Assembly: GCA_016866215.1 (NCBI GenBank)
Contig: VGNE01000019.1
Location: forward strand, 1-59,873
DNA: 59,873 bases
Direction of reading: 5' to 3'
Origin: Chloroflexota bacterium
Lineage (GTDB): Bacteria > Chloroflexota > Anaerolineae > Anaerolineales > Villigracilaceae
Both the position numbers and the translations under genes were made by a program. Below are positions 1 through 59,873 of this stretch, piece by piece. How positions within the stretch are numbered: the first letter of the stretch is position 1; the number at the start of each line of letters is the position of its first letter. The notes beneath the pieces are model-generated. The model made no database searches. It saw nothing but the letters and a program-made list of their open reading frames with translations, and had not been told where the DNA came from.

Positions 1-155
1 GCGGTTTTGACCTTCCGGATGAATGCCATGGATCCAATTTTAGCCCATTACCAAACCCGTTAGTGTCCCGATTATTCTGTTTTCCCTCTCCAATTCCCAT
101 AAAAATCGAGGCTGTGAGAAACTCAGGTAAAGAACCCGGAGGTCTTTTAATAGCC
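1..155. other. Left edge, no assignable gene
   Basis: No recognisable gene. On the minus strand an ATG at 98-100 opens a frame that stays open for 33 codons to the window edge, rich in Gly, Asn and Lys. It has no convincing ribosome binding site and matches no family I recognise. It could be the 5' end of a gene lying mostly outside the window, or chance. Confidence 0.15.
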
Positions 156-188
156 AAGTGACAGTCACCTTAAAGGTGACTGTCACTT
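156..188. repeat. 33-bp nested palindrome, copy 1
   Basis: Perfect 16-bp inverted repeat around a single central base (arm AAGTGACAGTCACCTT). Each arm itself contains the palindrome GTGAC-N-GTCAC. It abuts the stop codon of the homoserine dehydrogenase gene. No T-run follows on the minus strand, so it is not a classical intrinsic terminator. It is identical to the copy before rlmB. Confidence 0.9.
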
Positions 189-1255
189 TATTGCTTCACC
201 ACGTTCACAAAATCTGCGAACAAACCATAGGCTGTTTCGACAGGACCACCCATCATGCCTTCGTGTTCAGAGACGATGATGGAATAATCAGGTAAAACAT
301 CGGTGCGAAAGGTTAAGCCGGTGGAGGAGCCCATCATTCCATATAATGGCGAAGCTGAATCAACCAGCTCAGGAGCCACGCGCGCTTCGATGTTTTCGCC
401 CGCGCGTTCTGCAGAAGCCACAAGTTTGTAGCGTTTGCTTTCCGATTTTGCCTTTGCGATCATTTCGGATGTAATTCTACGAATGCCGGTACGTTCCACT
501 TGTTGGGGTTTTAGGGGCGTATCCATTAATACGGTGGCCAGCGCGGCTACTTTAATGGATGCGTCCCAGCCATCTACATCGCCTGATGGGTCTGTTTCTG
601 CAATGCCCACACTCTGACAATATTTCACGGCTGTCTCAAACGATTCGCCGTCTTCCATGCGTGAGAGGATGATATTAGTGGTGGCGTTGATAATGCCTTT
701 AAAGGAGATTAAATCTGCGGCGGGCAGGGCTTCTCGAAAGGTGGAAAATACAGGCGTTCCGCCTAATACCGTTGACTCGAACATGAATCTTTTATTTTTT
801 GAGATGGCAAGCGCGCTCAATTCCTGATAGCCATGGACAACCGTCCCTTTGTTCGCGGTGCTGACGTGCATGCCTGCGTTCAAGGCCGCGCGGACGTGGG
901 TAATGGCGGGCTGGCCGGTTTCATAATTAACGGGTGAGTTTTCAAACATCATGTCAGCTTGTGAGTTTTGGATGACAGCAAGGGAATTGGGAATCGGTAA
1001 CCCTTCGACGTTGCTCAGGGCGGGTTGGGAAATGTTTAAAGGTGAAATATCTTTTCCACTTTCCACCAACACCAATGCTTTTTGAATATCGAGTCCATCG
1101 GGGTTTACAGCGAAACCATGTTTACCTGTGGCAAGGCCTGTGAATGAAAAGGTCAGGTCATATTTGGATTTGAGTAAATCCTGCTTGCGGACCAGAAGCC
1201 TTGCCAGTGCGCGGGCGACATTTCCGAACCCGATCAGTGCGAGTTTGTAGTGCAT
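188..1255 (-). CDS. hom: Homoserine dehydrogenase
   Basis: Predicted to reduce aspartate semialdehyde to homoserine with NAD(P)H, the branch point to threonine and methionine. The N-terminal nucleotide-binding motif GFGNVA is at residues 9-14 and the ANK motif lysine at 136. The catalytic block around E220, D231 and K235 keeps the 11- and 4-residue spacing known for the yeast enzyme. At 355 aa it is the short form without a C-terminal ACT domain, so direct ACT-type threonine feedback is not expected. The start is supported by AAAGGAG eight bases upstream. Residues 77-86 (QPALSNVEGL) are encoded by a copy of a dispersed repeat and look like an insertion between strands of the nucleotide-binding domain. 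Palindromic repeats lie at both ends of the gene. Confidence 0.93.
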   Translation of the reverse strand: MHYKLALIGFGNVARALARLLVRKQDLLKSKYDLTFSFTGLATGKHGFAVNPDGLDIQKALVLVESGKDISPLNISQPALSNVEGLPIPNSLAVIQNSQADMMFENSPVNYETGQPAITHVRAALNAGMHVSTANKGTVVHGYQELSALAISKNKRFMFESTVLGGTPVFSTFREALPAADLISFKGIINATTNIILSRMEDGESFETAVKYCQSVGIAETDPSGDVDGWDASIKVAALATVLMDTPLKPQQVERTGIRRITSEMIAKAKSESKRYKLVASAERAGENIEARVAPELVDSASPLYGMMGSSTGLTFRTDVLPDYSIIVSEHEGMMGGPVETAYGLFADFVNVVKQ

Positions 1256-1273
1256 GTGAGTCTCCTTTAAGCT

Positions 1274-1306
1274 AGGTGACAGTCACTTTAAAAGTGACTG
1301 TCACCT
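1274..1306. repeat. 33-bp nested palindrome, copy 2
   Basis: Perfect 16-bp arms (AGGTGACAGTCACTTT) around one base. Compared with copies 1 and 4 the outer and inner bases are exchanged in a compensated way, so pairing is kept although the sequence differs. It lies two bases after the stop codon of the SCO1664-like gene and just before the ribosome binding site of hom. Confidence 0.9.
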
Positions 1307-1308
1307 TT

Positions 1309-2019
1309 TTATATCGGCGGATATGGAAACGGCCTTCGTCCCTCAAGCGGGCGGGGAAATACTCTGGTTGTGCACAATATTTTTGCGCGGGTTATCAGTG
1401 CGGAGATCTCGCTTGGGCTGAGACAAGACTCGAAGAGGGCAGACCAATTGTCAGTTTGGGAAAGAGGCGCGAGCAAGTCGTCTGGAATTTGCTGACCGGC
1501 GAAGTCCCAGATCACAGTGCGGAGTTTGTCGTCTGCGTTAAAGCAAAGGCCGTGATCAATGGCAAAGAGTTTGCGGGTTTCATCTTCAAAGAATACGTGA
1601 CTGCCTTTGCGGTCGGCATTGTTGGCGAGCAGATCGAATAAAACGACGGGGCGGAGTTTTTGTTTATCTTCAGCGGTGAAGTTGAAATAGTGATACTCAA
1701 CATCGTAATCAAGATACTGCTGTAATGAACCGGGACCGTGAGGACCGTCTTGACGATAGATCGTAAATGGGACAATATGAAAGCCAAGCGCTTCGCTCAA
1801 TTGAAAGGCGGCCACTTCACGCAGAGCAAGGGTTTGATCGGGAAAATCCCACAACGGCTGTTCACCTTTGCTTGGTTTGTAAACGGCTTTGTAATCCACT
1901 CCTTCGTAATGAACTTCCACAAAGAAAGTGTAATTACTTCCAAGCATGAACTGGCCTTTGAGTTCGTATTCGCCTAGTTCGAGGGCGGCTTTGATTGTTT
2001 CGATAGTAGGGGTATTCAT
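1309..2019 (-). CDS. SCO1664-family kinase-like protein
   Basis: A 236-residue protein of the family named after Streptomyces SCO1664 (PI3/PI4-kinase-like fold, substrate unknown). A lysine segment YKPSKGE (47-53), a catalytic-loop-like stretch NADRKGSH (134-141) and FAIDHG (152-157) are in the order expected for a phosphoinositide-kinase-like fold. The start was placed at the ATG opening MNTPTIETIK because the frame further upstream runs into the preceding gene and its hairpin. No strong ribosome binding site is visible. It directly follows the DUF3090 gene on the same strand, a pairing also known in Actinobacteria, which suggests a shared pathway. The physiological role is not known. Confidence 0.75.
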   Translation of the reverse strand: MNTPTIETIKAALELGEYELKGQFMLGSNYTFFVEVHYEGVDYKAVYKPSKGEQPLWDFPDQTLALREVAAFQLSEALGFHIVPFTIYRQDGPHGPGSLQQYLDYDVEYHYFNFTAEDKQKLRPVVLFDLLANNADRKGSHVFFEDETRKLFAIDHGLCFNADDKLRTVIWDFAGQQIPDDLLAPLSQTDNWSALFESCLSPSEISALITRAKILCTTRVFPRPLEGRRPFPYPPI

Positions 2020-2024
2020 TGCTG

Positions 2025-2068
2025 GTCGAAAGTCGAAGGTCGAAAGTTGTTGACCTTTGACTTTCGAC
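2025..2068 (-). repeat. Intercistronic hairpin
   Basis: A 17-bp stem with one mismatch and a 10-base loop, built from the simple unit GTCGAAAGTCGAAGGTC and its complement. It ends six bases before the start codon of the SCO1664-like gene, so it may affect translation or mRNA stability between the two cistrons. Confidence 0.6.
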
Positions 2069-2075
2069 AATGTAT

Positions 2076-2603
2076 TTAATGCAAATGCCCGTTCTTCTTG
2101 GGGCAGAAGTGCCCTTCGGGTTCCATGGGCTGTCCGCATTGCGGGCAAACCGGGCGTCCTCGTGAGGCAACCTCCTGTCCCCAGCGTGCAAGTTGCCGCA
2201 GTTGTGTGCGCGTCGTCCAAAAGCGGACTTGCGCCGCAGAGTCGGGTTCGATTTCTTCGGTCAGTAATTCCTTGGTGAAGATCACAGCGCGGTCGCGGTC
2301 TTTATCATAGCCCAGTCCTATTTCACCCGCGCGGAAAAGCGGGTCTACCGGCGGGTTGATGCGCATGACCTCCTCGACATAATCGCCGGAGGCTTCTTCG
2401 AGGTCCGGGGCTTGCTGGCTGATCTGTGCGAGGAATTGTTCGATACCGATCGCAAGCGACTGCAGCTGCGCCTTTTCAATGATGATGGTAATGGTGCGTT
2501 GTTCCTGATAGGCTTGCAAATAAAAAACGCGCTGGCCGGGTTTGCCAATGGCGTCCGCTGTAATATGGTCACATGGGTCTACATCAATTTCGAAGCGCGG
2601 CAT
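2076..2603 (-). CDS. DUF3090 family protein
   Basis: A 175-residue protein recognised by its N-terminal [17 protein letters not shown] segment and the segment [16 protein letters not shown], typical of DUF3090 (the family of TIGR03847). The last 25 residues carry a zinc-ribbon-like pattern, CPQCG then CPKKNGH. AAAGG lies at a usable distance before the ATG. It is the first gene of a two-gene unit with the SCO1664-like protein. In Actinobacteria a histidine-phosphatase-like gene often joins this pair, but none is seen here. The molecular function is unknown. Confidence 0.8.
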
Positions 2604-2632
2604 AATTTACCTTTATTAAATCGAGTATACCA

Positions 2633-2734
2633 GACCCCCACCCGTCCTCCCCCAAATCCGACAACTGAAATTATGGTAATTATAAAAAATCTCCATGTCG
2701 GATTTGGGGGAGGTGTCCGAAGGACGGAGGGGGT
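2633..2734. repeat. Imperfect inverted repeat before the mutase gene
   Basis: GC-rich arms of about 30 bases (CCGTCCTCCCCCAAATCCGAC and its complement) separated by an AT-rich centre. The right arm carries a few extra bases around TCCGAAGGA. It looks like a small non-coding dispersed element filling most of the intergenic space. Confidence 0.6.
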
Positions 2735-2740
2735 TATAAT
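2735..2740 (+). promoter_or_regulatory. Candidate -10 box for the mutase gene
   Basis: TATAAT at the edge of the inverted repeat, 28 bases before the ATG, with AAAGGAG between. No convincing -35 box is visible because that region lies in the GC-rich repeat arm. Confidence 0.4.
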
Positions 2741-2768
2741 CTCTTCATCTTCGCCAAAGGAGAGCGCC

Positions 2769-4448
2769 ATGTACGATAAAAAAAAGCTGGATGAATTAAA
2801 AGGCTCATTGGATAAATGGGAGAAGACCTCCCTGAAAAAAGCGCTGGCGCAACTGCCGGAACGCGCCGATGAATTTATTACCACCTCCTCCGAACCGATC
2901 AACAGACTTTACACACCGCTCGATATCGCGGGCATGGATTACGCCTCTTCACTTGGACTTCCAGGCGAGTACCCCTACACAAGAGGCGTCCACCCGACTC
3001 TTCACCGCAGTAAACTGTGGACGATGCGCATGTTCGCAGGCTTCGGCACCGCGGAGGAAACGAACGCGCGCTTCAAATACCTGCTGGAGCAGGGTCAAAC
3101 AGGATTGAGCATTGCCTTCGACCTGGCCACTTTGATGGGCTATGACACGGACCAACCCGAAGCGCTGGGTGAGTTTGGAAAATGCGGCGTGGCGATTTCC
3201 TCCTTGAAAGATATGGAAATTTTATTGGATGGGATTCCGCTCGATAAAGTTTCGTCCAGTATGACCATCAACTCACCGGCCGCGATCATTTGGGCCATGT
3301 ACCTGGCTGCCGCAGAAAAGCAGGGCATACGGCTGGATCAATTACGCGGCACAACTCAAAACGATATTCTCAAGGAATTCATCGCGCAAAAGGAATTTAT
3401 CTTCCCGCCCGAACCATCCATGAGATTGGTGGTGGATACGATGGAATTCGGCGCGCAGAAAGTTCCGCAGTGGAATACGATTTCGATCAGCGGCTATCAC
3501 ATCCGCGAGGCTGGCTCGACTGCCGCGCAGGAATTGGCGTTCACTCTTGCAGATGGACTCGAATATGTCCGCTGGGGCATTGCGCGGGGGATGGATGTGG
3601 ACGATTTCGCGCCGCGTTTGTCTTTCTTCTTCAACGCGCACAATGACTTTTTTGAAGAGATCGCCAAGTATCGCGCGGCCCGCCGCATTTGGGCGCGCGA
3701 GATGCGCGAGACCTTCAAGGCCAAGGATCCGCGCTCGTGGCTATTACGCTTCCACACACAAACAGCGGGAGTTTCATTAACCGCGCAACAGCCTGAGAAC
3801 AATGTGGTGCGTGTTGCAATTCAGGCGCTCGCTGCAGTTTTAGGCGGGACTCAATCTCTGCACACCAACTCGATGGATGAAGCATTGGCTTTGCCCTCCG
3901 AACATTCTGTGACGATTGCCCTGCGAACACAACAGATCATCGCGGAAGAATCCGGCGTGGCGAATACGGTTGATCCGCTCGGGGGCAGTTTCTTCGTCGA
4001 AGCGCAGACCGACCGAATGGAAAAGCGGGTCTACGATTACTTCCACAGGATCGAAGAACTGGGCGGCGTGATTCCTGCCATCGAAAAAGGGTTTTTCCAG
4101 GGCGAGATCGCAGACGCTGCCTATCGCTATCAACGCGAAATTGACAAAGGTATACGCAAGATCGTGGGCGTAAATGCTTATGCCGAAGACAAGCCATACA
4201 CCATTCCAATTTTGAAAATGGACCCGAATGGTTACGACCGACAAGTATCCCGCCTGAACGAAGTTCGTAAGACTCGCGATAGTGGGCGTGTAGGGCAAAC
4301 ATTAGACAGGCTGCGGATCGCCTGCCTGGGCACCGAGAATACGATGCCCTACATCATGGATTGTGTCCATGCTTATTGCACGCTGGGCGAGATCGTGGGA
4401 GTGATGAAGGAAACGTTTGGGGTATACGAAGAAGCGAATTGGATCTAG
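2769..4448 (+). CDS. Acyl-CoA mutase large subunit, IcmA-like
   Basis: Coenzyme-B12-dependent mutase TIM-barrel subunit of 559 aa, without the cobalamin-binding domain, which must come from a separate small subunit not seen here. The CoA/substrate residues T85, R87, Q197 and H244 fall at the same numbers as in Propionibacterium methylmalonyl-CoA mutase. The two residues that select the acyl group differ: F89 replaces Tyr and Q207 replaces Arg. Phe/Gln is the pair known from isobutyryl-CoA mutase. The likely reaction is therefore isobutyryl-CoA to n-butyryl-CoA or a related substrate, not methylmalonyl-CoA. The start has AAAGGAG six bases upstream. An upstream in-frame extension was rejected because it crosses the inverted repeat and the antisense gene. 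Confidence 0.88.
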
Positions 4449-4475
4449 CAAAATGTCAGGTGACATATGAAACAA

Positions 4476-4508
4476 AAAACTGACCTGTCTTATCAACAGG
4501 TCAGTTTT
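4476..4508. terminator. Bidirectional terminator
   Basis: A 13-bp perfect stem (AAAACTGACCTGT) with a 7-base loop, A-rich on one side and T-rich on the other. It lies between the convergent mutase and channel-like genes, so it can serve both. Confidence 0.85.
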
Positions 4509-4538
4509 CTTATTTATTCAATTGTAAAAAACGAGGAA

Positions 4539-6008
4539 CTATTTCTTGGGCTTGAACCACTTCTCAAGTTGACCAGCCGCCGCATCGCGTCCGCCCAACC
4601 CAAAGGCCAGCGCAAATGCCGCGCCGACCGCGAGCAGGACGATTTGAAGCAACGTGCCAGCCAAGACAACGCCAACCTGGGTAAGCGCCATGCCCGCGAC
4701 GAAGATCAGGATCGCCCAGCGGGCAATGTTCGCGAGGAAGGAGGCGTCACTACCGCCGGTTGTCATGATCACACTGGAGGCGATGTTGGAGAGGTAAATG
4801 CCCGCAAGAAAAATTACGATCGCGAACAGAACCTGCCCACCGAAGGTCATCAATGTTCCAACCAAAGCGGCGATGGCTGTCAATCCAACCGACTGGGCGG
4901 TGCCTTGCACGGCGATTAACATCACCGCGACCAAAACCACATACCCCACCACATTGGAAAGTTCAGCGCCTTTGGCGGTTTTGAATCCGAGCGCGGCCGG
5001 CAGACGATTGACGCCGATGCCCGCCGAAATGCTTGTGGCAACTTCAGAGACGAACTTGGCTACATAGTAAGCCAGTCCCAGGACGACGGCCGCGCCCAGC
5101 ACACTGAGAATGGTGCCATTGACCTTTGCAAGAACCTGGTCACTGATCGCGGATAACACATCGAGGTTGAGGACCCTCAAGGCCTGTCCGATCACTGCCA
5201 CCATGACAAAGACATATACCACGGTTCCCAACAAGGTGGAGAGGGATTGCGCGTTTTGAGCCTTGCTCAAACCGACGCGTTCACCGTACGAATCCACGCC
5301 GAGGCCTTCAAGGAAGCCGGTCACCACCTGGCGGAGAATGCGCGCGAACAAACTGCCCAGGACTAGGATAATGACTGCGCCAATCACACCGGGGATGTAC
5401 CCGAGGACCTGGTTGACCAGTCCCTGAACGGAACTGGCGGTATCGCCGAGTCCGATCGCGCCGAGAATGGAAGGCATGAAAACAAGGAAGGTCAGCCAGA
5501 ACACGGCGCGTCCGACAGAGTTATTCATGTTTTCAGTTTTGCCTTTGGCAACTTTTTCACCGAGGCGTTCATCCAGGCGGGTTGCATTCAAAATGCGCAC
5601 TACCAGGAATTTGAGCAGGCTGGCAACCAGCCAGGCTACCAAAAGGAAAACCCCAACATTCACCAGCTTGCCAAACCACTCAGCCAGTAATGCGCCGAGC
5701 GGTGATTGCACTGCCGCTGTGTCGATGCCGGCGACATTTTGAGCAAAGACTGCCAACTGCCATATGGCAAAAACAAACAGCGCCCAGAAGGCGAAGCCGC
5801 TGACCCATCTGGTGATGTCGGTCTTTGTGCCCAAAGAATCTGAGACACGCTGATCCAGCCGGGCGCGCTCAAGAGCCTTACGTACAAGGAATGCGCCGAT
5901 GCGGGCCACGATCCACGCCAAGAACAGACCTACGATAATGACCAAAATGGGGACGAGGAGGCCGGCGGTGGTGCCTAGATTTGCGAGAATTTCATTTAGA
6001 AAATCCAT
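4539..6008 (-). CDS. Multi-repeat membrane channel-like protein
   Basis: A 489-residue integral membrane protein with about ten hydrophobic segments. A unit of one membrane helix followed by an amphipathic stretch recurs at least four times, with the linkers RARLDQRVSDSLG, ATRLDERLG, GVDSYGERVG and GVNRLPAALG. This is the conserved-TM-helix repeat found next to MscS channel domains, but I see no MscS beta-domain, so calling it a mechanosensitive channel is only an analogy. It ends in a short charged tail (EKWFKPKK). The start has a strong AAAAGGAG. It is transcribed alone, convergent with the mutase. Confidence 0.7.
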   Translation of the reverse strand: MDFLNEILANLGTTAGLLVPILVIIVGLFLAWIVARIGAFLVRKALERARLDQRVSDSLGTKTDITRWVSGFAFWALFVFAIWQLAVFAQNVAGIDTAAVQSPLGALLAEWFGKLVNVGVFLLVAWLVASLLKFLVVRILNATRLDERLGEKVAKGKTENMNNSVGRAVFWLTFLVFMPSILGAIGLGDTASSVQGLVNQVLGYIPGVIGAVIILVLGSLFARILRQVVTGFLEGLGVDSYGERVGLSKAQNAQSLSTLLGTVVYVFVMVAVIGQALRVLNLDVLSAISDQVLAKVNGTILSVLGAAVVLGLAYYVAKFVSEVATSISAGIGVNRLPAALGFKTAKGAELSNVVGYVVLVAVMLIAVQGTAQSVGLTAIAALVGTLMTFGGQVLFAIVIFLAGIYLSNIASSVIMTTGGSDASFLANIARWAILIFVAGMALTQVGVVLAGTLLQIVLLAVGAAFALAFGLGGRDAAAGQLEKWFKPKK

Positions 6009-6146
6009 GGTATGACTCCTTTTGTAAGATTCGGTTTTCTACACTGAATAGAACACCCTGGATTCAGAAAGGTTGTTCTCGAATCACAGGCTGTGCCGAG
6101 ACCGGCGGAAGGCCAGACTTTGCCTGCAACCTTCCCTGCTTCCGGT

Positions 6147-7553
6147 TTAGCCTTCTCTTCGCATCTTCAACAACTTTTGAATGCGTTCATATTTCTCACG
6201 TGAGAGTGGATACGACCAGGCCAGGATAATTGTCCCCAATAATATCGCCACACCGATAAATGAATCCATCAAGCGGATGGCAAGCAGCGCGGAATCGGGC
6301 TGGGTAAATTGAGTCACACCCTCGGGCGGAGATTGATAGCCCGACCAGCCCAAAATTTGCAAAGTAACAAAGATGACCAGCGCGCCGGTCAACTTGCGGA
6401 TCAGGGTGCGGATGCCGTAATAAATTCCCTCCTGCCTGCGGCCTGTGCGCAATTCATCCCAGTCGATCACGTCGGGCAAAATGGAATCAGGCAATATGTA
6501 GGCGGCCGAAACACCGATGCCTGCCAGCGCGGCGATGACCAGCAGGTAGGTCACTTCACCGGGCTGAATGGTGAAGAGCATGGCCTGGACAATGATCCAG
6601 GCGGTCATGCCCGCGATATAGGCCTGGATCTTGTTGTATCGTTTTGCAAACCATAACCAGAATGGCACGAACAAAATACAGACCCCCATCAGCACGCCAA
6701 AGAAAGCGGATTCAAGCGCGAGGTCAACGCCGAAGACGGTGATCTTGGCCAGCAAATTCCCCCCTGCCACCCAATACAATAAAAAGAATGGAAAGGTGAT
6801 GGCAACCATATCCACGGCCGACCAGTTGAACATGTAAATGCCCGCCGCATAACGGAAGGGGATATTCTGCCAGGCATGACGCAAGGTTTCTCGAAAAGGG
6901 ATCGACTCCTGCTGTTCTTCTGCATAGCGTTCGCGCACGAGCAAGCCAATGAAGAAAATTGGAAGCGAACCCACCGCGCCGAAGATGGCGCCCGCCAGCA
7001 AAAAACCCTGTTGCTGCGAACCGCCGCCGATAATGACCGCATCCACGATCATGGGCGCGGCAATCACAATCGTCATAGCGGATAATAACTGGAAGACGGT
7101 GCGAAAACTTGAAAGCGAAGTGCGTTCGTCGTAGTCCTGGGTCAGTTCGGGAGTCAAGGCAAGATACGGCATTGCCACGAGTGTGGTCAATGTGTCAGAG
7201 ATCATAAAAGCGAGAGTCACATAAATCAGCAGACCGATCTGGCTATCCCAATTGGGCGCAGACCAAAGCATCATAAAACTTAATCCAAATGGAAAGGCAA
7301 ACCACAACAGGAAGGGACGCCTGCGCCCGAGCTTTGATTTCATGCGGTCGCTCAGGGTGCCAATGAGCGGGTCGTTGACGGCGTCCCACACAATTCCCAC
7401 CAACGCGCCAATGGAGGCCAGCCGCGGTTCAATGCCGACCACGTCCGTCAGGTATAACGCATAAAAAATCGAACGCATCATCCCAATGCCGGCAATCCCC
7501 CAATCGCCGGAACCATATAAGAGTTTTAACCACAAGGGAAGTTTATGTTTCAT
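6147..7553 (-). CDS. GPH-family sugar:cation symporter
   Basis: A major-facilitator-type transporter of the glycoside-pentoside-hexuronide group (MelB-like), 468 aa with about 12 membrane segments. The cytoplasmic loop DAVNDPLIGTLSDRMKSKLG followed by RRRP is the MelB signature. The probable role is cation-coupled uptake of a sugar or glycoside. The start was set at MKHKLPLWLK because the sequence upstream does not look like an N-terminus of this family; a start 13 codons earlier is possible and neither has a clear ribosome binding site. No sugar-catabolic gene lies next to it; the only glycosidase of the window is 42 kb away. Confidence 0.82.
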   Translation of the reverse strand: MKHKLPLWLKLLYGSGDWGIAGIGMMRSIFYALYLTDVVGIEPRLASIGALVGIVWDAVNDPLIGTLSDRMKSKLGRRRPFLLWFAFPFGLSFMMLWSAPNWDSQIGLLIYVTLAFMISDTLTTLVAMPYLALTPELTQDYDERTSLSSFRTVFQLLSAMTIVIAAPMIVDAVIIGGGSQQQGFLLAGAIFGAVGSLPIFFIGLLVRERYAEEQQESIPFRETLRHAWQNIPFRYAAGIYMFNWSAVDMVAITFPFFLLYWVAGGNLLAKITVFGVDLALESAFFGVLMGVCILFVPFWLWFAKRYNKIQAYIAGMTAWIIVQAMLFTIQPGEVTYLLVIAALAGIGVSAAYILPDSILPDVIDWDELRTGRRQEGIYYGIRTLIRKLTGALVIFVTLQILGWSGYQSPPEGVTQFTQPDSALLAIRLMDSFIGVAILLGTIILAWSYPLSREKYERIQKLLKMRREG

Positions 7554-7641
7554 ACAAAAAATTCTTGTTAAAGAGTTCGGCAAGTGTAGCATGAAATGAC
7601 AAATATTCTTTCCGGTCGTGATAAATCTTTATTACTCTGTG

Positions 7642-7764
7642 ACCTTACGCACCCTCACCGCTTCGACAGGCTCAGCGCGGCGCCTAGCCCTCTCCCGAAG
7701 GGAGAGGGGACTCCCTTCCCCTGCGGGGGAAGGGTTGGGGATGAGGGAGAACATTGCGTAAGGT
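7642..7764. mobile_element. MITE-like element with composite repeat
   Basis: A 123-bp intergenic block between divergent genes, bounded by the inverted pair ACCTTACGCA / TGCGTAAGGT. Inside it carries CTTCGACAGGCTCAG followed by the hairpin CCCTCTCCCGAAGGGAGAGG and a second hairpin CCCTTCCCC/GGGGAAGGG. The terminal TGCGTAAGGT recurs just after the stop codon of the probable transposase at the right end of the window, which suggests a non-autonomous relative of that element. No protein is encoded. Confidence 0.55.
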
Positions 7765-7813
7765 GCGTTACTCACACTCGCCGCTCGAGTCAAAGTTATT
7801 GAACATTTGGGGA

Positions 7814-7819
7814 TAAAAT
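7814..7819 (+). promoter_or_regulatory. Candidate leaderless -10 box (yprB-like gene)
   Basis: TAAAAT ends seven bases before the ATG of the yprB-like gene, so transcription would begin at or next to the start codon. There is no ribosome binding site. Confidence 0.4.
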
Positions 7820-7826
7820 AGACCTC

Positions 7827-9113
7827 ATGCCTTCGCTTGCAGATAAACTCAAATCCCTCGGGGTAAAAGTAGGGACTTCGCATCTCGCTTCGCGCCCGCC
7901 TGAAATTGTCAGCCACACAATCGACTCTGTCGTGCCTGGAAGTTTTCTCTCCACCCCGCGCGGTGAGGCTTTTGTCGCAGAGCAAATCTTCGAAAAAGAT
8001 TATCTGCATGGAAAGGTGTCTCATCTTTCTTCCCTTCGATGGCGCCATTGGCGCCACTCAGGGCAGGCCTTCCCTCTTTCTTTAATTTCTGAATGGGCAA
8101 ACGACCCGCGTATCTCCAATCTCCCAATCTCCAAGTTTGCTTTTCTCGATACCGAAACATCCGGCATGGCCGGAGGCACCGGCACGTACGCATTTCTGAT
8201 TGGGGCGGCGCGCTTTGTGGACGGCAAATTCGTTTTACAGCAATTCTTTCTGCGCGACCCATCCGAAGAACCCGCCATGCTGGAAGCCTTGATCCACTTC
8301 CTTGCGCCTTGTGAGGCATTGGTCACGTTCAATGGGAAGTCATTCGACGCGCCTCTGCTCGTTACCCGTTACTCCCTGCATGGAATCCCCGTTCCATTTA
8401 GGAATTATGCGCACCTTGACCTGCTTCCTCTGGCCAGGCGTTTGTGGCGGGACAGACTGTCCTCGCGCGCTTTGAAATATCTCGAAGAGCATGTGCTTGG
8501 TTTCACGCGCACCTCCGAGGAGGTGCCGGGTTATGAAATTCCCTGGCTGTATTTTGATTACCTGCGCACCGGGGATGCGCGTCCGCTCGGAGGCGTGTTC
8601 TACCACAACGCCATGGATGTGATGGCCATGGCGGCTTTGCTGGGTCACGTCAGCGAAATGCTGGCAGACCCGTATAACGGCCTCGTGGAACATGGACTTG
8701 ATTTCATTGCGCTCGGAAAATTATTTGAAGACCTCGGCCATTGGGATGAGGCCGCCCGTCTGTTTGAGCGTGGACTTGAGCTTGCCCCTTCGACAGGCTC
8801 AGGGCAAGGGCTGGAAGAAGCAGATTTCGGCGTGGCCGTGAAGCGTTTATCCATCCTGCAAAAGAAGCGTGGGAATATGGAACATGCTCTGCGTTTGTGG
8901 GAGGCAGCCTCGCAGAAGGGTCATATCTATGCTCATATTGAACTGGCGAAATATTACGAACATAAACTGCGCGATGTAAAGTCATCCATAAAATGGGCGA
9001 GATCAGCGCGCAGGGAAGTTGAACAGGCAGACCTGCCGGCGTACATCCGCAAACATTGGTTGAATGAAATTGACCACCGCCTGACGCGCCTGACGCGTAA
9101 AGCAGGTTTATAA
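7827..9113 (+). CDS. YprB-like RNase H-fold nuclease with TPR tail
   Basis: A 428-residue protein. The central domain is an RNase H-like exonuclease of the YprB type: FLDTETSG gives the D108-x-E110 metal pair, NGKSFDAPLL supplies the next conserved block, and YHNAMDVMAMA a later acidic one. The last 140 residues form TPR-like helices (ALGKLFEDLGHWDEAARLFERGLE). It presumably acts on nucleic acid in the cytoplasm; the substrate is unknown. Within the helical tail the residues APSTGSGQG are encoded by a copy of a dispersed repeat that has inserted in frame in a loop between helices. A TAAAAT box seven bases before the ATG and the lack of a ribosome binding site suggest a leaderless message. Confidence 0.8.
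   Translation: MPSLADKLKSLGVKVGTSHLASRPPEIVSHTIDSVVPGSFLSTPRGEAFVAEQIFEKDYLHGKVSHLSSLRWRHWRHSGQAFPLSLISEWANDPRISNLPISKFAFLDTETSGMAGGTGTYAFLIGAARFVDGKFVLQQFFLRDPSEEPAMLEALIHFLAPCEALVTFNGKSFDAPLLVTRYSLHGIPVPFRNYAHLDLLPLARRLWRDRLSSRALKYLEEHVLGFTRTSEEVPGYEIPWLYFDYLRTGDARPLGGVFYHNAMDVMAMAALLGHVSEMLADPYNGLVEHGLDFIALGKLFEDLGHWDEAARLFERGLELAPSTGSGQGLEEADFGVAVKRLSILQKKRGNMEHALRLWEAASQKGHIYAHIELAKYYEHKLRDVKSSIKWARSARREVEQADLPAYIRKHWLNEIDHRLTRLTRKAGL
8786..8810 (+). repeat. In-frame CTTCGACAGGCTCAG repeat
   Basis: Contains the 15-mer CTTCGACAGGCTCAG that is also found at 7661 (intergenic) and 22635 (inside the RlmD-like gene). Here it is translated as part of the YprB-like TPR region. Confidence 0.8.
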
Positions 9114-9324
9114 TTGGATATCACGCTACTACTAGCATACAATGGAAATTACTGTTTCACAGGAGCAGGGAAATGTCCCTGTGAAAAACAGCGCGCAGGC
9201 TAATTTTTATTTGTGCGTTTTATGGAAAACAGATTGAACGAATCGCACCCCTTCATAATTTCCAGCGCGCCGCAGTAAAGAACCAAATATCTTATAATCC
9301 CGCTACCTTACAAAGGAAATACTT
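9114..9324. other. Intergenic region with hairpin and weak promoter
   Basis: Contains a hairpin (TTTCACAGG at 9155-9163 with CCTGTGAAA at 9178-9186), which may end the yprB-like transcript although no T-run follows. A TATAAT box at 9293-9298 precedes the small 59-residue reading frame. I see no gene here. Confidence 0.4.
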
Positions 9325-9504
9325 ATGTGTATGTTCTGCGCGTCCATTCCTGCTATGGCAGCTGTCGGCGCAAAAATGAATGCCAGCCAACTCAGCCAAC
9401 CTCAAGAAAAACGCAAACCGATCGGTAAGATCACAGGTTTGTTCGTTGGTTTATTAATGATCGCATCGGTTGTCTATCACACACTGCGCTGGCAGGATCA
9501 ATGA
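9325..9504 (+). CDS. Small membrane protein with N-terminal CxxC
   Basis: A 59-residue frame with a good ribosome binding site (AAAGGA, eight bases before the ATG). The N-terminus reads MCMFCASIP with a CxxC-like pair, followed by a charged stretch (QEKRKP) and one membrane helix at about residues 36-53, ending HTLRWQDQ. It lies 49 bases before the zinc-binding lipoprotein gene and likely shares its transcript. A role in metal handling at the membrane is suggested only by position and the cysteines. I do not recognise the family. Confidence 0.6.
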   Translation: MCMFCASIPAMAAVGAKMNASQLSQPQEKRKPIGKITGLFVGLLMIASVVYHTLRWQDQ

Positions 9505-9553
9505 TCAAAAAAACGTCAACCGTAAAATCGGTGGGGATAAAAAAGGATTACAA

Positions 9554-10498
9554 ATGAAAATGATTTGCAATTCCGTTTTCGTTATGACGACCCTCTCGGT
9601 TCTTTTCTTAACAGGTTGCGGGTCTTCTCCGAAAAGCAGTGACAGCCGTTTGAAAGTTCTCACCTCCACCACCTTTCTGGCGGATATTACCCAAAATATA
9701 GCCGGCGAGCGTGTGCAGGTGGATACACTGCTCCCGATTGGCATGGACCCTCACGCCTATCAAGCTGCGCCTGCCGATGTGGCGAGGATCGCAGAAAGCA
9801 ATTTGTTAATCTTGAATGGCTTGGATTATGAACTCTTCATTGCACCGCTGCTGGACGCGGCGCGTGCCGGCGGTGAAGGTCTGGTGATTGAAGCAACAGC
9901 GGGTTTGAATCCTCGCTCAACGGAGAGAAATGCCAACGGAGCAGAATCAGGCAAAGGGGCCGGACAGGAAGCGCGTGATCCACATATGTGGCTGGACCCG
10001 AACCTGGTCATCACTTATGTTGATAACATCCGCGCCGGGTTGATCGAAGCTGACCCGGATGGCGCAAGGATTTATCAAGCCAATGCAGATGCATATATTG
10101 TTCGGCTTAGAGAACTGGATGCGTGGATCGTCGAACAGACGGGTACTATCCCCGCCGAACGCCGTTTACTGGTGACCAACCATGAAGCGTTGGGGTATTT
10201 TGCCGAACGATATGGCTTTGAGATCGTGGATACGATCATTGCCAGCCTGAGTTCTGAGGCAGGGACATCCGCGCAGGCTTTGGCGGCGGTGATTGATGAG
10301 ATCAAAGCATCTGGCGCGCCAGCAATTTTTCTCGGCGAGGTGGAGAATGCGGATTTGGCAAATCAAATTGCCGAGGAAACAGGCGTGAAAGTTGTGGATG
10401 ATCTCTACCTTGAGTCGCTCAGCGCGGGGGCGCCGGCCGCGACGTACATTGACATGATGAGGCATAATGTGTCTCGCATTGTGGATGCTTTGAAGTAA
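9554..10498 (+). CDS. znuA: Zinc-type ABC substrate-binding lipoprotein
   Basis: Cluster A-I metal-binding protein of 314 aa that would capture the metal outside the membrane for the downstream ABC importer. A lipoprotein signal ends at LFLTGC with the modified Cys at 22. Metal ligands by position are H67 (DPH), H144 (DPHMW), H210 (NHEALGYF) and an Asp in VVDDLY near the C-terminus. Three His plus Asp fits zinc rather than manganese, where Glu replaces the third His. The usual His-rich loop is replaced by a short Gly/Ala/Glu segment (residues 126-141). AAAGGA precedes the ATG. The gene symbol is used for the role; adcA- or troA-type names would fit equally well. Confidence 0.85.
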   Translation: MKMICNSVFVMTTLSVLFLTGCGSSPKSSDSRLKVLTSTTFLADITQNIAGERVQVDTLLPIGMDPHAYQAAPADVARIAESNLLILNGLDYELFIAPLLDAARAGGEGLVIEATAGLNPRSTERNANGAESGKGAGQEARDPHMWLDPNLVITYVDNIRAGLIEADPDGARIYQANADAYIVRLRELDAWIVEQTGTIPAERRLLVTNHEALGYFAERYGFEIVDTIIASLSSEAGTSAQALAAVIDEIKASGAPAIFLGEVENADLANQIAEETGVKVVDDLYLESLSAGAPAATYIDMMRHNVSRIVDALK

Positions 10499-10508
10499 GA
10501 TTAACGGT

Positions 10509-10977
10509 GATTTACGATTTACGATTGGTGATTTACGATTGTGTGATGGCTGTGATTGCTTCTGAAGATTGTCTTGAGTGATGAGCTGCAAAAGGAGAAC
10601 AGCATGGATGAAAAGACTTTTAAAGCCAGAACGAAAAAATTGGCGGTTGCGATAATAAAGCAAGTTGATAAATTACCCCGTTCTCTTGCAGCGGATGTGA
10701 TTGCTAGACAACTTATACGGTCAGGCACGTCCATTGGGGCGAACTATCGCGCCGCGTGCCGCGCAAAATCAACACCTGATATGATCAATAAGATGAAAAC
10801 TGTTGAAGAGGAGAGCGACGAAACGGCTTATCGGCTTGAAATTCTGGTCGAATCAGGAATAGTTCAGCAGGGGCAAGTTTCTGGTTTGTACAAAGAAACC
10901 AATGAAATCCTAGCCATGACTGTGGCATCAATCAAAACCCTCCGCAATCGAAAATCGTAAATCTGAATTCGTAAATC
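10509..10977. mobile_element. Four-helix-bundle gene cassette with inverted repeats
   Basis: The unit GATTTACGATT occurs three times, partly overlapping, at 10509-10540. Its exact complement AATCGTAAATC is at 10953-10963, with a near copy at 10967-10977. The bounded block of about 470 bp contains only the four-helix-bundle gene. It begins 10 bases after the stop codon of the zinc-binding protein and ends 3 bases before the ATG of the ABC ATPase, so it separates genes that normally adjoin. Confidence 0.6.
10604..10960 (+). CDS. Four-helix bundle protein (S23/IVP family)
   Basis: A 118-residue all-helical protein of the family first seen in intervening sequences of 23S rRNA. The diagnostic segment is IRSGTSIGANYRAACRAKS, followed by KMKTVEEESDETAYRLEIL. 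Family members assemble as ring-like oligomers and their function is unknown. The start was chosen at MDEKTF because AAAAGGAG lies directly upstream. It sits alone between the binding-protein and ATPase genes of a metal importer, in the same direction, flanked by inverted repeats, and has no evident connection to metal transport. I take it for an inserted cassette. Confidence 0.88.
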   Translation: MDEKTFKARTKKLAVAIIKQVDKLPRSLAADVIARQLIRSGTSIGANYRAACRAKSTPDMINKMKTVEEESDETAYRLEILVESGIVQQGQVSGLYKETNEILAMTVASIKTLRNRKS

Positions 10978-10980
10978 AAA

Positions 10981-11787
10981 ATGACACATACACACCATCG
11001 TCTCGAAGTTGAAAAAGCCAGCATCGGCTATGGCGAAAAGATCGTTATGCGCGATCTGAGTTTTCAGGTGCCGCATGGCGCACGTGTGGCTGTGGTTGGT
11101 CCAAACGGGGCGGGTAAATCAACGCTCTTTAAAGCGCTGGTTGGAATCCTGCCTTTGCAAAGCGGGCGTATCCTTATTCACGGTGAATTGCTCGGTGCGC
11201 ACAAGGACTGCGTGGCCTACGTTCCCCAGCGCGAAGATGTGGACTGGCGTTTCCCTGTCACCGTCAGCGACGTGGTGATGATGGGGCGCTTCGGTCAAAT
11301 GGGATGGCTGAGCCGTCCATCAAAAGCAGACAGGCAAATCGTCCGCAAAAGTATTGAACAAATGGGCATAGCAGATTTGGCGGCCCATTCCATCGGTCAA
11401 CTTTCCGGCGGGCAGCAGCAACGCGCTTTTCTGGCGCGCGCGATTGCACAGGAACCGCATATTTTATTAATGGATGAACCCTTCACGGGTGTGGATATGA
11501 CCACCCGGGAAGTGACGCTTACCCTGCTCGATCACCTGCATAACCAGCAGGTCACCACGATCATTTCGACACATGACCTCAATTTAGCCGCATCACGCTT
11601 CGACCTTGTCCTGCTCCTCAACCATCGGCTGATCGCCTACGGGACGCCGAGTCAGGTTTTTGTAAAGGACAATCTCGCACAAGCCTTTGGCAATTCTCTG
11701 TTGGTTATGGAAGATGGAATGATGTTGGTTGATGAATGCTGCCCGCCCGATGAAGAACATCATCACTATCACGCAGAGGTGAAATGA
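10981..11787 (+). CDS. znuC: Metal ABC transporter ATP-binding protein
   Basis: ATPase subunit of the zinc-type importer, 268 aa. Walker A GPNGAGKST is at 40-48, with signature LSGGQQQR, Walker B LLMDEPF and a downstream H-loop STHD. Both ends are histidine-rich (MTHTHH at the start, EEHHHYH near the end), which could bind metal. The ATG has no ribosome binding site; the sequence in front of it is the end of the inserted cassette repeat, so translation may depend on coupling or be reduced. It overlaps the permease gene by four bases (ATGA). Confidence 0.9.
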   Translation: MTHTHHRLEVEKASIGYGEKIVMRDLSFQVPHGARVAVVGPNGAGKSTLFKALVGILPLQSGRILIHGELLGAHKDCVAYVPQREDVDWRFPVTVSDVVMMGRFGQMGWLSRPSKADRQIVRKSIEQMGIADLAAHSIGQLSGGQQQRAFLARAIAQEPHILLMDEPFTGVDMTTREVTLTLLDHLHNQQVTTIISTHDLNLAASRFDLVLLLNHRLIAYGTPSQVFVKDNLAQAFGNSLLVMEDGMMLVDECCPPDEEHHHYHAEVK

Positions 11788-12599
11788 ATTTTCTACTTGA
11801 ACCTCTCGCTTATCAATTCATGCAGCGCGGACTGTTCGCTTCCGTAATCGTCGGCGTGTTGTGCGCGGTGATGGGGACATATGTCGTTCTGCGCGGTATG
11901 GCTTTTCTTGGTGACGCGATGGCACATGCCATTTTGCCCGGGGTGGCAATGGCTTATTTATTTCGCGGCGATCTGCTGGTCGGTGCAGGCATCGCGGCGG
12001 TCATTGTCGCTTTGAGCATTGGTTTCTTTTCAAAGGAAGGAACGGTCAAAGAAGATACTGCCATTGGCATCCTGTTCGCGGCGGCACTTTCGCTGGGAGT
12101 GGCACTGATCAGTTCCATGCAAACCTACGCGGTGGATTTATCCCACATTTTATTTGGAAACGTGCTGGGCGTAAGCACATCCGATCTTTGGCTGATCGCG
12201 GGGTTGAGCTTTGCGATCCTTTTGACGGTAGGCTTGTTCTTCAAACCATTTCTCGTTATTTCCTTTGACCCGGTTCTCGCCGCGACTTTGCGCCTGCCCG
12301 CCGAACTCCTGCGCAATCTGATGCTGGTACTTTTAGCGCTGACGGTTGTTGTCTCGCTGCAAACTGTGGGAGTCAGCCTTGCGGCCGCCATGCTGGTTAC
12401 GCCCGCGGCAAGCGCCTATCTGCTCACACGCCGCTTGCTGCCGATGATGCTGGTCTCTGCTTTAATTGGCGCGCTATCCTCAGTCATTGGGCTGTACATA
12501 AGTTATTATCTCAATATTGTTTCAGGCTCCTCGATTGTGCTGACTGCGACTGTGTTTTTTCTGATTGCATTCTTGTGGAAACGGATGAAGTCCGCATAA
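11784..12599 (+). CDS. znuB: Metal ABC transporter permease (ABC-3 family)
   Basis: A 271-residue membrane subunit with about eight helices. FLGDAMAHAILPGVAMAYL near the start and LQTVGVSLAAAMLVTPAASA are typical of the ABC-3 permeases for zinc and manganese. It is translationally coupled to the ATPase by ATGA. Together with the lipoprotein and ATPase it would complete a high-affinity importer. I saw no Zur- or MntR-type operator in front of the operon. Confidence 0.9.
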   Translation: MNFLLEPLAYQFMQRGLFASVIVGVLCAVMGTYVVLRGMAFLGDAMAHAILPGVAMAYLFRGDLLVGAGIAAVIVALSIGFFSKEGTVKEDTAIGILFAAALSLGVALISSMQTYAVDLSHILFGNVLGVSTSDLWLIAGLSFAILLTVGLFFKPFLVISFDPVLAATLRLPAELLRNLMLVLLALTVVVSLQTVGVSLAAAMLVTPAASAYLLTRRLLPMMLVSALIGALSSVIGLYISYYLNIVSGSSIVLTATVFFLIAFLWKRMKSA

Positions 12600-12650
12600 T
12601 TTTTTTGTTGTCATCTACCGCAGGGTAGGATTTCGGAGGCCTTTTCATCC

Positions 12651-12687
12651 TCCCACTGGCAATGTTTCGGTGGGAAGTTTTTTTATT
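12651..12687 (+). terminator. Intrinsic terminator after the metal importer
   Basis: A short stem TCCCAC/GTGGGA with a 13-base loop, followed by AGTTTTTTTT. Confidence 0.65.
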
Positions 12688-12701
12688 ACTTGAATTCAAG
12701 T

Positions 12702-12707
12702 TAGAAT
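12702..12707 (+). promoter_or_regulatory. Candidate leaderless -10 box (M1 peptidase)
   Basis: TAGAAT ends seven bases before the ATG chosen for the first M1-type peptidase. Another ATG lies between but would initiate out of frame. Confidence 0.35.
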
Positions 12708-12714
12708 ACATGCC

Positions 12715-14199
12715 ATGCCAAACAAAAACATTAACTTAATTAAAGCGCACATCTTCGTTGTTTTTCTACTTGCATCCTGCGCATCTCCCGAGCCTGCTGT
12801 ATATACTGAAACAGCGACTCTGCCCGTCCCCACTGAAACAGCCACCCTGCCAACAGACGTTCCCACACCGACAAATGCCCCCGTCTCAGCGCTTGAGCGC
12901 GCGCAATACAACTTGAACACCACCATTGATTATGACGCTCACACTGTCACAGTGAATGAGACCATTTTCTACCCAAACCTCACAGGCAATCAACTCAACA
13001 CACTTGTGATGGCCATTGTCCCCAACCTCTGGCAGGGAAGTTTTACTCTCGACAGCATTGCCATTGATGGAACAGCATCCACAACCTATTCCGTATCCGG
13101 TCAAAGACTCGACCTTGTGCTATCTTCCAGCCTGCCTGCGGGAGGTATCGTCAAAATTGATGTTCAATATACCCTTTCACTTCCCTTCGCAGAACAGGAA
13201 GACCCCGGCATCTCACGTCCGCGTATTTATGGATATACACCTCGCCAGATGAATCTCACCAACTGGTATCCATTCGTTGTGCCATACATCAACGGCGAAT
13301 GGATCTTGCACGACCCCTGGTATTACGGCGAACATCTTGTGTATGACACCGCAGATTATGAAGTAAATGTCCGGTTCACAGACCCAGCCACCGCACCCAT
13401 CGTCGCCGCCAGCGGAGCGCCTGAACAACTGGCAGACTCCATCCGCTACACCATCACTTCCGCGCGGACTTTTGCGCTCGCTGCCAGCCGAGAGTTCCAA
13501 GTCTCAAGCACCCAAGTTGGTGACATCACCATCTCCAGTTATTACTTCCCCTTCAACGAAGCAGGCGGACAAGGTGCATTACAAGCCACTGCCGAATCCG
13601 TGCAAGTCTTTACTCAGCGTTTTGGGTTATATCCGCACACAACACTCGCCATTGTGATGGGTGACTTCAACGACGGCATGGAATACTCCGCCTTCTTCTA
13701 TCTCAGCAAGGATTTCTATAATTTATTTGACGGCACTCCCGCAAACTACCTCACCTTTGTTACTGTGCATGAAACTGCCCATCAATGGTGGTTCGAACAG
13801 GTCGCCAGTAACCAGGCGTTGCAGCCCTGGCTGGACGAAGCCCTGGCCGCATACTCTGAACGCATCTATTACGAAAATGTCCATCCCAACCTTGTCAGTT
13901 GGTGGTGGACCTACCGCATTGATTTTTTCGACCCGCAGGGCTTTGTGGATATTCCCATTTATGAAGGGCAGGGCTTCCGTCCTTATACGAATGCGGTATA
14001 TTTTCAGGGCGCACATTTCCTCGAAGACCTGCGCGCTCGCATCGGTGATGACGCCTTCTTCGCCTTCCTGCAAGATTACCTCGCACAGGGGCGCGGCAAG
14101 ATCGTCACTGCGGATGATTTCTTCCGCATCCTCAGCCAGCACACCAGCGCAGATTATTCAGACCTCGTGCGCCAATACTTCCAGAATATATATCAATGA
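12715..14199 (+). CDS. M1-type metallopeptidase lipoprotein 1
   Basis: A 494-residue exported zinc peptidase of the gluzincin/M1 aminopeptidase type. A lipoprotein signal ends at LLASC, followed by a Thr/Pro-rich spacer up to about residue 60. The zinc site is H352-E-T-A-H356 with E375, exactly HExxH-x18-E. The exopeptidase motif position reads DGMEYS rather than GAMEN. The tyrosine-rich region after the Glu (AAYSERIYYENVHPN) is conserved with the downstream paralogue. The probable role is trimming peptides at the cell surface. It overlaps the next gene by four bases. Confidence 0.85.
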   Translation: MPNKNINLIKAHIFVVFLLASCASPEPAVYTETATLPVPTETATLPTDVPTPTNAPVSALERAQYNLNTTIDYDAHTVTVNETIFYPNLTGNQLNTLVMAIVPNLWQGSFTLDSIAIDGTASTTYSVSGQRLDLVLSSSLPAGGIVKIDVQYTLSLPFAEQEDPGISRPRIYGYTPRQMNLTNWYPFVVPYINGEWILHDPWYYGEHLVYDTADYEVNVRFTDPATAPIVAASGAPEQLADSIRYTITSARTFALAASREFQVSSTQVGDITISSYYFPFNEAGGQGALQATAESVQVFTQRFGLYPHTTLAIVMGDFNDGMEYSAFFYLSKDFYNLFDGTPANYLTFVTVHETAHQWWFEQVASNQALQPWLDEALAAYSERIYYENVHPNLVSWWWTYRIDFFDPQGFVDIPIYEGQGFRPYTNAVYFQGAHFLEDLRARIGDDAFFAFLQDYLAQGRGKIVTADDFFRILSQHTSADYSDLVRQYFQNIYQ

Positions 14200-15863
14200 C
14201 CCGCTATTCTCGAATATATCCTTCACGTTGGTCTCGATACGGCGGAAGAACGCCGCCTACTCGACCACCAACATATCACGTATTACGCATTACGTTTTAC
14301 GTATTACTCGTTACACTTCTCTCCTCCTGCGCCTCCCCAACTTCCACCGCGCCTGTCATCCCAACTTTCATTCTCATCACGCAAGACCCGAACGCATCCC
14401 CCACGCCCACGCCATTCCAACCATCAGGATCAGTCAATACACCACTTGCGACATTCACACCAACCTCGCCCGAAGCTGTGATATCCACCCATACGCAGAC
14501 GCCCACACAGACCGCTTCGCAGACCCCGCCTCCTTCCACGCCGACAACTGATTCTGTTTCTCCAACATCCCCTCCGCCCGCGGAGCGAAGCTCTTCGCGC
14601 ACTAACTACATCCTGTATTCAACACTGGATTTCAATGGCAGGACAATTACAACAGACCAAACTATTCGCTATACCAATAACACGGGTACCCTGCTTTCGG
14701 AGATCGTGTTCTCCGTTCAACCCAATCGCTACGCCGATACATTCGCCCTGAATTCAATTGCGCAGGATGGCGCATCCATAACTTCATACACGCTCAACGG
14801 TCAACGCCTGAGCGTGAGTTTGCCCCAGCCTTTGCAAGCTGGCTCCGCTGCCACACTCACTATTAATTTCAAACTTAACATCCCTGCCAAACAAGCGGAC
14901 GGCGTCTTCGGTTACGACTACAACCAGATCAACCTCGTGGACTGGTATCCCTTCATTGTGCCGTACAAAAACGGCTGGGTCCTGCACGACCCCATGCCCT
15001 GGGGCGAACATCTCGTTTATGATTCATCAGATATTGAATTAAATATCAAGAGGGATTCAAATGTAGTCATCGCAGCAGGCGCATCTGCTGAGCAGAACGG
15101 CGAATGGACGCGCTACCGCATGTTTGGCGCGCGCACATTTGCATTTTCCGCCAGCGATGAGTTTCTTGTTTCAGAATCTATGGTCGGGAATGTTGCGGTG
15201 CGCTCGTATTATTTCAGCGGCTATAAATCTGGCGGAGATGGCATCCTGCAATTGGCTGCACAAGCCATCGAAACCTTCTCAGCGCAATTTGCCCCATATC
15301 CACATCAAAGCCTCGCCATCGTCCAATCGGACATGAACGACGGCATGGAATATGACGGAGTGGTTTTCCTTGCGACGGATTTTTACAGTCAATACACTGG
15401 CGGCGCACGCAACAATCTCGCCACCATCGGCGTGCATGAGATCGCGCATCAGTGGTGGTTCAGTCTCGTTGGGAACGACCACGCCCTCGAACCCTGGCTG
15501 GATGAAGGGCTCTCCACCTACAGCGAACGCATCTTTTACGAGAATAACTATCCCGCCAACATCAGTTGGTGGTGGCAATTCCGCGTGGATTTTTTCAAGC
15601 CAACGGGCTACGTGGATACAACCATCTATAACGGCAGTTCGTTCCGCACCTATACGAACGCGGTTTATTTCCAGGGCGCGCGATTCCTCGACGAACTGCG
15701 CACCCGCATGGGACATGGCAACTTCTCGAAATTCCTCAAGGAATACGCAAGACGCTACTCATACGGGCACGCCACTTCCGCTGATTTCTTTGCTGTGATG
15801 CGCGAGACCGTCAACGTGGATATCAGCGACTTGTTGAAAAAATATTTTTCAGGCTCGTATTAA
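14196..15863 (+). CDS. M1-type metallopeptidase lipoprotein 2
   Basis: A 555-residue tandem paralogue of the previous protein, with H414-E-I-A-H418 and E437 and the same DGMEYDGVVF segment. The N-terminal 50 residues are unusual. The DNA coding for them contains a hairpin repeat (GGTCTCGATACGGCGG with its partner CGCCGCCTACTCGACC) and a TTACG-rich simple repeat. The hydrophobic core of the lipoprotein signal (FYVLLVTLLSSC) is itself partly written by that simple repeat. A long Thr/Pro/Ser linker follows to about residue 130. Coupled to the upstream gene by ATGA. The peptidase call is firm; the true start less so. Confidence 0.82.
   Translation: MTRYSRIYPSRWSRYGGRTPPTRPPTYHVLRITFYVLLVTLLSSCASPTSTAPVIPTFILITQDPNASPTPTPFQPSGSVNTPLATFTPTSPEAVISTHTQTPTQTASQTPPPSTPTTDSVSPTSPPPAERSSSRTNYILYSTLDFNGRTITTDQTIRYTNNTGTLLSEIVFSVQPNRYADTFALNSIAQDGASITSYTLNGQRLSVSLPQPLQAGSAATLTINFKLNIPAKQADGVFGYDYNQINLVDWYPFIVPYKNGWVLHDPMPWGEHLVYDSSDIELNIKRDSNVVIAAGASAEQNGEWTRYRMFGARTFAFSASDEFLVSESMVGNVAVRSYYFSGYKSGGDGILQLAAQAIETFSAQFAPYPHQSLAIVQSDMNDGMEYDGVVFLATDFYSQYTGGARNNLATIGVHEIAHQWWFSLVGNDHALEPWLDEGLSTYSERIFYENNYPANISWWWQFRVDFFKPTGYVDTTIYNGSSFRTYTNAVYFQGARFLDELRTRMGHGNFSKFLKEYARRYSYGHATSADFFAVMRETVNVDISDLLKKYFSGSY
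14228..14312. repeat. Hairpin repeat plus TTACG-rich tract
   Basis: TTGGTCTCGATACGGCGG with its partner CGCCGCCTACTCGACC forms a hairpin, directly followed by a tract of about 40 bases made of ACGTATTACGCATTACG-like units. Related hairpins occur at 24846, 35200 and 42489. Confidence 0.6.
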
Positions 15864-15865
15864 TC

Positions 15866-15890
15866 GTCATTGCGAGGGCGCTCTTGTTCC
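15866..15890 (+). repeat. Half copy of the CGTCATTGCGAGG element
   Basis: The first 25 bases match the left end of the complete element at 17229-17347 with one mismatch. The right end of the element is absent; the repeat runs straight into ribA coding sequence. Confidence 0.8.
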
Positions 15891-16328
15891 GAATGTTTAA
15901 CGGGCGATGCGATCGGGTCGCTGCGTTGTGACTGCCGTGATCAACTCGAAGCCTCCTTAAAGAAAATCGGTGAAATGGACAAGGGTATTGTGCTTTATCT
16001 TCGCCAGGAGGGACGCGGTATTGGGCTGACCAACAAGATCCGCGCCTACAGTTTGCAGGATCAGGGGCTGGATACGGTTGAAGCAAATCTCGCACTTGGC
16101 TTCCGTGATGACGAACGCGATTATGCCGTTGCCGCGCACATGCTTCATTCGCTCAAGGTCCAGTCCATTCGGCTGATGACCAATAATCCAAGGAAAATCG
16201 ATCAACTGACACAGCACGGCGTGCAGGTCAACGAACGCATACCGCATATTTTGCCAGGCAATGAACATAATCGGTTTTATCTTGAAACAAAAGCCTCCGA
16301 GTCCTGGAACTTGGAGGTTTGCTTTTAG
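15870..16328 (+). pseudogene. ribA: 5'-truncated GTP cyclohydrolase II
   Basis: Encodes the C-terminal 150 residues of GTP cyclohydrolase II, which makes the first riboflavin precursor. The zinc cysteines are present (CLTGDAIGSLRCDC) as are LRQEGRGIGLTNKIRAY and MTNNPRK. About 45-50 N-terminal residues expected from the E. coli protein are missing; the coding sequence begins at CSECLTGD. Directly upstream is the left end of a dispersed repeat, and the only in-frame start is a TTG inside that repeat without a ribosome binding site. I interpret it as a remnant created by recombination at the repeat. A short functional protein cannot be excluded because the remaining frame is intact. Confidence 0.8.
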
Positions 16329-16350
16329 CAGATATTTCGAAATTCAAATT

Positions 16351-16470
16351 CACCAGAGATGAACGGGGATAAACAAAGATTTTTGGTTCGCAAATATCAA
16401 ATAGACACAATATTATCTATCGAGAAAAATCTACGTTTATCTTTGTTCATCCCCGGTTAACCTTTGGGTT
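16351..16470. repeat. Imperfect inverted repeat between ribA remnant and oxidoreductase
   Basis: Arms of about 30 bases (GATGAACGGGGATAAACAAAG and its near complement) around an AT-rich centre. It resembles the cassette-end repeats around the GxxExxY gene in general composition but encloses no gene. It lies between convergent genes and may also end transcription. Confidence 0.5.
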
Positions 16471-16482
16471 TTCAAACACTTT

Positions 16483-17124
16483 TTAACCAAATCTTTCCTC
16501 ACGCCAGACATCTGCGCGGTTGTGATAACCAGCCTGTTCCCAGAAACCGCGTTTATCAGAAGACATAAACTCCAAAGACCTGATCCATTTTGCGCCTTTC
16601 CACAAATAGGGAGTTTCAAGGTCTTCACGCCCTGGGATAAAGCCCACCATGCCTCGCAATGGATAGCCGTGATCGGCCGTGATCGCCTCACCGTTAAAAT
16701 GAGTCGCCAGCAGGAAGTTATCCTGCAAGACCACCTCAAGCGGCAAGTTGACCGTAAAGCCGTATTCGGCATGTTGCATGACATGTGTAGCATTTGGTTT
16801 GATCTTGATCAATCCATTTTCCACGAGGATCTTCACGGAAACGCCTTCCCAGGTCGTATCGAATTTGCTCCAGCGCGTGACACAATGCAGGTCCATTTTT
16901 ATGGTTGTGCGCGGCAGTTGGTTGAACTCAACCCAGCTCCATCTTTTTTCCTCTTCCACTTGGCCCCACACGCGGAAATCCCAGGTGGCGGCATCGAACA
17001 TCGGCACAGGCCCATAATGCAGGACGGGGAATTTCTGGGTCAATGACTGGCCGGGGGGCAGCCGCCCCTCCGCGCGGACGCGCTCCTCCTCCTTGCGGCG
17101 GTCCATACCTTCAAATTGGAACAT
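16483..17124 (-). CDS. Sulfite-oxidase-like molybdopterin protein
   Basis: A 213-residue single-domain molybdopterin protein of the sulfite-oxidase fold. The Mo-ligating cysteine is predicted at C81 (DLHCVTRWS), and the C-terminus has the usual SSDKRGFWEQAGYHNRADVW block of bacterial sulfite-oxidase-like proteins. No signal peptide is visible, so it is probably cytoplasmic. Substrate unknown. AGGTGAG lies seven bases before the ATG. A moaA gene for cofactor synthesis is in the same window at 42.5 kb. Confidence 0.82.
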   Translation of the reverse strand: MFQFEGMDRRKEEERVRAEGRLPPGQSLTQKFPVLHYGPVPMFDAATWDFRVWGQVEEEKRWSWVEFNQLPRTTIKMDLHCVTRWSKFDTTWEGVSVKILVENGLIKIKPNATHVMQHAEYGFTVNLPLEVVLQDNFLLATHFNGEAITADHGYPLRGMVGFIPGREDLETPYLWKGAKWIRSLEFMSSDKRGFWEQAGYHNRADVWREERFG

Positions 17125-17228
17125 AACTCACCTCACTCTGTAAAATGAACAAATCCAGCATTGAATAGACTTAGCTTGTCCATTTGATGTTACTTTTAAA
17201 AGATTATAGTTTTCTTAACTTGCTGTCC

Positions 17229-17347
17229 CGTCATTGCGAGGGCGTTCTTGTTCTCCCTGGCACCGCCCGCCAGGGCAGGTGTGCCCGAAGCAATCTTGCA
17301 CACAGTTGGGATGCTTCGTCGCCAAAAGATGGCTCCTCGCAATGACG
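17229..17347. mobile_element. Complete CGTCATTGCGAGG element
   Basis: A 119-bp non-coding block with perfect 13-bp terminal inverted repeats CGTCATTGCGAGG / CCTCGCAATGACG and internal short hairpins (CCCTGGC/GCCAGGG). It occupies the intergenic space between divergent genes. Related copies or ends are at 15866, 35252 and 48985. Confidence 0.8.
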
Positions 17348-17404
17348 TACCAAATCACAAGTATAGATGGAAAAAGTGGGCAGGTCAAATTCGGGTAACC
17401 CTCT

Positions 17405-17410
17405 TATAAT
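17405..17410 (+). promoter_or_regulatory. Candidate -10 box for the channel gene
   Basis: TATAAT 29 bases before the ATG, with CAGGAG as ribosome binding site between them. No good -35 box. Confidence 0.35.
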
Positions 17411-17439
17411 GAATAAATATCAAGGCGTCAGGAGAAGAA

Positions 17440-19335
17440 ATGAAATCACCTACTATTAAAAAACGTTTTCAATATTGGTTCGATAATTATATGTCGCGCG
17501 GCACAGGCGCATTGATCACCGCATTATTCATGCTTTCCGGGTTGATCATATTTACTGTTGCAGCGTTGGTAAAGATCACGGGAAATGCTCCTGATGATAT
17601 GAGCCTGCTTCAATTGGCATGGATGGCACTCCTGCGCACACTTGATTCAGGCACCATGGGCGGCGACACGGGCAGTTTCTTCTTCCTGTTCATGATGCTG
17701 GTTGTCACATTTGGCGGCATATTCGTCGTCAGCGCGTTAATCGGTATTATCAACAACGGCCTCGAAGATAAACTCGATGAGTTACGTAAAGGGCGCTCGG
17801 CGGTATTGGAGAACGATCACACCCTCATCCTCGGCTGGACGCCGCAGATATTCACCATCATCTCCGAACTTGTGCTTGCGAACGAGAGTCGCAAGAGCGG
17901 AGCGGTCATCGTCATATTGGCAGACCATGACAAGGTCGGGATGGAGGATGCGATCCATGAACGTGTCCCCGATACAAAGAATACCCGCGTCATTTGCCGC
18001 TCGGGGAGTCCCAATGATCTGACCGATCTTGAAATTGCCAGCCCGCATACCGCGCGTTCCATCATCGTTCTCCCTGAAGGCGCCGATCCCGATACGCATG
18101 TCATCAAGTCTGTGTTGGCGCTGACCAACAATCCCAACCGCCGCGCAGAGCCATATCACATCGTTACACAAATTCACGATCCCACGAACCTGGACGTGGT
18201 CAAGATGATCGGCACAAAAGACCTCGTGCAGCCCATCCTCGCCAACGACCTGATCGCGCGCGTGGTGGCGCAGACCTCGCGCCAAAGCGGTCTTTCCCTC
18301 GTCTACACCGAGTTGATGAATTTTGGCGGCGATGAAATTTATTTCAAGCAGGAGCCTGCGCTTTCGGGTAAAACTTTTGGCGATGCGCTACATGCCTATG
18401 AAACATCCACTTTGATGGGTATTCGCAAAGCGGATGGAACCATCGCATTGAGTCCATCCATGGACACACGTATTCAGTCCGGTGACCAGGTCTTCGTGCT
18501 ATCTGCTGACGAGGATAAGATCAATCTATCCGGACTTTCCCGCATCCCACTTGACGAAAGCCTGATCCAAATTAGTGGAAAGGCTTCCCGCCCGAAGCCT
18601 GAACGGGCGCTTATCCTCGGTTGGAACCGCTCCGGTTCAACCATCATTCGCGAGTTGGATAACTATGTTGCCAAAGGCTCACAAATCACTGTGGTTTCAG
18701 ATATTGTCAACCTTGAAAAAAAGATCCGTCTTGATAATGGTAAACTTAAAAATCAAAAGATCGCAGTTCGGGAAGGCAACATCCATGACCGTGCTTTGCT
18801 TGAAAAACTTGGAGCCTCGGAATATGATCATGTCATCGTTCTGGCATACAGCCATCTCGGGCAACAGGAAGCGGATGCAATTACGCTGATTACGTTGTTA
18901 CATCTGCGTGACATTGCCGAACGAGATGAAACACCATTCTCCATCATCAGTGAAATGCTGGACCTGCGAAATCGTGAACTCGCCGAAGCCGCCAAAGTGG
19001 ATGACTTCATTGTCAGCGAACATCTCATAAGTTTAATGATGGCACAACTTTCCGAAAACGCCGAACTCATGGATGTATTTACCGATATCTTTGACCCCGA
19101 AGGCGCAGAGATCTATCTCAAGCCGATCAGCGACTATGTGGCAACAGGCCAACCTGTAAATTTCTACACCGTCACAGAAGCCGCTCGCAGACGCAGCGAG
19201 ACCGCCCTCGGTTATCGCTTAATGAGTGAAAGCCATGACTCAGAGAAAGCATACGGCGTTCATACCAACCCGAAGAAATCCAAGAAAGTATCTTTTACAT
19301 CAGAAGATAAAGTGATCGTGATCGCGGAGGGTTAA
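17440..19335 (+). CDS. CASTOR/POLLUX-like ion channel with RCK-type domains
   Basis: A 631-residue membrane protein. An N-terminal helix pair (about residues 22-45 and 85-105) brackets a pore-like segment with RTLDSGTMGGDTGS. It is followed by two NAD-binding regulatory domains: the first around LILGWTPQIFTIISEL, the second around ALILGWNRSGSTIIREL. This layout is that of plant CASTOR/POLLUX channels and their bacterial relatives, which pass monovalent or divalent cations. The ion is not known here. The start has AGGAG at good spacing. It is monocistronic, with a palindromic repeat at its end. Confidence 0.82.
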   Translation: MKSPTIKKRFQYWFDNYMSRGTGALITALFMLSGLIIFTVAALVKITGNAPDDMSLLQLAWMALLRTLDSGTMGGDTGSFFFLFMMLVVTFGGIFVVSALIGIINNGLEDKLDELRKGRSAVLENDHTLILGWTPQIFTIISELVLANESRKSGAVIVILADHDKVGMEDAIHERVPDTKNTRVICRSGSPNDLTDLEIASPHTARSIIVLPEGADPDTHVIKSVLALTNNPNRRAEPYHIVTQIHDPTNLDVVKMIGTKDLVQPILANDLIARVVAQTSRQSGLSLVYTELMNFGGDEIYFKQEPALSGKTFGDALHAYETSTLMGIRKADGTIALSPSMDTRIQSGDQVFVLSADEDKINLSGLSRIPLDESLIQISGKASRPKPERALILGWNRSGSTIIRELDNYVAKGSQITVVSDIVNLEKKIRLDNGKLKNQKIAVREGNIHDRALLEKLGASEYDHVIVLAYSHLGQQEADAITLITLLHLRDIAERDETPFSIISEMLDLRNRELAEAAKVDDFIVSEHLISLMMAQLSENAELMDVFTDIFDPEGAEIYLKPISDYVATGQPVNFYTVTEAARRRSETALGYRLMSESHDSEKAYGVHTNPKKSKKVSFTSEDKVIVIAEG

Positions 19336-19346
19336 TGTTAATTCTT

Positions 19347-19383
19347 AAAAGTGACAGTCACCTTTAAGGTGACTGTCACTTTT
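19347..19383. repeat. Nested palindrome, copy 3 (37 bp)
   Basis: Perfect 18-bp arms (AAAAGTGACAGTCACCTT) around one base, between convergent genes. The stop codon TGA of pxpA lies inside the right arm. T-runs on both sides are short but make this the most terminator-like of the four copies. Confidence 0.9.
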
Positions 19384-20107
19384 TCAATCCCATAACTTCA
19401 ATTCCATTTTTGATTAAAGTTTCGCGAAGCAACTTTGCATTCTCGGACGCATGTGGATGATCTCCATGCAGGCATAACGTATCCACGCCTACAATTCTTT
19501 CCCCAAACAAAATCCCCTCCCTGATTAATTTCAACGCATTGTTAGCGACCACTTCAGGCGACTCGATCACCGCCCCCGGTTGACTGCGTGACATTAACGT
19601 ACCATCCGGATTGTAGGCCCGGTCAGGGAATCCCTCGCCTGCAACCTTGATCCCTAATGCGAGACCCGCCTCACACAACCGTGAGCCTGCCAGCCCAACC
19701 AGAATTAAATCCACGCTGAAAGATCTTACAGCGCGCGCGATGGCATCAGCCAGCCCGCGATCCTTTGCCGCCTGGTTGTACAACGCCCCATGCGGCTTGA
19801 CATGCGTCAGCGCAACATGTTCCGCTTTCGCTATCCCGGCCAATGTTTGAATTTGATATAAAACAATTGCTTCGGCTTCCTGTGCTGAAACATCCATTTC
19901 ATGCCTGCCAAAGTTCTGCCTGTCATTCCAACCTGGATGCGCTCCGACGTTCACGCCAAATGGCTTTGCAAGCCGCACCGCAGCCCGCATTACATCCGCA
20001 TCCCCAGCATGGAATCCGCAGGCGATATTGGCGGATGTGATGTAGGGCATAATGGCTTCATCATTGCCAACGGCTTCGCCAAGATCACAATTCAAATCTA
20101 TTTTCAT
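19376..20107 (-). CDS. pxpA: 5-oxoprolinase subunit PxpA
   Basis: LamB/YcsF family protein of 243 aa, subunit A of the ATP-dependent 5-oxoprolinase that opens 5-oxoproline to glutamate. Diagnostic segments are DLNCDLGEAVGND at the start, ACGFHAGDADVM, NVGAHPGWNDRQNFGR, HVKPHGALYN and LCLHGDHPHA near the end. It is the last gene of the pxpB-pxpC-pxpA run. Its stop codon falls inside a palindromic repeat. Confidence 0.93.
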   Translation of the reverse strand: MKIDLNCDLGEAVGNDEAIMPYITSANIACGFHAGDADVMRAAVRLAKPFGVNVGAHPGWNDRQNFGRHEMDVSAQEAEAIVLYQIQTLAGIAKAEHVALTHVKPHGALYNQAAKDRGLADAIARAVRSFSVDLILVGLAGSRLCEAGLALGIKVAGEGFPDRAYNPDGTLMSRSQPGAVIESPEVVANNALKLIREGILFGERIVGVDTLCLHGDHPHASENAKLLRETLIKNGIEVMGLKK

Positions 20108-20121
20108 AATTCACCAATTAT

Positions 20122-20160
20122 TATGTCACTCTCCCGATGTCCTTCGGGAGGATGACATTC
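20122..20160. repeat. Short hairpin between pxpC and pxpA
   Basis: TGTCACTCTCCCGATGTCC with its partner GGGAGGATGACA; the inner stem is CCCGA/TTCGGG. It fills most of the 54-base gap between pxpC and pxpA and resembles the ends of the TGTCATTCTGAG repeat upstream of thrS. Confidence 0.5.
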
Positions 20161-20161
20161 T

Positions 20162-21139
20162 TTATTGGTATGGGGTTTTCAAAGAATTGCAAACTTCACG
20201 ATAATTCTCCTGTGCTTTTTCCACTGTGATTTCTTTGAATCTAATTTTACTTACTCCGGCTTCGCATTGTGCCAGCAAGGGAAAATCTGCGCGGATGACG
20301 TTTGCAATTTTGGGATAGCCGCCTGTTGTGGGAGCATCAGCCATCATCACGATCGGCTGTCCATTCGCAGGGATTTGCACACTGCCCATTGTCATGCCTT
20401 CCGAGATCAAATCCGCACTTGCGAGATGTGTGATGCTTTGTGCCGAGGACGGCACAAGGAGCGAGGATGATTCCTGCGCTGTCCTCGGCACAGGCTCCAG
20501 CCGATAGCCCATGCGGTCAAACGAATTGCTCAAGGTATATTCGCTTTCATAAAAAGTTTGAATGCCATCTTTAGTGAACTTATCTTGTTGCGGGCCTGAG
20601 ATCACTTCAATTACAGGAGATTGACTGTAGTTCATATACTTCTTAACCGGAAAATTCTGCGCCGCAAGTTTTCCTAATTCATTCGCAGGCTTTCCGGTTT
20701 GCAGAATATCGCCTGTGCAAATGGCAGATCCCAATCCGCCCCGCAAATAAGTTGACCTTGAGCCTAAAATGGATGGAGTCACAAATCCGCCGGCAATTGC
20801 AAGATATGCCCAATTGCCCCCGCATATTTTCTTAACATGCACATGCCAGCCCGCGCGCACATAGAATGATGTCCATAATGGGAATGTCCAGATATAGTTT
20901 ACAACTTCAAAACCTGCGCCAGTGACCGCCAGAACACAATCGCGTTTTGCGCGGAAGACTGCTTCGCCTAAACCGATTTCAATCACTGCGGAATCTGTTG
21001 TATTGTTTACCAAGGAATTCGCAACACGATGTGCAAACCAATCCATGGGGCCTGAGAAAGGCACACCATAACTTTGCCAGCCGCGCCTGCCAGAATCTTG
21101 AAAAGTGACCAGTCCTGAAACATCCAACACTTCAAGCAT
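20162..21139 (-). CDS. pxpC: 5-oxoprolinase subunit PxpC
   Basis: Biotin-dependent-carboxyltransferase-like protein (KipA/PxpC family) of 325 aa. The N-terminal GLVTFQDSGRRGWQSYGVPF, then SGPMDWFAHRVANSLV and a later LRGGLG block are typical. It works with PxpB and PxpA in cleaving 5-oxoproline. It starts six bases after the pxpB stop, so the genes are co-transcribed; no strong ribosome binding site is seen, suggesting coupling. Confidence 0.92.
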   Translation of the reverse strand: MLEVLDVSGLVTFQDSGRRGWQSYGVPFSGPMDWFAHRVANSLVNNTTDSAVIEIGLGEAVFRAKRDCVLAVTGAGFEVVNYIWTFPLWTSFYVRAGWHVHVKKICGGNWAYLAIAGGFVTPSILGSRSTYLRGGLGSAICTGDILQTGKPANELGKLAAQNFPVKKYMNYSQSPVIEVISGPQQDKFTKDGIQTFYESEYTLSNSFDRMGYRLEPVPRTAQESSSLLVPSSAQSITHLASADLISEGMTMGSVQIPANGQPIVMMADAPTTGGYPKIANVIRADFPLLAQCEAGVSKIRFKEITVEKAQENYREVCNSLKTPYQ

Positions 21140-21145
21140 GTTCGT

Positions 21146-21826
21146 TTATTCTGGAGTCACTGGCAGCAAGCTGTCGGATTTCAGAGGTTCCAAAGGAATG
21201 AATTTCACCACATCTCCGTCTGAAAAAAGAAAGGGCGTGCCACTCGATGGGTCAAATAAAGTAAGCGAAGTCCAGCCGATCAAATGCCAGCCGCCGGGTG
21301 AGTCAAGCGGATAGATTCCCGTCTGTGAACCAGCGATGGCGACAGTACCTGCGCGCACCAAGGTCCGTGGGGTTTGCAGGCGCGGCAGGATCAGCCGTTC
21401 ATCCAGAGTACCCATGTATGGGAAGCCCGGTGTGAAGCCCATCATGTACACCGTATATTCACGTTCACTATGGATGCGGATTACGTCAGAGGGGGAAATG
21501 CCTTTTGATCTGGCAACAGCTTCAAGGTCCAGACCCGATGCGCCGCCGTATCTTACCGGGACCTCAAGCCTGCGAGGCGTCCGATGAAAGGACTCATCCA
21601 ACTGAGTCGTTTTATCCCGCACCCAATCTGCGACCTGATCAAACGTCAAAGTTAATGGATCGTAGTGAATCAATAAAGTGGAATATGCGGGGACAGTTTC
21701 GAGAATGCCTGTGATGGTGTTGGTATGCAAAAGCGCGTTGAGCGTGTGCACACGTCCATTGAGCGCGGGGTTGATTTCATCGCCGAGTTGGAGGAGCACA
21801 GCAGAATCACCAAGCGGCTTGAGCAT
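21146..21826 (-). CDS. pxpB: 5-oxoprolinase subunit PxpB
   Basis: KipI/PxpB family protein of 226 aa. Typical segments are the N-terminal GDSAVLLQLG, the YGGASGLDLEAVA block, and GFTPGFPYMGTLDERL followed by PGGWHLIGWT. The start was placed at MLKPLGDSAV because the longer frame overlaps the upstream methyltransferase gene. Only two bases separate its ATG from that gene's TAA, implying translational coupling with the RlmD-like gene. Confidence 0.92.
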   Translation of the reverse strand: MLKPLGDSAVLLQLGDEINPALNGRVHTLNALLHTNTITGILETVPAYSTLLIHYDPLTLTFDQVADWVRDKTTQLDESFHRTPRRLEVPVRYGGASGLDLEAVARSKGISPSDVIRIHSEREYTVYMMGFTPGFPYMGTLDERLILPRLQTPRTLVRAGTVAIAGSQTGIYPLDSPGGWHLIGWTSLTLFDPSSGTPFLFSDGDVVKFIPLEPLKSDSLLPVTPE

Positions 21827-21828
21827 GG

Positions 21829-23145
21829 TTAGATGAGTTCGAAAATTGAAATTGATTCGATGTGATAGGTTTGGGGAAAGAGGTCGAAGGGAGTCACTTC
21901 CGCCAAACGATAGCCCCCGGGGATGAGCCGCGCTGCGTCGCGCGCCAGCGTGGACGGATCGCATGAGACATAGGCGATGACTTGCGGCTTGATGTTGATG
22001 ATGGCATCCAAGGCGTGTTTTTCGATGCCTGCACGGGGAGGGTCAATGATCATGTGGGTCGGATTGGCAATCCGACTTACCATTGCTAGCAGGATTTCTT
22101 CGGCTGTGCCTTCGTATAAATCCACGTTGTCGAATTCATCGAGGTTGAATTCAAAATCTTCACAGGCGGATGGGGATGACTCGATGCCAATGACTTTTGC
22201 ATAATTCGAAGCGAGAAATTTACTGAACAAACCAGCGCCGCAATAAACATCAAGTAAATTAGTTGACAGGGAAACACGCGCAAGCGGACACGTGAGGAGA
22301 TACTCCACCATTTTCTCTGCCATCTTTCCATTGACTTGAAAGAAGGAAGCGGCAGAGACGCGGAAATCCTTATTCAAGATGTTGATGAAAAGATGATCAC
22401 GCCCGGCAATGACGACGGGATGGTCTTCGTAAATATGCACCACCGAAATATCGGCTTCAATTTCGAGTTCGGGCGTTTCGTCTGTTTCGGATTCGAGCAC
22501 GAGCATCAATTCATCACCCTGCCCACAGCGCAGGGAGACACGCTCAATATCCTTGTTCGATTCAAAATGTAATTCAGGCCAGAAAGTATTGATACTTGTT
22601 TCCGGTAGGTGACATTCTTCAATTGCCCTCACCACTTCGACAGGCTCAGTGCACCGCCTGCCCTCTCCCGAAGGGAGAGGAAAAATATAGCCAAGTTTGC
22701 CGTCTTCGGTGAGATGAAATTGCATGTGGTTGCGATAATTCCATTCCAGCGGCGATGCCTCCATCGCCTTGACAGGCGGGTTTTCGATTTTCCCGATGCG
22801 ATGTAATTGATCGCGCAGGATTTCTGTTTTTGCTTGTAATTGTTTTTCGTAAGACATGTTTTGGTAATGACAACCGCCGCAGGCCCTCATCCCTGCCCCT
22901 TCTCCCGGGGGGAGAGGGGAAAAGAAGTGTTTGCATTTCGGTTCAATGCGTTCTGGCGAGGCTTGCAATACTTCCAGTAATTGCCCGCGCGCAAAACTTT
23001 GTTTTTCCTGTGTCAACCGCACACGCACAAGTTCGCCCGGCAATCCAAACGGCACAAAAACGGCGCGGCCGTCGGGCAGTCGCCCCATGGCGTCGCCGCC
23101 GTAAGTGAGTTTTTCGAGGTTGATTTCATAAAAAGGTTCAGACAT
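21829..23145 (-). CDS. RlmD/TrmA-family rRNA uracil-C5 methyltransferase
   Basis: A 438-residue SAM-dependent RNA methyltransferase with an N-terminal TRAM domain (1-60), an Fe-S region and a C-terminal methyltransferase domain (FFQVN, LDVYCGAGLFS, IDPPRAGI and the catalytic Cys in SCDPSTLARD). All four likely Fe-S ligands are kept: C71, C89, C92 and C178. Two in-frame repeat insertions surround them. One (residues about 75-88, SPLPPGEGAGMRA) stretches the first Cys-to-CGGC gap from the usual 5 residues to 17. The second (about 155-173, ending in RRCTEPVEVV) precedes C178. The exact target uridine is not predicted. Confidence 0.88.
   Translation of the reverse strand: MSEPFYEINLEKLTYGGDAMGRLPDGRAVFVPFGLPGELVRVRLTQEKQSFARGQLLEVLQASPERIEPKCKHFFSPLPPGEGAGMRACGGCHYQNMSYEKQLQAKTEILRDQLHRIGKIENPPVKAMEASPLEWNYRNHMQFHLTEDGKLGYIFPLPSGEGRRCTEPVEVVRAIEECHLPETSINTFWPELHFESNKDIERVSLRCGQGDELMLVLESETDETPELEIEADISVVHIYEDHPVVIAGRDHLFINILNKDFRVSAASFFQVNGKMAEKMVEYLLTCPLARVSLSTNLLDVYCGAGLFSKFLASNYAKVIGIESSPSACEDFEFNLDEFDNVDLYEGTAEEILLAMVSRIANPTHMIIDPPRAGIEKHALDAIINIKPQVIAYVSCDPSTLARDAARLIPGGYRLAEVTPFDLFPQTYHIESISIFELI
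22626..22680. repeat. Composite repeat inside the RlmD-like gene (B)
   Basis: CTTCGACAGGCTCAG followed after 11 bases by the hairpin CCCTCTCCCGAAGGGAGAGG. The same two blocks in the same order occur in the intergenic MITE-like element at 7661-7707. Translated in frame in this gene. Confidence 0.85.
22882..22922. repeat. Repeat inside the RlmD-like gene (A)
   Basis: A CCCTCATCCCTGCCCC block followed by the hairpin CTTCTCCCGGGGGGAGAGG, lying between the codons of the first and second Fe-S cysteines and read in frame. Confidence 0.75.
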
Positions 23146-23148
23146 TTT

Positions 23149-23304
23149 TTAGTATTCATCCAAAAATTCATCTGCATCCAACAAGTTGAATTCCTGAATT
23201 GACAAATCATAATATTCGGCGCGCATTGACAAAACCGCCCACCACATCTGGAAGCGGGGGACAAGTTGCTGCAAATGTGAAATGATGGCTGAATTGATGT
23301 TCAT
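23149..23304 (-). CDS. Small acidic protein, 51 aa
   Basis: A short frame starting MNINSAIISHLQQ and ending LLDADEFLDEY, three bases before the start of the RlmD-like gene. A TATAAT box (23312-23317, minus strand) lies eight bases before its ATG and there is no ribosome binding site, which again suggests a leaderless message. The composition is protein-like (amphipathic helix, Trp pair, acidic tail). I recognise no family. Could be chance, but position and promoter favour a real gene heading the RlmD-pxp operon. Confidence 0.5.
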   Translation of the reverse strand: MNINSAIISHLQQLVPRFQMWWAVLSMRAEYYDLSIQEFNLLDADEFLDEY

Positions 23305-23364
23305 GCTTGATATTATAACGGCAGCCAATGCGCTGCCGCCAGGCCAGGTTTGTCACTCTAACAA

Positions 23365-23398
23365 AAAGAGGAAAGACGTTTTAGGGTCTTTCCTCTTT
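23365..23398 (-). terminator. Terminator of the sortase unit
   Basis: A 13-bp perfect stem (AAAGAGGAAAGAC) with an 8-base loop; on the minus strand it ends in a T-run. It follows the 54-residue gene. Confidence 0.85.
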
Positions 23399-23415
23399 AT
23401 TCTTTTCTTAATTTT

Positions 23416-23580
23416 TTATTTCAGGAAGAATGAAAGTGCCACGAGTACAACGATGAAAAAGCCTGCAAGCGCGCCAATGCGCTTGAGGTCTTTTCTGACC
23501 ATGCTGTAATCGGGGTTGAATTCTGCTCGCATTGCGGGGATGTTTGCAATGGGGGTGGAGCGTTTATTTTTTTTTGCCAT
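23416..23580 (-). CDS. Small single-helix membrane protein, 54 aa
   Basis: Starts MAKKNKRSTPIANIPAMR and ends with a membrane helix (GALAGFFIVVLVALSFFLK). GGAG precedes the ATG. It begins nine bases after the sortase stop codon and shares its terminator, so it is probably co-transcribed. N-terminus inside, helix at the C-terminus. No family recognised. Confidence 0.72.
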   Translation of the reverse strand: MAKKNKRSTPIANIPAMRAEFNPDYSMVRKDLKRIGALAGFFIVVLVALSFFLK

Positions 23581-23589
23581 TTTATTCTC

Positions 23590-24501
23590 CTAATTTTGTA
23601 ATCGCGCAAAGACAACAATGCGCTGATTGTTGACAAGATATGGGTAACACGAAATGAGAGTGACCGTCGGTGAGCCGGTGGAGGCCATCACTTCCACTGC
23701 GGTGGGTTCGACCAAAACAGTTCGATCTACCACATAAACAAATTGCCTTTGTTGTGTGTAGATGATGACCTGATCGCCGGGCACGAGCCGATCCAAATAG
23801 CGGAAGATTTCGCCGTAGACATCATTGTGCGCTGAGAGCACCACGTTTCCATCGTGACCCGGATCTGGGGAGCCAATATATTTGCCGACTCCCTTCTTGA
23901 GCTGTTCCCACCCATCTCCCTGCACAATGGGCGCATCTATGTCGAGCGCCGGGATCTGAATGCGGACGGCCTGGTCGGGCGCTGAGGTTGGGATGGGAAT
24001 GTTCGCCAACGACTGCACCATGGGCAGAAGATGAGCTGGGATCTCCGCATCGTTGGGGCGTGTGTTGCCTTGCGCGTCCGGCGGGGTGTGACCTGAAGGC
24101 AATACCACTACCATGACCAAAGGCGTGGGTGTGACGGTTTCTGGATTGAGCGCGGCAACCACTTCGTTGTTAAGGGTTCGAAGCAAGCCAAGTCCATTGA
24201 GGAGCACGACCACCAAACCTATCACTGCGAGAACTTCCACACTGAGCAGGGCGCGGTCCATGAACCTGCGGCGCGGGCTGGCGGAAACAGGCTCGGGGGT
24301 GGACTCTGTTGCCTCGGTAATATCAATTACGGGCGCGGAGAGAGGCGCATCACCGTCAGGCAGATCTGGCGCAACGGAGACGACTCGCCCAGTGCGGCGA
24401 TAATGTTCCAATCTATCCTTGCGTGCGCCGCGCCGCTTCTCCACCAACAAGCGGCGGAGTTCTTCAACGGACAGGTCTTCGGGCGCTTTTCTGCGAGCCA
24501 T
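23590..24501 (-). CDS. Sortase
   Basis: A 303-residue transpeptidase-type sortase. The N-terminal 75 residues are charged and cytoplasmic, followed by a membrane helix (about 85-105), a Thr/Pro linker and the sortase barrel. The catalytic His lies in LSAHNDVYGEIF, the Cys in TLISCYPY and the Arg in NNQRIVV. It may anchor surface proteins or link pilin-like subunits, but I see no LPxTG-type substrate in this window. The start was set at MARRKAPEDL; TATAAT ends nine bases before it and no ribosome binding site is visible. An initiation six codons earlier at TTG is possible. Confidence 0.87.
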   Translation of the reverse strand: MARRKAPEDLSVEELRRLLVEKRRGARKDRLEHYRRTGRVVSVAPDLPDGDAPLSAPVIDITEATESTPEPVSASPRRRFMDRALLSVEVLAVIGLVVVLLNGLGLLRTLNNEVVAALNPETVTPTPLVMVVVLPSGHTPPDAQGNTRPNDAEIPAHLLPMVQSLANIPIPTSAPDQAVRIQIPALDIDAPIVQGDGWEQLKKGVGKYIGSPDPGHDGNVVLSAHNDVYGEIFRYLDRLVPGDQVIIYTQQRQFVYVVDRTVLVEPTAVEVMASTGSPTVTLISCYPYLVNNQRIVVFARLQN

Positions 24502-24510
24502 AGCGCAGGG

Positions 24511-24516
24511 ATTATA
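24511..24516 (-). promoter_or_regulatory. Candidate leaderless -10 box (sortase)
   Basis: TATAAT nine bases before the sortase ATG. It faces away from the tRNA promoter, which starts a few bases to the right. Confidence 0.4.
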
Positions 24517-24523
24517 CAAGGGA

Positions 24524-24552
24524 TTGTCAATTTTTGCGACACTCGTTATAAT
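24524..24552 (+). promoter_or_regulatory. Promoter of tRNA-Val
   Basis: TTGTCA, 17-base spacer, TATAAT. The predicted start is about five bases before the mature tRNA. Confidence 0.8.
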
Positions 24553-24563
24553 GTCAGTCCTTC

Positions 24564-24637
24564 GGGCGGGTAGCTCAGTTGGTTAGAGCATCGCGTTGAC
24601 ATCGCGAAGGTCGTAGGTTCGAGCCCTATTCCGCCCA
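24564..24637 (+). tRNA. tRNA-Val (GAC anticodon)
   Basis: A complete cloverleaf can be folded: 7-bp acceptor GGGCGGG/TCCGCCC, D-arm with AGCTCAGTTGGTTAGAGC, anticodon stem TCGCG/CGCGA with loop TTGACAT, and T-arm GTAGG-TTCGAGC-CCTAT. Anticodon GAC reads valine GUC/GUU. CCA is not encoded. It lies just upstream of the thrS T-box leader. Confidence 0.95.
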
Positions 24638-24774
24638 CTGTGTAAGTAAACAAGTAAAAAATGCGTTGACCGAGACGAGTAGGCAGTCAAGTCCCTGACA
24701 GGGAGAAGAGATCAATGATTGAGAGTCTCTTCAAAGGGAAAACTGCTGAAAACCACTTGCGAGCGTGAAGCAGA

Positions 24775-24800
24775 ACAGTGATCAGTGGACAGTGATCAGT
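24775..24800. repeat. ACAGTGATCAGT direct repeat in the T-box leader
   Basis: Two copies of ACAGTGATCAGT separated by GG in the linker after stem I. Likely an insertion in a structurally tolerant linker. Confidence 0.6.
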
Positions 24801-24845
24801 TAGTAAGTGAAACGGATGGCTCCGTTAGAGGCTTAAGAGATACTC

Positions 24846-24889
24846 GTTGGTTTCGATACGCCGCTTCGTGACTACTCAACCGACGAGTA
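24846..24889. repeat. TTTCGATACGCC hairpin repeat in the T-box leader
   Basis: ACTCGTTGG ... CCGACGAGT outer arms around TTTCGATACGCC and GACTACTCAA. It belongs to the same family as the hairpins at 14228 and 42489. It forms a stem directly before the antiterminator, possibly replacing the native stem III. Confidence 0.6.
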
Positions 24890-24957
24890 AATCGGGTGGA
24901 ACCGCGTGAGATCAAACTCTCGTCCCGTTGTGGATGGGAGTTTTTAATTTTTCAGTT

Positions 24958-25059
24958 ATGTCATTCTGAGGGAGCGGGAGCGACCGAAGAATCCTCTTCC
25001 AAAGGCGAGACTCTTCGCGGAGTTTATCTTGAGCGCAGTCGAAAGGCTCAGAGTGACAT
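24958..25059. mobile_element. ATGTCATTCTGAG element upstream of thrS
   Basis: About 100 bp bounded by ATGTCATTCTGAG and CTCAGAGTGACAT (12 of 13 positions complementary), inserted between the T-box terminator and the thrS start codon. No gene inside. It lengthens the leader but leaves the ribosome binding site of thrS intact. Confidence 0.7.
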
Positions 25060-25084
25060 GCCAAAGTTAAGAAAGGAAGCGAGA

Positions 25085-26893
25085 ATGGCACAAATTCAGG
25101 AAAGATACGAAGATACACAGTTATACAAAATCCGTCACTCGGCGGCGCATGTCATGGCGCAGGCAGTGTTGGAGATGTTCCCTGACGGCAAAGTAAGCAT
25201 CGGTCCGCCAGTGGATAACGGTTTCTATTATGACTTTGATTTACCGCGCAACCTCACGCCTGAGGATCTGGACTTGATCGAAAAGCGCATGAGACAAATT
25301 GTGCAGGGCAAGCATGAGTTCAAGAAAACCGTCGTCTCGGCGGAGGAAGCGAAAAAGATATTCGCCGATCAGCCGTATAAACTGGAGTTGATCGAAGGAC
25401 TCGAAAAAGGCGGCACGGATGAATACGGCAACCCGCTAAACGAGAAACCTGAAATATCGATCTATCAGCAGGATACGTTCACAGACTTATGCCGCGGCCC
25501 GCATGTGCAAAGCACAAAAGAGATCAAACAGGATGCGTTCAAGTTAATGTCCATTGCGGGCGCATATTGGCGAGGCGATGAGAAGAACAAGATGCTCCAA
25601 CGTGTGTATGGCACAGCCTGGGAAAATAAAAACCAGTTAAAGGATTACCTGCATCAACTGGAGGAAGCCAAGAAACGCGACCATCGCAAACTGGGCAAGG
25701 AATTGGAAATCTTCATGTTTGATGACGAGGTCGGTCCTGGCTTGCCTTTGTGGCTGCCAAACGGTGGAATCATCATTGAAGGGTTGGAAAAACTTGCGAA
25801 GGAAATGGAGGAAGCCGCGGGCTACTCGCGTGTGCGTACACCGAATTTGACGAAGGAAGATTTGTTCATCCGCTCTGGTCATTTGCCTTACTATGCCGAG
25901 AGCATGTATCCGCCCATGGAATTGGAAGGCGTGAAATATTACGTCAAGCCAATGAACTGCCCGATGCACCACAAGATATTTGGTTCAAAGGGCCGTTCGT
26001 ATCGTGACTTGCCCGTCCGCCTCGCCGAATATGGAACCTGCTACCGTTACGAGAAATCAGGCGAACTCTTTGGCTTGATGCGCGTGCGCTCGATGCAGAT
26101 GAACGACGCCCACATTTATTGCGGCGAAGATCAATTTGAGCAGGAGTTCATGGGCGTGGTCGCCTTGTATCACAAATACTTTGAGTTGTTCGGCATTGAT
26201 AAATATGTGATGCGTTTGGCATTGCATTCAAAGGCTGGTCTCGGTAAAAAGTACGTGGACAACGAACGCCTGTGGCTCAAGACAGAAGACATGGTGCGCC
26301 ACGCCATGACAAATGGCGGCATCCCGTTTGTCGAACAACAGGATGAGGCCGCCTTCTACGGCCCCAAGATTGACGTGCAAATCTGGTCTGCCATTGGGCG
26401 TGAGTTTTCGCTTGCCACAAATCAAGTGGACTTTGCCGTACCCGAACGTTTTGACTTGAAGTTCACGAACAAGGCAGGTGTGGAAGAAATCCCACTTTGT
26501 ATTCACCGCGCGCCGCTCTCCACGCATGAACGCATGGTCGGATTCCTGCTCGAGCATTATGCAGGTAATTTCCCGGTCTGGCTATCGCCTGAGCAGGTAC
26601 GAGTCGTCTCGATCACGGATGCGCAGAATGAGTATGCAGAAAAGATCGCGAAACAGTTGCGTGAAAGCGGAATCCGCGCACAGGCAGATTTATCGTCACA
26701 ACGTATGAATGCCAAGATCCGCCAGGCGCAGTTAATGAAAGTGCCCTATATGATCGTGGTCGGTGATAACGAGATGCAGGCTGAACAAGTGTCGCTGCGC
26801 GTGCGGGATGGCAGCCAGCAGAATAATATTTCCCTGGATGAGTTTATTGCGCGCGCGAAGGATAGGATTGAGAGAAGAGCAAGCGAGTTGTAG
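25085..26893 (+). CDS. thrS: Threonine-tRNA ligase
   Basis: A 602-residue class II synthetase charging tRNA-Thr. The editing domain begins almost at the start (HSAAHVMAQAV, then CRGPH). The catalytic core holds the zinc site (MNCPMHH, LCIHRAPLSTHER) and GPKIDVQI; the anticodon-binding domain follows (VVSITDAQNEYA). The N-terminal TGS domain of the E. coli enzyme is absent. The start was set at MAQIQERYED because AAAGGA lies upstream; the frame is open further upstream but runs through the repeat element. Controlled by the T-box leader. Confidence 0.96.
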   Translation: MAQIQERYEDTQLYKIRHSAAHVMAQAVLEMFPDGKVSIGPPVDNGFYYDFDLPRNLTPEDLDLIEKRMRQIVQGKHEFKKTVVSAEEAKKIFADQPYKLELIEGLEKGGTDEYGNPLNEKPEISIYQQDTFTDLCRGPHVQSTKEIKQDAFKLMSIAGAYWRGDEKNKMLQRVYGTAWENKNQLKDYLHQLEEAKKRDHRKLGKELEIFMFDDEVGPGLPLWLPNGGIIIEGLEKLAKEMEEAAGYSRVRTPNLTKEDLFIRSGHLPYYAESMYPPMELEGVKYYVKPMNCPMHHKIFGSKGRSYRDLPVRLAEYGTCYRYEKSGELFGLMRVRSMQMNDAHIYCGEDQFEQEFMGVVALYHKYFELFGIDKYVMRLALHSKAGLGKKYVDNERLWLKTEDMVRHAMTNGGIPFVEQQDEAAFYGPKIDVQIWSAIGREFSLATNQVDFAVPERFDLKFTNKAGVEEIPLCIHRAPLSTHERMVGFLLEHYAGNFPVWLSPEQVRVVSITDAQNEYAEKIAKQLRESGIRAQADLSSQRMNAKIRQAQLMKVPYMIVVGDNEMQAEQVSLRVRDGSQQNNISLDEFIARAKDRIERRASEL

Positions 26894-26917
26894 TTTTGAC
26901 CGTGGACGGTGGACCAT

Positions 26918-26955
26918 AAAGAAGACGGAGAGTCGCTTAACTTTCCGTCTTCTTT
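26918..26955 (+). terminator. thrS terminator
   Basis: A perfect 12-bp stem (AAAGAAGACGGA) with a 14-base loop, ending in TTCTTTATT. It lies between convergent genes. Confidence 0.8.
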
Positions 26956-27013
26956 ATTCAACAATCACCGTCTAGTACTCTACGATTATCTTCTCGGTCT
27001 GTCTTGGCTTATC

Positions 27014-29314
27014 TCAAGGTCTCCAGGATTGCACCTCGCCTCGAACATTCTCCAATTGCACAACCTGACAGGTAAATGGATTGACCAACACCGGGCTGGT
27101 TGGTTTGTAAGGCATAACGACGCTGACGATCAACCATTGCCCATCCGGGCTCCAGACCGGATGAAACGCGAGTGTATCATCCAGCATGGCGACCAGTTTC
27201 CGCTCCGAGCCGTCCAGCCGCGAAATAAAGACCGCGCCATCCAGGTTGGCTCCGAACAGCCTGGCGTTGAAGGCAATCCACTGACCATCCGGTGAAATGA
27301 CGCCTCTTGGCGTCTTGATGGTGATGGGAAAGAGCGATTTCGTTTCGCCCGTTTGCAGGTTGTAGGTTTTGAAAACGTGGTCGTACAGGTTGTAGATGTC
27401 GCCGATTTGAGCGCCATAGACGATTGTCTGGTTATCCGGCAGCCAGCCAATCGGGTTGACGCGCACCGAACCTGTTTCGACCTTTTGCAAGCCTGTGCCG
27501 TCGGCATTGACTACATACAATCCATCTGGAGGGTTGTCGAGCAAAATACGAGCGCCATCCGGTGACCAGCTATTGTTCATGCCTCCCCATAGTCCTTCAA
27601 GCGCTGTGGTCTGTCCGCTGTTGACATAGAAAACATTCAAGCCAGTATCGGTCGAGAAAAGCAGCTTCGTACTGTCAGTGGAAAGCGACGGGTAGTAATC
27701 GCTGACCAGCCCGCGCGGGTCACTGCCATCCAAATTGGCAATGAAGACATTGATATCCGGCGGCATAGCGTCTGTGGTGAACAGGATTTTTCCGCCCAAG
27801 CCAGCGGGAAGCGCTTCACGCTGACCCTTGGCCTGCTCCCATTTTTCAGATGTGAGACACGCCTCGGGCGCGGAAGTTGGAATGGGTTCCGTTGTGGACG
27901 GCGGGTTCCAGACAACCTGCCACGATTCGTTGATACGATACGGCACACCCGAGAAGATGGTGAAGCGGCGCAGGCCGCTGGGGATTTCTCCATAAGCCAT
28001 CGAAGCCAACCGTATCCCAGTAAGAGGTCCGCCCCCCCCGCCGCCGCCCGCAACTTCTATTAGAGGCTTTTGCGGAACATCATCCATCACATTGATAAAA
28101 ATGCCGCCTTCTTTGTCTTCGTATGTAAACTTGAGGAAAGAAGCCCATTGAGGGTTGTCGCTCTTCACCAGTTGAGCCGATAACAAGCGGACGGTATATC
28201 CCTCGAAAGTTAAATCGCGGTTGATCTCCCAAGTCTGGCCGATTTGCGGGTTCGGGCCAAGGTCAAGTTCAAAGGGGATTCGCGGCGCGATTTGCATCTC
28301 GACCCACGCAAGGGTGAGTGTGAGCGGCGCGGCAAAGGCTTTCTGATTTGTGCGATAAATCCATGCAACCTTGTTGGGATCATAGACGGTGTTGTCTTGC
28401 GGCTCTGACTGCACTGCCTCGAATGGGATTCGGTTTCCGTTGGCGTCGAGCATCCTGATCACAGACATCGTGTTGAAATAACCTTGCGCCGGCAGGGCCG
28501 CCCCGCTCAAATCCAGACTGCCATACAGTTGATAGCCGTCTTCCACCTCGACGAATTTCTCGAGGGTGAAAGTGATTCCAGTGAGCGTCATCGTATTTGA
28601 CAAAACAGGCGTACTCGTCACATCAGCGGCGGGAATATTTGTCGCGGCGGGAGTGGAGAGTTCGATGACGGGCGCGACCGTCATATCGGGCGGCGCAGGC
28701 ACAAAGCGCAATGGAACTTCCCAGTTTACGGGGAGCGCGCCCGGCTTGGTGAAACCAATGCAATCGAAGGCCAAAACAGCCTCGTTTACGTTTGCGGGGA
28801 TTGGCTCATACTCAAGACGGTTTTCAAAATGCGTCCAGCCGCCTGCCCCAATATAGCCGCCTTCCAAAAGCGTTCCATTCGCAAGGCGCAGGTTTGCGCT
28901 GCCCATACAGCCAATCGATTCGTCGGAGGGATAAGCATCTCTCGGCACACCCTCGACTTTCACGAATAGCACGGTTTTATCCGCGCTGAGCACAGCCTCT
29001 GTGACGGTGATCGTCACGCCATCCCGCGTTATCGTCACCGGCTCAGCAAGCACACGCAGCGGCGCACTCTGGTCAATGATCCCCACGCCGGGGATGTAGC
29101 CGAGCGATTTGCCAATTGCATAAACCACACCCGTGAGAAGCGAGAGGGCAAGCAAAATAATGATCAGCGCCAAAGCGGGTCTTGCGCGCAAAGTTTGCAT
29201 AAATGAACTCCTTTTATCGAGCCGCGATTCGATCCTCGGCCATAAATTTGTATTTTCTGGAACGCCGCGGCGAGCGATAGACTCAAGCGCGTCTTTCATG
29301 CGATTGTCTTTCAT
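27014..29314 (-). CDS. Membrane anti-sigma-like protein with TolB-type propeller
   Basis: A 766-residue protein. A short cytoplasmic N-terminus (1-45) precedes one membrane helix (about 46-68), a beta-rich extracellular region (70-470) and a TolB/WD40-like propeller (about 520-766) with repeats such as NSWSPDGARIL and HPVWSPDGQWLIVS. The gene overlaps the ECF sigma factor gene by four bases and its start has AAAGGAG, the usual arrangement for sigma and anti-sigma. The N-terminus presumably binds the sigma factor while the outside domains sense a ligand. No zinc-finger anti-sigma motif is visible. A seven-glycine run is coded by a tract with eight consecutive C on the plus strand. Confidence 0.68.
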   Translation of the reverse strand: MKDNRMKDALESIARRGVPENTNLWPRIESRLDKRSSFMQTLRARPALALIIILLALSLLTGVVYAIGKSLGYIPGVGIIDQSAPLRVLAEPVTITRDGVTITVTEAVLSADKTVLFVKVEGVPRDAYPSDESIGCMGSANLRLANGTLLEGGYIGAGGWTHFENRLEYEPIPANVNEAVLAFDCIGFTKPGALPVNWEVPLRFVPAPPDMTVAPVIELSTPAATNIPAADVTSTPVLSNTMTLTGITFTLEKFVEVEDGYQLYGSLDLSGAALPAQGYFNTMSVIRMLDANGNRIPFEAVQSEPQDNTVYDPNKVAWIYRTNQKAFAAPLTLTLAWVEMQIAPRIPFELDLGPNPQIGQTWEINRDLTFEGYTVRLLSAQLVKSDNPQWASFLKFTYEDKEGGIFINVMDDVPQKPLIEVAGGGGGGGPLTGIRLASMAYGEIPSGLRRFTIFSGVPYRINESWQVVWNPPSTTEPIPTSAPEACLTSEKWEQAKGQREALPAGLGGKILFTTDAMPPDINVFIANLDGSDPRGLVSDYYPSLSTDSTKLLFSTDTGLNVFYVNSGQTTALEGLWGGMNNSWSPDGARILLDNPPDGLYVVNADGTGLQKVETGSVRVNPIGWLPDNQTIVYGAQIGDIYNLYDHVFKTYNLQTGETKSLFPITIKTPRGVISPDGQWIAFNARLFGANLDGAVFISRLDGSERKLVAMLDDTLAFHPVWSPDGQWLIVSVVMPYKPTSPVLVNPFTCQVVQLENVRGEVQSWRP

Positions 29315-29859
29315 TCTTCGCTCCTTTCCAGCAGGCCGCGCAATCGTTCACGCGCCGCATTCAACAGCCATTTGATCGTGCCAGCCGCCGCGCCTGATTC
29401 CACTGCCATTTCTTTTTCACTCATCTCCAAAAAATAACGTTGGACGATTACCGCTCTCTGGCGCGGTGATAATTTTTGCATGGCATCCCAAATTTGACTC
29501 TGGACTTCTGACGACTCCACCTGCGACTCAACCGACTCAACGCGCTCAGCCAATTGTGAAAATAGTTCCTCCGCATCATCCCCGACCTGAACCTGCCGCG
29601 CCGACTTTTGCATCACCTTCACCGAAGCATTGACCACGCTGCGCATGAACCACGGCTCGAACGGACGCGCCGCGTCAAATCCGTTTATGGAGCGATATGC
29701 CTGAAGGAAGGAATCCTGCACCACATCCTCAGCCAGGCCGAGGTCCCGCGTAATCAAATAGGCTGTGTGCACAGCCTTCACTTGATAGCGCATCACGAGG
29801 AATTCCAGCCCACCGATATCGTTATTTTTAAGTCGTTGGATGGCTTGTTGTTCGCCCAT
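29311..29859 (-). CDS. ECF-type RNA polymerase sigma factor
   Basis: A 182-residue group 4 sigma factor with region 2 (LITRDLGLAEDVVQDSFLQAY, then PWFMRSVVNASV) and region 4 (LSPRQRAVIVQRYFLEMSE followed by a helix-turn-helix). The start was placed at MGEQQAIQRL with GGAGG upstream. It is coupled by ATGA to the membrane anti-sigma-like gene and follows the WD40 gene on the same strand. It would direct transcription in response to an envelope signal; its target promoters cannot be read from this window. Confidence 0.9.
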   Translation of the reverse strand: MGEQQAIQRLKNNDIGGLEFLVMRYQVKAVHTAYLITRDLGLAEDVVQDSFLQAYRSINGFDAARPFEPWFMRSVVNASVKVMQKSARQVQVGDDAEELFSQLAERVESVESQVESSEVQSQIWDAMQKLSPRQRAVIVQRYFLEMSEKEMAVESGAAAGTIKWLLNAARERLRGLLERSEE

Positions 29860-29906
29860 CGTCCTCCACCATATATATCCGATCATGCCAGAAAAGGTTG
29901 GGGAAT

Positions 29907-29941
29907 ATCAAAATGACGGGTTGAAAGCCCGGCATTTTGAT
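29907..29941 (-). terminator. Hairpin between WD40 gene and sigma factor
   Basis: Stem ATCAAAATG/CATTTTGAT with an inner CGGG/CCCG. No T-run, so it may attenuate rather than end transcription between the two genes. Confidence 0.45.
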
Positions 29942-29962
29942 TCAAAAGCTGGGCAACCCGCC

Positions 29963-32422
29963 CTACGGAGCAGGCAGCAGCACTCTCGAAAACACATCCA
30001 AAACTTCCTGTGGCGGGGCATCCCTCCGCTCAACGGGCAGGAAAGTTTGCGTAAACAGGGTGGTTTCCGTTCCATCGGGCATTTGCTGGGATGTTTGCAA
30101 TTTGACCTGCTGACCGGTTTCCATGTTGATCCATACGCGGCGTCCGAAAACGCCGACGTTATAACGCATGGAAATCAACAGGCAGGGCGAGCCGTCTTCG
30201 CAGACGGTTTCCTCGCGCGAAACACTCTCGCCGTACTGCAATGCGTACTCCAGATCGAGGAGTATCCAATCCAGCGAGAGGCGGTAGATGGGAAATTCCA
30301 TCGCTTCGCCGGTGGTCAGGTTCATGCTGTGTGTGCCGACCGATACGGTTTGCTGGAGAATGTTTCCATCCTCGCCCCAGTGCGTGACGAAATTCCGCGT
30401 GACCCAGCCATCGGAATTGATCTCGAACCATTGCTCCTCCCGATAATACGGCGGCGGGTAATTCTGCCCCGGCTGGATATTTTCGGTGACGATCTCGCTG
30501 ACCACACGCACCCAGCCCGCTTTATTTAGCACAGACGTGTTGAATTTTTCCGCGAGAGATTGCACTTCCAAAAAGAGCGGGTCTTGCGAAGTAAACGCTG
30601 CCTCAGGCTGCGGAATGGGAATGGATGCGGGCGCGGCGGGCGGCAAATCTGTGAACATGGATTGGGCAATGCGAAAATCGAAAGACCAGTCGGAATATAC
30701 GTTGTAATATATTCTGGTAACTTTAATTTGAACGGGTTCCTCCGGCATTTCAGCAAATGAGATGGCGGAGGTAAATTTATTTCCAGCCATATTCCCAGAC
30801 GAGGAGCCGCTCGCTGTTGGCGAAGAAAGCATGACGCCCGTGTAATATCGCTCGGAATCAAATTCGAAGAGCAGTTCATTGGCGGAAGTTTTTTGCGCGC
30901 GTGTAAGATGCAAAGGGAATCCTGCATCCACTATTTCATCCAGCGGCATGGATTCGCCAACTTGCAGGCTTCCCGGATCGAAGGTGAATACACCGGGCAT
31001 CGCGGAAAAATCCTGCGCAAAGGGCAATCCTTGATCGGGCGGAAAAGATTTCAGTTTCAGCGTGATACGTTCGCCTTCCGGCAATGGAATAGTTTGATAG
31101 ACGCGAGTCTTTCCGTAATCCATCGTTTCGGGAGTGATATTTGTCAGCGGATAGATTCTGCCTTGCGAATCGGTCATGGCTATATTCCAATCGCCTGCAA
31201 GGGAAATATCAGGGCTGTCAAAGAGAAGCGACACTTGAATAATGGTATAGTCATTGGAAATTTTCACATCGTCCAATAGCAGTGTCATACCTCCGCCGTT
31301 GGCGCTCTGAGAGTCATCCCATCCGCGAAATGCAAGTTTCACATCTCCTGTGGAAACATCCCAAAAGCGGATGGTGGCTGGCAAATCTTTTGTATAACTG
31401 GTTTCCAGCGTGGCGATGGTTTGCGGGTCGAACCAGCGCAGTTCTTTATAAATGATGCCATCGTAAAAACCAAAGGCGGATGACATTTCGCCTGTACCAG
31501 AATCCCAAACGCGAATCGCGCCGCTGGCGGTGGCAATCTGACTGCTGTTCGGCGACCAATCCAGCGCGTCCACCGAGTTGAAATGCGCGCGGATGAATCC
31601 TTCGCATTGATTATTCCCCGCATCCCACACGCAGACTGTGCCGCCGAAATGCCCGGATGCGATTTGTTTTCCATCCGGCGACCATTTCACCTGCATGGCG
31701 GGCTGGGGGCGAGTATCGAACAAACGCACCCATTTGTCGGTATCCACCCGCCAGCGGCGCAAGCCATATCCCAAATCGCCGGTGGAGATCAGGCGCAAAC
31801 CATCCGGCGACCATGAAAGGTCAAACGGGGAAACAATGAAATCCTCCAAAGCAGCAACTGGCCTTCCAGTATCCACATCCATAACAGACAAGCCGCGTTC
31901 CGGCATCGAGAAGGCGAGCCGTTTGCCATCCGATGTCCATGCCAGCGCACCGGATGGGATATATCCTTGTGTATCACTTTTGTACTCATAGTGAATTTTC
32001 CACGAAATGGTATCCCAGACTGTCACATGCAGGGAACCGCTTTCCACATATTTCATGATAATTCCGCTGGCAGCCAGTTTGCTTCCATCGGGAGAAAACT
32101 GCACTTGAAATACCTGCTCATTTAACGGCAGGCTGTGAATTTTCTCCAGCGTTTTCAGGTTATACAAAATCAGGTCTTTCGAGGTGGCTACAGCAATCAT
32201 CTCGCCATCCGGGCTGATATCAAATGTCTGAATGAATCCGGGCACTTCCACCACATCCTCTGGGTCGCCTTTGGGTATTAGTTTGGGATCTGGAAAATCC
32301 TGATAGGATGTGGAATAACCCGCAGACATTAACGAAGGGTTGGCGATGTAAATCACTCCAATCACAAGTAATACCAGAATCAGCAGGATTGAAAATGCTT
32401 TTAGAAACGGGGTTGACTTCAT
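29963..32422 (-). CDS. Exported WD40-repeat protein
   Basis: An 819-residue protein with an N-terminal membrane helix or uncleaved signal (FSILLILVLLVIGVIYI). A beta-propeller follows, of about seven WD40-like blades between residues 60 and 375 (FDISPDGEMIAVAT, VKWSPDGKQIASG, LDWSPNSSQIATAS, TIRFWDVSTG). The C-terminal half is beta-rich and not recognised; it includes a domain of about 190 residues near the end that resembles a lipid- or ligand-carrying barrel only in general appearance. AGGAGG lies at good spacing. Located directly upstream of the sigma/anti-sigma pair, it may belong to the same sensing unit. Confidence 0.7.
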   Translation of the reverse strand: MKSTPFLKAFSILLILVLLVIGVIYIANPSLMSAGYSTSYQDFPDPKLIPKGDPEDVVEVPGFIQTFDISPDGEMIAVATSKDLILYNLKTLEKIHSLPLNEQVFQVQFSPDGSKLAASGIIMKYVESGSLHVTVWDTISWKIHYEYKSDTQGYIPSGALAWTSDGKRLAFSMPERGLSVMDVDTGRPVAALEDFIVSPFDLSWSPDGLRLISTGDLGYGLRRWRVDTDKWVRLFDTRPQPAMQVKWSPDGKQIASGHFGGTVCVWDAGNNQCEGFIRAHFNSVDALDWSPNSSQIATASGAIRVWDSGTGEMSSAFGFYDGIIYKELRWFDPQTIATLETSYTKDLPATIRFWDVSTGDVKLAFRGWDDSQSANGGGMTLLLDDVKISNDYTIIQVSLLFDSPDISLAGDWNIAMTDSQGRIYPLTNITPETMDYGKTRVYQTIPLPEGERITLKLKSFPPDQGLPFAQDFSAMPGVFTFDPGSLQVGESMPLDEIVDAGFPLHLTRAQKTSANELLFEFDSERYYTGVMLSSPTASGSSSGNMAGNKFTSAISFAEMPEEPVQIKVTRIYYNVYSDWSFDFRIAQSMFTDLPPAAPASIPIPQPEAAFTSQDPLFLEVQSLAEKFNTSVLNKAGWVRVVSEIVTENIQPGQNYPPPYYREEQWFEINSDGWVTRNFVTHWGEDGNILQQTVSVGTHSMNLTTGEAMEFPIYRLSLDWILLDLEYALQYGESVSREETVCEDGSPCLLISMRYNVGVFGRRVWINMETGQQVKLQTSQQMPDGTETTLFTQTFLPVERRDAPPQEVLDVFSRVLLPAP

Positions 32423-32559
32423 GGTAAACCTCCTGAATTTGGCGCATCATACCTCACAAAGATTAATCCCCCTCCGCCGATTCCCCGACGATTTCCCCAC
32501 GAAATACAGTTAAAAGCCGCCAACAAGAAAAATCTGCGGATATTATTTGTTTGACAGGA

Positions 32560-33489
32560 TTATTGGACTTCCGTGATGATCGTGTGCTGGGCGCCTGCGG
32601 ATATTAATGCGCTCGCGACAGACTCCGCCTTAGCCTGCTCAACCAACGCGATCATATTGCCTCCGCGTCCACCGCCGCTGAGTTTTGCGCCCAATGCGCC
32701 AGCCTCCCGCGCGACGATCACAAGTTGATCCAGTTCGGGAGAGGAGACCGTCAACTCCTGTAAAAGTGAATGGTTGTGATCCATAAGTTTGCCAAGCAAT
32801 TCGGGCTTTCCGCTTTCAATGGAACGGCGCGCGATCAATGCAACCTGTGCGATCTCGTCGAATAAACTTTCAAAGCGGGCGGTATCTTTTAACCACAAGC
32901 GGCGCACATCATTGACAGATTCCTTCGTGAGTGCGGAAATGCCTGTATCGCCAATGACAATGGTGAATGGCTTGCCAACTTTGAACATTTCAACAGGCTG
33001 ACCTTTTATAAAGTAGACAGGTTTGTTGTATGTGATGACGGTGTTGTCAATTCCCGATGGCGTGCCGTGATGGAGTTTTTCGATTTCGTAAGTGAGTGTG
33101 TTGACTTCATCATCTGAAATAGGATGAAGGAGGAAAGAGGAAAGAGAACGGATTAGCGCAACTGATACTGCCGCGCCAGAACCTAACCCTGACGCAACGG
33201 GAATGGTGGATGAAATATTTATTTCAAGATTCGGCAGTGGGGAAATGTCAAAGCGCTGAATCACTTTCAGAATAACCGAAGCAATTGGATGGTCAGCAGG
33301 AAGCGTATTAAGTTCGGCGTGCAGGTCAATGCCGGGGGCGTGGATAAATATCCCTGCGCGGGGCGAGTCCAAAACTTCAACATTCACATGAACTTGTGTG
33401 ACGGGCACAGCCAGCGCGGGACGACCATACACCACCGCATGTTCGCCGAATAGAATGATCTTGCCGGGTGCGGACGCGAATGCGTTCAC
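32560..33489 (-). CDS. mvk: Mevalonate kinase
   Basis: GHMP-family kinase of 309 aa that phosphorylates mevalonate for isoprenoid synthesis. ASAPGKIILFGEHAVVYG is at the N-terminus, the ATP loop is VASGLGSGAAVSVAL, KLHHGTPSGIDNT follows, and the C-terminal KLSGGGRGG closes the site. I chose a GTG start that overlaps the stop codon of the UbiA-type gene by four bases (GTGA), because it leaves the usual short N-terminus before SAPGKI; an ATG 12 codons upstream is the alternative. A mevalonate route is known in some Chloroflexota and is otherwise archaeal or eukaryotic in distribution. Confidence 0.92.
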   Translation of the reverse strand: MNAFASAPGKIILFGEHAVVYGRPALAVPVTQVHVNVEVLDSPRAGIFIHAPGIDLHAELNTLPADHPIASVILKVIQRFDISPLPNLEINISSTIPVASGLGSGAAVSVALIRSLSSFLLHPISDDEVNTLTYEIEKLHHGTPSGIDNTVITYNKPVYFIKGQPVEMFKVGKPFTIVIGDTGISALTKESVNDVRRLWLKDTARFESLFDEIAQVALIARRSIESGKPELLGKLMDHNHSLLQELTVSSPELDQLVIVAREAGALGAKLSGGGRGGNMIALVEQAKAESVASALISAGAQHTIITEVQ

Positions 33490-34355
33490 GAGAGATAAAA
33501 GATCGCAAGGACGGCTGCCGCCCAAAGGATCATGGCAATTTGAAACGGACGGTCGGACAATAAAATTTCCTCCGGCGCGCCGCCCGCGTGTGTTACTTCA
33601 ATGAGATAGAGATAACGGAAGATGGTGTACACCACAAAGGGAATGGTCAACATCATGCTGTCATTTTGAGGCACGTTGGGCGCGGAGAATGTGTAAAGCG
33701 AGTACGCAACGATGGTTGTGCCGGAAACGATCATAATGTATTGATCGAGAAGCGGCAGGGTGTAGCCATCCAATACTTTGCGATGCGAGCCTGCGCCCTG
33801 CGCCAGCAGCGCAAGTTCGGCGCGGCGTTTTCCGAAGCCCAGGAAGAGTGCGAGCAGAGTCATTACTACATACAACCACGGTGAAAATCTTTCCACTTGA
33901 ATGAGTGTTACGCCCGCGTGTACGCGCAGGACAAATCCCGCCGCGATGATCATCACATCTATGATCGGAATGTGCTTGAGCCATTTTGAATACGCCATGT
34001 TGATCAGAAAATAAATGACCAGCACCGCTTCGAATCCCGGCGTGAGCAGGAATGCAAGGCCAAGTGTAAGAATGACCAAACCAATTCCCGCAACCCATGC
34101 AACGCTGACTGGCAATTTACCAGCGGCAATGGGACGATTCTTCTTTTCAGGATGCTGACGGTCTGCTTCCACATCTGCCAGATCGTTGAAGATGTAAACG
34201 CTGGAGGAGATGAGACAAAACAATCCAAAACCCGCGAGGGTTCTTAAAAAAGACTCCGCGTTGAGAAGTTGTTTATCAAATACAAGCGCAGCAAAGATGA
34301 AGATATTCTTCGTCCATTGGCGCGGGCGCATGGTTTTTAGGAGGGCGGTTAACAT
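33486..34355 (-). CDS. Decaprenyl-phosphate phosphoribosyltransferase-like UbiA protein
   Basis: A 289-residue membrane prenyl-transferase of the UbiA superfamily with about nine helices. The first Asp-rich motif is NDLADVEADRQHPEKKNRPI; the second motif region lies in YSLYTFSAPNVP. The match to the NDxxDxxxDRxHPxKxxRPIA pattern points to the group that makes decaprenylphosphoryl-phosphoribose, an arabinose donor precursor in mycobacteria. It is coupled to mevalonate kinase, which feeds polyprenyl synthesis. Confidence 0.82.
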   Translation of the reverse strand: MLTALLKTMRPRQWTKNIFIFAALVFDKQLLNAESFLRTLAGFGLFCLISSSVYIFNDLADVEADRQHPEKKNRPIAAGKLPVSVAWVAGIGLVILTLGLAFLLTPGFEAVLVIYFLINMAYSKWLKHIPIIDVMIIAAGFVLRVHAGVTLIQVERFSPWLYVVMTLLALFLGFGKRRAELALLAQGAGSHRKVLDGYTLPLLDQYIMIVSGTTIVAYSLYTFSAPNVPQNDSMMLTIPFVVYTIFRYLYLIEVTHAGGAPEEILLSDRPFQIAMILWAAAVLAIFYLS

Positions 34356-34378
34356 CTGTCTATTTTACCTGATACAAT
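34349..34378 (+). promoter_or_regulatory. Leaderless promoter of tlyA
   Basis: TTAACA, 18-base spacer, TACAAT ending six bases before the ATG, with no ribosome binding site. The whole intergenic space between the divergent ubiA-like and tlyA genes is only 29 bp. Confidence 0.6.
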
Positions 34379-34384
34379 ATTTTC

Positions 34385-35263
34385 ATGCCCAAAATTCGCC
34401 TGGATGTTTTGCTGATGGAACGCGGATTGGCCGACTCGCGCGCGAAAGCGCAAGCCTTGATTATGGCGGGACAGGTGCGAGTAAACGATCAGGTCGCTCT
34501 GAAGCCTGCCACTGCGACAGATACAAAATCCACGCTGACGGTTGATTCCGGCCCGCGCTTCGTCTCACGCGGCGGCGAAAAGCTGGATGCGGCGCTGGAG
34601 GCTTTTGCAATAGAGGTTAAAGGTTTGGTATGCGCAGATGTAGGCGCATCCACAGGTGGGTTTACCGATTGCATGTTGCAGCGCGGCGCGGAAAAAGTCT
34701 ACGCGATCGATGTAGGCAAAGGCAGTCTGCATTGGAAGTTAAGAAACTATGCGCGAGTCATCGTTATGGAAGAAACCAACGCGCGCCATGTCCAGTCGCT
34801 GCCTGAGAAGGTTTCGTTCGTCACAATTGATGCTTCTTTTATTTCATTGAAGATTTTACTCCCTGTCACAAAAAACTGGCTGGCAGAAAATGCCCAACTC
34901 CTTTGTTTGATTAAACCGCAATTTGAAGCGGGCAAAAAAGATGTCTCACGCGGCGATGGCGTGATCCGCGACCCTGAAATCCACAGACAGGTATTATTGG
35001 ATGTACTTGCATTTGCAAAACAGGAAGGCTTTGGCTTGCGCGGGTTAATCAAGTCGCCGTTGTTGGGACCAAAAGGAAACGCAGAATTTTTAGTTTGGCT
35101 TGATCTGAACTCAGAAGGAAAATCGGTTGAAGAATTGGTGGATAAAATAATGAAAGAGGAGATTGTGTCGCCACGGCGCCACGGCGACGCTTCGCCGCCT
35201 AGTCTCGATACGCCCTTCGCAACCGACGCTCAGGGCTACTCGACCAACGGCGGCTCGCAATGA
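34385..35263 (+). CDS. tlyA: TlyA-family rRNA 2'-O-methyltransferase
   Basis: A 292-residue protein: an S4 RNA-binding domain (residues 3-60) and an FtsJ-type methyltransferase domain with FVSRGGEKLDAAL, ADVGASTGGFTDCML and LIKPQFEAG. Members methylate cytidines in 16S and 23S rRNA. The genuine domain ends near VEELVDKIMKEE. The last 30 or so residues (SPRRHGDASPP and onwards) are encoded by dispersed repeat sequence, including a CTCGCAATGACA end, so the tail is an acquired extension. Probably translated from a leaderless message. Confidence 0.9.
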   Translation: MPKIRLDVLLMERGLADSRAKAQALIMAGQVRVNDQVALKPATATDTKSTLTVDSGPRFVSRGGEKLDAALEAFAIEVKGLVCADVGASTGGFTDCMLQRGAEKVYAIDVGKGSLHWKLRNYARVIVMEETNARHVQSLPEKVSFVTIDASFISLKILLPVTKNWLAENAQLLCLIKPQFEAGKKDVSRGDGVIRDPEIHRQVLLDVLAFAKQEGFGLRGLIKSPLLGPKGNAEFLVWLDLNSEGKSVEELVDKIMKEEIVSPRRHGDASPPSLDTPFATDAQGYSTNGGSQ

Positions 35264-35265
35264 CA
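35170..35265. repeat. Mixed repeat at the 3' end of tlyA
   Basis: GTCTCGATACGCCC with GGCTACTCGACCAACGG, followed by GGCTCGCAATGACA, the right end of the CGTCATTGCGAGG element. It codes for the tail of TlyA and supplies its stop codon. Confidence 0.65.
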
Positions 35266-35267
35266 TT

Positions 35268-35690
35268 ATGAACTGTCCAAAATGCAATACAGACCTGGTA
35301 AAAAAATATTACAAAGGCATGATCGAAGTAGACTCATGCCCCAACTGCCGCGGCATGTGGCTGGATTTCAAAGAGTTGGATAAATTGGAAGACGCCGTTT
35401 TTGACGATGACTCACACAAGGGTTCTTTGGTGCATTTTCAAACCAGGACAAATTATCCCTGCCCGCACTGCGGCTCTGGTTTGGAGGAATTCAAATATCG
35501 TTTATATGACCTGAAGTTGGATTATTGCGCCGAGAACAGCCACGGCTTCTGGCTGGATGCAGGAGAAGATGAACGTGTAATGACCTACATGCGTCAGCGC
35601 GAAGGGGATATTCAACGCAAAATGGATGCTGAATCCACGTGGAAGCAAACGCTAAAAGAGATGCATTCGTTCTTAAAAAAAAGAAAATAG
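35268..35690 (+). CDS. zf-TFIIB-type zinc-ribbon protein
   Basis: A 140-residue protein with two tandem zinc-ribbon units. The first is CPKCNTDL ... CPNCRGMWLDFKELDKL; the second is CPHCGSGL ... DYCAENSHGFWLDAGED. The C-terminus is a charged helix with poly-Lys end. Function unknown; the fold binds nucleic acid or protein. The start was set at MNCPKC, four bases after the tlyA stop codon. There is no visible ribosome binding site, so coupling with tlyA is likely. Confidence 0.82.
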   Translation: MNCPKCNTDLVKKYYKGMIEVDSCPNCRGMWLDFKELDKLEDAVFDDDSHKGSLVHFQTRTNYPCPHCGSGLEEFKYRLYDLKLDYCAENSHGFWLDAGEDERVMTYMRQREGDIQRKMDAESTWKQTLKEMHSFLKKRK

Positions 35691-35763
35691 TACTTTCGCC
35701 TGAACCTGTCCTTCGACTACGCCGCCAGGGCAGCGGCTCCGCTCAGGACGAAGACTGAAAAAT

Positions 35764-35799
35764 AAAAATCTCCCGCAGATTAAACTGCGGGAGATTTTT
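35764..35799. terminator. Bidirectional terminator
   Basis: A perfect 15-bp stem AAAAATCTCCCGCAG with a 6-base loop; A-run and T-run serve both convergent genes. Confidence 0.9.
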
Positions 35800-35802
35800 A
35801 GA

Positions 35803-38706
35803 TTATGCTTTGCTTCTTCGTAAAAAGAATTTCGTGATCTCCTCCGCCACAGCGGGCATAAGCGCCAGACCGAGCACCACGCCCCATTCGCGGGCAGAAA
35901 GGAAATGCGTATTGAAGATCGGCTGGAGGAACGGCACTGCGGAAACAAGTAATAACAATGTGATGGAAAGTCCCACGGCGTATTGCATATATTTATTCGA
36001 GAAGATACCGATCGAAAACAGCGAAGCCCGCTCCGAACGAACAGTATAAGCGCGGAATAATTCGGCCAGCGACAGCGTGACGAAAGCCATCGTCTCCGCA
36101 GTTTGGACATCCACACCGCGCCAAGCATGTTCGAGGACAAAGGACAATACGTTTGCACCGGGCGGGATAATTGCTCCGGCTTCGAGATGCCACGCCAAAC
36201 CCATCACAAATGCGCCCAACACTGCGCCGGTTTGCACAATGGTCTGAATGCCAATGCCGATGCCCATCGAGCGGTTGACGATCGGCTCGGATTTGGCACG
36301 TGGCTTTCGATCCATGATATCGGGATCGCCTTTTTCCATGGCAAGAGCCAGGGCGGGCGCGCCATCCGTAATGAGGTTGAGCCACAGGAGTTGAATAGCC
36401 GTCAGTGGAGCAGGCAAGCCGGCCAGCGTGGCCAGAAAGATGATCATGATCTCTGCCACATTTGAAGAAAGCAGGAAGAACACGAACTTGCGGATGTTGC
36501 TATAGATGACGCGTCCCTGCTCCACAGCTGCGACAATGCTGGCATAGTTATCATCCGTGAGGACCATGTCTGCGGTTTCCTTGGCCACATCCGTGCCTGT
36601 GATGCCCATCGCCACGCCAATGTCGGCGCGCTTGATGGCAGGCGCATCGTTTACCCCGTCACCCGTCATCGCGACAATTTCATCGTTGGCTTGCAGCGCA
36701 TCCACGATGCGCATTTTATGTTCGGGCGAAACACGGGCAAAGACGTCGATGTCTTCAATGACATCCTTTAATTCCTCGTCGCTCATGTCATCCAGCGCCG
36801 CGCCGGTTAACACCTTTTTGCCCGGGCGCAGCAGACCGATGGCTTCGGCAATGGCTCTGGCTGTGTTGGGAAAATCCCCTGTGATCATCACCGTACGGAT
36901 GCCTGCGTGGCGGGCATGTTCGAGCGCTGGTTTCACTTCGGTACGCGGCGGGTCGATCATGCCTGTCAGACCCACGAAGACAAGATTATTTTCCAATTCA
37001 TCGGCTTTTATCTCTTCCGGATCGTCGGGGACATCCTTTTCCACACGACAAGCAAGACCGAGCACGCGCAGCGCATCTTTGGTCATTGCGTCGTTGGCAG
37101 CAAGAATGCGCTCCTTCACTTCCTTTGTCATCGGCTGGGGTTTGTCATCCATGCCTTGATATCGAGTGCAAAGGTCAAGGACAATATCGGGCGCACCTTT
37201 GACAGCGATCACATCCCAATCTTTATGCTTTTCATCATAGAACGGTGACGGGTCATGCGGCTTCGGATCACGCACATTATGGATGGTGATCATGCGCTTG
37301 CGTTCAGAATCAAATGGGACTTCATTCTCGCGCGGATAGGCTTCGTTAATTTCGAGGTGCATTGCCCCAGCCTTGGCGGCAGCAACCAACAGCGCACCCT
37401 CTGTCGGGTCGCCCACGATGCGGTAGGTCTGTTGCGATTCGTATTCGCCTGTCGTTTCGAGGAGCGAGTCATTGTTCAACAAACCCAGCCAAAGCGTGGA
37501 AAGAATCGCGGGGTATTTGTTCACATCCACTTTCGCGCCGTCCACTTGAAATTCGCCATTGGGCGCGTACCCCGTTCCGGTCAAGTTTATAAATTGACCA
37601 TCTGCCCACAGGCGGGTCACGGTCATTTCGTTTTGGGTTAATGTTCCAGTTTTATCCGAACAGATTACAGTTGCAGAACCGAGCGTCTCAACCGAAGACA
37701 GCTTGCGGATGAGCGCGTGGCGCTGGATCATCTCGCGCATTCCGAGCGCGAGGGAAATCGTCACAACGGCAGGGAGTCCTTCTGGAACGGCGGCAATCGC
37801 AAGGCTAATGGCGATAATAAACACTTCGGTGATTTGTTCTGCGAATTCCGTGAAATATCCCAGCGGATTTGTGAACAACCCGCCAATATTCGTTTGGTTG
37901 ATCAGCGCGACGACGAAAACAACGGCGACCAGAATTAACGAAAGAATGCTTAACGACCTGCCCAGTTGGTCAAGCCTTCTTTGTAAAGGTGTTTCTTCGG
38001 TTTCCACATTTTGCAGCATCGTGGCGATCAGACCCAGTTGGGTGTGCATGCCTGTGCTGGTCACCACGCCGCGCCCGCGTCCATAATTGACGAGCGTACC
38101 CATAAAAGCTGTGTTCTTTCTATCACCAAGCGGAACGTTTTTCTCAAGCACAGTCGCCGCGTTCTTTTGCACGGGAAGTGATTCGCCAGTAAGTGAGGCT
38201 TCTTCCACGCGCAAATTTACAGCTTCGAGTAAACGCAGATCTGCGGGAATAAAATTCCCCGCTTCGAGAAAAACAATATCACCAGGCACAAGGTTGTATG
38301 CAGGCACAGAACTGCGGACACCATCGCGCAATACCTGCGCATCAGGCGCGGCCAGTTTCTTAAGCGCGGCTAATGCCTGCTCTGCGCGCTGCTCCTGCAC
38401 AATACCCAGCACCGAATTCAGCACAACGATTGCCATGATCGCGGCAGCTTCCACATAATCACCCAGCAATGCAGAGATCACAGAAGCCACGATCAGCAGG
38501 ATCACAACAAAGTTATTCAACTGCGCCCACAACAAAGCCAGGAAGCCCGGCCGCGGCAATTCTTTTAATTGGTTCGGGCCATAATGCTGTAAACGCTTTT
38601 CAACTTCTTCAGAAGACAAGCCTTCATTTTGCACTTCGAGGTGTTTCAAGACCGCTTCCGCTTTTAGCGCGTGCCATTCCTGTTCATTTATTTCTTCCTG
38701 TGCCAT
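35803..38706 (-). CDS. P-type Ca2+-transporting ATPase
   Basis: A 967-residue P2A (SERCA-like) ATPase. The phosphorylated Asp is D351 (SDKTGTLT) and the ion-site Glu of helix 4 is E309 (VPEGLP), the same numbers as in SERCA by chance. Helix 5 has SSNVAE and helix 6 NLITDGAPA, matching calcium ligands. Also visible are the actuator SLTGES and the hinge TGDGVNDAP. It would export Ca2+ or a similar divalent cation. AGGAG lies upstream of the ATG. Monocistronic. Confidence 0.92.
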
Positions 38707-39018
38707 TCAGATTCTCCTGATGTGAAATTTTTATTCCAGACTTCAAACATCTTCTTTGTCTCTCTGTAAATTAAAACGAGACCACCACAACTTTTGTGAT
38801 GGTCTCGCCAGCGCTTTCAAACGTACGAATCGCCGATGGCTGTTTTAGCCAATGGAATGACGACAATTCATTGGCGCCAACGGCGCCACGGCTACTCCCC
38901 AAACGCTATGAGTGTATCCACATGCAAATGGATTGTCAAGCAACTGCGTTCTGTCCAATAAAATGTTACCGAGGAAACCATGAGCTACAAGCGAAAGTCC
39001 TGTGCAAAATGAAAAACT
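38707..39018. other. Intergenic region, hairpin only
   Basis: A hairpin at 38777-38807 (CGAGACCACCACAA/TTGTGATGGTCTCG, one mismatch) may end the transcript from the peptidase genes. Around 38850-38880 are short inverted repeats (CCAATG/CATTGG, GGCGCC twice). No convincing gene on either strand. Confidence 0.5.
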
Positions 39019-39711
39019 TTAAGTCCTGCGTCTACCGCCGACAAGGGTGACGTAATATAGCAATTGCAGGATGGCTGTGATCAAGCCTGCCACGTAGGTT
39101 AATGCGGCGGCGTTGAGGACGTTGTTGACGCCGCGCTTTTCTTCGTCCGTTTGGATGATGCCGGTTTGGGCCAGCAGCTGCTTCGCGCGGGCTGAGGCGT
39201 TAAATTCCACAGGCAGGGTTGCAAGGGCAAAAACTGCGCCGCCCGCGAAGATCAACACGCCGAGCCAGGCCAGCTCTGTAAAACGCAGGAACAAGCCGAT
39301 CATGATCAGGATCCAGCCGAAGTTTGAGCCAATGCTGACGACCGGCACAAGCGCGGCGCGGAATTTCAACGGGAAATAATCTTCCCCATCCTGCATGGCG
39401 TGGCCAAGTTCATGCGCGGCAATCGCCAGCGAGGCTACTGATATGCCATTTGCAACGCCGCTGGAAAGAAAAAGCGTTTTGTTGCGCGGGTCATAATGGT
39501 CGGTCATTTGGCCGGCCACGGTCTGGATCTGCACACCATACAAGCCGCTGGTCGAGATCAATCTTTGGGCCGCTTGAGAACCTGTCAAGCGGCTTTGGGC
39601 CGGCACGCGACTCCATTTAGTGTAGGCCGCTTTTACATACCATGACGTGATCGCCATCAGAATAAAAGCGGGGATCATATACATTAAATAGGTTGGACTG
39701 AATAGAAACAT
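39019..39711 (-). CDS. YugP-like zinc metallopeptidase
   Basis: A 230-residue membrane protein of the Zn_peptidase_2 group. The zinc motif AAHELGHAMQ lies after an N-terminal helix, with two to four further helices behind it (WILIMIGLFL, LGVLIFAGGAVFAL, AGLITAILQLLYYV). A later Glu in LPVEFNASARA is a likely third ligand. AAGGAG precedes the start. It follows the S41 peptidase with nine bases between, so both membrane proteases form one unit. Confidence 0.85.
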   Translation of the reverse strand: MFLFSPTYLMYMIPAFILMAITSWYVKAAYTKWSRVPAQSRLTGSQAAQRLISTSGLYGVQIQTVAGQMTDHYDPRNKTLFLSSGVANGISVASLAIAAHELGHAMQDGEDYFPLKFRAALVPVVSIGSNFGWILIMIGLFLRFTELAWLGVLIFAGGAVFALATLPVEFNASARAKQLLAQTGIIQTDEEKRGVNNVLNAAALTYVAGLITAILQLLYYVTLVGGRRRT

Positions 39712-39720
39712 GGTTACTCC

Positions 39721-40992
39721 TTATTTTCCAATCATCTCGAGCAATACTTCGACTGCTCGATCGAGTTGTGGGTCGAGATTTGCCAGGCGGTCTTCATCGG
39801 TCATTTCCACTATGTATTCCGGGGTGAGTCCGATCTTGTGGATGGTATGTTCGTTTGGGGTGAGCCATTTGGCAATGGTGATGCGGACTGCGCCGTTCTC
39901 ACCGCTGAGCGGAATCCAGTTTTGGACGGAGCCTTTTCCATAGGAAACCACGCCGACAAGTTTGGCGCGGCCTGTATCCTGCAATGCGCCAGCCACAATC
40001 TCTGAAGCGGATGCAGACCCTTCGTTGATCAATACCAGCATGGGTATGTTTGTATCGGTAGCCAGTCCGCCAGGGATGACATCATAGGTCGTGTGAGTGT
40101 CATCCCCATATTTTTCGTACAACACTACACCCTCAGCAAGGAATTGAGAAGTGACTTCTACGGATGTTTGCAGGAATCCGCCGCCATTGTTACGCAGGTC
40201 AAGGATGATGCCTTTGGGATTCTGCGCCATCAGCTCTGTGAGCGCCGCCAGTAATTCGGGCATTGTCTTTGAACCAAAGGTGGTAACTTGAACATAGGCA
40301 ATGTCATTTTCAAGCATTTTGCCCGTGGCTGATTTTATGGTGATCTTTTGGCGGGTCACAGCGAATTCAAGTAGTTCTGATTCGCCTTCACGCAGGACGG
40401 TCAAATGGACGACGGTGTTGGCCGGACCAATGACTTTGAGACGCGCCACTTCCGCATCAATGCCGGTCATATCAACGCCGTCAATGGCTACGATCTGATC
40501 ACCAGGTCGAAGACCGGCGCGTTCAGCGGGGGAACCCGGCATTGGACTGGTGATGGTGAGGTATTTAGTGGTTGTATCTACATAAGCGCCGATGCCTTCA
40601 TATTCTCCATCCAGGCTGGCATTGGCTTGTTTATAATCTTCCGGATTCATATAGGATGAGTGTTCATCGCCCAGGGCTTCCATCAACCCCTTGATTGCGC
40701 CGCGCATGAGCGCTACGTCATCCACCGGTTGATCTACATAATTTTCATGGACAAGAGTCCATGCCTCCCAAAACGGTACAAAGAGGGTTTGAAGTTCCTG
40801 GGGTGTAGCGGTTTGTTGCTGGGAGGATGGGGTGGGCGGGGCAAGGGCGGCTTGTTCTTGAAAACCGGGCAGGTTCCCAAGCGGCACAAGGTGGCCTGTT
40901 ACAAACCCGCCCGCGAATGAGCCGAGCGCGATCGCACTGACGATCAGGATGAGAAATATAGTCTTTAAGGTTTTATTCAAAGTAGCCTCCAT
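39721..40992 (-). CDS. ctpA: S41 carboxyl-terminal processing peptidase
   Basis: A 423-residue CtpA-type protease with an N-terminal membrane anchor (FLILIVSAIALGSFAGGF), a Pro/Gln-rich spacer, a PDZ domain (EGIGAYVDTT ... GLRPGDQIVAIDG) and the S41 core. The Ser is in NEGSASASEIVAGAL and the Lys in SYGKGSVQ, the expected Ser/Lys dyad. It acts outside the membrane on protein C-termini. First gene of a pair with the zinc peptidase. Confidence 0.92.
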   Translation of the reverse strand: MEATLNKTLKTIFLILIVSAIALGSFAGGFVTGHLVPLGNLPGFQEQAALAPPTPSSQQQTATPQELQTLFVPFWEAWTLVHENYVDQPVDDVALMRGAIKGLMEALGDEHSSYMNPEDYKQANASLDGEYEGIGAYVDTTTKYLTITSPMPGSPAERAGLRPGDQIVAIDGVDMTGIDAEVARLKVIGPANTVVHLTVLREGESELLEFAVTRQKITIKSATGKMLENDIAYVQVTTFGSKTMPELLAALTELMAQNPKGIILDLRNNGGGFLQTSVEVTSQFLAEGVVLYEKYGDDTHTTYDVIPGGLATDTNIPMLVLINEGSASASEIVAGALQDTGRAKLVGVVSYGKGSVQNWIPLSGENGAVRITIAKWLTPNEHTIHKIGLTPEYIVEMTDEDRLANLDPQLDRAVEVLLEMIGK

Positions 40993-41395
40993 TTGGCTTA
41001 CCGCTTATTGCATAAATCGCTAAATTTATTGACGGAAATTGCGAGTAATTATCGTTCTGATGATTGAGTTACGCATGTCTGAAATGCGTGCGGCACTCTG
41101 TAATCAACGAAAAAGATACCATTCAGGGATTAAAGTTTGCTGAATTCTTTGTACTATTTTTATAAGAGACAGGACTTTCGCTTGAAACTGTCCTTTGACT
41201 ACACCGTCCGAAAATCAGGAGCATGCGGTTCTTCTCACATCGTCCCGACACTTGCGCCGTACGCCAGTGCGGTGTGTCCTTTCGGGAGGACGAAAACCTT
41301 CCTCGCTAGGCAGAGTGAGGACATGTTCCTTTCGCCAAGTTCACGGCAGGTTTTGTCAAAATGCAGCGTTGCCTTGAGCTCGGCGCGAACACCCC
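40993..41395. other. Long intergenic region with repeat
   Basis: Contains a copy of ACTTTCGCTTGAAACTGTCC and the following bases (41174-41208) that matches 35692-35726 with about five differences in 35. Further right are GC-rich inverted stretches around CTTTCGGGAGGACG. Open frames here have no family resemblance and run through the repeats, so I call no gene. Confidence 0.4.
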
Positions 41396-41638
41396 TTAAT
41401 CTGGTTCCTTCGTATCTTTTTTCCTGTCCTCTTCCAGTTCCTGTATTTTTCGGCGGAGTTCTTTCAGCGACTCATCCTTCTTTTTTGGAGAAGCATTCAG
41501 GGACTGGCTTAACGTCTCCAGAAAATTCTTTTGGTTGGAGCGTCCCGCGCCGCGCACAATCGCATACATGACGAAGTTCGCGCCCAATACAAGGATGATG
41601 AAGATGAGCGCTCCGACCAGGACTTTGTTTGTTTCCAT
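41396..41638 (-). CDS. Small membrane protein with coiled-coil tail
   Basis: An 80-residue protein: one membrane helix at residues 7-28 (LVGALIFIILVLGANFVMYA), then a basic linker and a highly charged helix predicted to coil (SLKELRRKIQELEEDRKK). The charge pattern suggests a cytoplasmic coiled coil. No family recognised. A weak ribosome binding site; protein-like composition supports it. Confidence 0.6.
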   Translation of the reverse strand: METNKVLVGALIFIILVLGANFVMYAIVRGAGRSNQKNFLETLSQSLNASPKKKDESLKELRRKIQELEEDRKKDTKEPD

Positions 41639-41704
41639 GATTTATTATTTCCACGTTGAGTATTTCATTTTTACATGCGGGCGCAATGCGGCGGGTATTT
41701 ATGT

Positions 41705-42424
41705 TTATTTCAGCAGATCGGGCAGATCATCAAAGGAACGAATGACCGCGCAATCTGCCTCGGGGAAGAGACTGCCCGGGTCGTAGAGAACAGGTCTCAG
41801 GCCGGCGCGCTGCGAGCCGATGATATCTGCAAAATAATTATCGCCGACGTACATCGTCTCAGGCGCGGAGGTCCCTGCCAATTCCAATGCGTGTTCGAAG
41901 ATGACGGGATCAGGTTTGTAGGAATTCACTTCTCCTCCCGCGAGCGAGAATTTGAAATAGGAATCCAGTTTTAGTTTTATCAATTCCTCCTTAAACGGCT
42001 CTTCGCGATTTGATACAAGCCCGAGTATATAACCCTTTTCCTTCAAAAACGTCAAAAGTGTGTACGCATCCTGCGGCACGTGGACTTCGGGTTTGTAGAA
42101 TTCATCCATGAATGCGGACGCCTGCGGCGCGAGATCCATGGCTTGTGCGGCCTGAATACCCAGCGCCAGCAAACGGTGTTTCGAAAAATTAGCCCAAAAG
42201 CCTTTTCGATCATCCTTGAACATTTTACCGTCTGCTTGAATTTCCAGCGAGTTGGCAAAATACTGATGCTCCCAATGCTCGGCGCGGATTCTGTCCTCTT
42301 CCGAGATCTGCAATCCGCTGTTCCTGACATACTCCACAAAAATCTCCCCGCCGGAGGGGAGGTGATGACGAAGCGTGCCGTCTAGGTCAAATAATATTGC
42401 TTTGATGTGATTGGAAGAAAACAA
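41705..42424 (-). CDS. HAD-superfamily hydrolase
   Basis: A 239-residue phosphatase-type HAD protein. Motif I is LFDLDGTLR, with the two nucleophile/acid Asp residues; motif II is in LGLVSNR; motif III is around SYKPDPVIFEHAL; motif IV is in YVGDNYFADI. Substrate unknown. I chose a TTG start because GGAGG lies five bases upstream and the protein then begins just before strand 1. A longer frame from an ATG at 42515 would add 31 residues encoded mainly by a dispersed repeat. Confidence 0.82.
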   Translation of the reverse strand: MFSSNHIKAILFDLDGTLRHHLPSGGEIFVEYVRNSGLQISEEDRIRAEHWEHQYFANSLEIQADGKMFKDDRKGFWANFSKHRLLALGIQAAQAMDLAPQASAFMDEFYKPEVHVPQDAYTLLTFLKEKGYILGLVSNREEPFKEELIKLKLDSYFKFSLAGGEVNSYKPDPVIFEHALELAGTSAPETMYVGDNYFADIIGSQRAGLRPVLYDPGSLFPEADCAVIRSFDDLPDLLK

Positions 42425-42488
42425 CCCAACCTCCGGATTTGGATTTTGAAAAAAATCTCCTCGAATTAATAAGAGATTGCTTCGGTCT

Positions 42489-42523
42489 GGGTCTCGATAC
42501 GGCGGCGAGTCGATCATCCACCA
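42489..42523. repeat. GTCTCGATACGGCGG repeat
   Basis: Another copy of the GGTCTCGATACGG hairpin family, between the HAD and moaA genes, touching the moaA stop codon. Confidence 0.5.
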
Positions 42524-43524
42524 ATGTGAGACATCTCGACCTTGGGCAAAGACGACGTATTTTCAGATCGGAGTTCCGAGTAGCGGTCACTGCGTTTGCC
42601 CCAGACGCGGGCGATCTCCTGCGAAATGTCATCGTCCGTTGCCCCGCCGCGCATTAAATCGCGAAAGTCGTGTCCTTTGATTGCAAACAAACAGGTATAT
42701 AGTTTACCTTCAGCGGAGAGACGCGCGCGGTTGCAGGTACTGCAAAATGCCTGAGTCACGGATGTGACCACGCCGATCTCGCCGCTGCCATCTTTGTATC
42801 GCCAGCGCTCGGCCACCTCGCCGTGATAGTTCGGGTCAAGCGGTTGCAAAGGCATTTCGGCATGGATCATTTTGATAATTTCAGCCGCAGGGAGAACATC
42901 GTCCATTCGCCAGCCATTGGAGTGACCCACGTCCATATATTCGATGAAGCGCAATATGTAACCTTTTTCACGGAAGTAACGAGCCATCGGCAGGATGCTG
43001 GACTCATTCAAACCGCGTTTGACCACCATGTTCACTTTGATCGGGCCCAAACCAGCTTTGGCGGCCGCAGCCATTCCATCCAATACATTTTCCACGGCAA
43101 AATCCACATCGTTCATGGTTTTGAATATCTTATTGTCGAGAGAGTCCAGGCTGACTGTGACACGCTTTAACCCCGCGTCTTTGAGGGCACGGGCTTGTTT
43201 GGCGAGCAATGCTCCGTTGGTGGTCAACGTGAGATCAAGATCTGGAATTGGGGCCAACATGGAGATTAAGAGATGCAGGTCACGGCGCACCAAAGGCTCG
43301 CCGCCGGTCAGTCGAATCTTACGAACGCCATGTGCGACAAAAACACGGACCAGCCGCTCGATCTCCTCGAAGGTTAAAATTTGATCACGGCGCAGGTATT
43401 GATAATCCGGCCCGAAAATTTCCTTGGGCATGCAATAAACACAGCGGAAATTACACCTGTCAGTGACGGAAATTCGCAGGTCGCGCAAGGGGCGGTTAAG
43501 GGTGTCTACTAGATGCATGGTCAT
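42514..43524 (-). CDS. moaA: GTP 3',8-cyclase MoaA
   Basis: Radical-SAM enzyme of 336 aa, first step of molybdenum cofactor synthesis. CNFRCVYC is the SAM cluster site, GGEPLVRR the SAM motif, and [18 protein letters not shown] binds the second cluster. It ends in the Gly-Gly pair required for activity in the family (SHIGG). The start [10 protein letters not shown] was chosen by family length; another ATG two codons later is possible. No moaC or other moa gene is adjacent. It could serve the sulfite-oxidase-like protein. Confidence 0.93.
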
Positions 43525-43688
43525 GACTCGCTCAGTCCAATATATTTTTTTCAAATCGGTCGCTTGCAATGAGGGTGATGCATTATAACAATAATCTATG
43601 AATCTCATCGAATCCAATTGACGGGCGGTAAACCCCGTGCTATTATCCCTTATTATCTTTTATCTCATTTATTAAAAAGGAGTTATTC

Positions 43689-44765
43689 ATGAGTTTTGAA
43701 TTTATTCTTCGCATTATTGGAATGATCGTACTGGCAGTTACCGGGGGATATTTGGGATTTGATCTCTCAAGGTTTTCACCTTCTGACGCCATCCGCACCA
43801 CACTTGTCTTTGCTCTGGTCGGCGCGCTCACAGGCCTGATCCTGACCCCATACTTCACGACCCGCCCTGCGCGCGCCTTGCGTTCCCTGCTTGGGCGGCT
43901 TGCGGCAGAGAGTCTTTTCGCCGGGTTAACGGGTTTGATAGCTGGTTTGCTTATTGCCGCATTGCTGGCATTTCCGCTTTCATTGCTTCCGAAACCCTTA
44001 GGCGAGATATTGCCTTTTGTGGGCGTTTTGATCTTCTCCTATTTCGGCGTGTCTCTCTTTGTCACCCGTCAGGGTGACATTATGGGCTTGCTCAGCGCGT
44101 TAAGTGGACGCGGCGAAGGAGGCGGTTCTTCCTCCTGGAGCAACCTCAACCGCAATATCCTGCTCGATACGAGCGTCATCATTGATGGACGTGTGTCAGA
44201 CATCGCCAGGACCGGATTTTTACCCGGCACGCTGCTCATCCCCCGCTTTGTATTGAACGAACTGCAAAACATTGCAGATTCCTCTGACGGTATGCGCCGC
44301 CAGCGCGGACGCCGCGGCATGGAAGTGCTCGCCGAACTGCAAAAACTTCCCAATGTCCTCGTCCGCATTTCTGACATCAACGTGGACGGCGTGCGCGAAG
44401 TGGACGATAAACTGGTTGTGCTTGGCAAACAACTCAAATGCCCGGTCCTGACCAATGACTACAACCTCAACCGCATCGCGGAATTACAAGGCGTGACTGT
44501 GCTTAACATCAATGAATTGGCGAACGCCATAAAATCGGTTGTATTGCCGGGCGAAGCCTTGCGCATCAACATCATGCAGGAAGGCAAGGATCACAGCCAG
44601 GGCGTGGGCTATATGGAGGACGGCACCATGGTGGTGGTGGAAAACGGCAAGGAGTATATCGGTGAGTACATGGATGTGAACATTACCAAGGTCCTGCAAA
44701 CCGCCGCAGGCCGCATGATCTTTGGCCGTGTGGATGAAGAGGCATTGGCGAAAAGGAAAAAATAA
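43689..44765 (+). CDS. PIN/TRAM-domain membrane protein
   Basis: A 358-residue protein of the YacL type: four membrane helices (1-130), a PIN nuclease domain (LLDTSVIIDGRVSDIARTG, LNELQNIADSSD, VLTNDYNLNRIAEL) and a C-terminal TRAM domain (VVENGKEYIGEYMDV). It probably acts as a membrane-bound RNase. A strong AAGGAG precedes the start. In many bacteria such genes precede isoprenoid or cysS genes; here cysS follows after the inserted GxxExxY cassette. Confidence 0.87.
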   Translation: MSFEFILRIIGMIVLAVTGGYLGFDLSRFSPSDAIRTTLVFALVGALTGLILTPYFTTRPARALRSLLGRLAAESLFAGLTGLIAGLLIAALLAFPLSLLPKPLGEILPFVGVLIFSYFGVSLFVTRQGDIMGLLSALSGRGEGGGSSSWSNLNRNILLDTSVIIDGRVSDIARTGFLPGTLLIPRFVLNELQNIADSSDGMRRQRGRRGMEVLAELQKLPNVLVRISDINVDGVREVDDKLVVLGKQLKCPVLTNDYNLNRIAELQGVTVLNINELANAIKSVVLPGEALRINIMQEGKDHSQGVGYMEDGTMVVVENGKEYIGEYMDVNITKVLQTAAGRMIFGRVDEEALAKRKK

Positions 44766-45230
44766 TCCGCAGATTTGACAGATTTAGCAGATTGAAAAAA
44801 ATCAAATGAAGATCGTTGACGAGCGGGACTCACAGACTTACGCCATAATTGGTGCGGCGATGGAAATCCACCGTCAGTTGGGGCATGGATTTCTTGAAGC
44901 TGTATATCAGGAAGCGGCGGTCATTGAGTTCCCCTTAAAACAAATCCCTTTTGAGCGGGAAGTCAATTTACCTGTAAAATATAAAAACACAGCGCTCCCA
45001 ATTCATTACCGCGCTGACTTTATTTGCTTTTCCGAGATCATTGTGGAATTCAAAGCTTTATCCCGACTCTCAAGTGTGGAAGAAGCGCAGTTATTAAACT
45101 ACCTCAAAGCCACCGGACTACAACGCGGCTTGTTGATTAATTTTGGAACATCAAGCTTGCAATACAAGAGACTCGTCTGGGGCTACAAAGACCAATAAAA
45201 AAATCTGCCCAATCCGCGTAATCTGCGGAT
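44765..45230. mobile_element. GxxExxY gene cassette with 11-bp inverted repeats
   Basis: ATCCGCAGATT at 44765-44775 and its exact complement AATCTGCGGAT at 45220-45230 bound a 466-bp block holding only the GxxExxY gene. A second inner pair (GCAGATTGAAAAAAA / AAAAAAATCTGC) adds to the symmetry. It starts at the stop codon of the PIN gene and ends 16 bases before the cysS ATG. Confidence 0.65.
44806..45198 (+). CDS. GxxExxY protein
   Basis: A 130-residue PD-(D/E)xK-fold protein. The name-giving motif is GFLEAVY (28-34); the nuclease-like core is YRADFICFSEIIVEFKAL, and LLNYLKATGLQRGLLINFG follows. The catalytic pattern D-x-n-ExK is present (D in RADF, E and K in VEFKAL), so nuclease activity is possible, but the biological role of the family is unknown. 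No ribosome binding site is visible. It is flanked by inverted repeats and splits the PIN and cysS genes. Confidence 0.9.
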   Translation: MKIVDERDSQTYAIIGAAMEIHRQLGHGFLEAVYQEAAVIEFPLKQIPFEREVNLPVKYKNTALPIHYRADFICFSEIIVEFKALSRLSSVEEAQLLNYLKATGLQRGLLINFGTSSLQYKRLVWGYKDQ

Positions 45231-45246
45231 GAATTAAGGTAATCAT

Positions 45247-46644
45247 ATGCTAAAAATCTACAACACCCTCACCCGCAAGACGGAAGAATTTCAAACCCTC
45301 GAACCGGACCTCGTAAAAATGTACGTCTGCGGTGTGACGGTTTACAACGATGCGCATGTCGGCCACGCTATGTCTGCGCTTGTCTTCGATATCATCCGTC
45401 GTTATTTGGAATATCGCGGACACACTGTCAAGCACGTCATGAACTACACCGACGTGGATGATAAGATCATCCAGCGCGCAAAGCAGCTTAACGAAGACCC
45501 GCTTATACTTTCACAGCGTTACATTGAAGATTACACACAAGACCTTGCCAGCCTGAATGTGCTTCCCGCCACATCCTATCCGCAGGTCAGCAAGACCATG
45601 CCGCTCATCATTAAATTCATTGAAGTCCTGATCCAAAAGGAAGCCGCTTACGCCGCGCCCAATGGAGATGTTTACTTCAGCGTCATCAGCGACAAGGATT
45701 ATGGCAAACTTTCCGGGCGCAAACTGGACGACATGCAGGCAGGCTCGCGCATCGAAGTGGAGGAAGCCAAAGACCACCCAATGGATTTCGCCCTCTGGAA
45801 AGCCGCAAAGCCCGGCGAAATTTCATGGGACAGTCCCTGGGGCAAGGGCCGCCCGGGCTGGCACATCGAATGCTCGGCCATGAACCTCGCTGAACTAGGC
45901 GAACAGATTGACATTCACGGCGGCGGCAATGACCTGATCTTCCCGCATCATGAAAATGAGATCGCACAAACCGAAAGTTACACAGGCAGGGAATTCGCGC
46001 GCTATTGGGTTCACAACGGCATGTTGCAACTCGGCGGCGAAAAAATGTCAAAGTCATTGGGCAACATTGTCAGCATCAAGGAATTCTTATCACAGCGTGA
46101 AGCGGATGTGATGCGAATGCTCGTCTTGAACGGGAGCTATCGTGCGCCATTGCTTTTCAATGATGACACATTGGACGCTGCGCAGAAAAACGTCGAGCGC
46201 CTCAAATCCGCCCTGCGGCCTGCTTCTGCTTCTGCAAGCGGACTCGCCGCTGACGCAATCGCTGCCCTCGCGTCTGCAAGCGAATCAGCCAAAACAAACT
46301 TCACCGATGCCATGGATAACGACTTCAACACCGCAGGCGCCATCGCTGTGTTGTTCGAACTGTCCAAATTCATCAACACCGCGCGTGACAACAGCGCAAC
46401 GGGTGAACAACTCAAATCCGCGCAAGGCGTCTTCCGTGAATTATCGAGTGTGCTTGGACTGAAACTCGAAGAGAAAAAAGGTTCAGGTGATGCAGAGGCC
46501 TTCATTAACCTGCTGATCGAAGTCCGCGCGGAAGTGAGAAAGCAGAAGTTATGGGCGCTCTCCGACCAGATCCGCGACAAGTTGAAGGAACTCAACGTGA
46601 TCATTGAAGACAGCAAAGATGGAACGAAGTGGCGGTATTTGTAA
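45247..46644 (+). CDS. cysS: Cysteine-tRNA ligase
   Basis: A 465-residue class I synthetase. The HIGH-type motif is NDAHVGHA and the signature is KMSKSLGN. Zinc ligands are expected at the Cys in MYVCGVTVY, in HIECSAMNL and in the PHHENE stretch. A low-complexity Ala/Ser segment (residues about 321-340, PASASASGLAADAIAALASA) is unusual for the family. The start has AAGG nine bases before it. The last 43 codons have a diverged second copy 1.5 kb downstream beyond the Fic gene. Confidence 0.95.
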   Translation: MLKIYNTLTRKTEEFQTLEPDLVKMYVCGVTVYNDAHVGHAMSALVFDIIRRYLEYRGHTVKHVMNYTDVDDKIIQRAKQLNEDPLILSQRYIEDYTQDLASLNVLPATSYPQVSKTMPLIIKFIEVLIQKEAAYAAPNGDVYFSVISDKDYGKLSGRKLDDMQAGSRIEVEEAKDHPMDFALWKAAKPGEISWDSPWGKGRPGWHIECSAMNLAELGEQIDIHGGGNDLIFPHHENEIAQTESYTGREFARYWVHNGMLQLGGEKMSKSLGNIVSIKEFLSQREADVMRMLVLNGSYRAPLLFNDDTLDAAQKNVERLKSALRPASASASGLAADAIAALASASESAKTNFTDAMDNDFNTAGAIAVLFELSKFINTARDNSATGEQLKSAQGVFRELSSVLGLKLEEKKGSGDAEAFINLLIEVRAEVRKQKLWALSDQIRDKLKELNVIIEDSKDGTKWRYL

Positions 46645-46692
46645 CTTGGGATTTGGGGAATCGAGAATTGGGAATTGGTATAGTGGTTATAA

Positions 46693-46723
46693 AAACTTCC
46701 GGGATTATTGGTCTCGGAAGTTT
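46693..46723. terminator. cysS/fic terminator
   Basis: A 9-bp stem AAACTTCCG/CGGAAGTTT with a 13-base loop and flanking A- and T-rich bases, between the convergent cysS and fic genes. Confidence 0.7.
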
Positions 46724-46792
46724 ATTTATATACTGATTGGTTATGGATAAAAAGGTATTGCTGAAAACATTCTGTGGATTGGTTCAACATAT

Positions 46793-47938
46793 TTATTCCC
46801 TGTCGGCAAAGATATTCAAGTATTCTTTATAAATGTAAGATTGTCCATATTTTAAATGCTTGTCTTTCGGTGACAGGATTTTCATCTTAACAAAACGATT
46901 GATTACCTCTTGTGATCCTGGGCGGCTGTAACCTGTCCATTGTTGAATAATTGCCACGTTGACAATGGGTTGCCCATATAGTTTTGGCATGATTGGCACA
47001 GCAGACTCGGCGGCTCGTTTGCCTAATTTTTGAATTTTCATAAGGTCGCGTTCTCGAAGGCTTGTAATCTTGTCCACCATGTCAATGGCTTCATTGGAAA
47101 TCTCGATCACGCCGTCAAGAAAAAAATCCATCCATGAAGCAACATTGCCGGTGTGATAGTCAGTCAGTTTTTCGTAATATAGCTGTTGATATTTCTTGAA
47201 GTATGAAGATAGGAATAACACAGGGTTTTCGAGAAAGTGTTGCTGCCAAAGATAAAAAGTAATGAACATACGACCTGTACGTCCGTTGCCATCAAGAAAT
47301 GGGTGAATGGTCTCGAATTGGGCGTGGAGAAGGCCTGCTTTGATAATTACAAGGGTGTCATCTTCGTTGTAAATATATTTTTCAAGTTCGCCAAGTGACT
47401 GGTTCATCTCTGCCACAGGAGGCGGGACAAAACGCGCATTATCCGGGCGTGTGCCGCCAATCCAATTTTGAGTTTGGCGAAATTCACCGGGATTTGCAAA
47501 TTGGCTTACTCTGGCTTGACTCATGAGTTCACGATGAAGTTCGCGTAAAAAACGAAGGGACAAAGGGAAATTATCTATTTTGGCGCGTTCCATTCCATAC
47601 CGAAGCGCCTTGATGTAGTGAAGAATGTCGTCAACATCATTTGGGGTGCTGGGATTGGCTCCCACTTCCGATTCAATGGCGTCAATCATGGTTGCCCTTG
47701 TACCCTCAATTTGACTCGAAGCGGCTGCGTCTTTACGCAGGTACATCAACAGAAAAAAATCCAGGTCAGGGAGTAGTTTGGTAATACCATCCAATTTGCC
47801 GACGAGCCTTGTAGCCTCGCTGGCTTTTTTGATGATCGAACTATCAAAAGCAAAACCTTTCGGCGGAAACGGGGAGGGAATAAAGGCTATATAGCCCTGT
47901 GTTTGTTTTCGAAGGGTTCCAATAATATTTGTGGGCAT
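46793..47938 (-). CDS. Fic-family adenylyltransferase-like protein
   Basis: A 381-residue Fic protein. The catalytic motif HPFLDGNGRTGR is at 212-223. An N-terminal inhibitory motif of the class II type, S74-x-x-x-E78-G79 (SSQIEG), would hold it inactive. The C-terminal 80 residues resemble a winged-helix DNA-binding domain (VNVAIIQQWTGYSRPGSQEVINRFVKM). Fic enzymes usually transfer AMP to target proteins; the target is unknown. The promoter is covered by two dyad operators, which together with the C-terminal domain suggests autoregulation. It lies between intact cysS and a cysS 3' fragment and is read against both, so it looks inserted. Confidence 0.9.
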   Translation of the reverse strand: MPTNIIGTLRKQTQGYIAFIPSPFPPKGFAFDSSIIKKASEATRLVGKLDGITKLLPDLDFFLLMYLRKDAAASSQIEGTRATMIDAIESEVGANPSTPNDVDDILHYIKALRYGMERAKIDNFPLSLRFLRELHRELMSQARVSQFANPGEFRQTQNWIGGTRPDNARFVPPPVAEMNQSLGELEKYIYNEDDTLVIIKAGLLHAQFETIHPFLDGNGRTGRMFITFYLWQQHFLENPVLFLSSYFKKYQQLYYEKLTDYHTGNVASWMDFFLDGVIEISNEAIDMVDKITSLRERDLMKIQKLGKRAAESAVPIMPKLYGQPIVNVAIIQQWTGYSRPGSQEVINRFVKMKILSPKDKHLKYGQSYIYKEYLNIFADRE

Positions 47939-47940
47939 GG

Positions 47941-48015
47941 TTTGTTTACCTTTATGCTACAGATGTAAACAAAGTATACAGTTTTGTTTACATCTTGTCA
48001 ACAGATGTAAACAAA
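47941..48015. promoter_or_regulatory. Tandem dyad operators of the fic gene
   Basis: Two 33-bp dyads with the form TTTGTTTAC-N15-GTAAACAAA, at 47941-47973 and 47983-48015. The period is exactly 42 bp, about four helical turns, and the inner bases ACAGAT before the right half-site are also shared. They overlap the -10 box, the spacer and the -35 region of the fic promoter and reach towards the ribosome binding site, as expected for cooperative repression. Confidence 0.8.
47973..48001 (-). promoter_or_regulatory. Promoter of the fic gene
   Basis: TTGACA, 17-base spacer, TATACT on the minus strand: the best promoter in the window. The predicted start is about 28 bases before the ATG, with AAAGG as ribosome binding site. 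Confidence 0.85.
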
Positions 48016-48043
48016 CCTAAAATCCCCAATTCAACGCTCGGAC

Positions 48044-48173
48044 GCCTTCATCAACCTGCTGATCGAAGTCCGCGCGGATGTGAGAAAGCAGAAGTTGTGG
48101 GCGCTCTCTGACCAGATCCGTGACAAGTTAAAGGAACTCAATGTAACCATCGAAGACAGCAAAGATGGCACGA
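48044..48173 (+). pseudogene. cysS 3' fragment
   Basis: About 130 bases match the end of cysS (46498-46627) with 11 differences, ten of them at third codon positions. The fragment stays in frame until a premature stop (TAG) and lacks everything upstream. Third-position divergence means the sequence evolved as part of a working cysS in a relative or earlier lineage before it was separated from the rest. Confidence 0.88.
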
Positions 48174-48201
48174 CCTAGCGATGGGGATAAACAAGAGACC
48201 C

Positions 48202-48234
48202 AAGTGACAGTCACCTTAAAGGTGACTGTCACTT
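48202..48234. repeat. 33-bp nested palindrome, copy 4
   Basis: Identical to copy 1. It lies between the cysS fragment and rlmB; its right end directly adjoins the TATAAT box of rlmB, so it occupies the -35 region. Confidence 0.9.
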
Positions 48235-48239
48235 ATAAT
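48234..48239 (+). promoter_or_regulatory. Candidate leaderless -10 box (rlmB)
   Basis: TATAAT ending eight bases before the rlmB ATG; the short space holds GGGGAAT, which is hardly a ribosome binding site at that distance. Confidence 0.45.
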
Positions 48240-48247
48240 CGGGGAAT

Positions 48248-48982
48248 ATGAAAGAACTCATCTATTCCCGCAACGCAGTCTATGAAACCATGAGCGCAAA
48301 GCGCAGGCAGGTATTTTCAATTGAGATCGCCGAAGGGGTGCATGAAAAAGGCAAGATCACCGAGATCATCAAGCTGGCACTACAGCAAAAAATAAAGATC
48401 AGCCGTGTGCCGCGTCCCAAACTGGATAAGGTGCACCAGAACAATCAGGGCATCGTGGCTGAAGTCAGCGGATACCCGTATTCTGATGTGCTTGAGATTC
48501 TCGAACGCGTAAATGGGGAACTGCCTTTTTTACTCCTGCTTGATTCCCTGCAAGACCCGCAGAACTTCGGCACACTCATCCGCACGGCTGAAGCGCTTGG
48601 CGTGCATGGAGTCGTCATTCCCACCGCGCGCACGGTGGACGTGACGCCCGCCGTGGTTAACGCGTCATCGGGCGCGAGCGAGCACATGCTCATCGCGCAG
48701 GCGAACCTGTCCCAGACGATTGATGCGCTCAAAGACAATGACATCTGGGTCGTCGGGCTGGATCAGGCCGGGGCGGAGATCGAAGCGCGCGCAGCGTCAC
48801 GTCACCTGAAAGGCGCGCTGGCACTCGTCGTCGGCTCGGAGGGCGAAGGGCTGCATGATCTCGTCCGAAAGAAATGCGACATCGTTTTGAAGCTGCCGAT
48901 GAAGGGCAGGATCGAATCACTCAACGCTGCCGTCGCGGGGTCAGTTGCATTGTATCTCGCGTATCTTTCGCGTTCGGAATAA
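48248..48982 (+). CDS. rlmB: 23S rRNA 2'-O-methyltransferase RlmB
   Basis: SpoU/TrmH-family methyltransferase of 244 aa, expected to methylate G2251 of 23S rRNA. The knotted SAM site shows LLDSLQDPQNFGTLIRTAEALG, ALALVVGSEGEGL and LPMKGRIESLNAAVAGSVAL; the N-terminus has the substrate-binding domain (IYSRNAVYETM). In many bacteria it follows cysS closely, so the Fic gene and the cysS fragment interrupt that neighbourhood here. Confidence 0.93.
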   Translation: MKELIYSRNAVYETMSAKRRQVFSIEIAEGVHEKGKITEIIKLALQQKIKISRVPRPKLDKVHQNNQGIVAEVSGYPYSDVLEILERVNGELPFLLLLDSLQDPQNFGTLIRTAEALGVHGVVIPTARTVDVTPAVVNASSGASEHMLIAQANLSQTIDALKDNDIWVVGLDQAGAEIEARAASRHLKGALALVVGSEGEGLHDLVRKKCDIVLKLPMKGRIESLNAAVAGSVALYLAYLSRSE

Positions 48983-48984
48983 CA

Positions 48985-49075
48985 TGTCGCTGCGAGCCGC
49001 TCTTTAGCGAAGCAGTCTCCTTATTATTAAATGGAAGATTGCTTCGGGCGAAAGTGCATCGCCCTCGCAACGACA
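48985..49075. mobile_element. TGTCGCTGCGAG element
   Basis: A 91-bp non-coding block with ends TGTCGCTGCGAG / CTCGCAACGACA (11 of 12 complementary) and an internal GAAGCA...TGCTTC pair. A variant of the CGTCATTGCGAGG element, between rlmB and the glycosidase gene. Confidence 0.7.
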
Positions 49076-49093
49076 TAATCCATAGGAGAATCC

Positions 49094-50419
49094 ATGCCTC
49101 AAGCAACGTATCATTTTCCAAAAGGATTTTTGTGGGGGACGGCAACTTCCTCACATCAAATGGAAGGCAACAACACGAATAACAACTGGCACAAATGGGA
49201 GGAAGAGGGACACACCGCCCATAAATCGGGACTCGCCGCCGATTGGTGGGGTGGACGCTGGCGCGAGGACTTCGACCGCGCCGCAGAGACTGGACAGAAC
49301 GCGCATCGCTTATCTGTTGAGTGGAGCCGCATCCAACCGACGCCCGATATCTGGGACGAAGACGCAATCGAGAAATACCGCTCCATGCTGCGCGGGTTGA
49401 AAGAGCGCGGCATCACACCAATGGTTACACTGCATCATTTCACCGATCCGCTCTGGTTGGGGGAAATGGATGCCTGGGAAACCGAAAAAGTTATACCATT
49501 ATTTGAGAAATATGTACGTAAAACGGTTGATGCATTAAAGGAATATTGTACATTGTGGTGTACGGTCAACGAACCGAATGTTTATGCTTTACAGGGTTAC
49601 GTTATTGGCGATTTCCCCGCCCGACACAAGGGTTTGAAAATGGCCATGACAGTTCTTGCAAATACTTTGCACGGGCATGCCGCCGCGTACCGTGCTATTC
49701 ATGAAATTCAACCTGAAGCACGTGTCGGTTATGCCCATCACCATCGTCCAACAGCGGCCAAACGCTCATGGTTCCCATTGGACGTGCTTATGAGTAAGAT
49801 TCGCTTTAATGCCGTCAACCTGGGCTTCCCCTCTGGTATTAGCACCGGGGTGATGAAGACGCCCATTGGCGGTTTCTCCGTTCCAGATGCGAAAGGCACA
49901 CAGGATTACCTGGGGATCAATTACTATTCAACAGATACGATCAGTTTCAATCTAAGCAAACCTGGCCAACTCTTCACCCACCATGAATACCCAAAAGACG
50001 CCGATGTAAGCGATCATGGTTTTGCCGCCAACATCCCAGCCGGTCTCTTCGCAACCATTAAGTGGGCTGTGCGCCGATATCCCAACCTGCCCATTATCAT
50101 CACTGAAAATGGGATAGAAGATTCGACTGACCGCATGCGTCCGCGTTATCTGGCTCAACACCTTCATCAAATCTGGCGCGCGGTCAACTTCAACTGGCCT
50201 GTGAAGGGCTATTTCCACTGGTCACTGGTGGATAATTTCGAGTGGGAGCGCGGCTGGAATCAACGCTTCGGTCTATGGGGACTTGATATTGATACACAAA
50301 AAAGAATCCGCCGCCCAAGCGTGGATTTTTATGCAGAGATCTGCAAAGAGAATGGGCTTTCCTCAGAAATGGTGCAGAAGTATTGTCCCGAGGTATTTGA
50401 GAAGATATTTCCGTCGTGA
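49094..50419 (+). CDS. GH1 beta-glycosidase
   Basis: A 441-residue family 1 glycoside hydrolase. The acid/base Glu is in CTVNEPNVYA and the nucleophile Glu in IIITENGIED; FPKGFLWGTATSSHQMEGN is the usual N-terminus. No signal peptide, so it hydrolyses beta-glycosides in the cytoplasm. AGGAG precedes the start. The residues after the nucleophile (HWSLVDNFEWERGWNQRFGL) are typical. The substrate cannot be fixed from sequence alone. Confidence 0.92.
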   Translation: MPQATYHFPKGFLWGTATSSHQMEGNNTNNNWHKWEEEGHTAHKSGLAADWWGGRWREDFDRAAETGQNAHRLSVEWSRIQPTPDIWDEDAIEKYRSMLRGLKERGITPMVTLHHFTDPLWLGEMDAWETEKVIPLFEKYVRKTVDALKEYCTLWCTVNEPNVYALQGYVIGDFPARHKGLKMAMTVLANTLHGHAAAYRAIHEIQPEARVGYAHHHRPTAAKRSWFPLDVLMSKIRFNAVNLGFPSGISTGVMKTPIGGFSVPDAKGTQDYLGINYYSTDTISFNLSKPGQLFTHHEYPKDADVSDHGFAANIPAGLFATIKWAVRRYPNLPIIITENGIEDSTDRMRPRYLAQHLHQIWRAVNFNWPVKGYFHWSLVDNFEWERGWNQRFGLWGLDIDTQKRIRRPSVDFYAEICKENGLSSEMVQKYCPEVFEKIFPS

Positions 50420-50437
50420 TCAGTAAGGAGGCAAATT

Positions 50438-51244
50438 ATGGATTTCAAAATACAACTTGCCGGCTTGAATGAATTGTTATCCATTATCTATGGAAACGAG
50501 TTGAGGTTAAGTGAGTTGCTGCGCGAGCTTGGGTTTGAGGAAGCACAAATCGAACAGGTGCGCGATAAACATCTTGAGTCTGTTGTTTCCCAGTATTTGG
50601 AAGTGATCCACAAGAGGCTTACCAATGATGCGGGCAGGGATTCTTATTATCACATCCTGAGCCGCCGCTACGGGTTGGACGGCGAGGCTCCCGAACAACT
50701 TTCCGCAATCGCTGATAAACAAAATCACAGCCCTGAATATTTACGCCAGCTATTTGAGGAGATCATTCAAAGATGCCGGAGCAAAACCTGGCAGGCTGAG
50801 TTGAAGAAAAACCTGAAATTCATTGTGATTGCAGAATTGGGGAAAATGAACGAACGTCCCTCGCGCGAGCATGTTGCGGGAAAATTGGGACGCCTGGAAA
50901 ATCTGCGCGGCGCGGCGGATGTAGCCCGACTGGATTATGAAGCCCAGCGCGCGGAAATCCTGAAACAGATCCAGGCGGAGTTGGACGCACTCGATTCTGA
51001 ATATAAACCCATCCTTGAATCAGCGGAGGGAAATATTACCGCGCTTGAGAATGAGATCAAAACCGATGTACTCCTGCACGGTGAAAGTGTTGCGGCAGGA
51101 TCGTACCGCGCCACGTATTCACAGGGACGCATTTCATGGGACAACGACGGTCTCTCAAAATATGCAGACGCCCATCCCGAAATCATCAAATTCCGTAAAC
51201 AGGGACAACCCATCGTTTCCCTGCGGATCGTTAATAAAGATTGA
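50438..51244 (+). CDS. Unknown protein with sigma-region-4-like helices
   Basis: A 268-residue protein. The N-terminal 125 residues resemble a sigma-70 region 4 (SYYHILSRRYGLDGEAPEQL then SPEYLRQLFEEIIQRCR). A central coiled coil follows (about 155-205). The C-terminal block SYRATYSQGRISWDNDGLSK leading to a HPEI-FRKQGQPIVSLRI ending resembles the tail of some phage-type Gam/Gp157-like proteins. The combination is one I do not recognise. Good GGAGG at the start. It is overlapped by the following kinase-like gene, so the two are coupled. Confidence 0.65.
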   Translation: MDFKIQLAGLNELLSIIYGNELRLSELLRELGFEEAQIEQVRDKHLESVVSQYLEVIHKRLTNDAGRDSYYHILSRRYGLDGEAPEQLSAIADKQNHSPEYLRQLFEEIIQRCRSKTWQAELKKNLKFIVIAELGKMNERPSREHVAGKLGRLENLRGAADVARLDYEAQRAEILKQIQAELDALDSEYKPILESAEGNITALENEIKTDVLLHGESVAAGSYRATYSQGRISWDNDGLSKYADAHPEIIKFRKQGQPIVSLRIVNKD

Positions 51245-52224
51245 ATCTGCCTCCTGATTTTATCAAAACCATCCAAAACGTATTTGGCGAAGAAGGCAGG
51301 GAGTGGCTGACTCAACTGCCTGATTTGATCGCACACGCATCAGAACAATGGGGACTGACGGAAATGCAATCTGTTCCAAACTTGTCGTATAACTTTGTGG
51401 CATTTGCAAAACGGGAGAATGTCACCCTGAGTGAAGCGAAGGGTCTTGCTCCCTCTTCGGGGACTTCGCAGGACGTAGTTCTTAAGATCGGTGTGCCAAA
51501 CAACGAATTGAAAAGTGAAATGGCGGCGCTGGGATTATTCAACGGGAATGGCGCATGTCAAATATTGGATTGCGACGAAGAGCGCGGCTTTTTCTTATTG
51601 GAAAGACTCAAGCCTGGGACGATGCTCGCTGAATTGGAGGATGACGATGAACGCACCCACATTGCCGCAGATGTGATGCAGAGGCTGTGGCGAAATTTGG
51701 AGTCAGGGAGTTTGCTCCCGAATATCCAACGGCAAACAGTTGAGCTTCATAAATTTGTTCGATTATCAGATTGGTTTGATGGGTTGAAAAATATCCGTCC
51801 GCATTTTGGCGGCGGAACGGGACCATTTCCAAAAAAACTTTTGGAAATGGTCGAATCTTTTCTGCCAGAGTTATTCGTAGACAAAAATGTGAAATTAATT
51901 CATGGGGATTTTCATCACTTCAATATACTGTTATCCGAGCGCGGCTGGCTGGCGATTGACCCGAAGGGAGTCATCGGGCCCGTGGGCTACGAGGTGGGGC
52001 CGCTCATGATCAACCCGTGGAACAGCATTTTGGACGGGAGCAACTTTCAGATTAGGGAAGAGAGGCGGGTGAGCATCCTCACGGAAAGATTGGGTTGGGA
52101 GCGGGAATACATCATTAACTGGGCAACTGCTCACGCCGTCCTCTCCGCATGGTGGGATTTTCAAGATGGGATGAATTGGGAATATTCGCTGAACTGCGCG
52201 CAAATACTTTCAGAGATTAAATGA
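51241..52224 (+). CDS. APH(6)/hydroxyurea-kinase-like phosphotransferase
   Basis: A 327-residue small-molecule kinase of the streptomycin 6-kinase/hydroxyurea-resistance family. The catalytic loop is LIHGDFHHFNIL and the metal Asp lies in AIDPKGVIGPVGYE. Translation appears to begin at a TTG that overlaps the stop codon of the upstream gene. Residues about 61-75 (VTLSEAKGLAPSSGTSQ) are encoded by a dispersed repeat inserted between the first two strands of the N-lobe, just before VVLKIGVP, which holds the ATP-binding lysine. Whether the enzyme stays active is unclear. Real resistance is not implied. Confidence 0.82.
   Translation: MNLPPDFIKTIQNVFGEEGREWLTQLPDLIAHASEQWGLTEMQSVPNLSYNFVAFAKRENVTLSEAKGLAPSSGTSQDVVLKIGVPNNELKSEMAALGLFNGNGACQILDCDEERGFFLLERLKPGTMLAELEDDDERTHIAADVMQRLWRNLESGSLLPNIQRQTVELHKFVRLSDWFDGLKNIRPHFGGGTGPFPKKLLEMVESFLPELFVDKNVKLIHGDFHHFNILLSERGWLAIDPKGVIGPVGYEVGPLMINPWNSILDGSNFQIREERRVSILTERLGWEREYIINWATAHAVLSAWWDFQDGMNWEYSLNCAQILSEIK
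51424..51470 (+). repeat. In-frame repeat in the phosphotransferase gene
   Basis: ACCCTGAGTGAAGCGAAGGGT forms a partial hairpin (ACCCT/AGGGT) followed by TCTTGCTCCCTCTTCGG. It belongs to the CCCTGAG...GAAGGG repeat group that is also read in frame in hom. Confidence 0.6.
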
Positions 52225-52256
52225 CACAACCTCCCGATCGGGAGGTTGTGCCATTT
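52219..52256. terminator. Bidirectional terminator
   Basis: A perfect 26-base palindrome (CACAACCTCCCGA and complement) with A- and T-rich flanks that extend the stem, between convergent genes. Confidence 0.85.
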
Positions 52257-52268
52257 AAAGTGAAAGAG

Positions 52269-52427
52269 TTATATTCCAAACAAGCCGAGCAGGGCGACCA
52301 CACCAACAACAAGGGCCAAGACTGCACCGACTTTCTTGAACATGTCAGTGTTCAAGGCGGGTACGAAAGCGGCTAAACCGTACCACAGGAAGAACAAAGC
52401 AAAACACCAAGCGCTAATTGTAGCCAT
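52269..52427 (-). CDS. Small two-helix membrane protein, 52 aa
   Basis: Starts MATISAWCFALFFLWYGLAA and ends in a second helix (VGAVLALVVGVVALLGLFGI). The two helices are joined by a short loop with DMFKK. AGGAG lies 10 bases before the ATG. A freestanding gene between two plus-strand units. No family recognised. Confidence 0.7.
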   Translation of the reverse strand: MATISAWCFALFFLWYGLAAFVPALNTDMFKKVGAVLALVVGVVALLGLFGI

Positions 52428-52533
52428 TTTACACTCTCCTAGAGGGTTAATTATGGGCTGGCCGAATTGTCAGCCTAAATAGGATAACCCTTGCCCAAAT
52501 AAAAGGTTGCGGAGTTGAAATAATCTAAAATGG

Positions 52534-52539
52534 TACAAT
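52534..52539 (+). promoter_or_regulatory. Candidate leaderless -10 box (ABC exporter)
   Basis: TACAAT ending six bases before the ATG, without a ribosome binding site. Confidence 0.4.
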
Positions 52540-52545
52540 TGTTCT

Positions 52546-54366
52546 ATGTCAGCCACTGAACTTCCAGCAGAATTTACATTACATCGCAGGAATAAATTTG
52601 ACCATTCCTCGGCTGTGCGCTGGGTGCTGTCACACACCCGTCCCTACTTGTGGATCGTGGTCATGATCTTTGTGGGAGCGATTGGAAATGCCGTGCTGGC
52701 TGTGTTCGTGCCGATGTTGACCGGTGACGCCTTCAACGCCATGCTGAAAAGTCCGCCCAATACATCGGTTTTACTGCCGCTCGCACTGACGATTGGAATA
52801 TCACAGATCGTGCGCGGCGTACTGCAACTGGGACGTAACTTTGGGGCGGAACTGATGGCCCAAAAAATGGAACGCGACATCCGCGACGAGTTGTATCTGT
52901 CATTGCTTGGTAAAAGTATGACCTTTCACAACTTGCAGCCCGTCGGCGATACGATGGCGCGCTCCACAAATGACGTGCGAGAAGTGAACTACATGTTCAG
53001 CCCCGGCGTCAACCTCGTGGTCGGTTCGTTCATGTTCATCCTGATGCCGATCTTTTTCGCGCCGCGTTATCACTTCTCGCTGATCCTTACACCGGTCATC
53101 TTCACCATTATTTATTTCATTGCTTTGGCGCGTTATCTGAAACAACTTTCGCCGATCACAGATGAAGTCCGCGCCACGTTCGGAAGGATGAACACACATC
53201 TTTCCGAATCGCTGGATGGGGTTGAGATCATGAAAGGCGCGGCCCAGGAAGGCGCCGAGGTGGAACGCTTTGTCATCAATGCGCGCGAAGTGCGAAATAT
53301 GTTCGTTTTACAGGGCGACCTTGAAGCGCGTTACATTGCCATGCTTTTGCTGGGACTCGCGTATGCAGGCGGACTCGTCCATGCGCTGATCCTGTACCGC
53401 AATGGACTGATTGATGTGGGCGCGGTCATCGCGTATTTTGGCATGTTGCAACTTTTGCAATTCCCAACTTTCACCTCCACCTGGGCCTATTCACAAATTT
53501 CGCTGGGGCTGTCCTCCGCCCGCCGAATTTTGGAACTCATCAACCGCGAAACAAAACTTGACCAAAACACCTCAGGCCGTACATCGGACATGCGCGGTGA
53601 AATTGAGTTTCGCGGCGTCTCGTTCCGCTACCCTCACCCCAACCCCTCTCCCAGCGGGCGAGGGGCGAGGGGTGAGGGAGAGGGACAGGACGATGGCGAA
53701 CTTATCTTGAAGGATATTTCATTCAAAGTAAAGCCCGGGCAAACAGTCGCCATCGTCGGACAAACCGGCGCGGGCAAAACCTCGCTCGCTAAATTGATCA
53801 ATCGCACCTACGATATTTCCTCGGGACAGGTCCTTGTGGATGGTGTGGACGTGCGCGAATGGAACCTGGCCTCCCTGCGTGGACAAATTTCAATCATCGA
53901 GCAGGATATCTTTTTGTTCTCGCGCTCGCTCAGCGACAACATCGCCTTCGGCAAACCTCGCGCAACCCAGGAGGAGATCATGTCTGCCTCCATTGCCGCG
54001 CAGGCTCATGATTTCATTCTCGATTTCGACCAAACCTACGCCACCACAGTCGGCGAACGTGGTGTGACCCTCTCCGGCGGACAGCGCCAGCGCATTGCAC
54101 TCGCGCGCGCCTTCCTGACCGATCCGCGCGTGCTGGTGCTGGATGACTCCACCTCCGCGATTGACTCAGCCACCGAAGATAAAATCCAGCGCGCCATCTC
54201 CAACGCCTCACGTGGACGCACCACCTTCATCATCACACACCGCCTCTCACAAATTAGATGGGCAGACCTGATCATCGTGCTTCGCAAAGGTCAAATCGCC
54301 GCCATCGGCGCACATGATGAATTGATGCAAACCTCCGAGGCATATTCGCGGATATTTAGAGAATAG
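52546..54366 (+). CDS. ABC exporter half-transporter A (degenerate ATPase site)
   Basis: A 606-residue type IV exporter half: six membrane helices (to about 330) and an ATPase domain. Walker A is GQTGAGKTS, the signature LSGGQRQR is canonical, but Walker B ends LVLDDSTSAID: Asp replaces the catalytic Glu. In heterodimeric exporters the partner carries the Glu, and the following gene does. A repeat-coded insert (about residues 363-380, PHPNPSPSGRGARGEGEG) follows the A-loop tyrosine of the ATPase domain. It exports lipid, drug or peptide; substrate unknown. Confidence 0.88.
   Translation: MSATELPAEFTLHRRNKFDHSSAVRWVLSHTRPYLWIVVMIFVGAIGNAVLAVFVPMLTGDAFNAMLKSPPNTSVLLPLALTIGISQIVRGVLQLGRNFGAELMAQKMERDIRDELYLSLLGKSMTFHNLQPVGDTMARSTNDVREVNYMFSPGVNLVVGSFMFILMPIFFAPRYHFSLILTPVIFTIIYFIALARYLKQLSPITDEVRATFGRMNTHLSESLDGVEIMKGAAQEGAEVERFVINAREVRNMFVLQGDLEARYIAMLLLGLAYAGGLVHALILYRNGLIDVGAVIAYFGMLQLLQFPTFTSTWAYSQISLGLSSARRILELINRETKLDQNTSGRTSDMRGEIEFRGVSFRYPHPNPSPSGRGARGEGEGQDDGELILKDISFKVKPGQTVAIVGQTGAGKTSLAKLINRTYDISSGQVLVDGVDVREWNLASLRGQISIIEQDIFLFSRSLSDNIAFGKPRATQEEIMSASIAAQAHDFILDFDQTYATTVGERGVTLSGGQRQRIALARAFLTDPRVLVLDDSTSAIDSATEDKIQRAISNASRGRTTFIITHRLSQIRWADLIIVLRKGQIAAIGAHDELMQTSEAYSRIFRE
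53631..53690. repeat. In-frame hairpin repeat in the ABC exporter gene
   Basis: CCCTCACCCCAACCCCTC with GAGGGGCGAGGGGTGAGGG forms a long hairpin. The same CCCTCACC/GGTGAGGG type occurs in the intergenic element at 7651. It is translated in frame after the A-loop codon. Confidence 0.75.
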
Positions 54367-54453
54367 AGAGGAGAGACCAGAGAACAGAAGCAAGGTGAAT
54401 GGCAGACAGGCCCGTCATTATTGTCCCTGTTCTCTAGTCACGAATAATTACCT

Positions 54454-56268
54454 ATGGCCTTCTTTGCCGGACTAAACGACGAAAAATATGACCGCCAGTA
54501 TGCAGACCGTGTGCTGGCGGGCCGCATGGTTAATTATTTCAGCACACAGATCAAACGACTTGTGTATGCCTCCGTTACCATCATCGTGCTGGCCTTCATC
54601 GGCGCGGCGCTGCCCATCGTCGTCAGCCGCATGGTGGATTTGATTCAGGCACAGCCAACCATCACCTCAATTGTGTGGGCTGGGGCGGCGCTCGTGTTCG
54701 TCGGAATCGGCTTGTGGGGGCTGAACTGGCTCAGGCGAAGTCTGATCGTTCGCGCCGTCGGGGATGTGGTGCTGGACATGCGCACGCGCGCCTTCCGCGC
54801 CGCTGCCGAGCATGACCTCTCGTTCTACGATCAATTCTCCTCGGGCAGAATCGTCTCGCGCATCACCTCCGATACAAATGACTTCGGTCAACTCGTGGTC
54901 ATCATTACGGATGTGGTGGCGCAAATGTTTCAGGCCGTCATCATTGCGGTGGTGCTCTTCCGTACGGAATGGCGGCTGGCTTTGCTGCTGATCGGATTCC
55001 TGCCGATCATCTTTGCGATTGCGGCCGGGTTTCGCGCCATGGCGCGGCGAGTCTCCAAACGCGGTATGAAGGCCATGTCGGACGTGAATGCCGCCATCAA
55101 GGAAACCATCAGCGGTATTTCGATTGCGAAAAATTTTCGGCAGGAAGAAAGCATTTTTAAATCCTTTGATGAATCAAACCAGCAGTCCTATCACGTCAAC
55201 GTCCAGCGTGGTTTCGTCCTTTCGCTGGTCTTCCCGGTGCTCAATGCCGTTGGCGGCATCTTTGTTGGCGTGCTGGTGTATGTCGGCGGCATGAGCGCGG
55301 CAAAGGGCATGGTCAGCATTGGCGCCTGGTATCTCTTCATCATGAGCCTCGACCAGTTCTTCTTCCCCGTTTTGAATCTCACTTCGTTTTGGGCGCAGAT
55401 CCAGGGCGGGCTTTCCGCCGCAGAACGAGTCTTCGCCTTGATCGATGCCGACCCGAACGTGATCCAAAATGAAAAACAGGATGTGCCGCGACTCAAAGGT
55501 GAAATTAACTTTGAACATCTGTATTTCCGTTATTCGGATAAGGAAGCGGTTCTGACGGACTTCAACCTGCTCATACAACCCGGGGAGAATCTTGCATTGG
55601 TGGGACATACCGGCGCGGGCAAATCATCCATTGCAAAGTTGATCGCGCGCTTCTACGAATATCAACAAGGACGCCTGCTCGTGGACGGGCGTGACCTGCG
55701 TACTTTTGACTTAACCCAATATCGCAGGCAACTCGGCATTGTTTCACAAGTCCCATTCTTGTTTTCAGGCTCAGTGATGGACAATATCCGCTACGCCGCG
55801 CCCGGCGTCCCTGAGGAGGAGATGCGCAAACTCGCCAGGAGAATTGGGGACGGCGAGTGGCTCGAAACCCTGCCAGACGGCCTGCATACCGAAGTGGGCG
55901 AGCGCGGCAATCGGCTTTCGATGGGACAACGTCAGCTCGTGGCATTGATGCGTGTGCTGGTTCAAAACCCCGCCATCTTTATCCTCGATGAAGCCACCGC
56001 CAGCGTTGATCCATTCACTGAATGGCAAATTCAACAGGCATTGAACTTGATCCTGAAGAACACCACCAGTATTTTGATCGCGCACCGCCTTTCCACTGTC
56101 AAAGCCGCGGACCGCATCGTTGTCATGCAAAAAGGCACCATTATCGAAGAAGGCAGTCACGCTGGTTTGTTAAATCAAAACGGACACTATGCCGAGTTGT
56201 ACAACACCTATTTCAGGCATCAATCCCTTGCCTATGTGGAACAGATAAAGGAAATGGTTGGAAAATAA
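54454..56268 (+). CDS. ABC exporter half-transporter B (catalytic Glu)
   Basis: A 604-residue partner of the preceding protein, with six membrane helices and an ATPase domain. Walker A is GHTGAGKSS and Walker B FILDEATASVD with the catalytic Glu; the signature is altered to LSMGQRQ. Together with the LSGGQ of the partner this gives one complete and one degenerate ATP site, the pattern of heterodimeric exporters such as TM287/288. Eighty-seven bases separate the two genes, long for coupling, and hold remnants of an ordinary repeat. Confidence 0.88.
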   Translation: MAFFAGLNDEKYDRQYADRVLAGRMVNYFSTQIKRLVYASVTIIVLAFIGAALPIVVSRMVDLIQAQPTITSIVWAGAALVFVGIGLWGLNWLRRSLIVRAVGDVVLDMRTRAFRAAAEHDLSFYDQFSSGRIVSRITSDTNDFGQLVVIITDVVAQMFQAVIIAVVLFRTEWRLALLLIGFLPIIFAIAAGFRAMARRVSKRGMKAMSDVNAAIKETISGISIAKNFRQEESIFKSFDESNQQSYHVNVQRGFVLSLVFPVLNAVGGIFVGVLVYVGGMSAAKGMVSIGAWYLFIMSLDQFFFPVLNLTSFWAQIQGGLSAAERVFALIDADPNVIQNEKQDVPRLKGEINFEHLYFRYSDKEAVLTDFNLLIQPGENLALVGHTGAGKSSIAKLIARFYEYQQGRLLVDGRDLRTFDLTQYRRQLGIVSQVPFLFSGSVMDNIRYAAPGVPEEEMRKLARRIGDGEWLETLPDGLHTEVGERGNRLSMGQRQLVALMRVLVQNPAIFILDEATASVDPFTEWQIQQALNLILKNTTSILIAHRLSTVKAADRIVVMQKGTIIEEGSHAGLLNQNGHYAELYNTYFRHQSLAYVEQIKEMVGK

Positions 56269-56306
56269 AAATTCGCCCGATGGCTGAAAATCCATTGGGC
56301 GAATTT
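56269..56306. terminator. Bidirectional terminator
   Basis: A 15-bp stem AAATTCGCCCGATGG (one T-G position) with an 8-base loop and flanking A- and T-runs, between the exporter and the TrkA-like genes. Confidence 0.88.
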
Positions 56307-56313
56307 ATTTCGG

Positions 56314-56994
56314 CTACAGCACAGATCGGTCAGGCGGTTCGAGTAACCTTGCCAATTCCTTTGCGCCTTCGCTGTTTGTAACTGCCAGTACCTCGTCGCC
56401 TTCTTCGAGTGTCGTCGTTCCGCGCGGCAGGTTAATCTGTCCATGGCGGATGATGGCGGCGATCACGCACTGATCGGGCAAACCCAAATCCTTGAGCTGC
56501 ACGCCCACTGCCTTCGCGCCGGTGGGAACCTTCTCCTCCACCACCGCGTAACGTCCGCGGCGCAGTTTTAGCAGGGTCATCATATCGCCGAGGGACATTT
56601 CCTCTTGAATGAGGTGTGCCATCACATCCGCTTGATTGATGGTTTCATCGACATGGAAGTTCTGGTCAAATAACCACGCATTGCGCGGATTATTGATGCG
56701 GGCCACTGTGCGCCGGGTCTTGAACATCGTGCGCGCCAAATAACATAAGACGAGGTTGGCGGCATCATCGCTGGTGCAAGCCACGATCACGTTCGCTTTT
56801 TCCAACCCGGCCAGTTTCAAGACAGCAGGATCGGTCGCCTGTCCTTCGTAGATCACTTCGGTGGGGAGTTCATGATGCAGGCGGCCAAGCAATTCACGCC
56901 GATGCTCGATCAACCGCACCTGATAATTTTGTGCCAGTAGCTGTGAGGCAAGTTGAGCGCCGGTCCGCCCGCCGCCTGCAATAAATACATACAT
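56314..56994 (-). CDS. TrkA/RCK-type regulator 1
   Basis: A 226-residue protein: NAD-binding Rossmann domain (IAGGGRTGAQLASQLL ... LIEHRREL) and a C-terminal TrkA-C domain (GVQLKDLGLPDQCVIAAI). Such proteins gate K+ transporters in response to nucleotides. One base after the preceding TrkA-like gene's stop codon, so co-transcribed. Last of three genes with a KimA-like permease. Confidence 0.88.
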   Translation of the reverse strand: MYVFIAGGGRTGAQLASQLLAQNYQVRLIEHRRELLGRLHHELPTEVIYEGQATDPAVLKLAGLEKANVIVACTSDDAANLVLCYLARTMFKTRRTVARINNPRNAWLFDQNFHVDETINQADVMAHLIQEEMSLGDMMTLLKLRRGRYAVVEEKVPTGAKAVGVQLKDLGLPDQCVIAAIIRHGQINLPRGTTTLEEGDEVLAVTNSEGAKELARLLEPPDRSVL

Positions 56995-56995
56995 A

Positions 56996-57661
56996 TTAAG
57001 CCTCCTGGGCTTCCTGCATCTTTGCGCGCAGGGCTGTTACGCCATCAAGAGTTGCGCTTACCGTGAGCACATCGCCGTTCTTGAGCTTTGAATCGGGTTT
57101 TGGTAATTCCGCGCGGCCGGCACGGGTCAATGCAACGCAGACGATATCTTTACAGCTATCCAACAAACTTGAAACGTTCATTCCATCCCATTTGGGGGAG
57201 ATAAACATCTCATACACTTCCACTTCGCCATTACCAGCAGAAAACGCTGCGCGGAAGGATGGATCAATTAGCAATTCCTGCACACGTTCCGCGCCCCAGG
57301 CCGTGGAGCTGACCAACTGCAATCCGAAAGCTTCAAGCATCTCACGCATGGCTGGATCATAATTGCGGACAATGACCTGCTTCACATTAGGATAATGTAC
57401 ACGGATGGAATGCCCGATCACAGCATTCATGGTATCTGAATTGGTGACGACGGCAACGCCATCGGCTTTGTCAATACCGGCACGGGAGAATGTGTCAGAG
57501 GAGAGAATTTCTCCTTCAACGGTACGTCCCCGAAAGTCCGGGTGGAGGCGATTGAAAGATTTCTGGTCATTATCCACAACAACCACTTGATGTCCATTCT
57601 TAAATAATCGGAAGGAGAGTTCTGCTCCAACCCTCCCGCATCCTACAACGATGAAATTCAT
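56996..57661 (-). CDS. TrkA/RCK-type regulator 2
   Basis: A 221-residue protein of the same type: IVVGCGRVGAELSFRL, VVVDNDQKSF and the Asp/Asn-containing VVTNSDTMN, then a TrkA-C domain ending TVSATLDGVTAL. It is only distantly similar to its neighbour, so this is not a recent duplication. Twelve bases after the permease stop codon. The two probably form a heteromeric gating ring. Confidence 0.88.
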   Translation of the reverse strand: MNFIVVGCGRVGAELSFRLFKNGHQVVVVDNDQKSFNRLHPDFRGRTVEGEILSSDTFSRAGIDKADGVAVVTNSDTMNAVIGHSIRVHYPNVKQVIVRNYDPAMREMLEAFGLQLVSSTAWGAERVQELLIDPSFRAAFSAGNGEVEVYEMFISPKWDGMNVSSLLDSCKDIVCVALTRAGRAELPKPDSKLKNGDVLTVSATLDGVTALRAKMQEAQEA

Positions 57662-57673
57662 ATCAAAAACTCC

Positions 57674-59635
57674 TTAATGCCCGCCATCTTCATGGACGTG
57701 ATAGGGCACATTTGTGATCACGATATCATGTAAATGCTTTAACTGACTGCGTAATATTTCCGCCGTATTGGTGTGCAAGGCGGCAGTCATGCGGTTGCCT
57801 GAAATGAATTCAGGCACCACAATCGTGATGGTCTCGCCGGGCTGACGCTGCGCCGCGATATCAGCAATGTATGCGAGGATCGGTTCGATGAAGAGGCGGT
57901 AGGGTGAATCCAACATCACCAGTCGGACGCCTTCGCCCCAGGTTTCCCATTTCTGGCGCACCTTTTCGGCATCATCCGGTTCAATAACGACATGTACAGC
58001 CGTTATATCATCTGACAACATGCGCGCATAACGAAGCGCGGCAAGGGCGCCTTGATGCACGCCGCTGACTGGCATGATGACACGGTGGCGGATGGTATGA
58101 GGAGGGATGACCCCAAAGTTATCGAGCGAAAGTTTTTGGGCAAGGTTCCTGTAATGACAATGGATCTGCCAGAACATGCCAACGAGGAGCGGGATGAGGA
58201 TCAAAACCAGATAAGCACCATCGTGAAACTTTGTGACTGCAAAAACCATCATCACAACGGCAGTACATATTGCGCCAAAGCCATTAATGAACATTTTGAT
58301 ATGCCAACTCTTCTTATAATGAAGCACAGAACCGCGTTCTCTTTTTTCCTCCCCGGTTTTTAGTTTCCCAATCTTTCGCCAGCGCAATGCCATGCCGCCC
58401 TGCGAAAGCGTGAATGAGAGGAAGACGCCAATTGCGTACAAGGGTATCAATCGGCTGACACTGGCATTGAACAACACGATCAACATTGATGCAATCAAAG
58501 CCAGTGTGATAATACCGCGCGAATACACCAAACGGCTGCCGCGATATGCCAACTGGCGCGGCAGAAAACCATCTTTTGCCACAAGCGCGCCCAGACGGGG
58601 AAAATCAGCAAAGGCCGTATTTGCCGCCATAATCAGAATAATAGTCGTTGCGGATATGAGGAGCAGGTACAAAGTTCCGCGCATATCAAATACTGTGCGA
58701 GCGATTTGTGAAATAACCGTTTCAGTTTCCGAAGGAACGGCATGAATATGGCGGGCGATATACGAAATGCCAAGAAAGAATGAACTCAGAATCACAGCCA
58801 TCCAGATCAAAGTAATCCCTGCATTCTTACTGCGAGGTTCCTTGAATGCCGTGATGCCGTTTGAAATTGCCTCAATCCCTGTCAGAGCGGCTGTGCCGCT
58901 GGAAAAGGCATGCAGCAAAAGAAAAGGCGTAATTGCCATCAATACTCCGTGCGCCTCGAACTCAGGCGGGTCAATCACTGTCCCCAACGATCCAGATACA
59001 ACCCGCCAGAGCCCAATTGCAAGGGTAACGAACATCATGATTACAAAGAAATAAGTTGGAATCGAAAACGCCGCCCCGGACTCCTTCACCCCCCGCAAAT
59101 TAATGAGCATAATAAAAAATATGAAGGCCACTGCAATTGGCGCACGATATGGATGTAGTTGGGGAAAAGCAGAGGCAAGCTGTGCCACGCCTGCTGCAAT
59201 GGACACTGAGACCGTAAGTATGTAGTCTGTCAAAAGAGCCGCGCCTGCAATCAATGCTGGAAACTCTCCGAGATTATCCCGCGCCACAATGTATGCACCG
59301 CCGCCGCCAGGATATGCGTGGATGGTTTGCTCATACGAGATGGTAACAATTGTCAGTAGGATCACAATGGCAATCGAAATTGGAAACACATAACCAAAAG
59401 CCATTGTCCCGGCGGCAGCCAGAATGACAAGGATTTCCTGCGTGGCATAGGCAGTGGAAGAAAGCGCGTCTGAGGCAAATACAGCCAGCCCGACTCTTTT
59501 CCCAATGGTTTGATGCGGGGCATCGGCTGTGGATAATGGACGCCCGATCAGCCACGAGCGCCAGCTTTCTCGAGGCAGATAATCCGTCGTACGTTCAATA
59601 ATGGCTGTTTGTGAATTGTCTTCTTGATCGATCAT
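57674..59635 (-). CDS. KimA-like APC-family permease
   Basis: A 653-residue transporter with about 12 membrane helices and a C-terminal cytoplasmic domain of about 150 residues with a universal-stress-like look (RHRVIMPVSGVHQGALAALR). ASDALSSTAYATQEILV and EQTIHAYPGGGGAYIVARDN are the segments shared with the K+ importer KimA and related KUP/APC permeases. Two TrkA-like genes follow in the same operon, so potassium is the best guess. The start was set at MIDQEDNSQT; a TATAAT box lies about 50 bases upstream. A TTG 20 codons earlier would overlap this box. Confidence 0.82.
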   Translation of the reverse strand: MIDQEDNSQTAIIERTTDYLPRESWRSWLIGRPLSTADAPHQTIGKRVGLAVFASDALSSTAYATQEILVILAAAGTMAFGYVFPISIAIVILLTIVTISYEQTIHAYPGGGGAYIVARDNLGEFPALIAGAALLTDYILTVSVSIAAGVAQLASAFPQLHPYRAPIAVAFIFFIMLINLRGVKESGAAFSIPTYFFVIMMFVTLAIGLWRVVSGSLGTVIDPPEFEAHGVLMAITPFLLLHAFSSGTAALTGIEAISNGITAFKEPRSKNAGITLIWMAVILSSFFLGISYIARHIHAVPSETETVISQIARTVFDMRGTLYLLLISATTIILIMAANTAFADFPRLGALVAKDGFLPRQLAYRGSRLVYSRGIITLALIASMLIVLFNASVSRLIPLYAIGVFLSFTLSQGGMALRWRKIGKLKTGEEKRERGSVLHYKKSWHIKMFINGFGAICTAVVMMVFAVTKFHDGAYLVLILIPLLVGMFWQIHCHYRNLAQKLSLDNFGVIPPHTIRHRVIMPVSGVHQGALAALRYARMLSDDITAVHVVIEPDDAEKVRQKWETWGEGVRLVMLDSPYRLFIEPILAYIADIAAQRQPGETITIVVPEFISGNRMTAALHTNTAEILRSQLKHLHDIVITNVPYHVHEDGGH

Positions 59636-59683
59636 ATTTACCAACTTGCGAAAAATTTCCCCTTCCTTAGAGGACAAGGACGG

Positions 59684-59689
59684 ATTATA
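59684..59689 (-). promoter_or_regulatory. Candidate -10 box of the permease operon
   Basis: TATAAT on the minus strand upstream of the chosen ATG. No clear -35 box. Confidence 0.35.
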
Positions 59690-59753
59690 GTACAAATCTG
59701 CTTTTTAGTTGTGCTATGAATGCTATAGAACTATTCTGTATAATATACTCACC

Positions 59754-59873
59754 TTACGCAGCCAAACAGGCAGGGTTGAGTTCCCGCAGTTTGGCATAAG
59801 CGGCGTGAAGCGCGTGCAAATATAGTTTTGACTTGAGTGCAAAGTGATTGAGTTTGGTGTCGCCTTTGAGCAG
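59754..59873 (-). CDS. C-terminal end of a probable transposase (partial)
   Basis: An open frame that enters from the right edge and ends with TAA. The 39 residues (LLKGDTKLNHFALKSKLYLH, then about 19 more ending NPACLAA) are rich in Lys and Leu and look like the tail of an IS transposase, but the family cannot be named. Just after the last codons comes TGCGTAAGGTGAGT, whose TGCGTAAGGT also forms both ends of the MITE-like block near 7.7 kb. The main part lies outside the window. Confidence 0.45.
   Translation of the reverse strand: MLKGDTKLNHFALKSKLYLHALHAAYAKLRELNPACLAA

Follow-up and report, generated by a model that had tools for sequence, protein, structure and literature searches.

The systems closest to the element analysed here are the intervening sequences of 23S rRNA, the REP/REPIN palindromes with their RAYT (TnpA-REP) genes, and the insertion sequences and MITEs. 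In the part of PMC4990558 available to us, the intervening sequences are described as having one small ORF in the loop between complementary ends and as suspected of mobility; Ralph and McClelland (1993), as cited there, suggested that they are mobile and that the ORF serves this mobility. The intervening sequence of Coxiella measures 428–444 nt (same part of PMC4990558), and the GxxExxY elements studied here, which also have complementary ends around one small ORF, have a median length of 503 bp. 23S intervening sequences sit in rRNA, whereas the copy found in the window (the whole stretch of 59,873 nucleotides that was analysed) sits between a PIN/TRAM gene and cysS. An rRNA match was found in 0 of the 20 GxxExxY loci scanned, and the link between GxxExxY and 23S rRNA drawn in an earlier sequence-only reading of this DNA was not borne out there. 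In addition, GxxExxY has a nuclease fold while the S23 protein of the intervening sequences is a four-helix bundle, and the GxxExxY ends, unlike those of the intervening sequences, are arrays of tandem units that follow the protein clade, with no sign of selection for RNA pairing.

REP/REPIN sequences are short extragenic palindromes, in high copy number in some genomes and with a related gene between the same repeats; the present elements resemble them in the first two traits, and in the third a match between hairpins and a resident gene was seen in some genomes. RAYT, however, is an HUH enzyme, whereas the only gene inside the cassette (PF13366/TIGR04256) encodes a PD-(D/E)XK nuclease and no HUH (TnpA-REP) transposase is present; the palindromes of REP/REPIN are tagged by GTAG or CGTC, whereas the ends in the clade of the window are arrays of units of about 9 bp that start with TCC. 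With insertion sequences and MITEs they share terminal inverted repeats, one gene and gene-less derivatives; they differ in that there is no known transposase, no target duplication was detected and the placement is mostly stop-to-start in the operon sense. IS200/IS605-like elements likewise make no target-site duplication. The element works most like REPIN/RAYT and is built like a 23S intervening sequence, and it fails a defining test of each; it is neither, because it has no HUH transposase and does not lie in rRNA where tested. In the literature searched (titles and abstract openings, mostly open-access, bioRxiv not included) no description of terminal repeats of GxxExxY was found, and a report elsewhere is possible; nor was any explanation of the family (TIGR04256, PF13366) found there, including the available part of PMC8934634.

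A check of the sequence located the 466-bp cassette at 44765-45230, and the coordinates given for it in the sequence-only reading were all confirmed. The features of the window are the following.

44765..44793, + strand: left end, units ATCCGCAGATT-TGACAGATT-TAGCAGATT; its first base is also the last of the PIN/TRAM stop codon
44806..45198, + strand: GxxExxY gene, 130 aa, PD-(D/E)XK nuclease fold (profile matches, alignment, model)
45202..45230, - strand: right end, read inward ATCCGCAGATT-ACGCGGATT-GGGCAGATT; stops 16 bp short of cysS
10508..10978, + strand: second cassette, with a four-helix-bundle gene (TIGR02436 match at 10625-10942) and GATTTAC-type inverted repeats

The 11-mer ATCCGCAGATT occupies 44765-44775, where its first A doubles as the final base of the PIN/TRAM stop codon TAA (44763-44765), and its exact complement occupies 45220-45230, followed by a gap of 16 bases (45231-45246) to the cysS ATG at 45247. 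There is a single ORF inside, and no second ORF of at least 60 aa was detected on the strand of the cassette; PIN/TRAM and cysS are both on the + strand, so that the GxxExxY gene is alone in the cassette and has the direction of its neighbours, as had been described. The description as 11-bp repeats was exact and incomplete. The perfect 11 bp form the outermost part of an inverted pair that is longer and imperfect (44760-44793 and 45202-45235, 76% complementary), the inverted similarity extends over about 29–34 bp, and each end, of about 29 bp, is composed of three units of about 9 bp (CRCAGATTN) inverted about the gene. In the consensus of 56 aligned elements of the clade of the window, read inward from both ends, the sequence is TCCRCAGATTACRCAGAT, and T-(A/T)-A is favoured immediately outside them.

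The protein of the window is well above the curated cut-offs of TIGR04256 (E 4.8e-42; 143 bits, cut-off 35) and PF13366 (E 1.7e-38; 132 bits, cut-off 22), and the motif G28-x-x-E31-x-x-Y34 is invariant in 38 sequences, which places it in the GxxExxY/PDDEXK_3 family. In the alignment of these 38 sequences, residues E31, Y34, D71, E81, K83, Q95, and N98 are invariant; the presence of D71, E81, and K83 in 38 of 38, together with the core fold, assigns it to the PD-(D/E)XK nucleases. The AlphaFold2 model had a pLDDT of 91.3, and the nearest fold by Foldseek was Cas4 (4ic1; best E 1.4e-4, TM 0.46–0.57), with RecE, lambda exonuclease, and MGME1 at weaker E values; a sequence search of the PDB gave no credible relatives. 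dN/dS was 0.00–0.09 in the 10 of 18 pairs where it was defined; in the other 8 dS was saturated or zero (L174/L175 had dN 0.015 and dS 0). Purifying selection on the gene is strong, and its active site is intact. Considering the invariant catalytic residues, the exonuclease-like model and the low dN/dS, an active nuclease would be expected. Among the matches listed, 52 of the 57 congeneric genomes searched had GxxExxY genes, in many cases several each; plasmid matches amounted to 8 records, all below 60% identity, and a phage search returned no matches.

The generality of the inverted ends was evaluated on 178 GxxExxY loci, 99 from the genus and 79 from elsewhere (L029 and L218 share one sequence), with a score for inverted ends computed for 172 genes after leaving out rows with a domain score below 60 or a flank below 180 bp. 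The score was above 24 in 149 of the 172 genes, and in 73 of 91 when one random member per insertion site was taken. In the controls the cut was passed by 5 of 516 same-size pseudo-placements nearby and by 1 of 254 ORFs next to the genes; for ORFs of 200 aa or longer the count was 3 of 119, and for PIN genes 0 of 30. ORF neighbours were called by length, independently of annotation. At or under the cut were 23 of the 172, among them L005 of the genome of the window, and the copy in the window itself had a modest score of 28. In direct orientation 53 of the same 172 genes also scored above 24, partly because some loci have several arrays. A control with swapped flanks, applied to the first 84 usable loci (13 of 84 above the 99% swapped score), was dropped because nearly all loci share one unit, which makes it useless for significance; it was replaced by the position, ORF, and PIN-gene controls.

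That the repeats surround an ordinary operon gene by chance deserves almost no credit. In favour of this is that the 11-mer count in the window is near expectation once one mismatch is allowed (3 found, 1.8 expected); the exact 11-mer has three copies, the two ends and a single one at 32531-32541, and this count by itself is weak evidence against chance. The comparative prevalence across GxxExxY genes is decisive evidence beyond chance, and the prevalence relative to the four controls, the conservation across phyla and the boundaries of similarity between sites all contradict a fortuitous origin.

The genome of the window (3.74 Mb, 128 contigs) contains six full-length GxxExxY genes and one fragment. 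By eye, all six full-length genes have inverted short tandem repeats, with six different units: CGCAGATTA, ACGCGAAGA, CACGGAGA, CACGGATTT, GAACAAAGAT, and ACGCGAATG. The score was above 24 in five of the six (L005 had 21) and was 15 in the fragment, L007. Among clearly periodic GxxExxY arms the period was 9 (40 arms), 10 (14), or 8 (8); for single loci, the judgement of orientation, period and tandem structure was in part visual.

The end unit differs among protein clades, in step with the protein tree. The unit of each locus was labelled by the simple majority of the four bases that follow CRC; 26 of the 178 loci received no label and were excluded. In a tree of 75 proteins, one per insertion site, the labels required 15 changes where the minimum possible is 11, and among 500 shufflings, with a minimum of 20 and a mean of 22.7, none was as low; the tree is poorly resolved, with 41 of 71 inner branches open. 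For AGAT relative to the rest there were 6 changes (shuffled minimum 15), and in a tree of the genus only (27 rows), 13 changes (shuffled minimum 15). Phylum labels gave no signal in a protein tree of 45 rows, also poorly resolved: 32 changes, with a shuffled mean of 32.9 and 179 of 500 as low.

The conservation of the ends was also evaluated in 80 relatives picked solely by similarity to the protein of the window, which cover 18 named phyla with 5 loci unassigned. Among the 78 usable ones, a unit of the CGCAGATT type, which is that of the window, was present forward upstream and inverted downstream in 66, from 17 named phyla, and at least two such units on each side in 47. When units on either strand were counted, 64 of the upstream stretches and 61 of the downstream ones had at least two, compared with 25 of 784 control stretches. 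Within a locus, left and right ends matched each other better than permuted ends did (78 loci, 0/2000), and the core units are retained despite saturated synonymous sites (dS 3.69 and dN/dS 0.02 for L065/L074). The linkage between unit and clade could partly reflect co-inheritance of neighbouring DNA; co-inheritance alone is disfavoured because the units persist at saturated dS and the two ends resemble each other. The unit types thus differ among protein clades and are constrained. The sequence-only reading had named repeats that do not track the gene as evidence against its proposal; the repeats do track it.

Gene and ends behave as a single unit in inheritance and transfer, both at different sites and across phyla. 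Against five loci, from four genomes, that share another insertion site, the DNA similarity to the cassette of the window started at 44759-44766 in all five and ended at 45229-45235 in four (L029, L030, L165, and L218); in L156 it stopped at 45181, inside the gene, and another relative, L031, was similar over 44824-45236. Desulfofustis L065 and Verrucomicrobia L074 were 77% identical over 421 bp, with clear similarity confined to the element. Over the best 40 different-site pairs the similarity extended no further than 112 bp before the domain and 99 bp after it, and it often stopped short of the left end (e.g., L192/L210). In the pairs examined the terminal inverted repeats lie at the limits of similarity between sites, which agrees with the earlier proposal that the gene moves together with its terminal repeats relative to the neighbours. 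The order PIN-GxxExxY-cysS is not conserved: among the 30 loci read (that of the window and 29 of congeners, out of 74 genomes that have the PIN gene), PIN adjoined cysS in 21 of the 29 and the cassette was present in none of these 21, while the other 8 had no cysS within reach. At this site the cassette was seen only in the window, L028, and G413. The 178 loci fall into 94 site clusters, and many cassettes are orthologous within the genus, which means that moves are infrequent; many cassettes are old.

Target-site duplications and empty sites, both of which the sequence-only reading had put forward to be looked for, did not appear. In the clade of the window 0 of 56 elements had a duplication of at least 5 bp (permuted mean 3.2), and with all ends the test gave 8 of 153 (permuted mean 6.6). 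Comparison of 11 cassette sites with sister genomes yielded no clean empty site; the cassette was absent and other sequence was present at the junction. In at least five sister loci (L255, L257, L258, L260, and L261) a different palindrome was seen by eye at the junction, and L261 consists of a hairpin of GxxExxY type, with no gene, in a place where relatives hold four-helix cassettes of two types (L240/L241 and L243/L244). Such junctions are recurrent targets. Among the PIN|cysS gaps that lack the cassette, 12 of 20 have at least one unit (57 of 240 in the control) and 7 of 20 have at least two inverted units near cysS.

The presence of single genes at orthologous junctions in several congeners and the strong purifying selection would fit a module that serves or addicts the host, in which the nuclease would be a toxin or have a defence role and the repeats would serve as operators and transcript-end signals instead of mobility ends. 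Operators are not expected inverted downstream of the gene, nor as dispersed gene-less hairpins, nor at the limits of similarity between sites, and the cassette of the window has no second ORF of at least 60 aa on its strand; we consider this explanation very unlikely.

Taking into account the position relative to the neighbours, the placement is mostly from the stop codon to the next start, in the direction of the operon. The stop of a same-strand upstream ORF was nearby in 134 of 160 clear-ended loci, with the left end falling from 5 bp before to 4 bp after this stop in 68 of the 134, and 122 of the 160 had close same-strand ORFs on both sides. Of 154 loci, 116 have both neighbours in the direction of the gene and 3 have both opposite to it, while ordinary adjacent ORF pairs agreed in direction in 213 of 292. 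The bias towards the operon direction is well shown, and expression by operon read-through is its simplest account. The bias would follow as well from an element acting at the RNA level, of the kind of the 23S intervening sequences, because its ends would pair in the operon transcript; RNase III would cut the stem, the ORF would be freed, and any movement would pass through RNA. The available part of PMC4990558 describes the S23 ORF of Coxiella in a loop between complementary ends that RNase III cuts in vitro, and the complementary ends of the four-helix genes, like the 116 loci in sense against 3 opposite, are in line with such a mode of action. It loses weight because mismatched positions of the two arms do not favour G.U: in the 160 loci there was no excess of G.U-compatible changes (216 of G.U type and 268 of A.C type; 62 and 73 in the first 57 loci). 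The 0 of 20 loci with an rRNA match also speaks against it, and a stem alone would not demand clade-specific units, so that an RNA-level element seems improbable here.

The second cassette of the window, with arms at 10508-10558 and 10929-10978, has the same architecture as the GxxExxY cassette, and the observation that both kinds of gene occur in the window as cassettes was correct. The genome has 13 matches to this four-helix-bundle family (TIGR02436), which we take to be the one that holds the S23 proteins. All 13 genes score 26–54 for inverted ends (swapped-flank 95% level 24, maximum 58), and in the wider comparison 26 of 35 four-helix genes passed the score, compared with 6 of 210 controls. 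Their units in this genome are mostly of 7 bp (e.g., AAGGATG, GATTTAC, and AGTGTCA), with an arm period of 7 (20 arms) or 8 (5). Two of these cassettes at different sites of the genome, L020 and L021, are alike over the element, and the end units of four-helix genes also tend to track the protein (Mantel r 0.33, 506 different-site pairs, 0/500). The four-helix-bundle genes are a parallel class with their own units of about 7 bp. The common mobilisation route suggested for both kinds of gene found no support beyond the shared plan; the units differ in period (about 9 and 7) and in sequence.

Hairpins of GxxExxY unit types that have no gene were found 22 times in 0.70 Mb (one counted twice), 6 in 232 kb of loci from the genus and 16 in 472 kb of other loci, and the reversed-sequence control gave 0. 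The genome of the window has two degenerate CGCAGATT-type hairpins and one solo end (L011, L012, and L009). A strict hairpin pattern was present in 13 of 400 genomes of the phylum, with tens of matches in some, counts that include overlapping and both-strand matches and hence exceed the true copy numbers; a control pattern gave 0. A relative of the protein of the window (E 1e-28 or better) was present in 5 of the 13 hairpin genomes and in 25 of the 387 others, and any GxxExxY in 12 of the 13 and in 11 of 17 chosen comparison genomes. A resident gene with the same unit was recognised in 3 of the 12 hairpin genomes with GxxExxY (G340, G099, and G413), and a resident gene that matches the hairpins also in G000; in the other 9 the genes inspected (17 genes, not every gene) had other or unclear ends. 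In G448, the richest genome with 94 pattern matches, the one gene inspected of its two has CACGGAT ends. The evidence for trans-mobilisation by a resident gene is mixed.

These counts bear on the possibility that the gene is a passenger, that is, that the repeats are a hairpin family spread by another factor (replication slippage, or a different nuclease or transposase acting in trans) and GxxExxY is cargo kept for an unrelated benefit. It gains weight because most hairpin genomes showed no matching gene (9 of 12 among the genes inspected, with many hairpins and a non-matching gene in G448). The plan shared with the non-homologous four-helix-bundle genes, the end-like repeats at the cassette-less PIN|cysS junctions (7 of 20) and the orientation bias, which suggests selection for expression, point the same way. 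A passenger, however, need not match its ends, yet the unit type follows the protein clade across phyla; the period follows the family (9, 10, or 8 in GxxExxY and 7 or 8 in the four-helix genes), and two classes of cargo with two classes of ends argue against one shared carrier. On balance we regard the passenger role as unlikely, although it carries more weight than the RNA-level element.

The 466-bp cassette is likely a minimal mobile element, formed by one PD-(D/E)XK nuclease gene and inverted ends of short tandem units, and we infer that the nuclease moves it. Our favoured reading, to which we give a probability of about 0.55, is that the nuclease acts on the end repeats of its own element and that host enzymes complete the movement. 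The GxxExxY nuclease would recognise and cut the end repeats of its own clade, either in duplex DNA or in the hairpin that the single strand forms. To our knowledge, a PD-(D/E)XK enzyme cannot join DNA by itself; host repair or replication would finish the move without a target duplication. The gene-less hairpins would be non-autonomous derivatives, the stop-to-start placement in the direction of the operon would spare host genes, and read-through transcription would express the nuclease. The earlier suggestion that these are small genes that merely hitch-hike for want of a transposase of their own is probably wrong, considering that the ends differ among clades in step with the protein. For the same reason, that the ends follow the protein clade, the nuclease as the end-recognising factor of the element itself appears to fit better than a shared outside route, neither being proven. 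Against the favoured reading count that zero movement was observed and that hairpin genomes were often without a matching gene among those inspected.

More tentatively, the elements may be a new class of mobile element, in which a lone nuclease similar to Cas4 and lambda exonuclease, with no transposase, recognises its own inverted ends by the short tandem code that they carry. The code words of the clades would be mostly variations on CRCNRAKNN, and orthogonal families would coexist in a genome and shed hairpins. The unrelated four-helix protein would have arrived at this plan by convergence, with a code of seven bases, and the 23S intervening sequences would be one site-specific branch.

These cassettes suggest that a kind of very small mobile element has been overlooked. 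The GxxExxY genes, widespread and often present in several copies, have lacked an explanation, and the four-helix-bundle genes number 13 in this genome alone. Since both mostly have inverted ends and the ends go with the protein, a testable function, the recognition of their own ends, can be proposed for these two orphan families, and many extragenic hairpins may have their origin here. The old suggestion that the 23S intervening sequences are mobile becomes testable as well. If the nuclease reads the repeats, the family would offer many natural pairs of a small protein and a short DNA code word.

Within the clade of the window's GxxExxY protein, several proteins end in ...NLRE(S) (loci L035, L043, L065, L103, L106, and others). 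In L065 this C-terminus is coded by the right-end repeat itself, and therefore gene and end overlap. A GxxExxY gene at G046:C44 was found as two adjoining part-matches (L231 and L232) in a single open frame; it is related to L230, located elsewhere in the same genome.

Of the junctions between the PIN gene and cysS in L109-L135, those that have no cassette frequently showed the same order, in which the PIN stop codon is followed by repeats of the 7-bp type, a terminator-like hairpin, one-sided end-like units, and cysS. At least two such one-sided units were located just before cysS in 7 of 20 cassette-free junctions. At L134 (G020), TAATCCGCAGA lies immediately 3′ of the PIN stop.

A gene-less hairpin, a possible solo end and a near-perfect palindrome, AGTGACAGTCACC..GGTGACTGTCACT, were located in the window as follows.

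Gene-less hairpin, possible solo end and palindrome copies in the window
156-188, palindrome
1274-1306, palindrome
2025-2068, hairpin built of the 7-bp unit GTCGAAA, without a gene
19347-19383, palindrome
32531-32541, lone inverted ATCCGCAGATT, lacking a partner in its vicinity
48202-48234, palindrome

The GTCGAAA hairpin has the end type of the four-helix-bundle cassettes, and the inverted ATCCGCAGATT is possibly a solo end. The palindrome, 33-37 bp long and present in 4 copies within one 60-kb window, is a further dispersed palindrome family; its 13-mer gave 8 matches there against 0.04 expected.

The CGCAGATT hairpins of L356-L359 and L361-L364 (genomes G340, G347, and G303) lie within a longer common context, GTCCGCAG..CTGCGGAC, with flanks of the CTAACCCT type and the TTGCA type, which suggests a second, larger repeat that encloses them.

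In the congeners, one junction, 5′ of a gene identified by eye as dihydrolipoamide acyltransferase-like, comprises L240, L241, L243, L244, L261, L263, and L015, the last assigned to it by eye. Its contents vary by congener: some have four-helix cassettes, which are of two repeat types, and others have repeats of the GxxExxY type in sequence that lacks a gene. This junction is a turnover hotspot.
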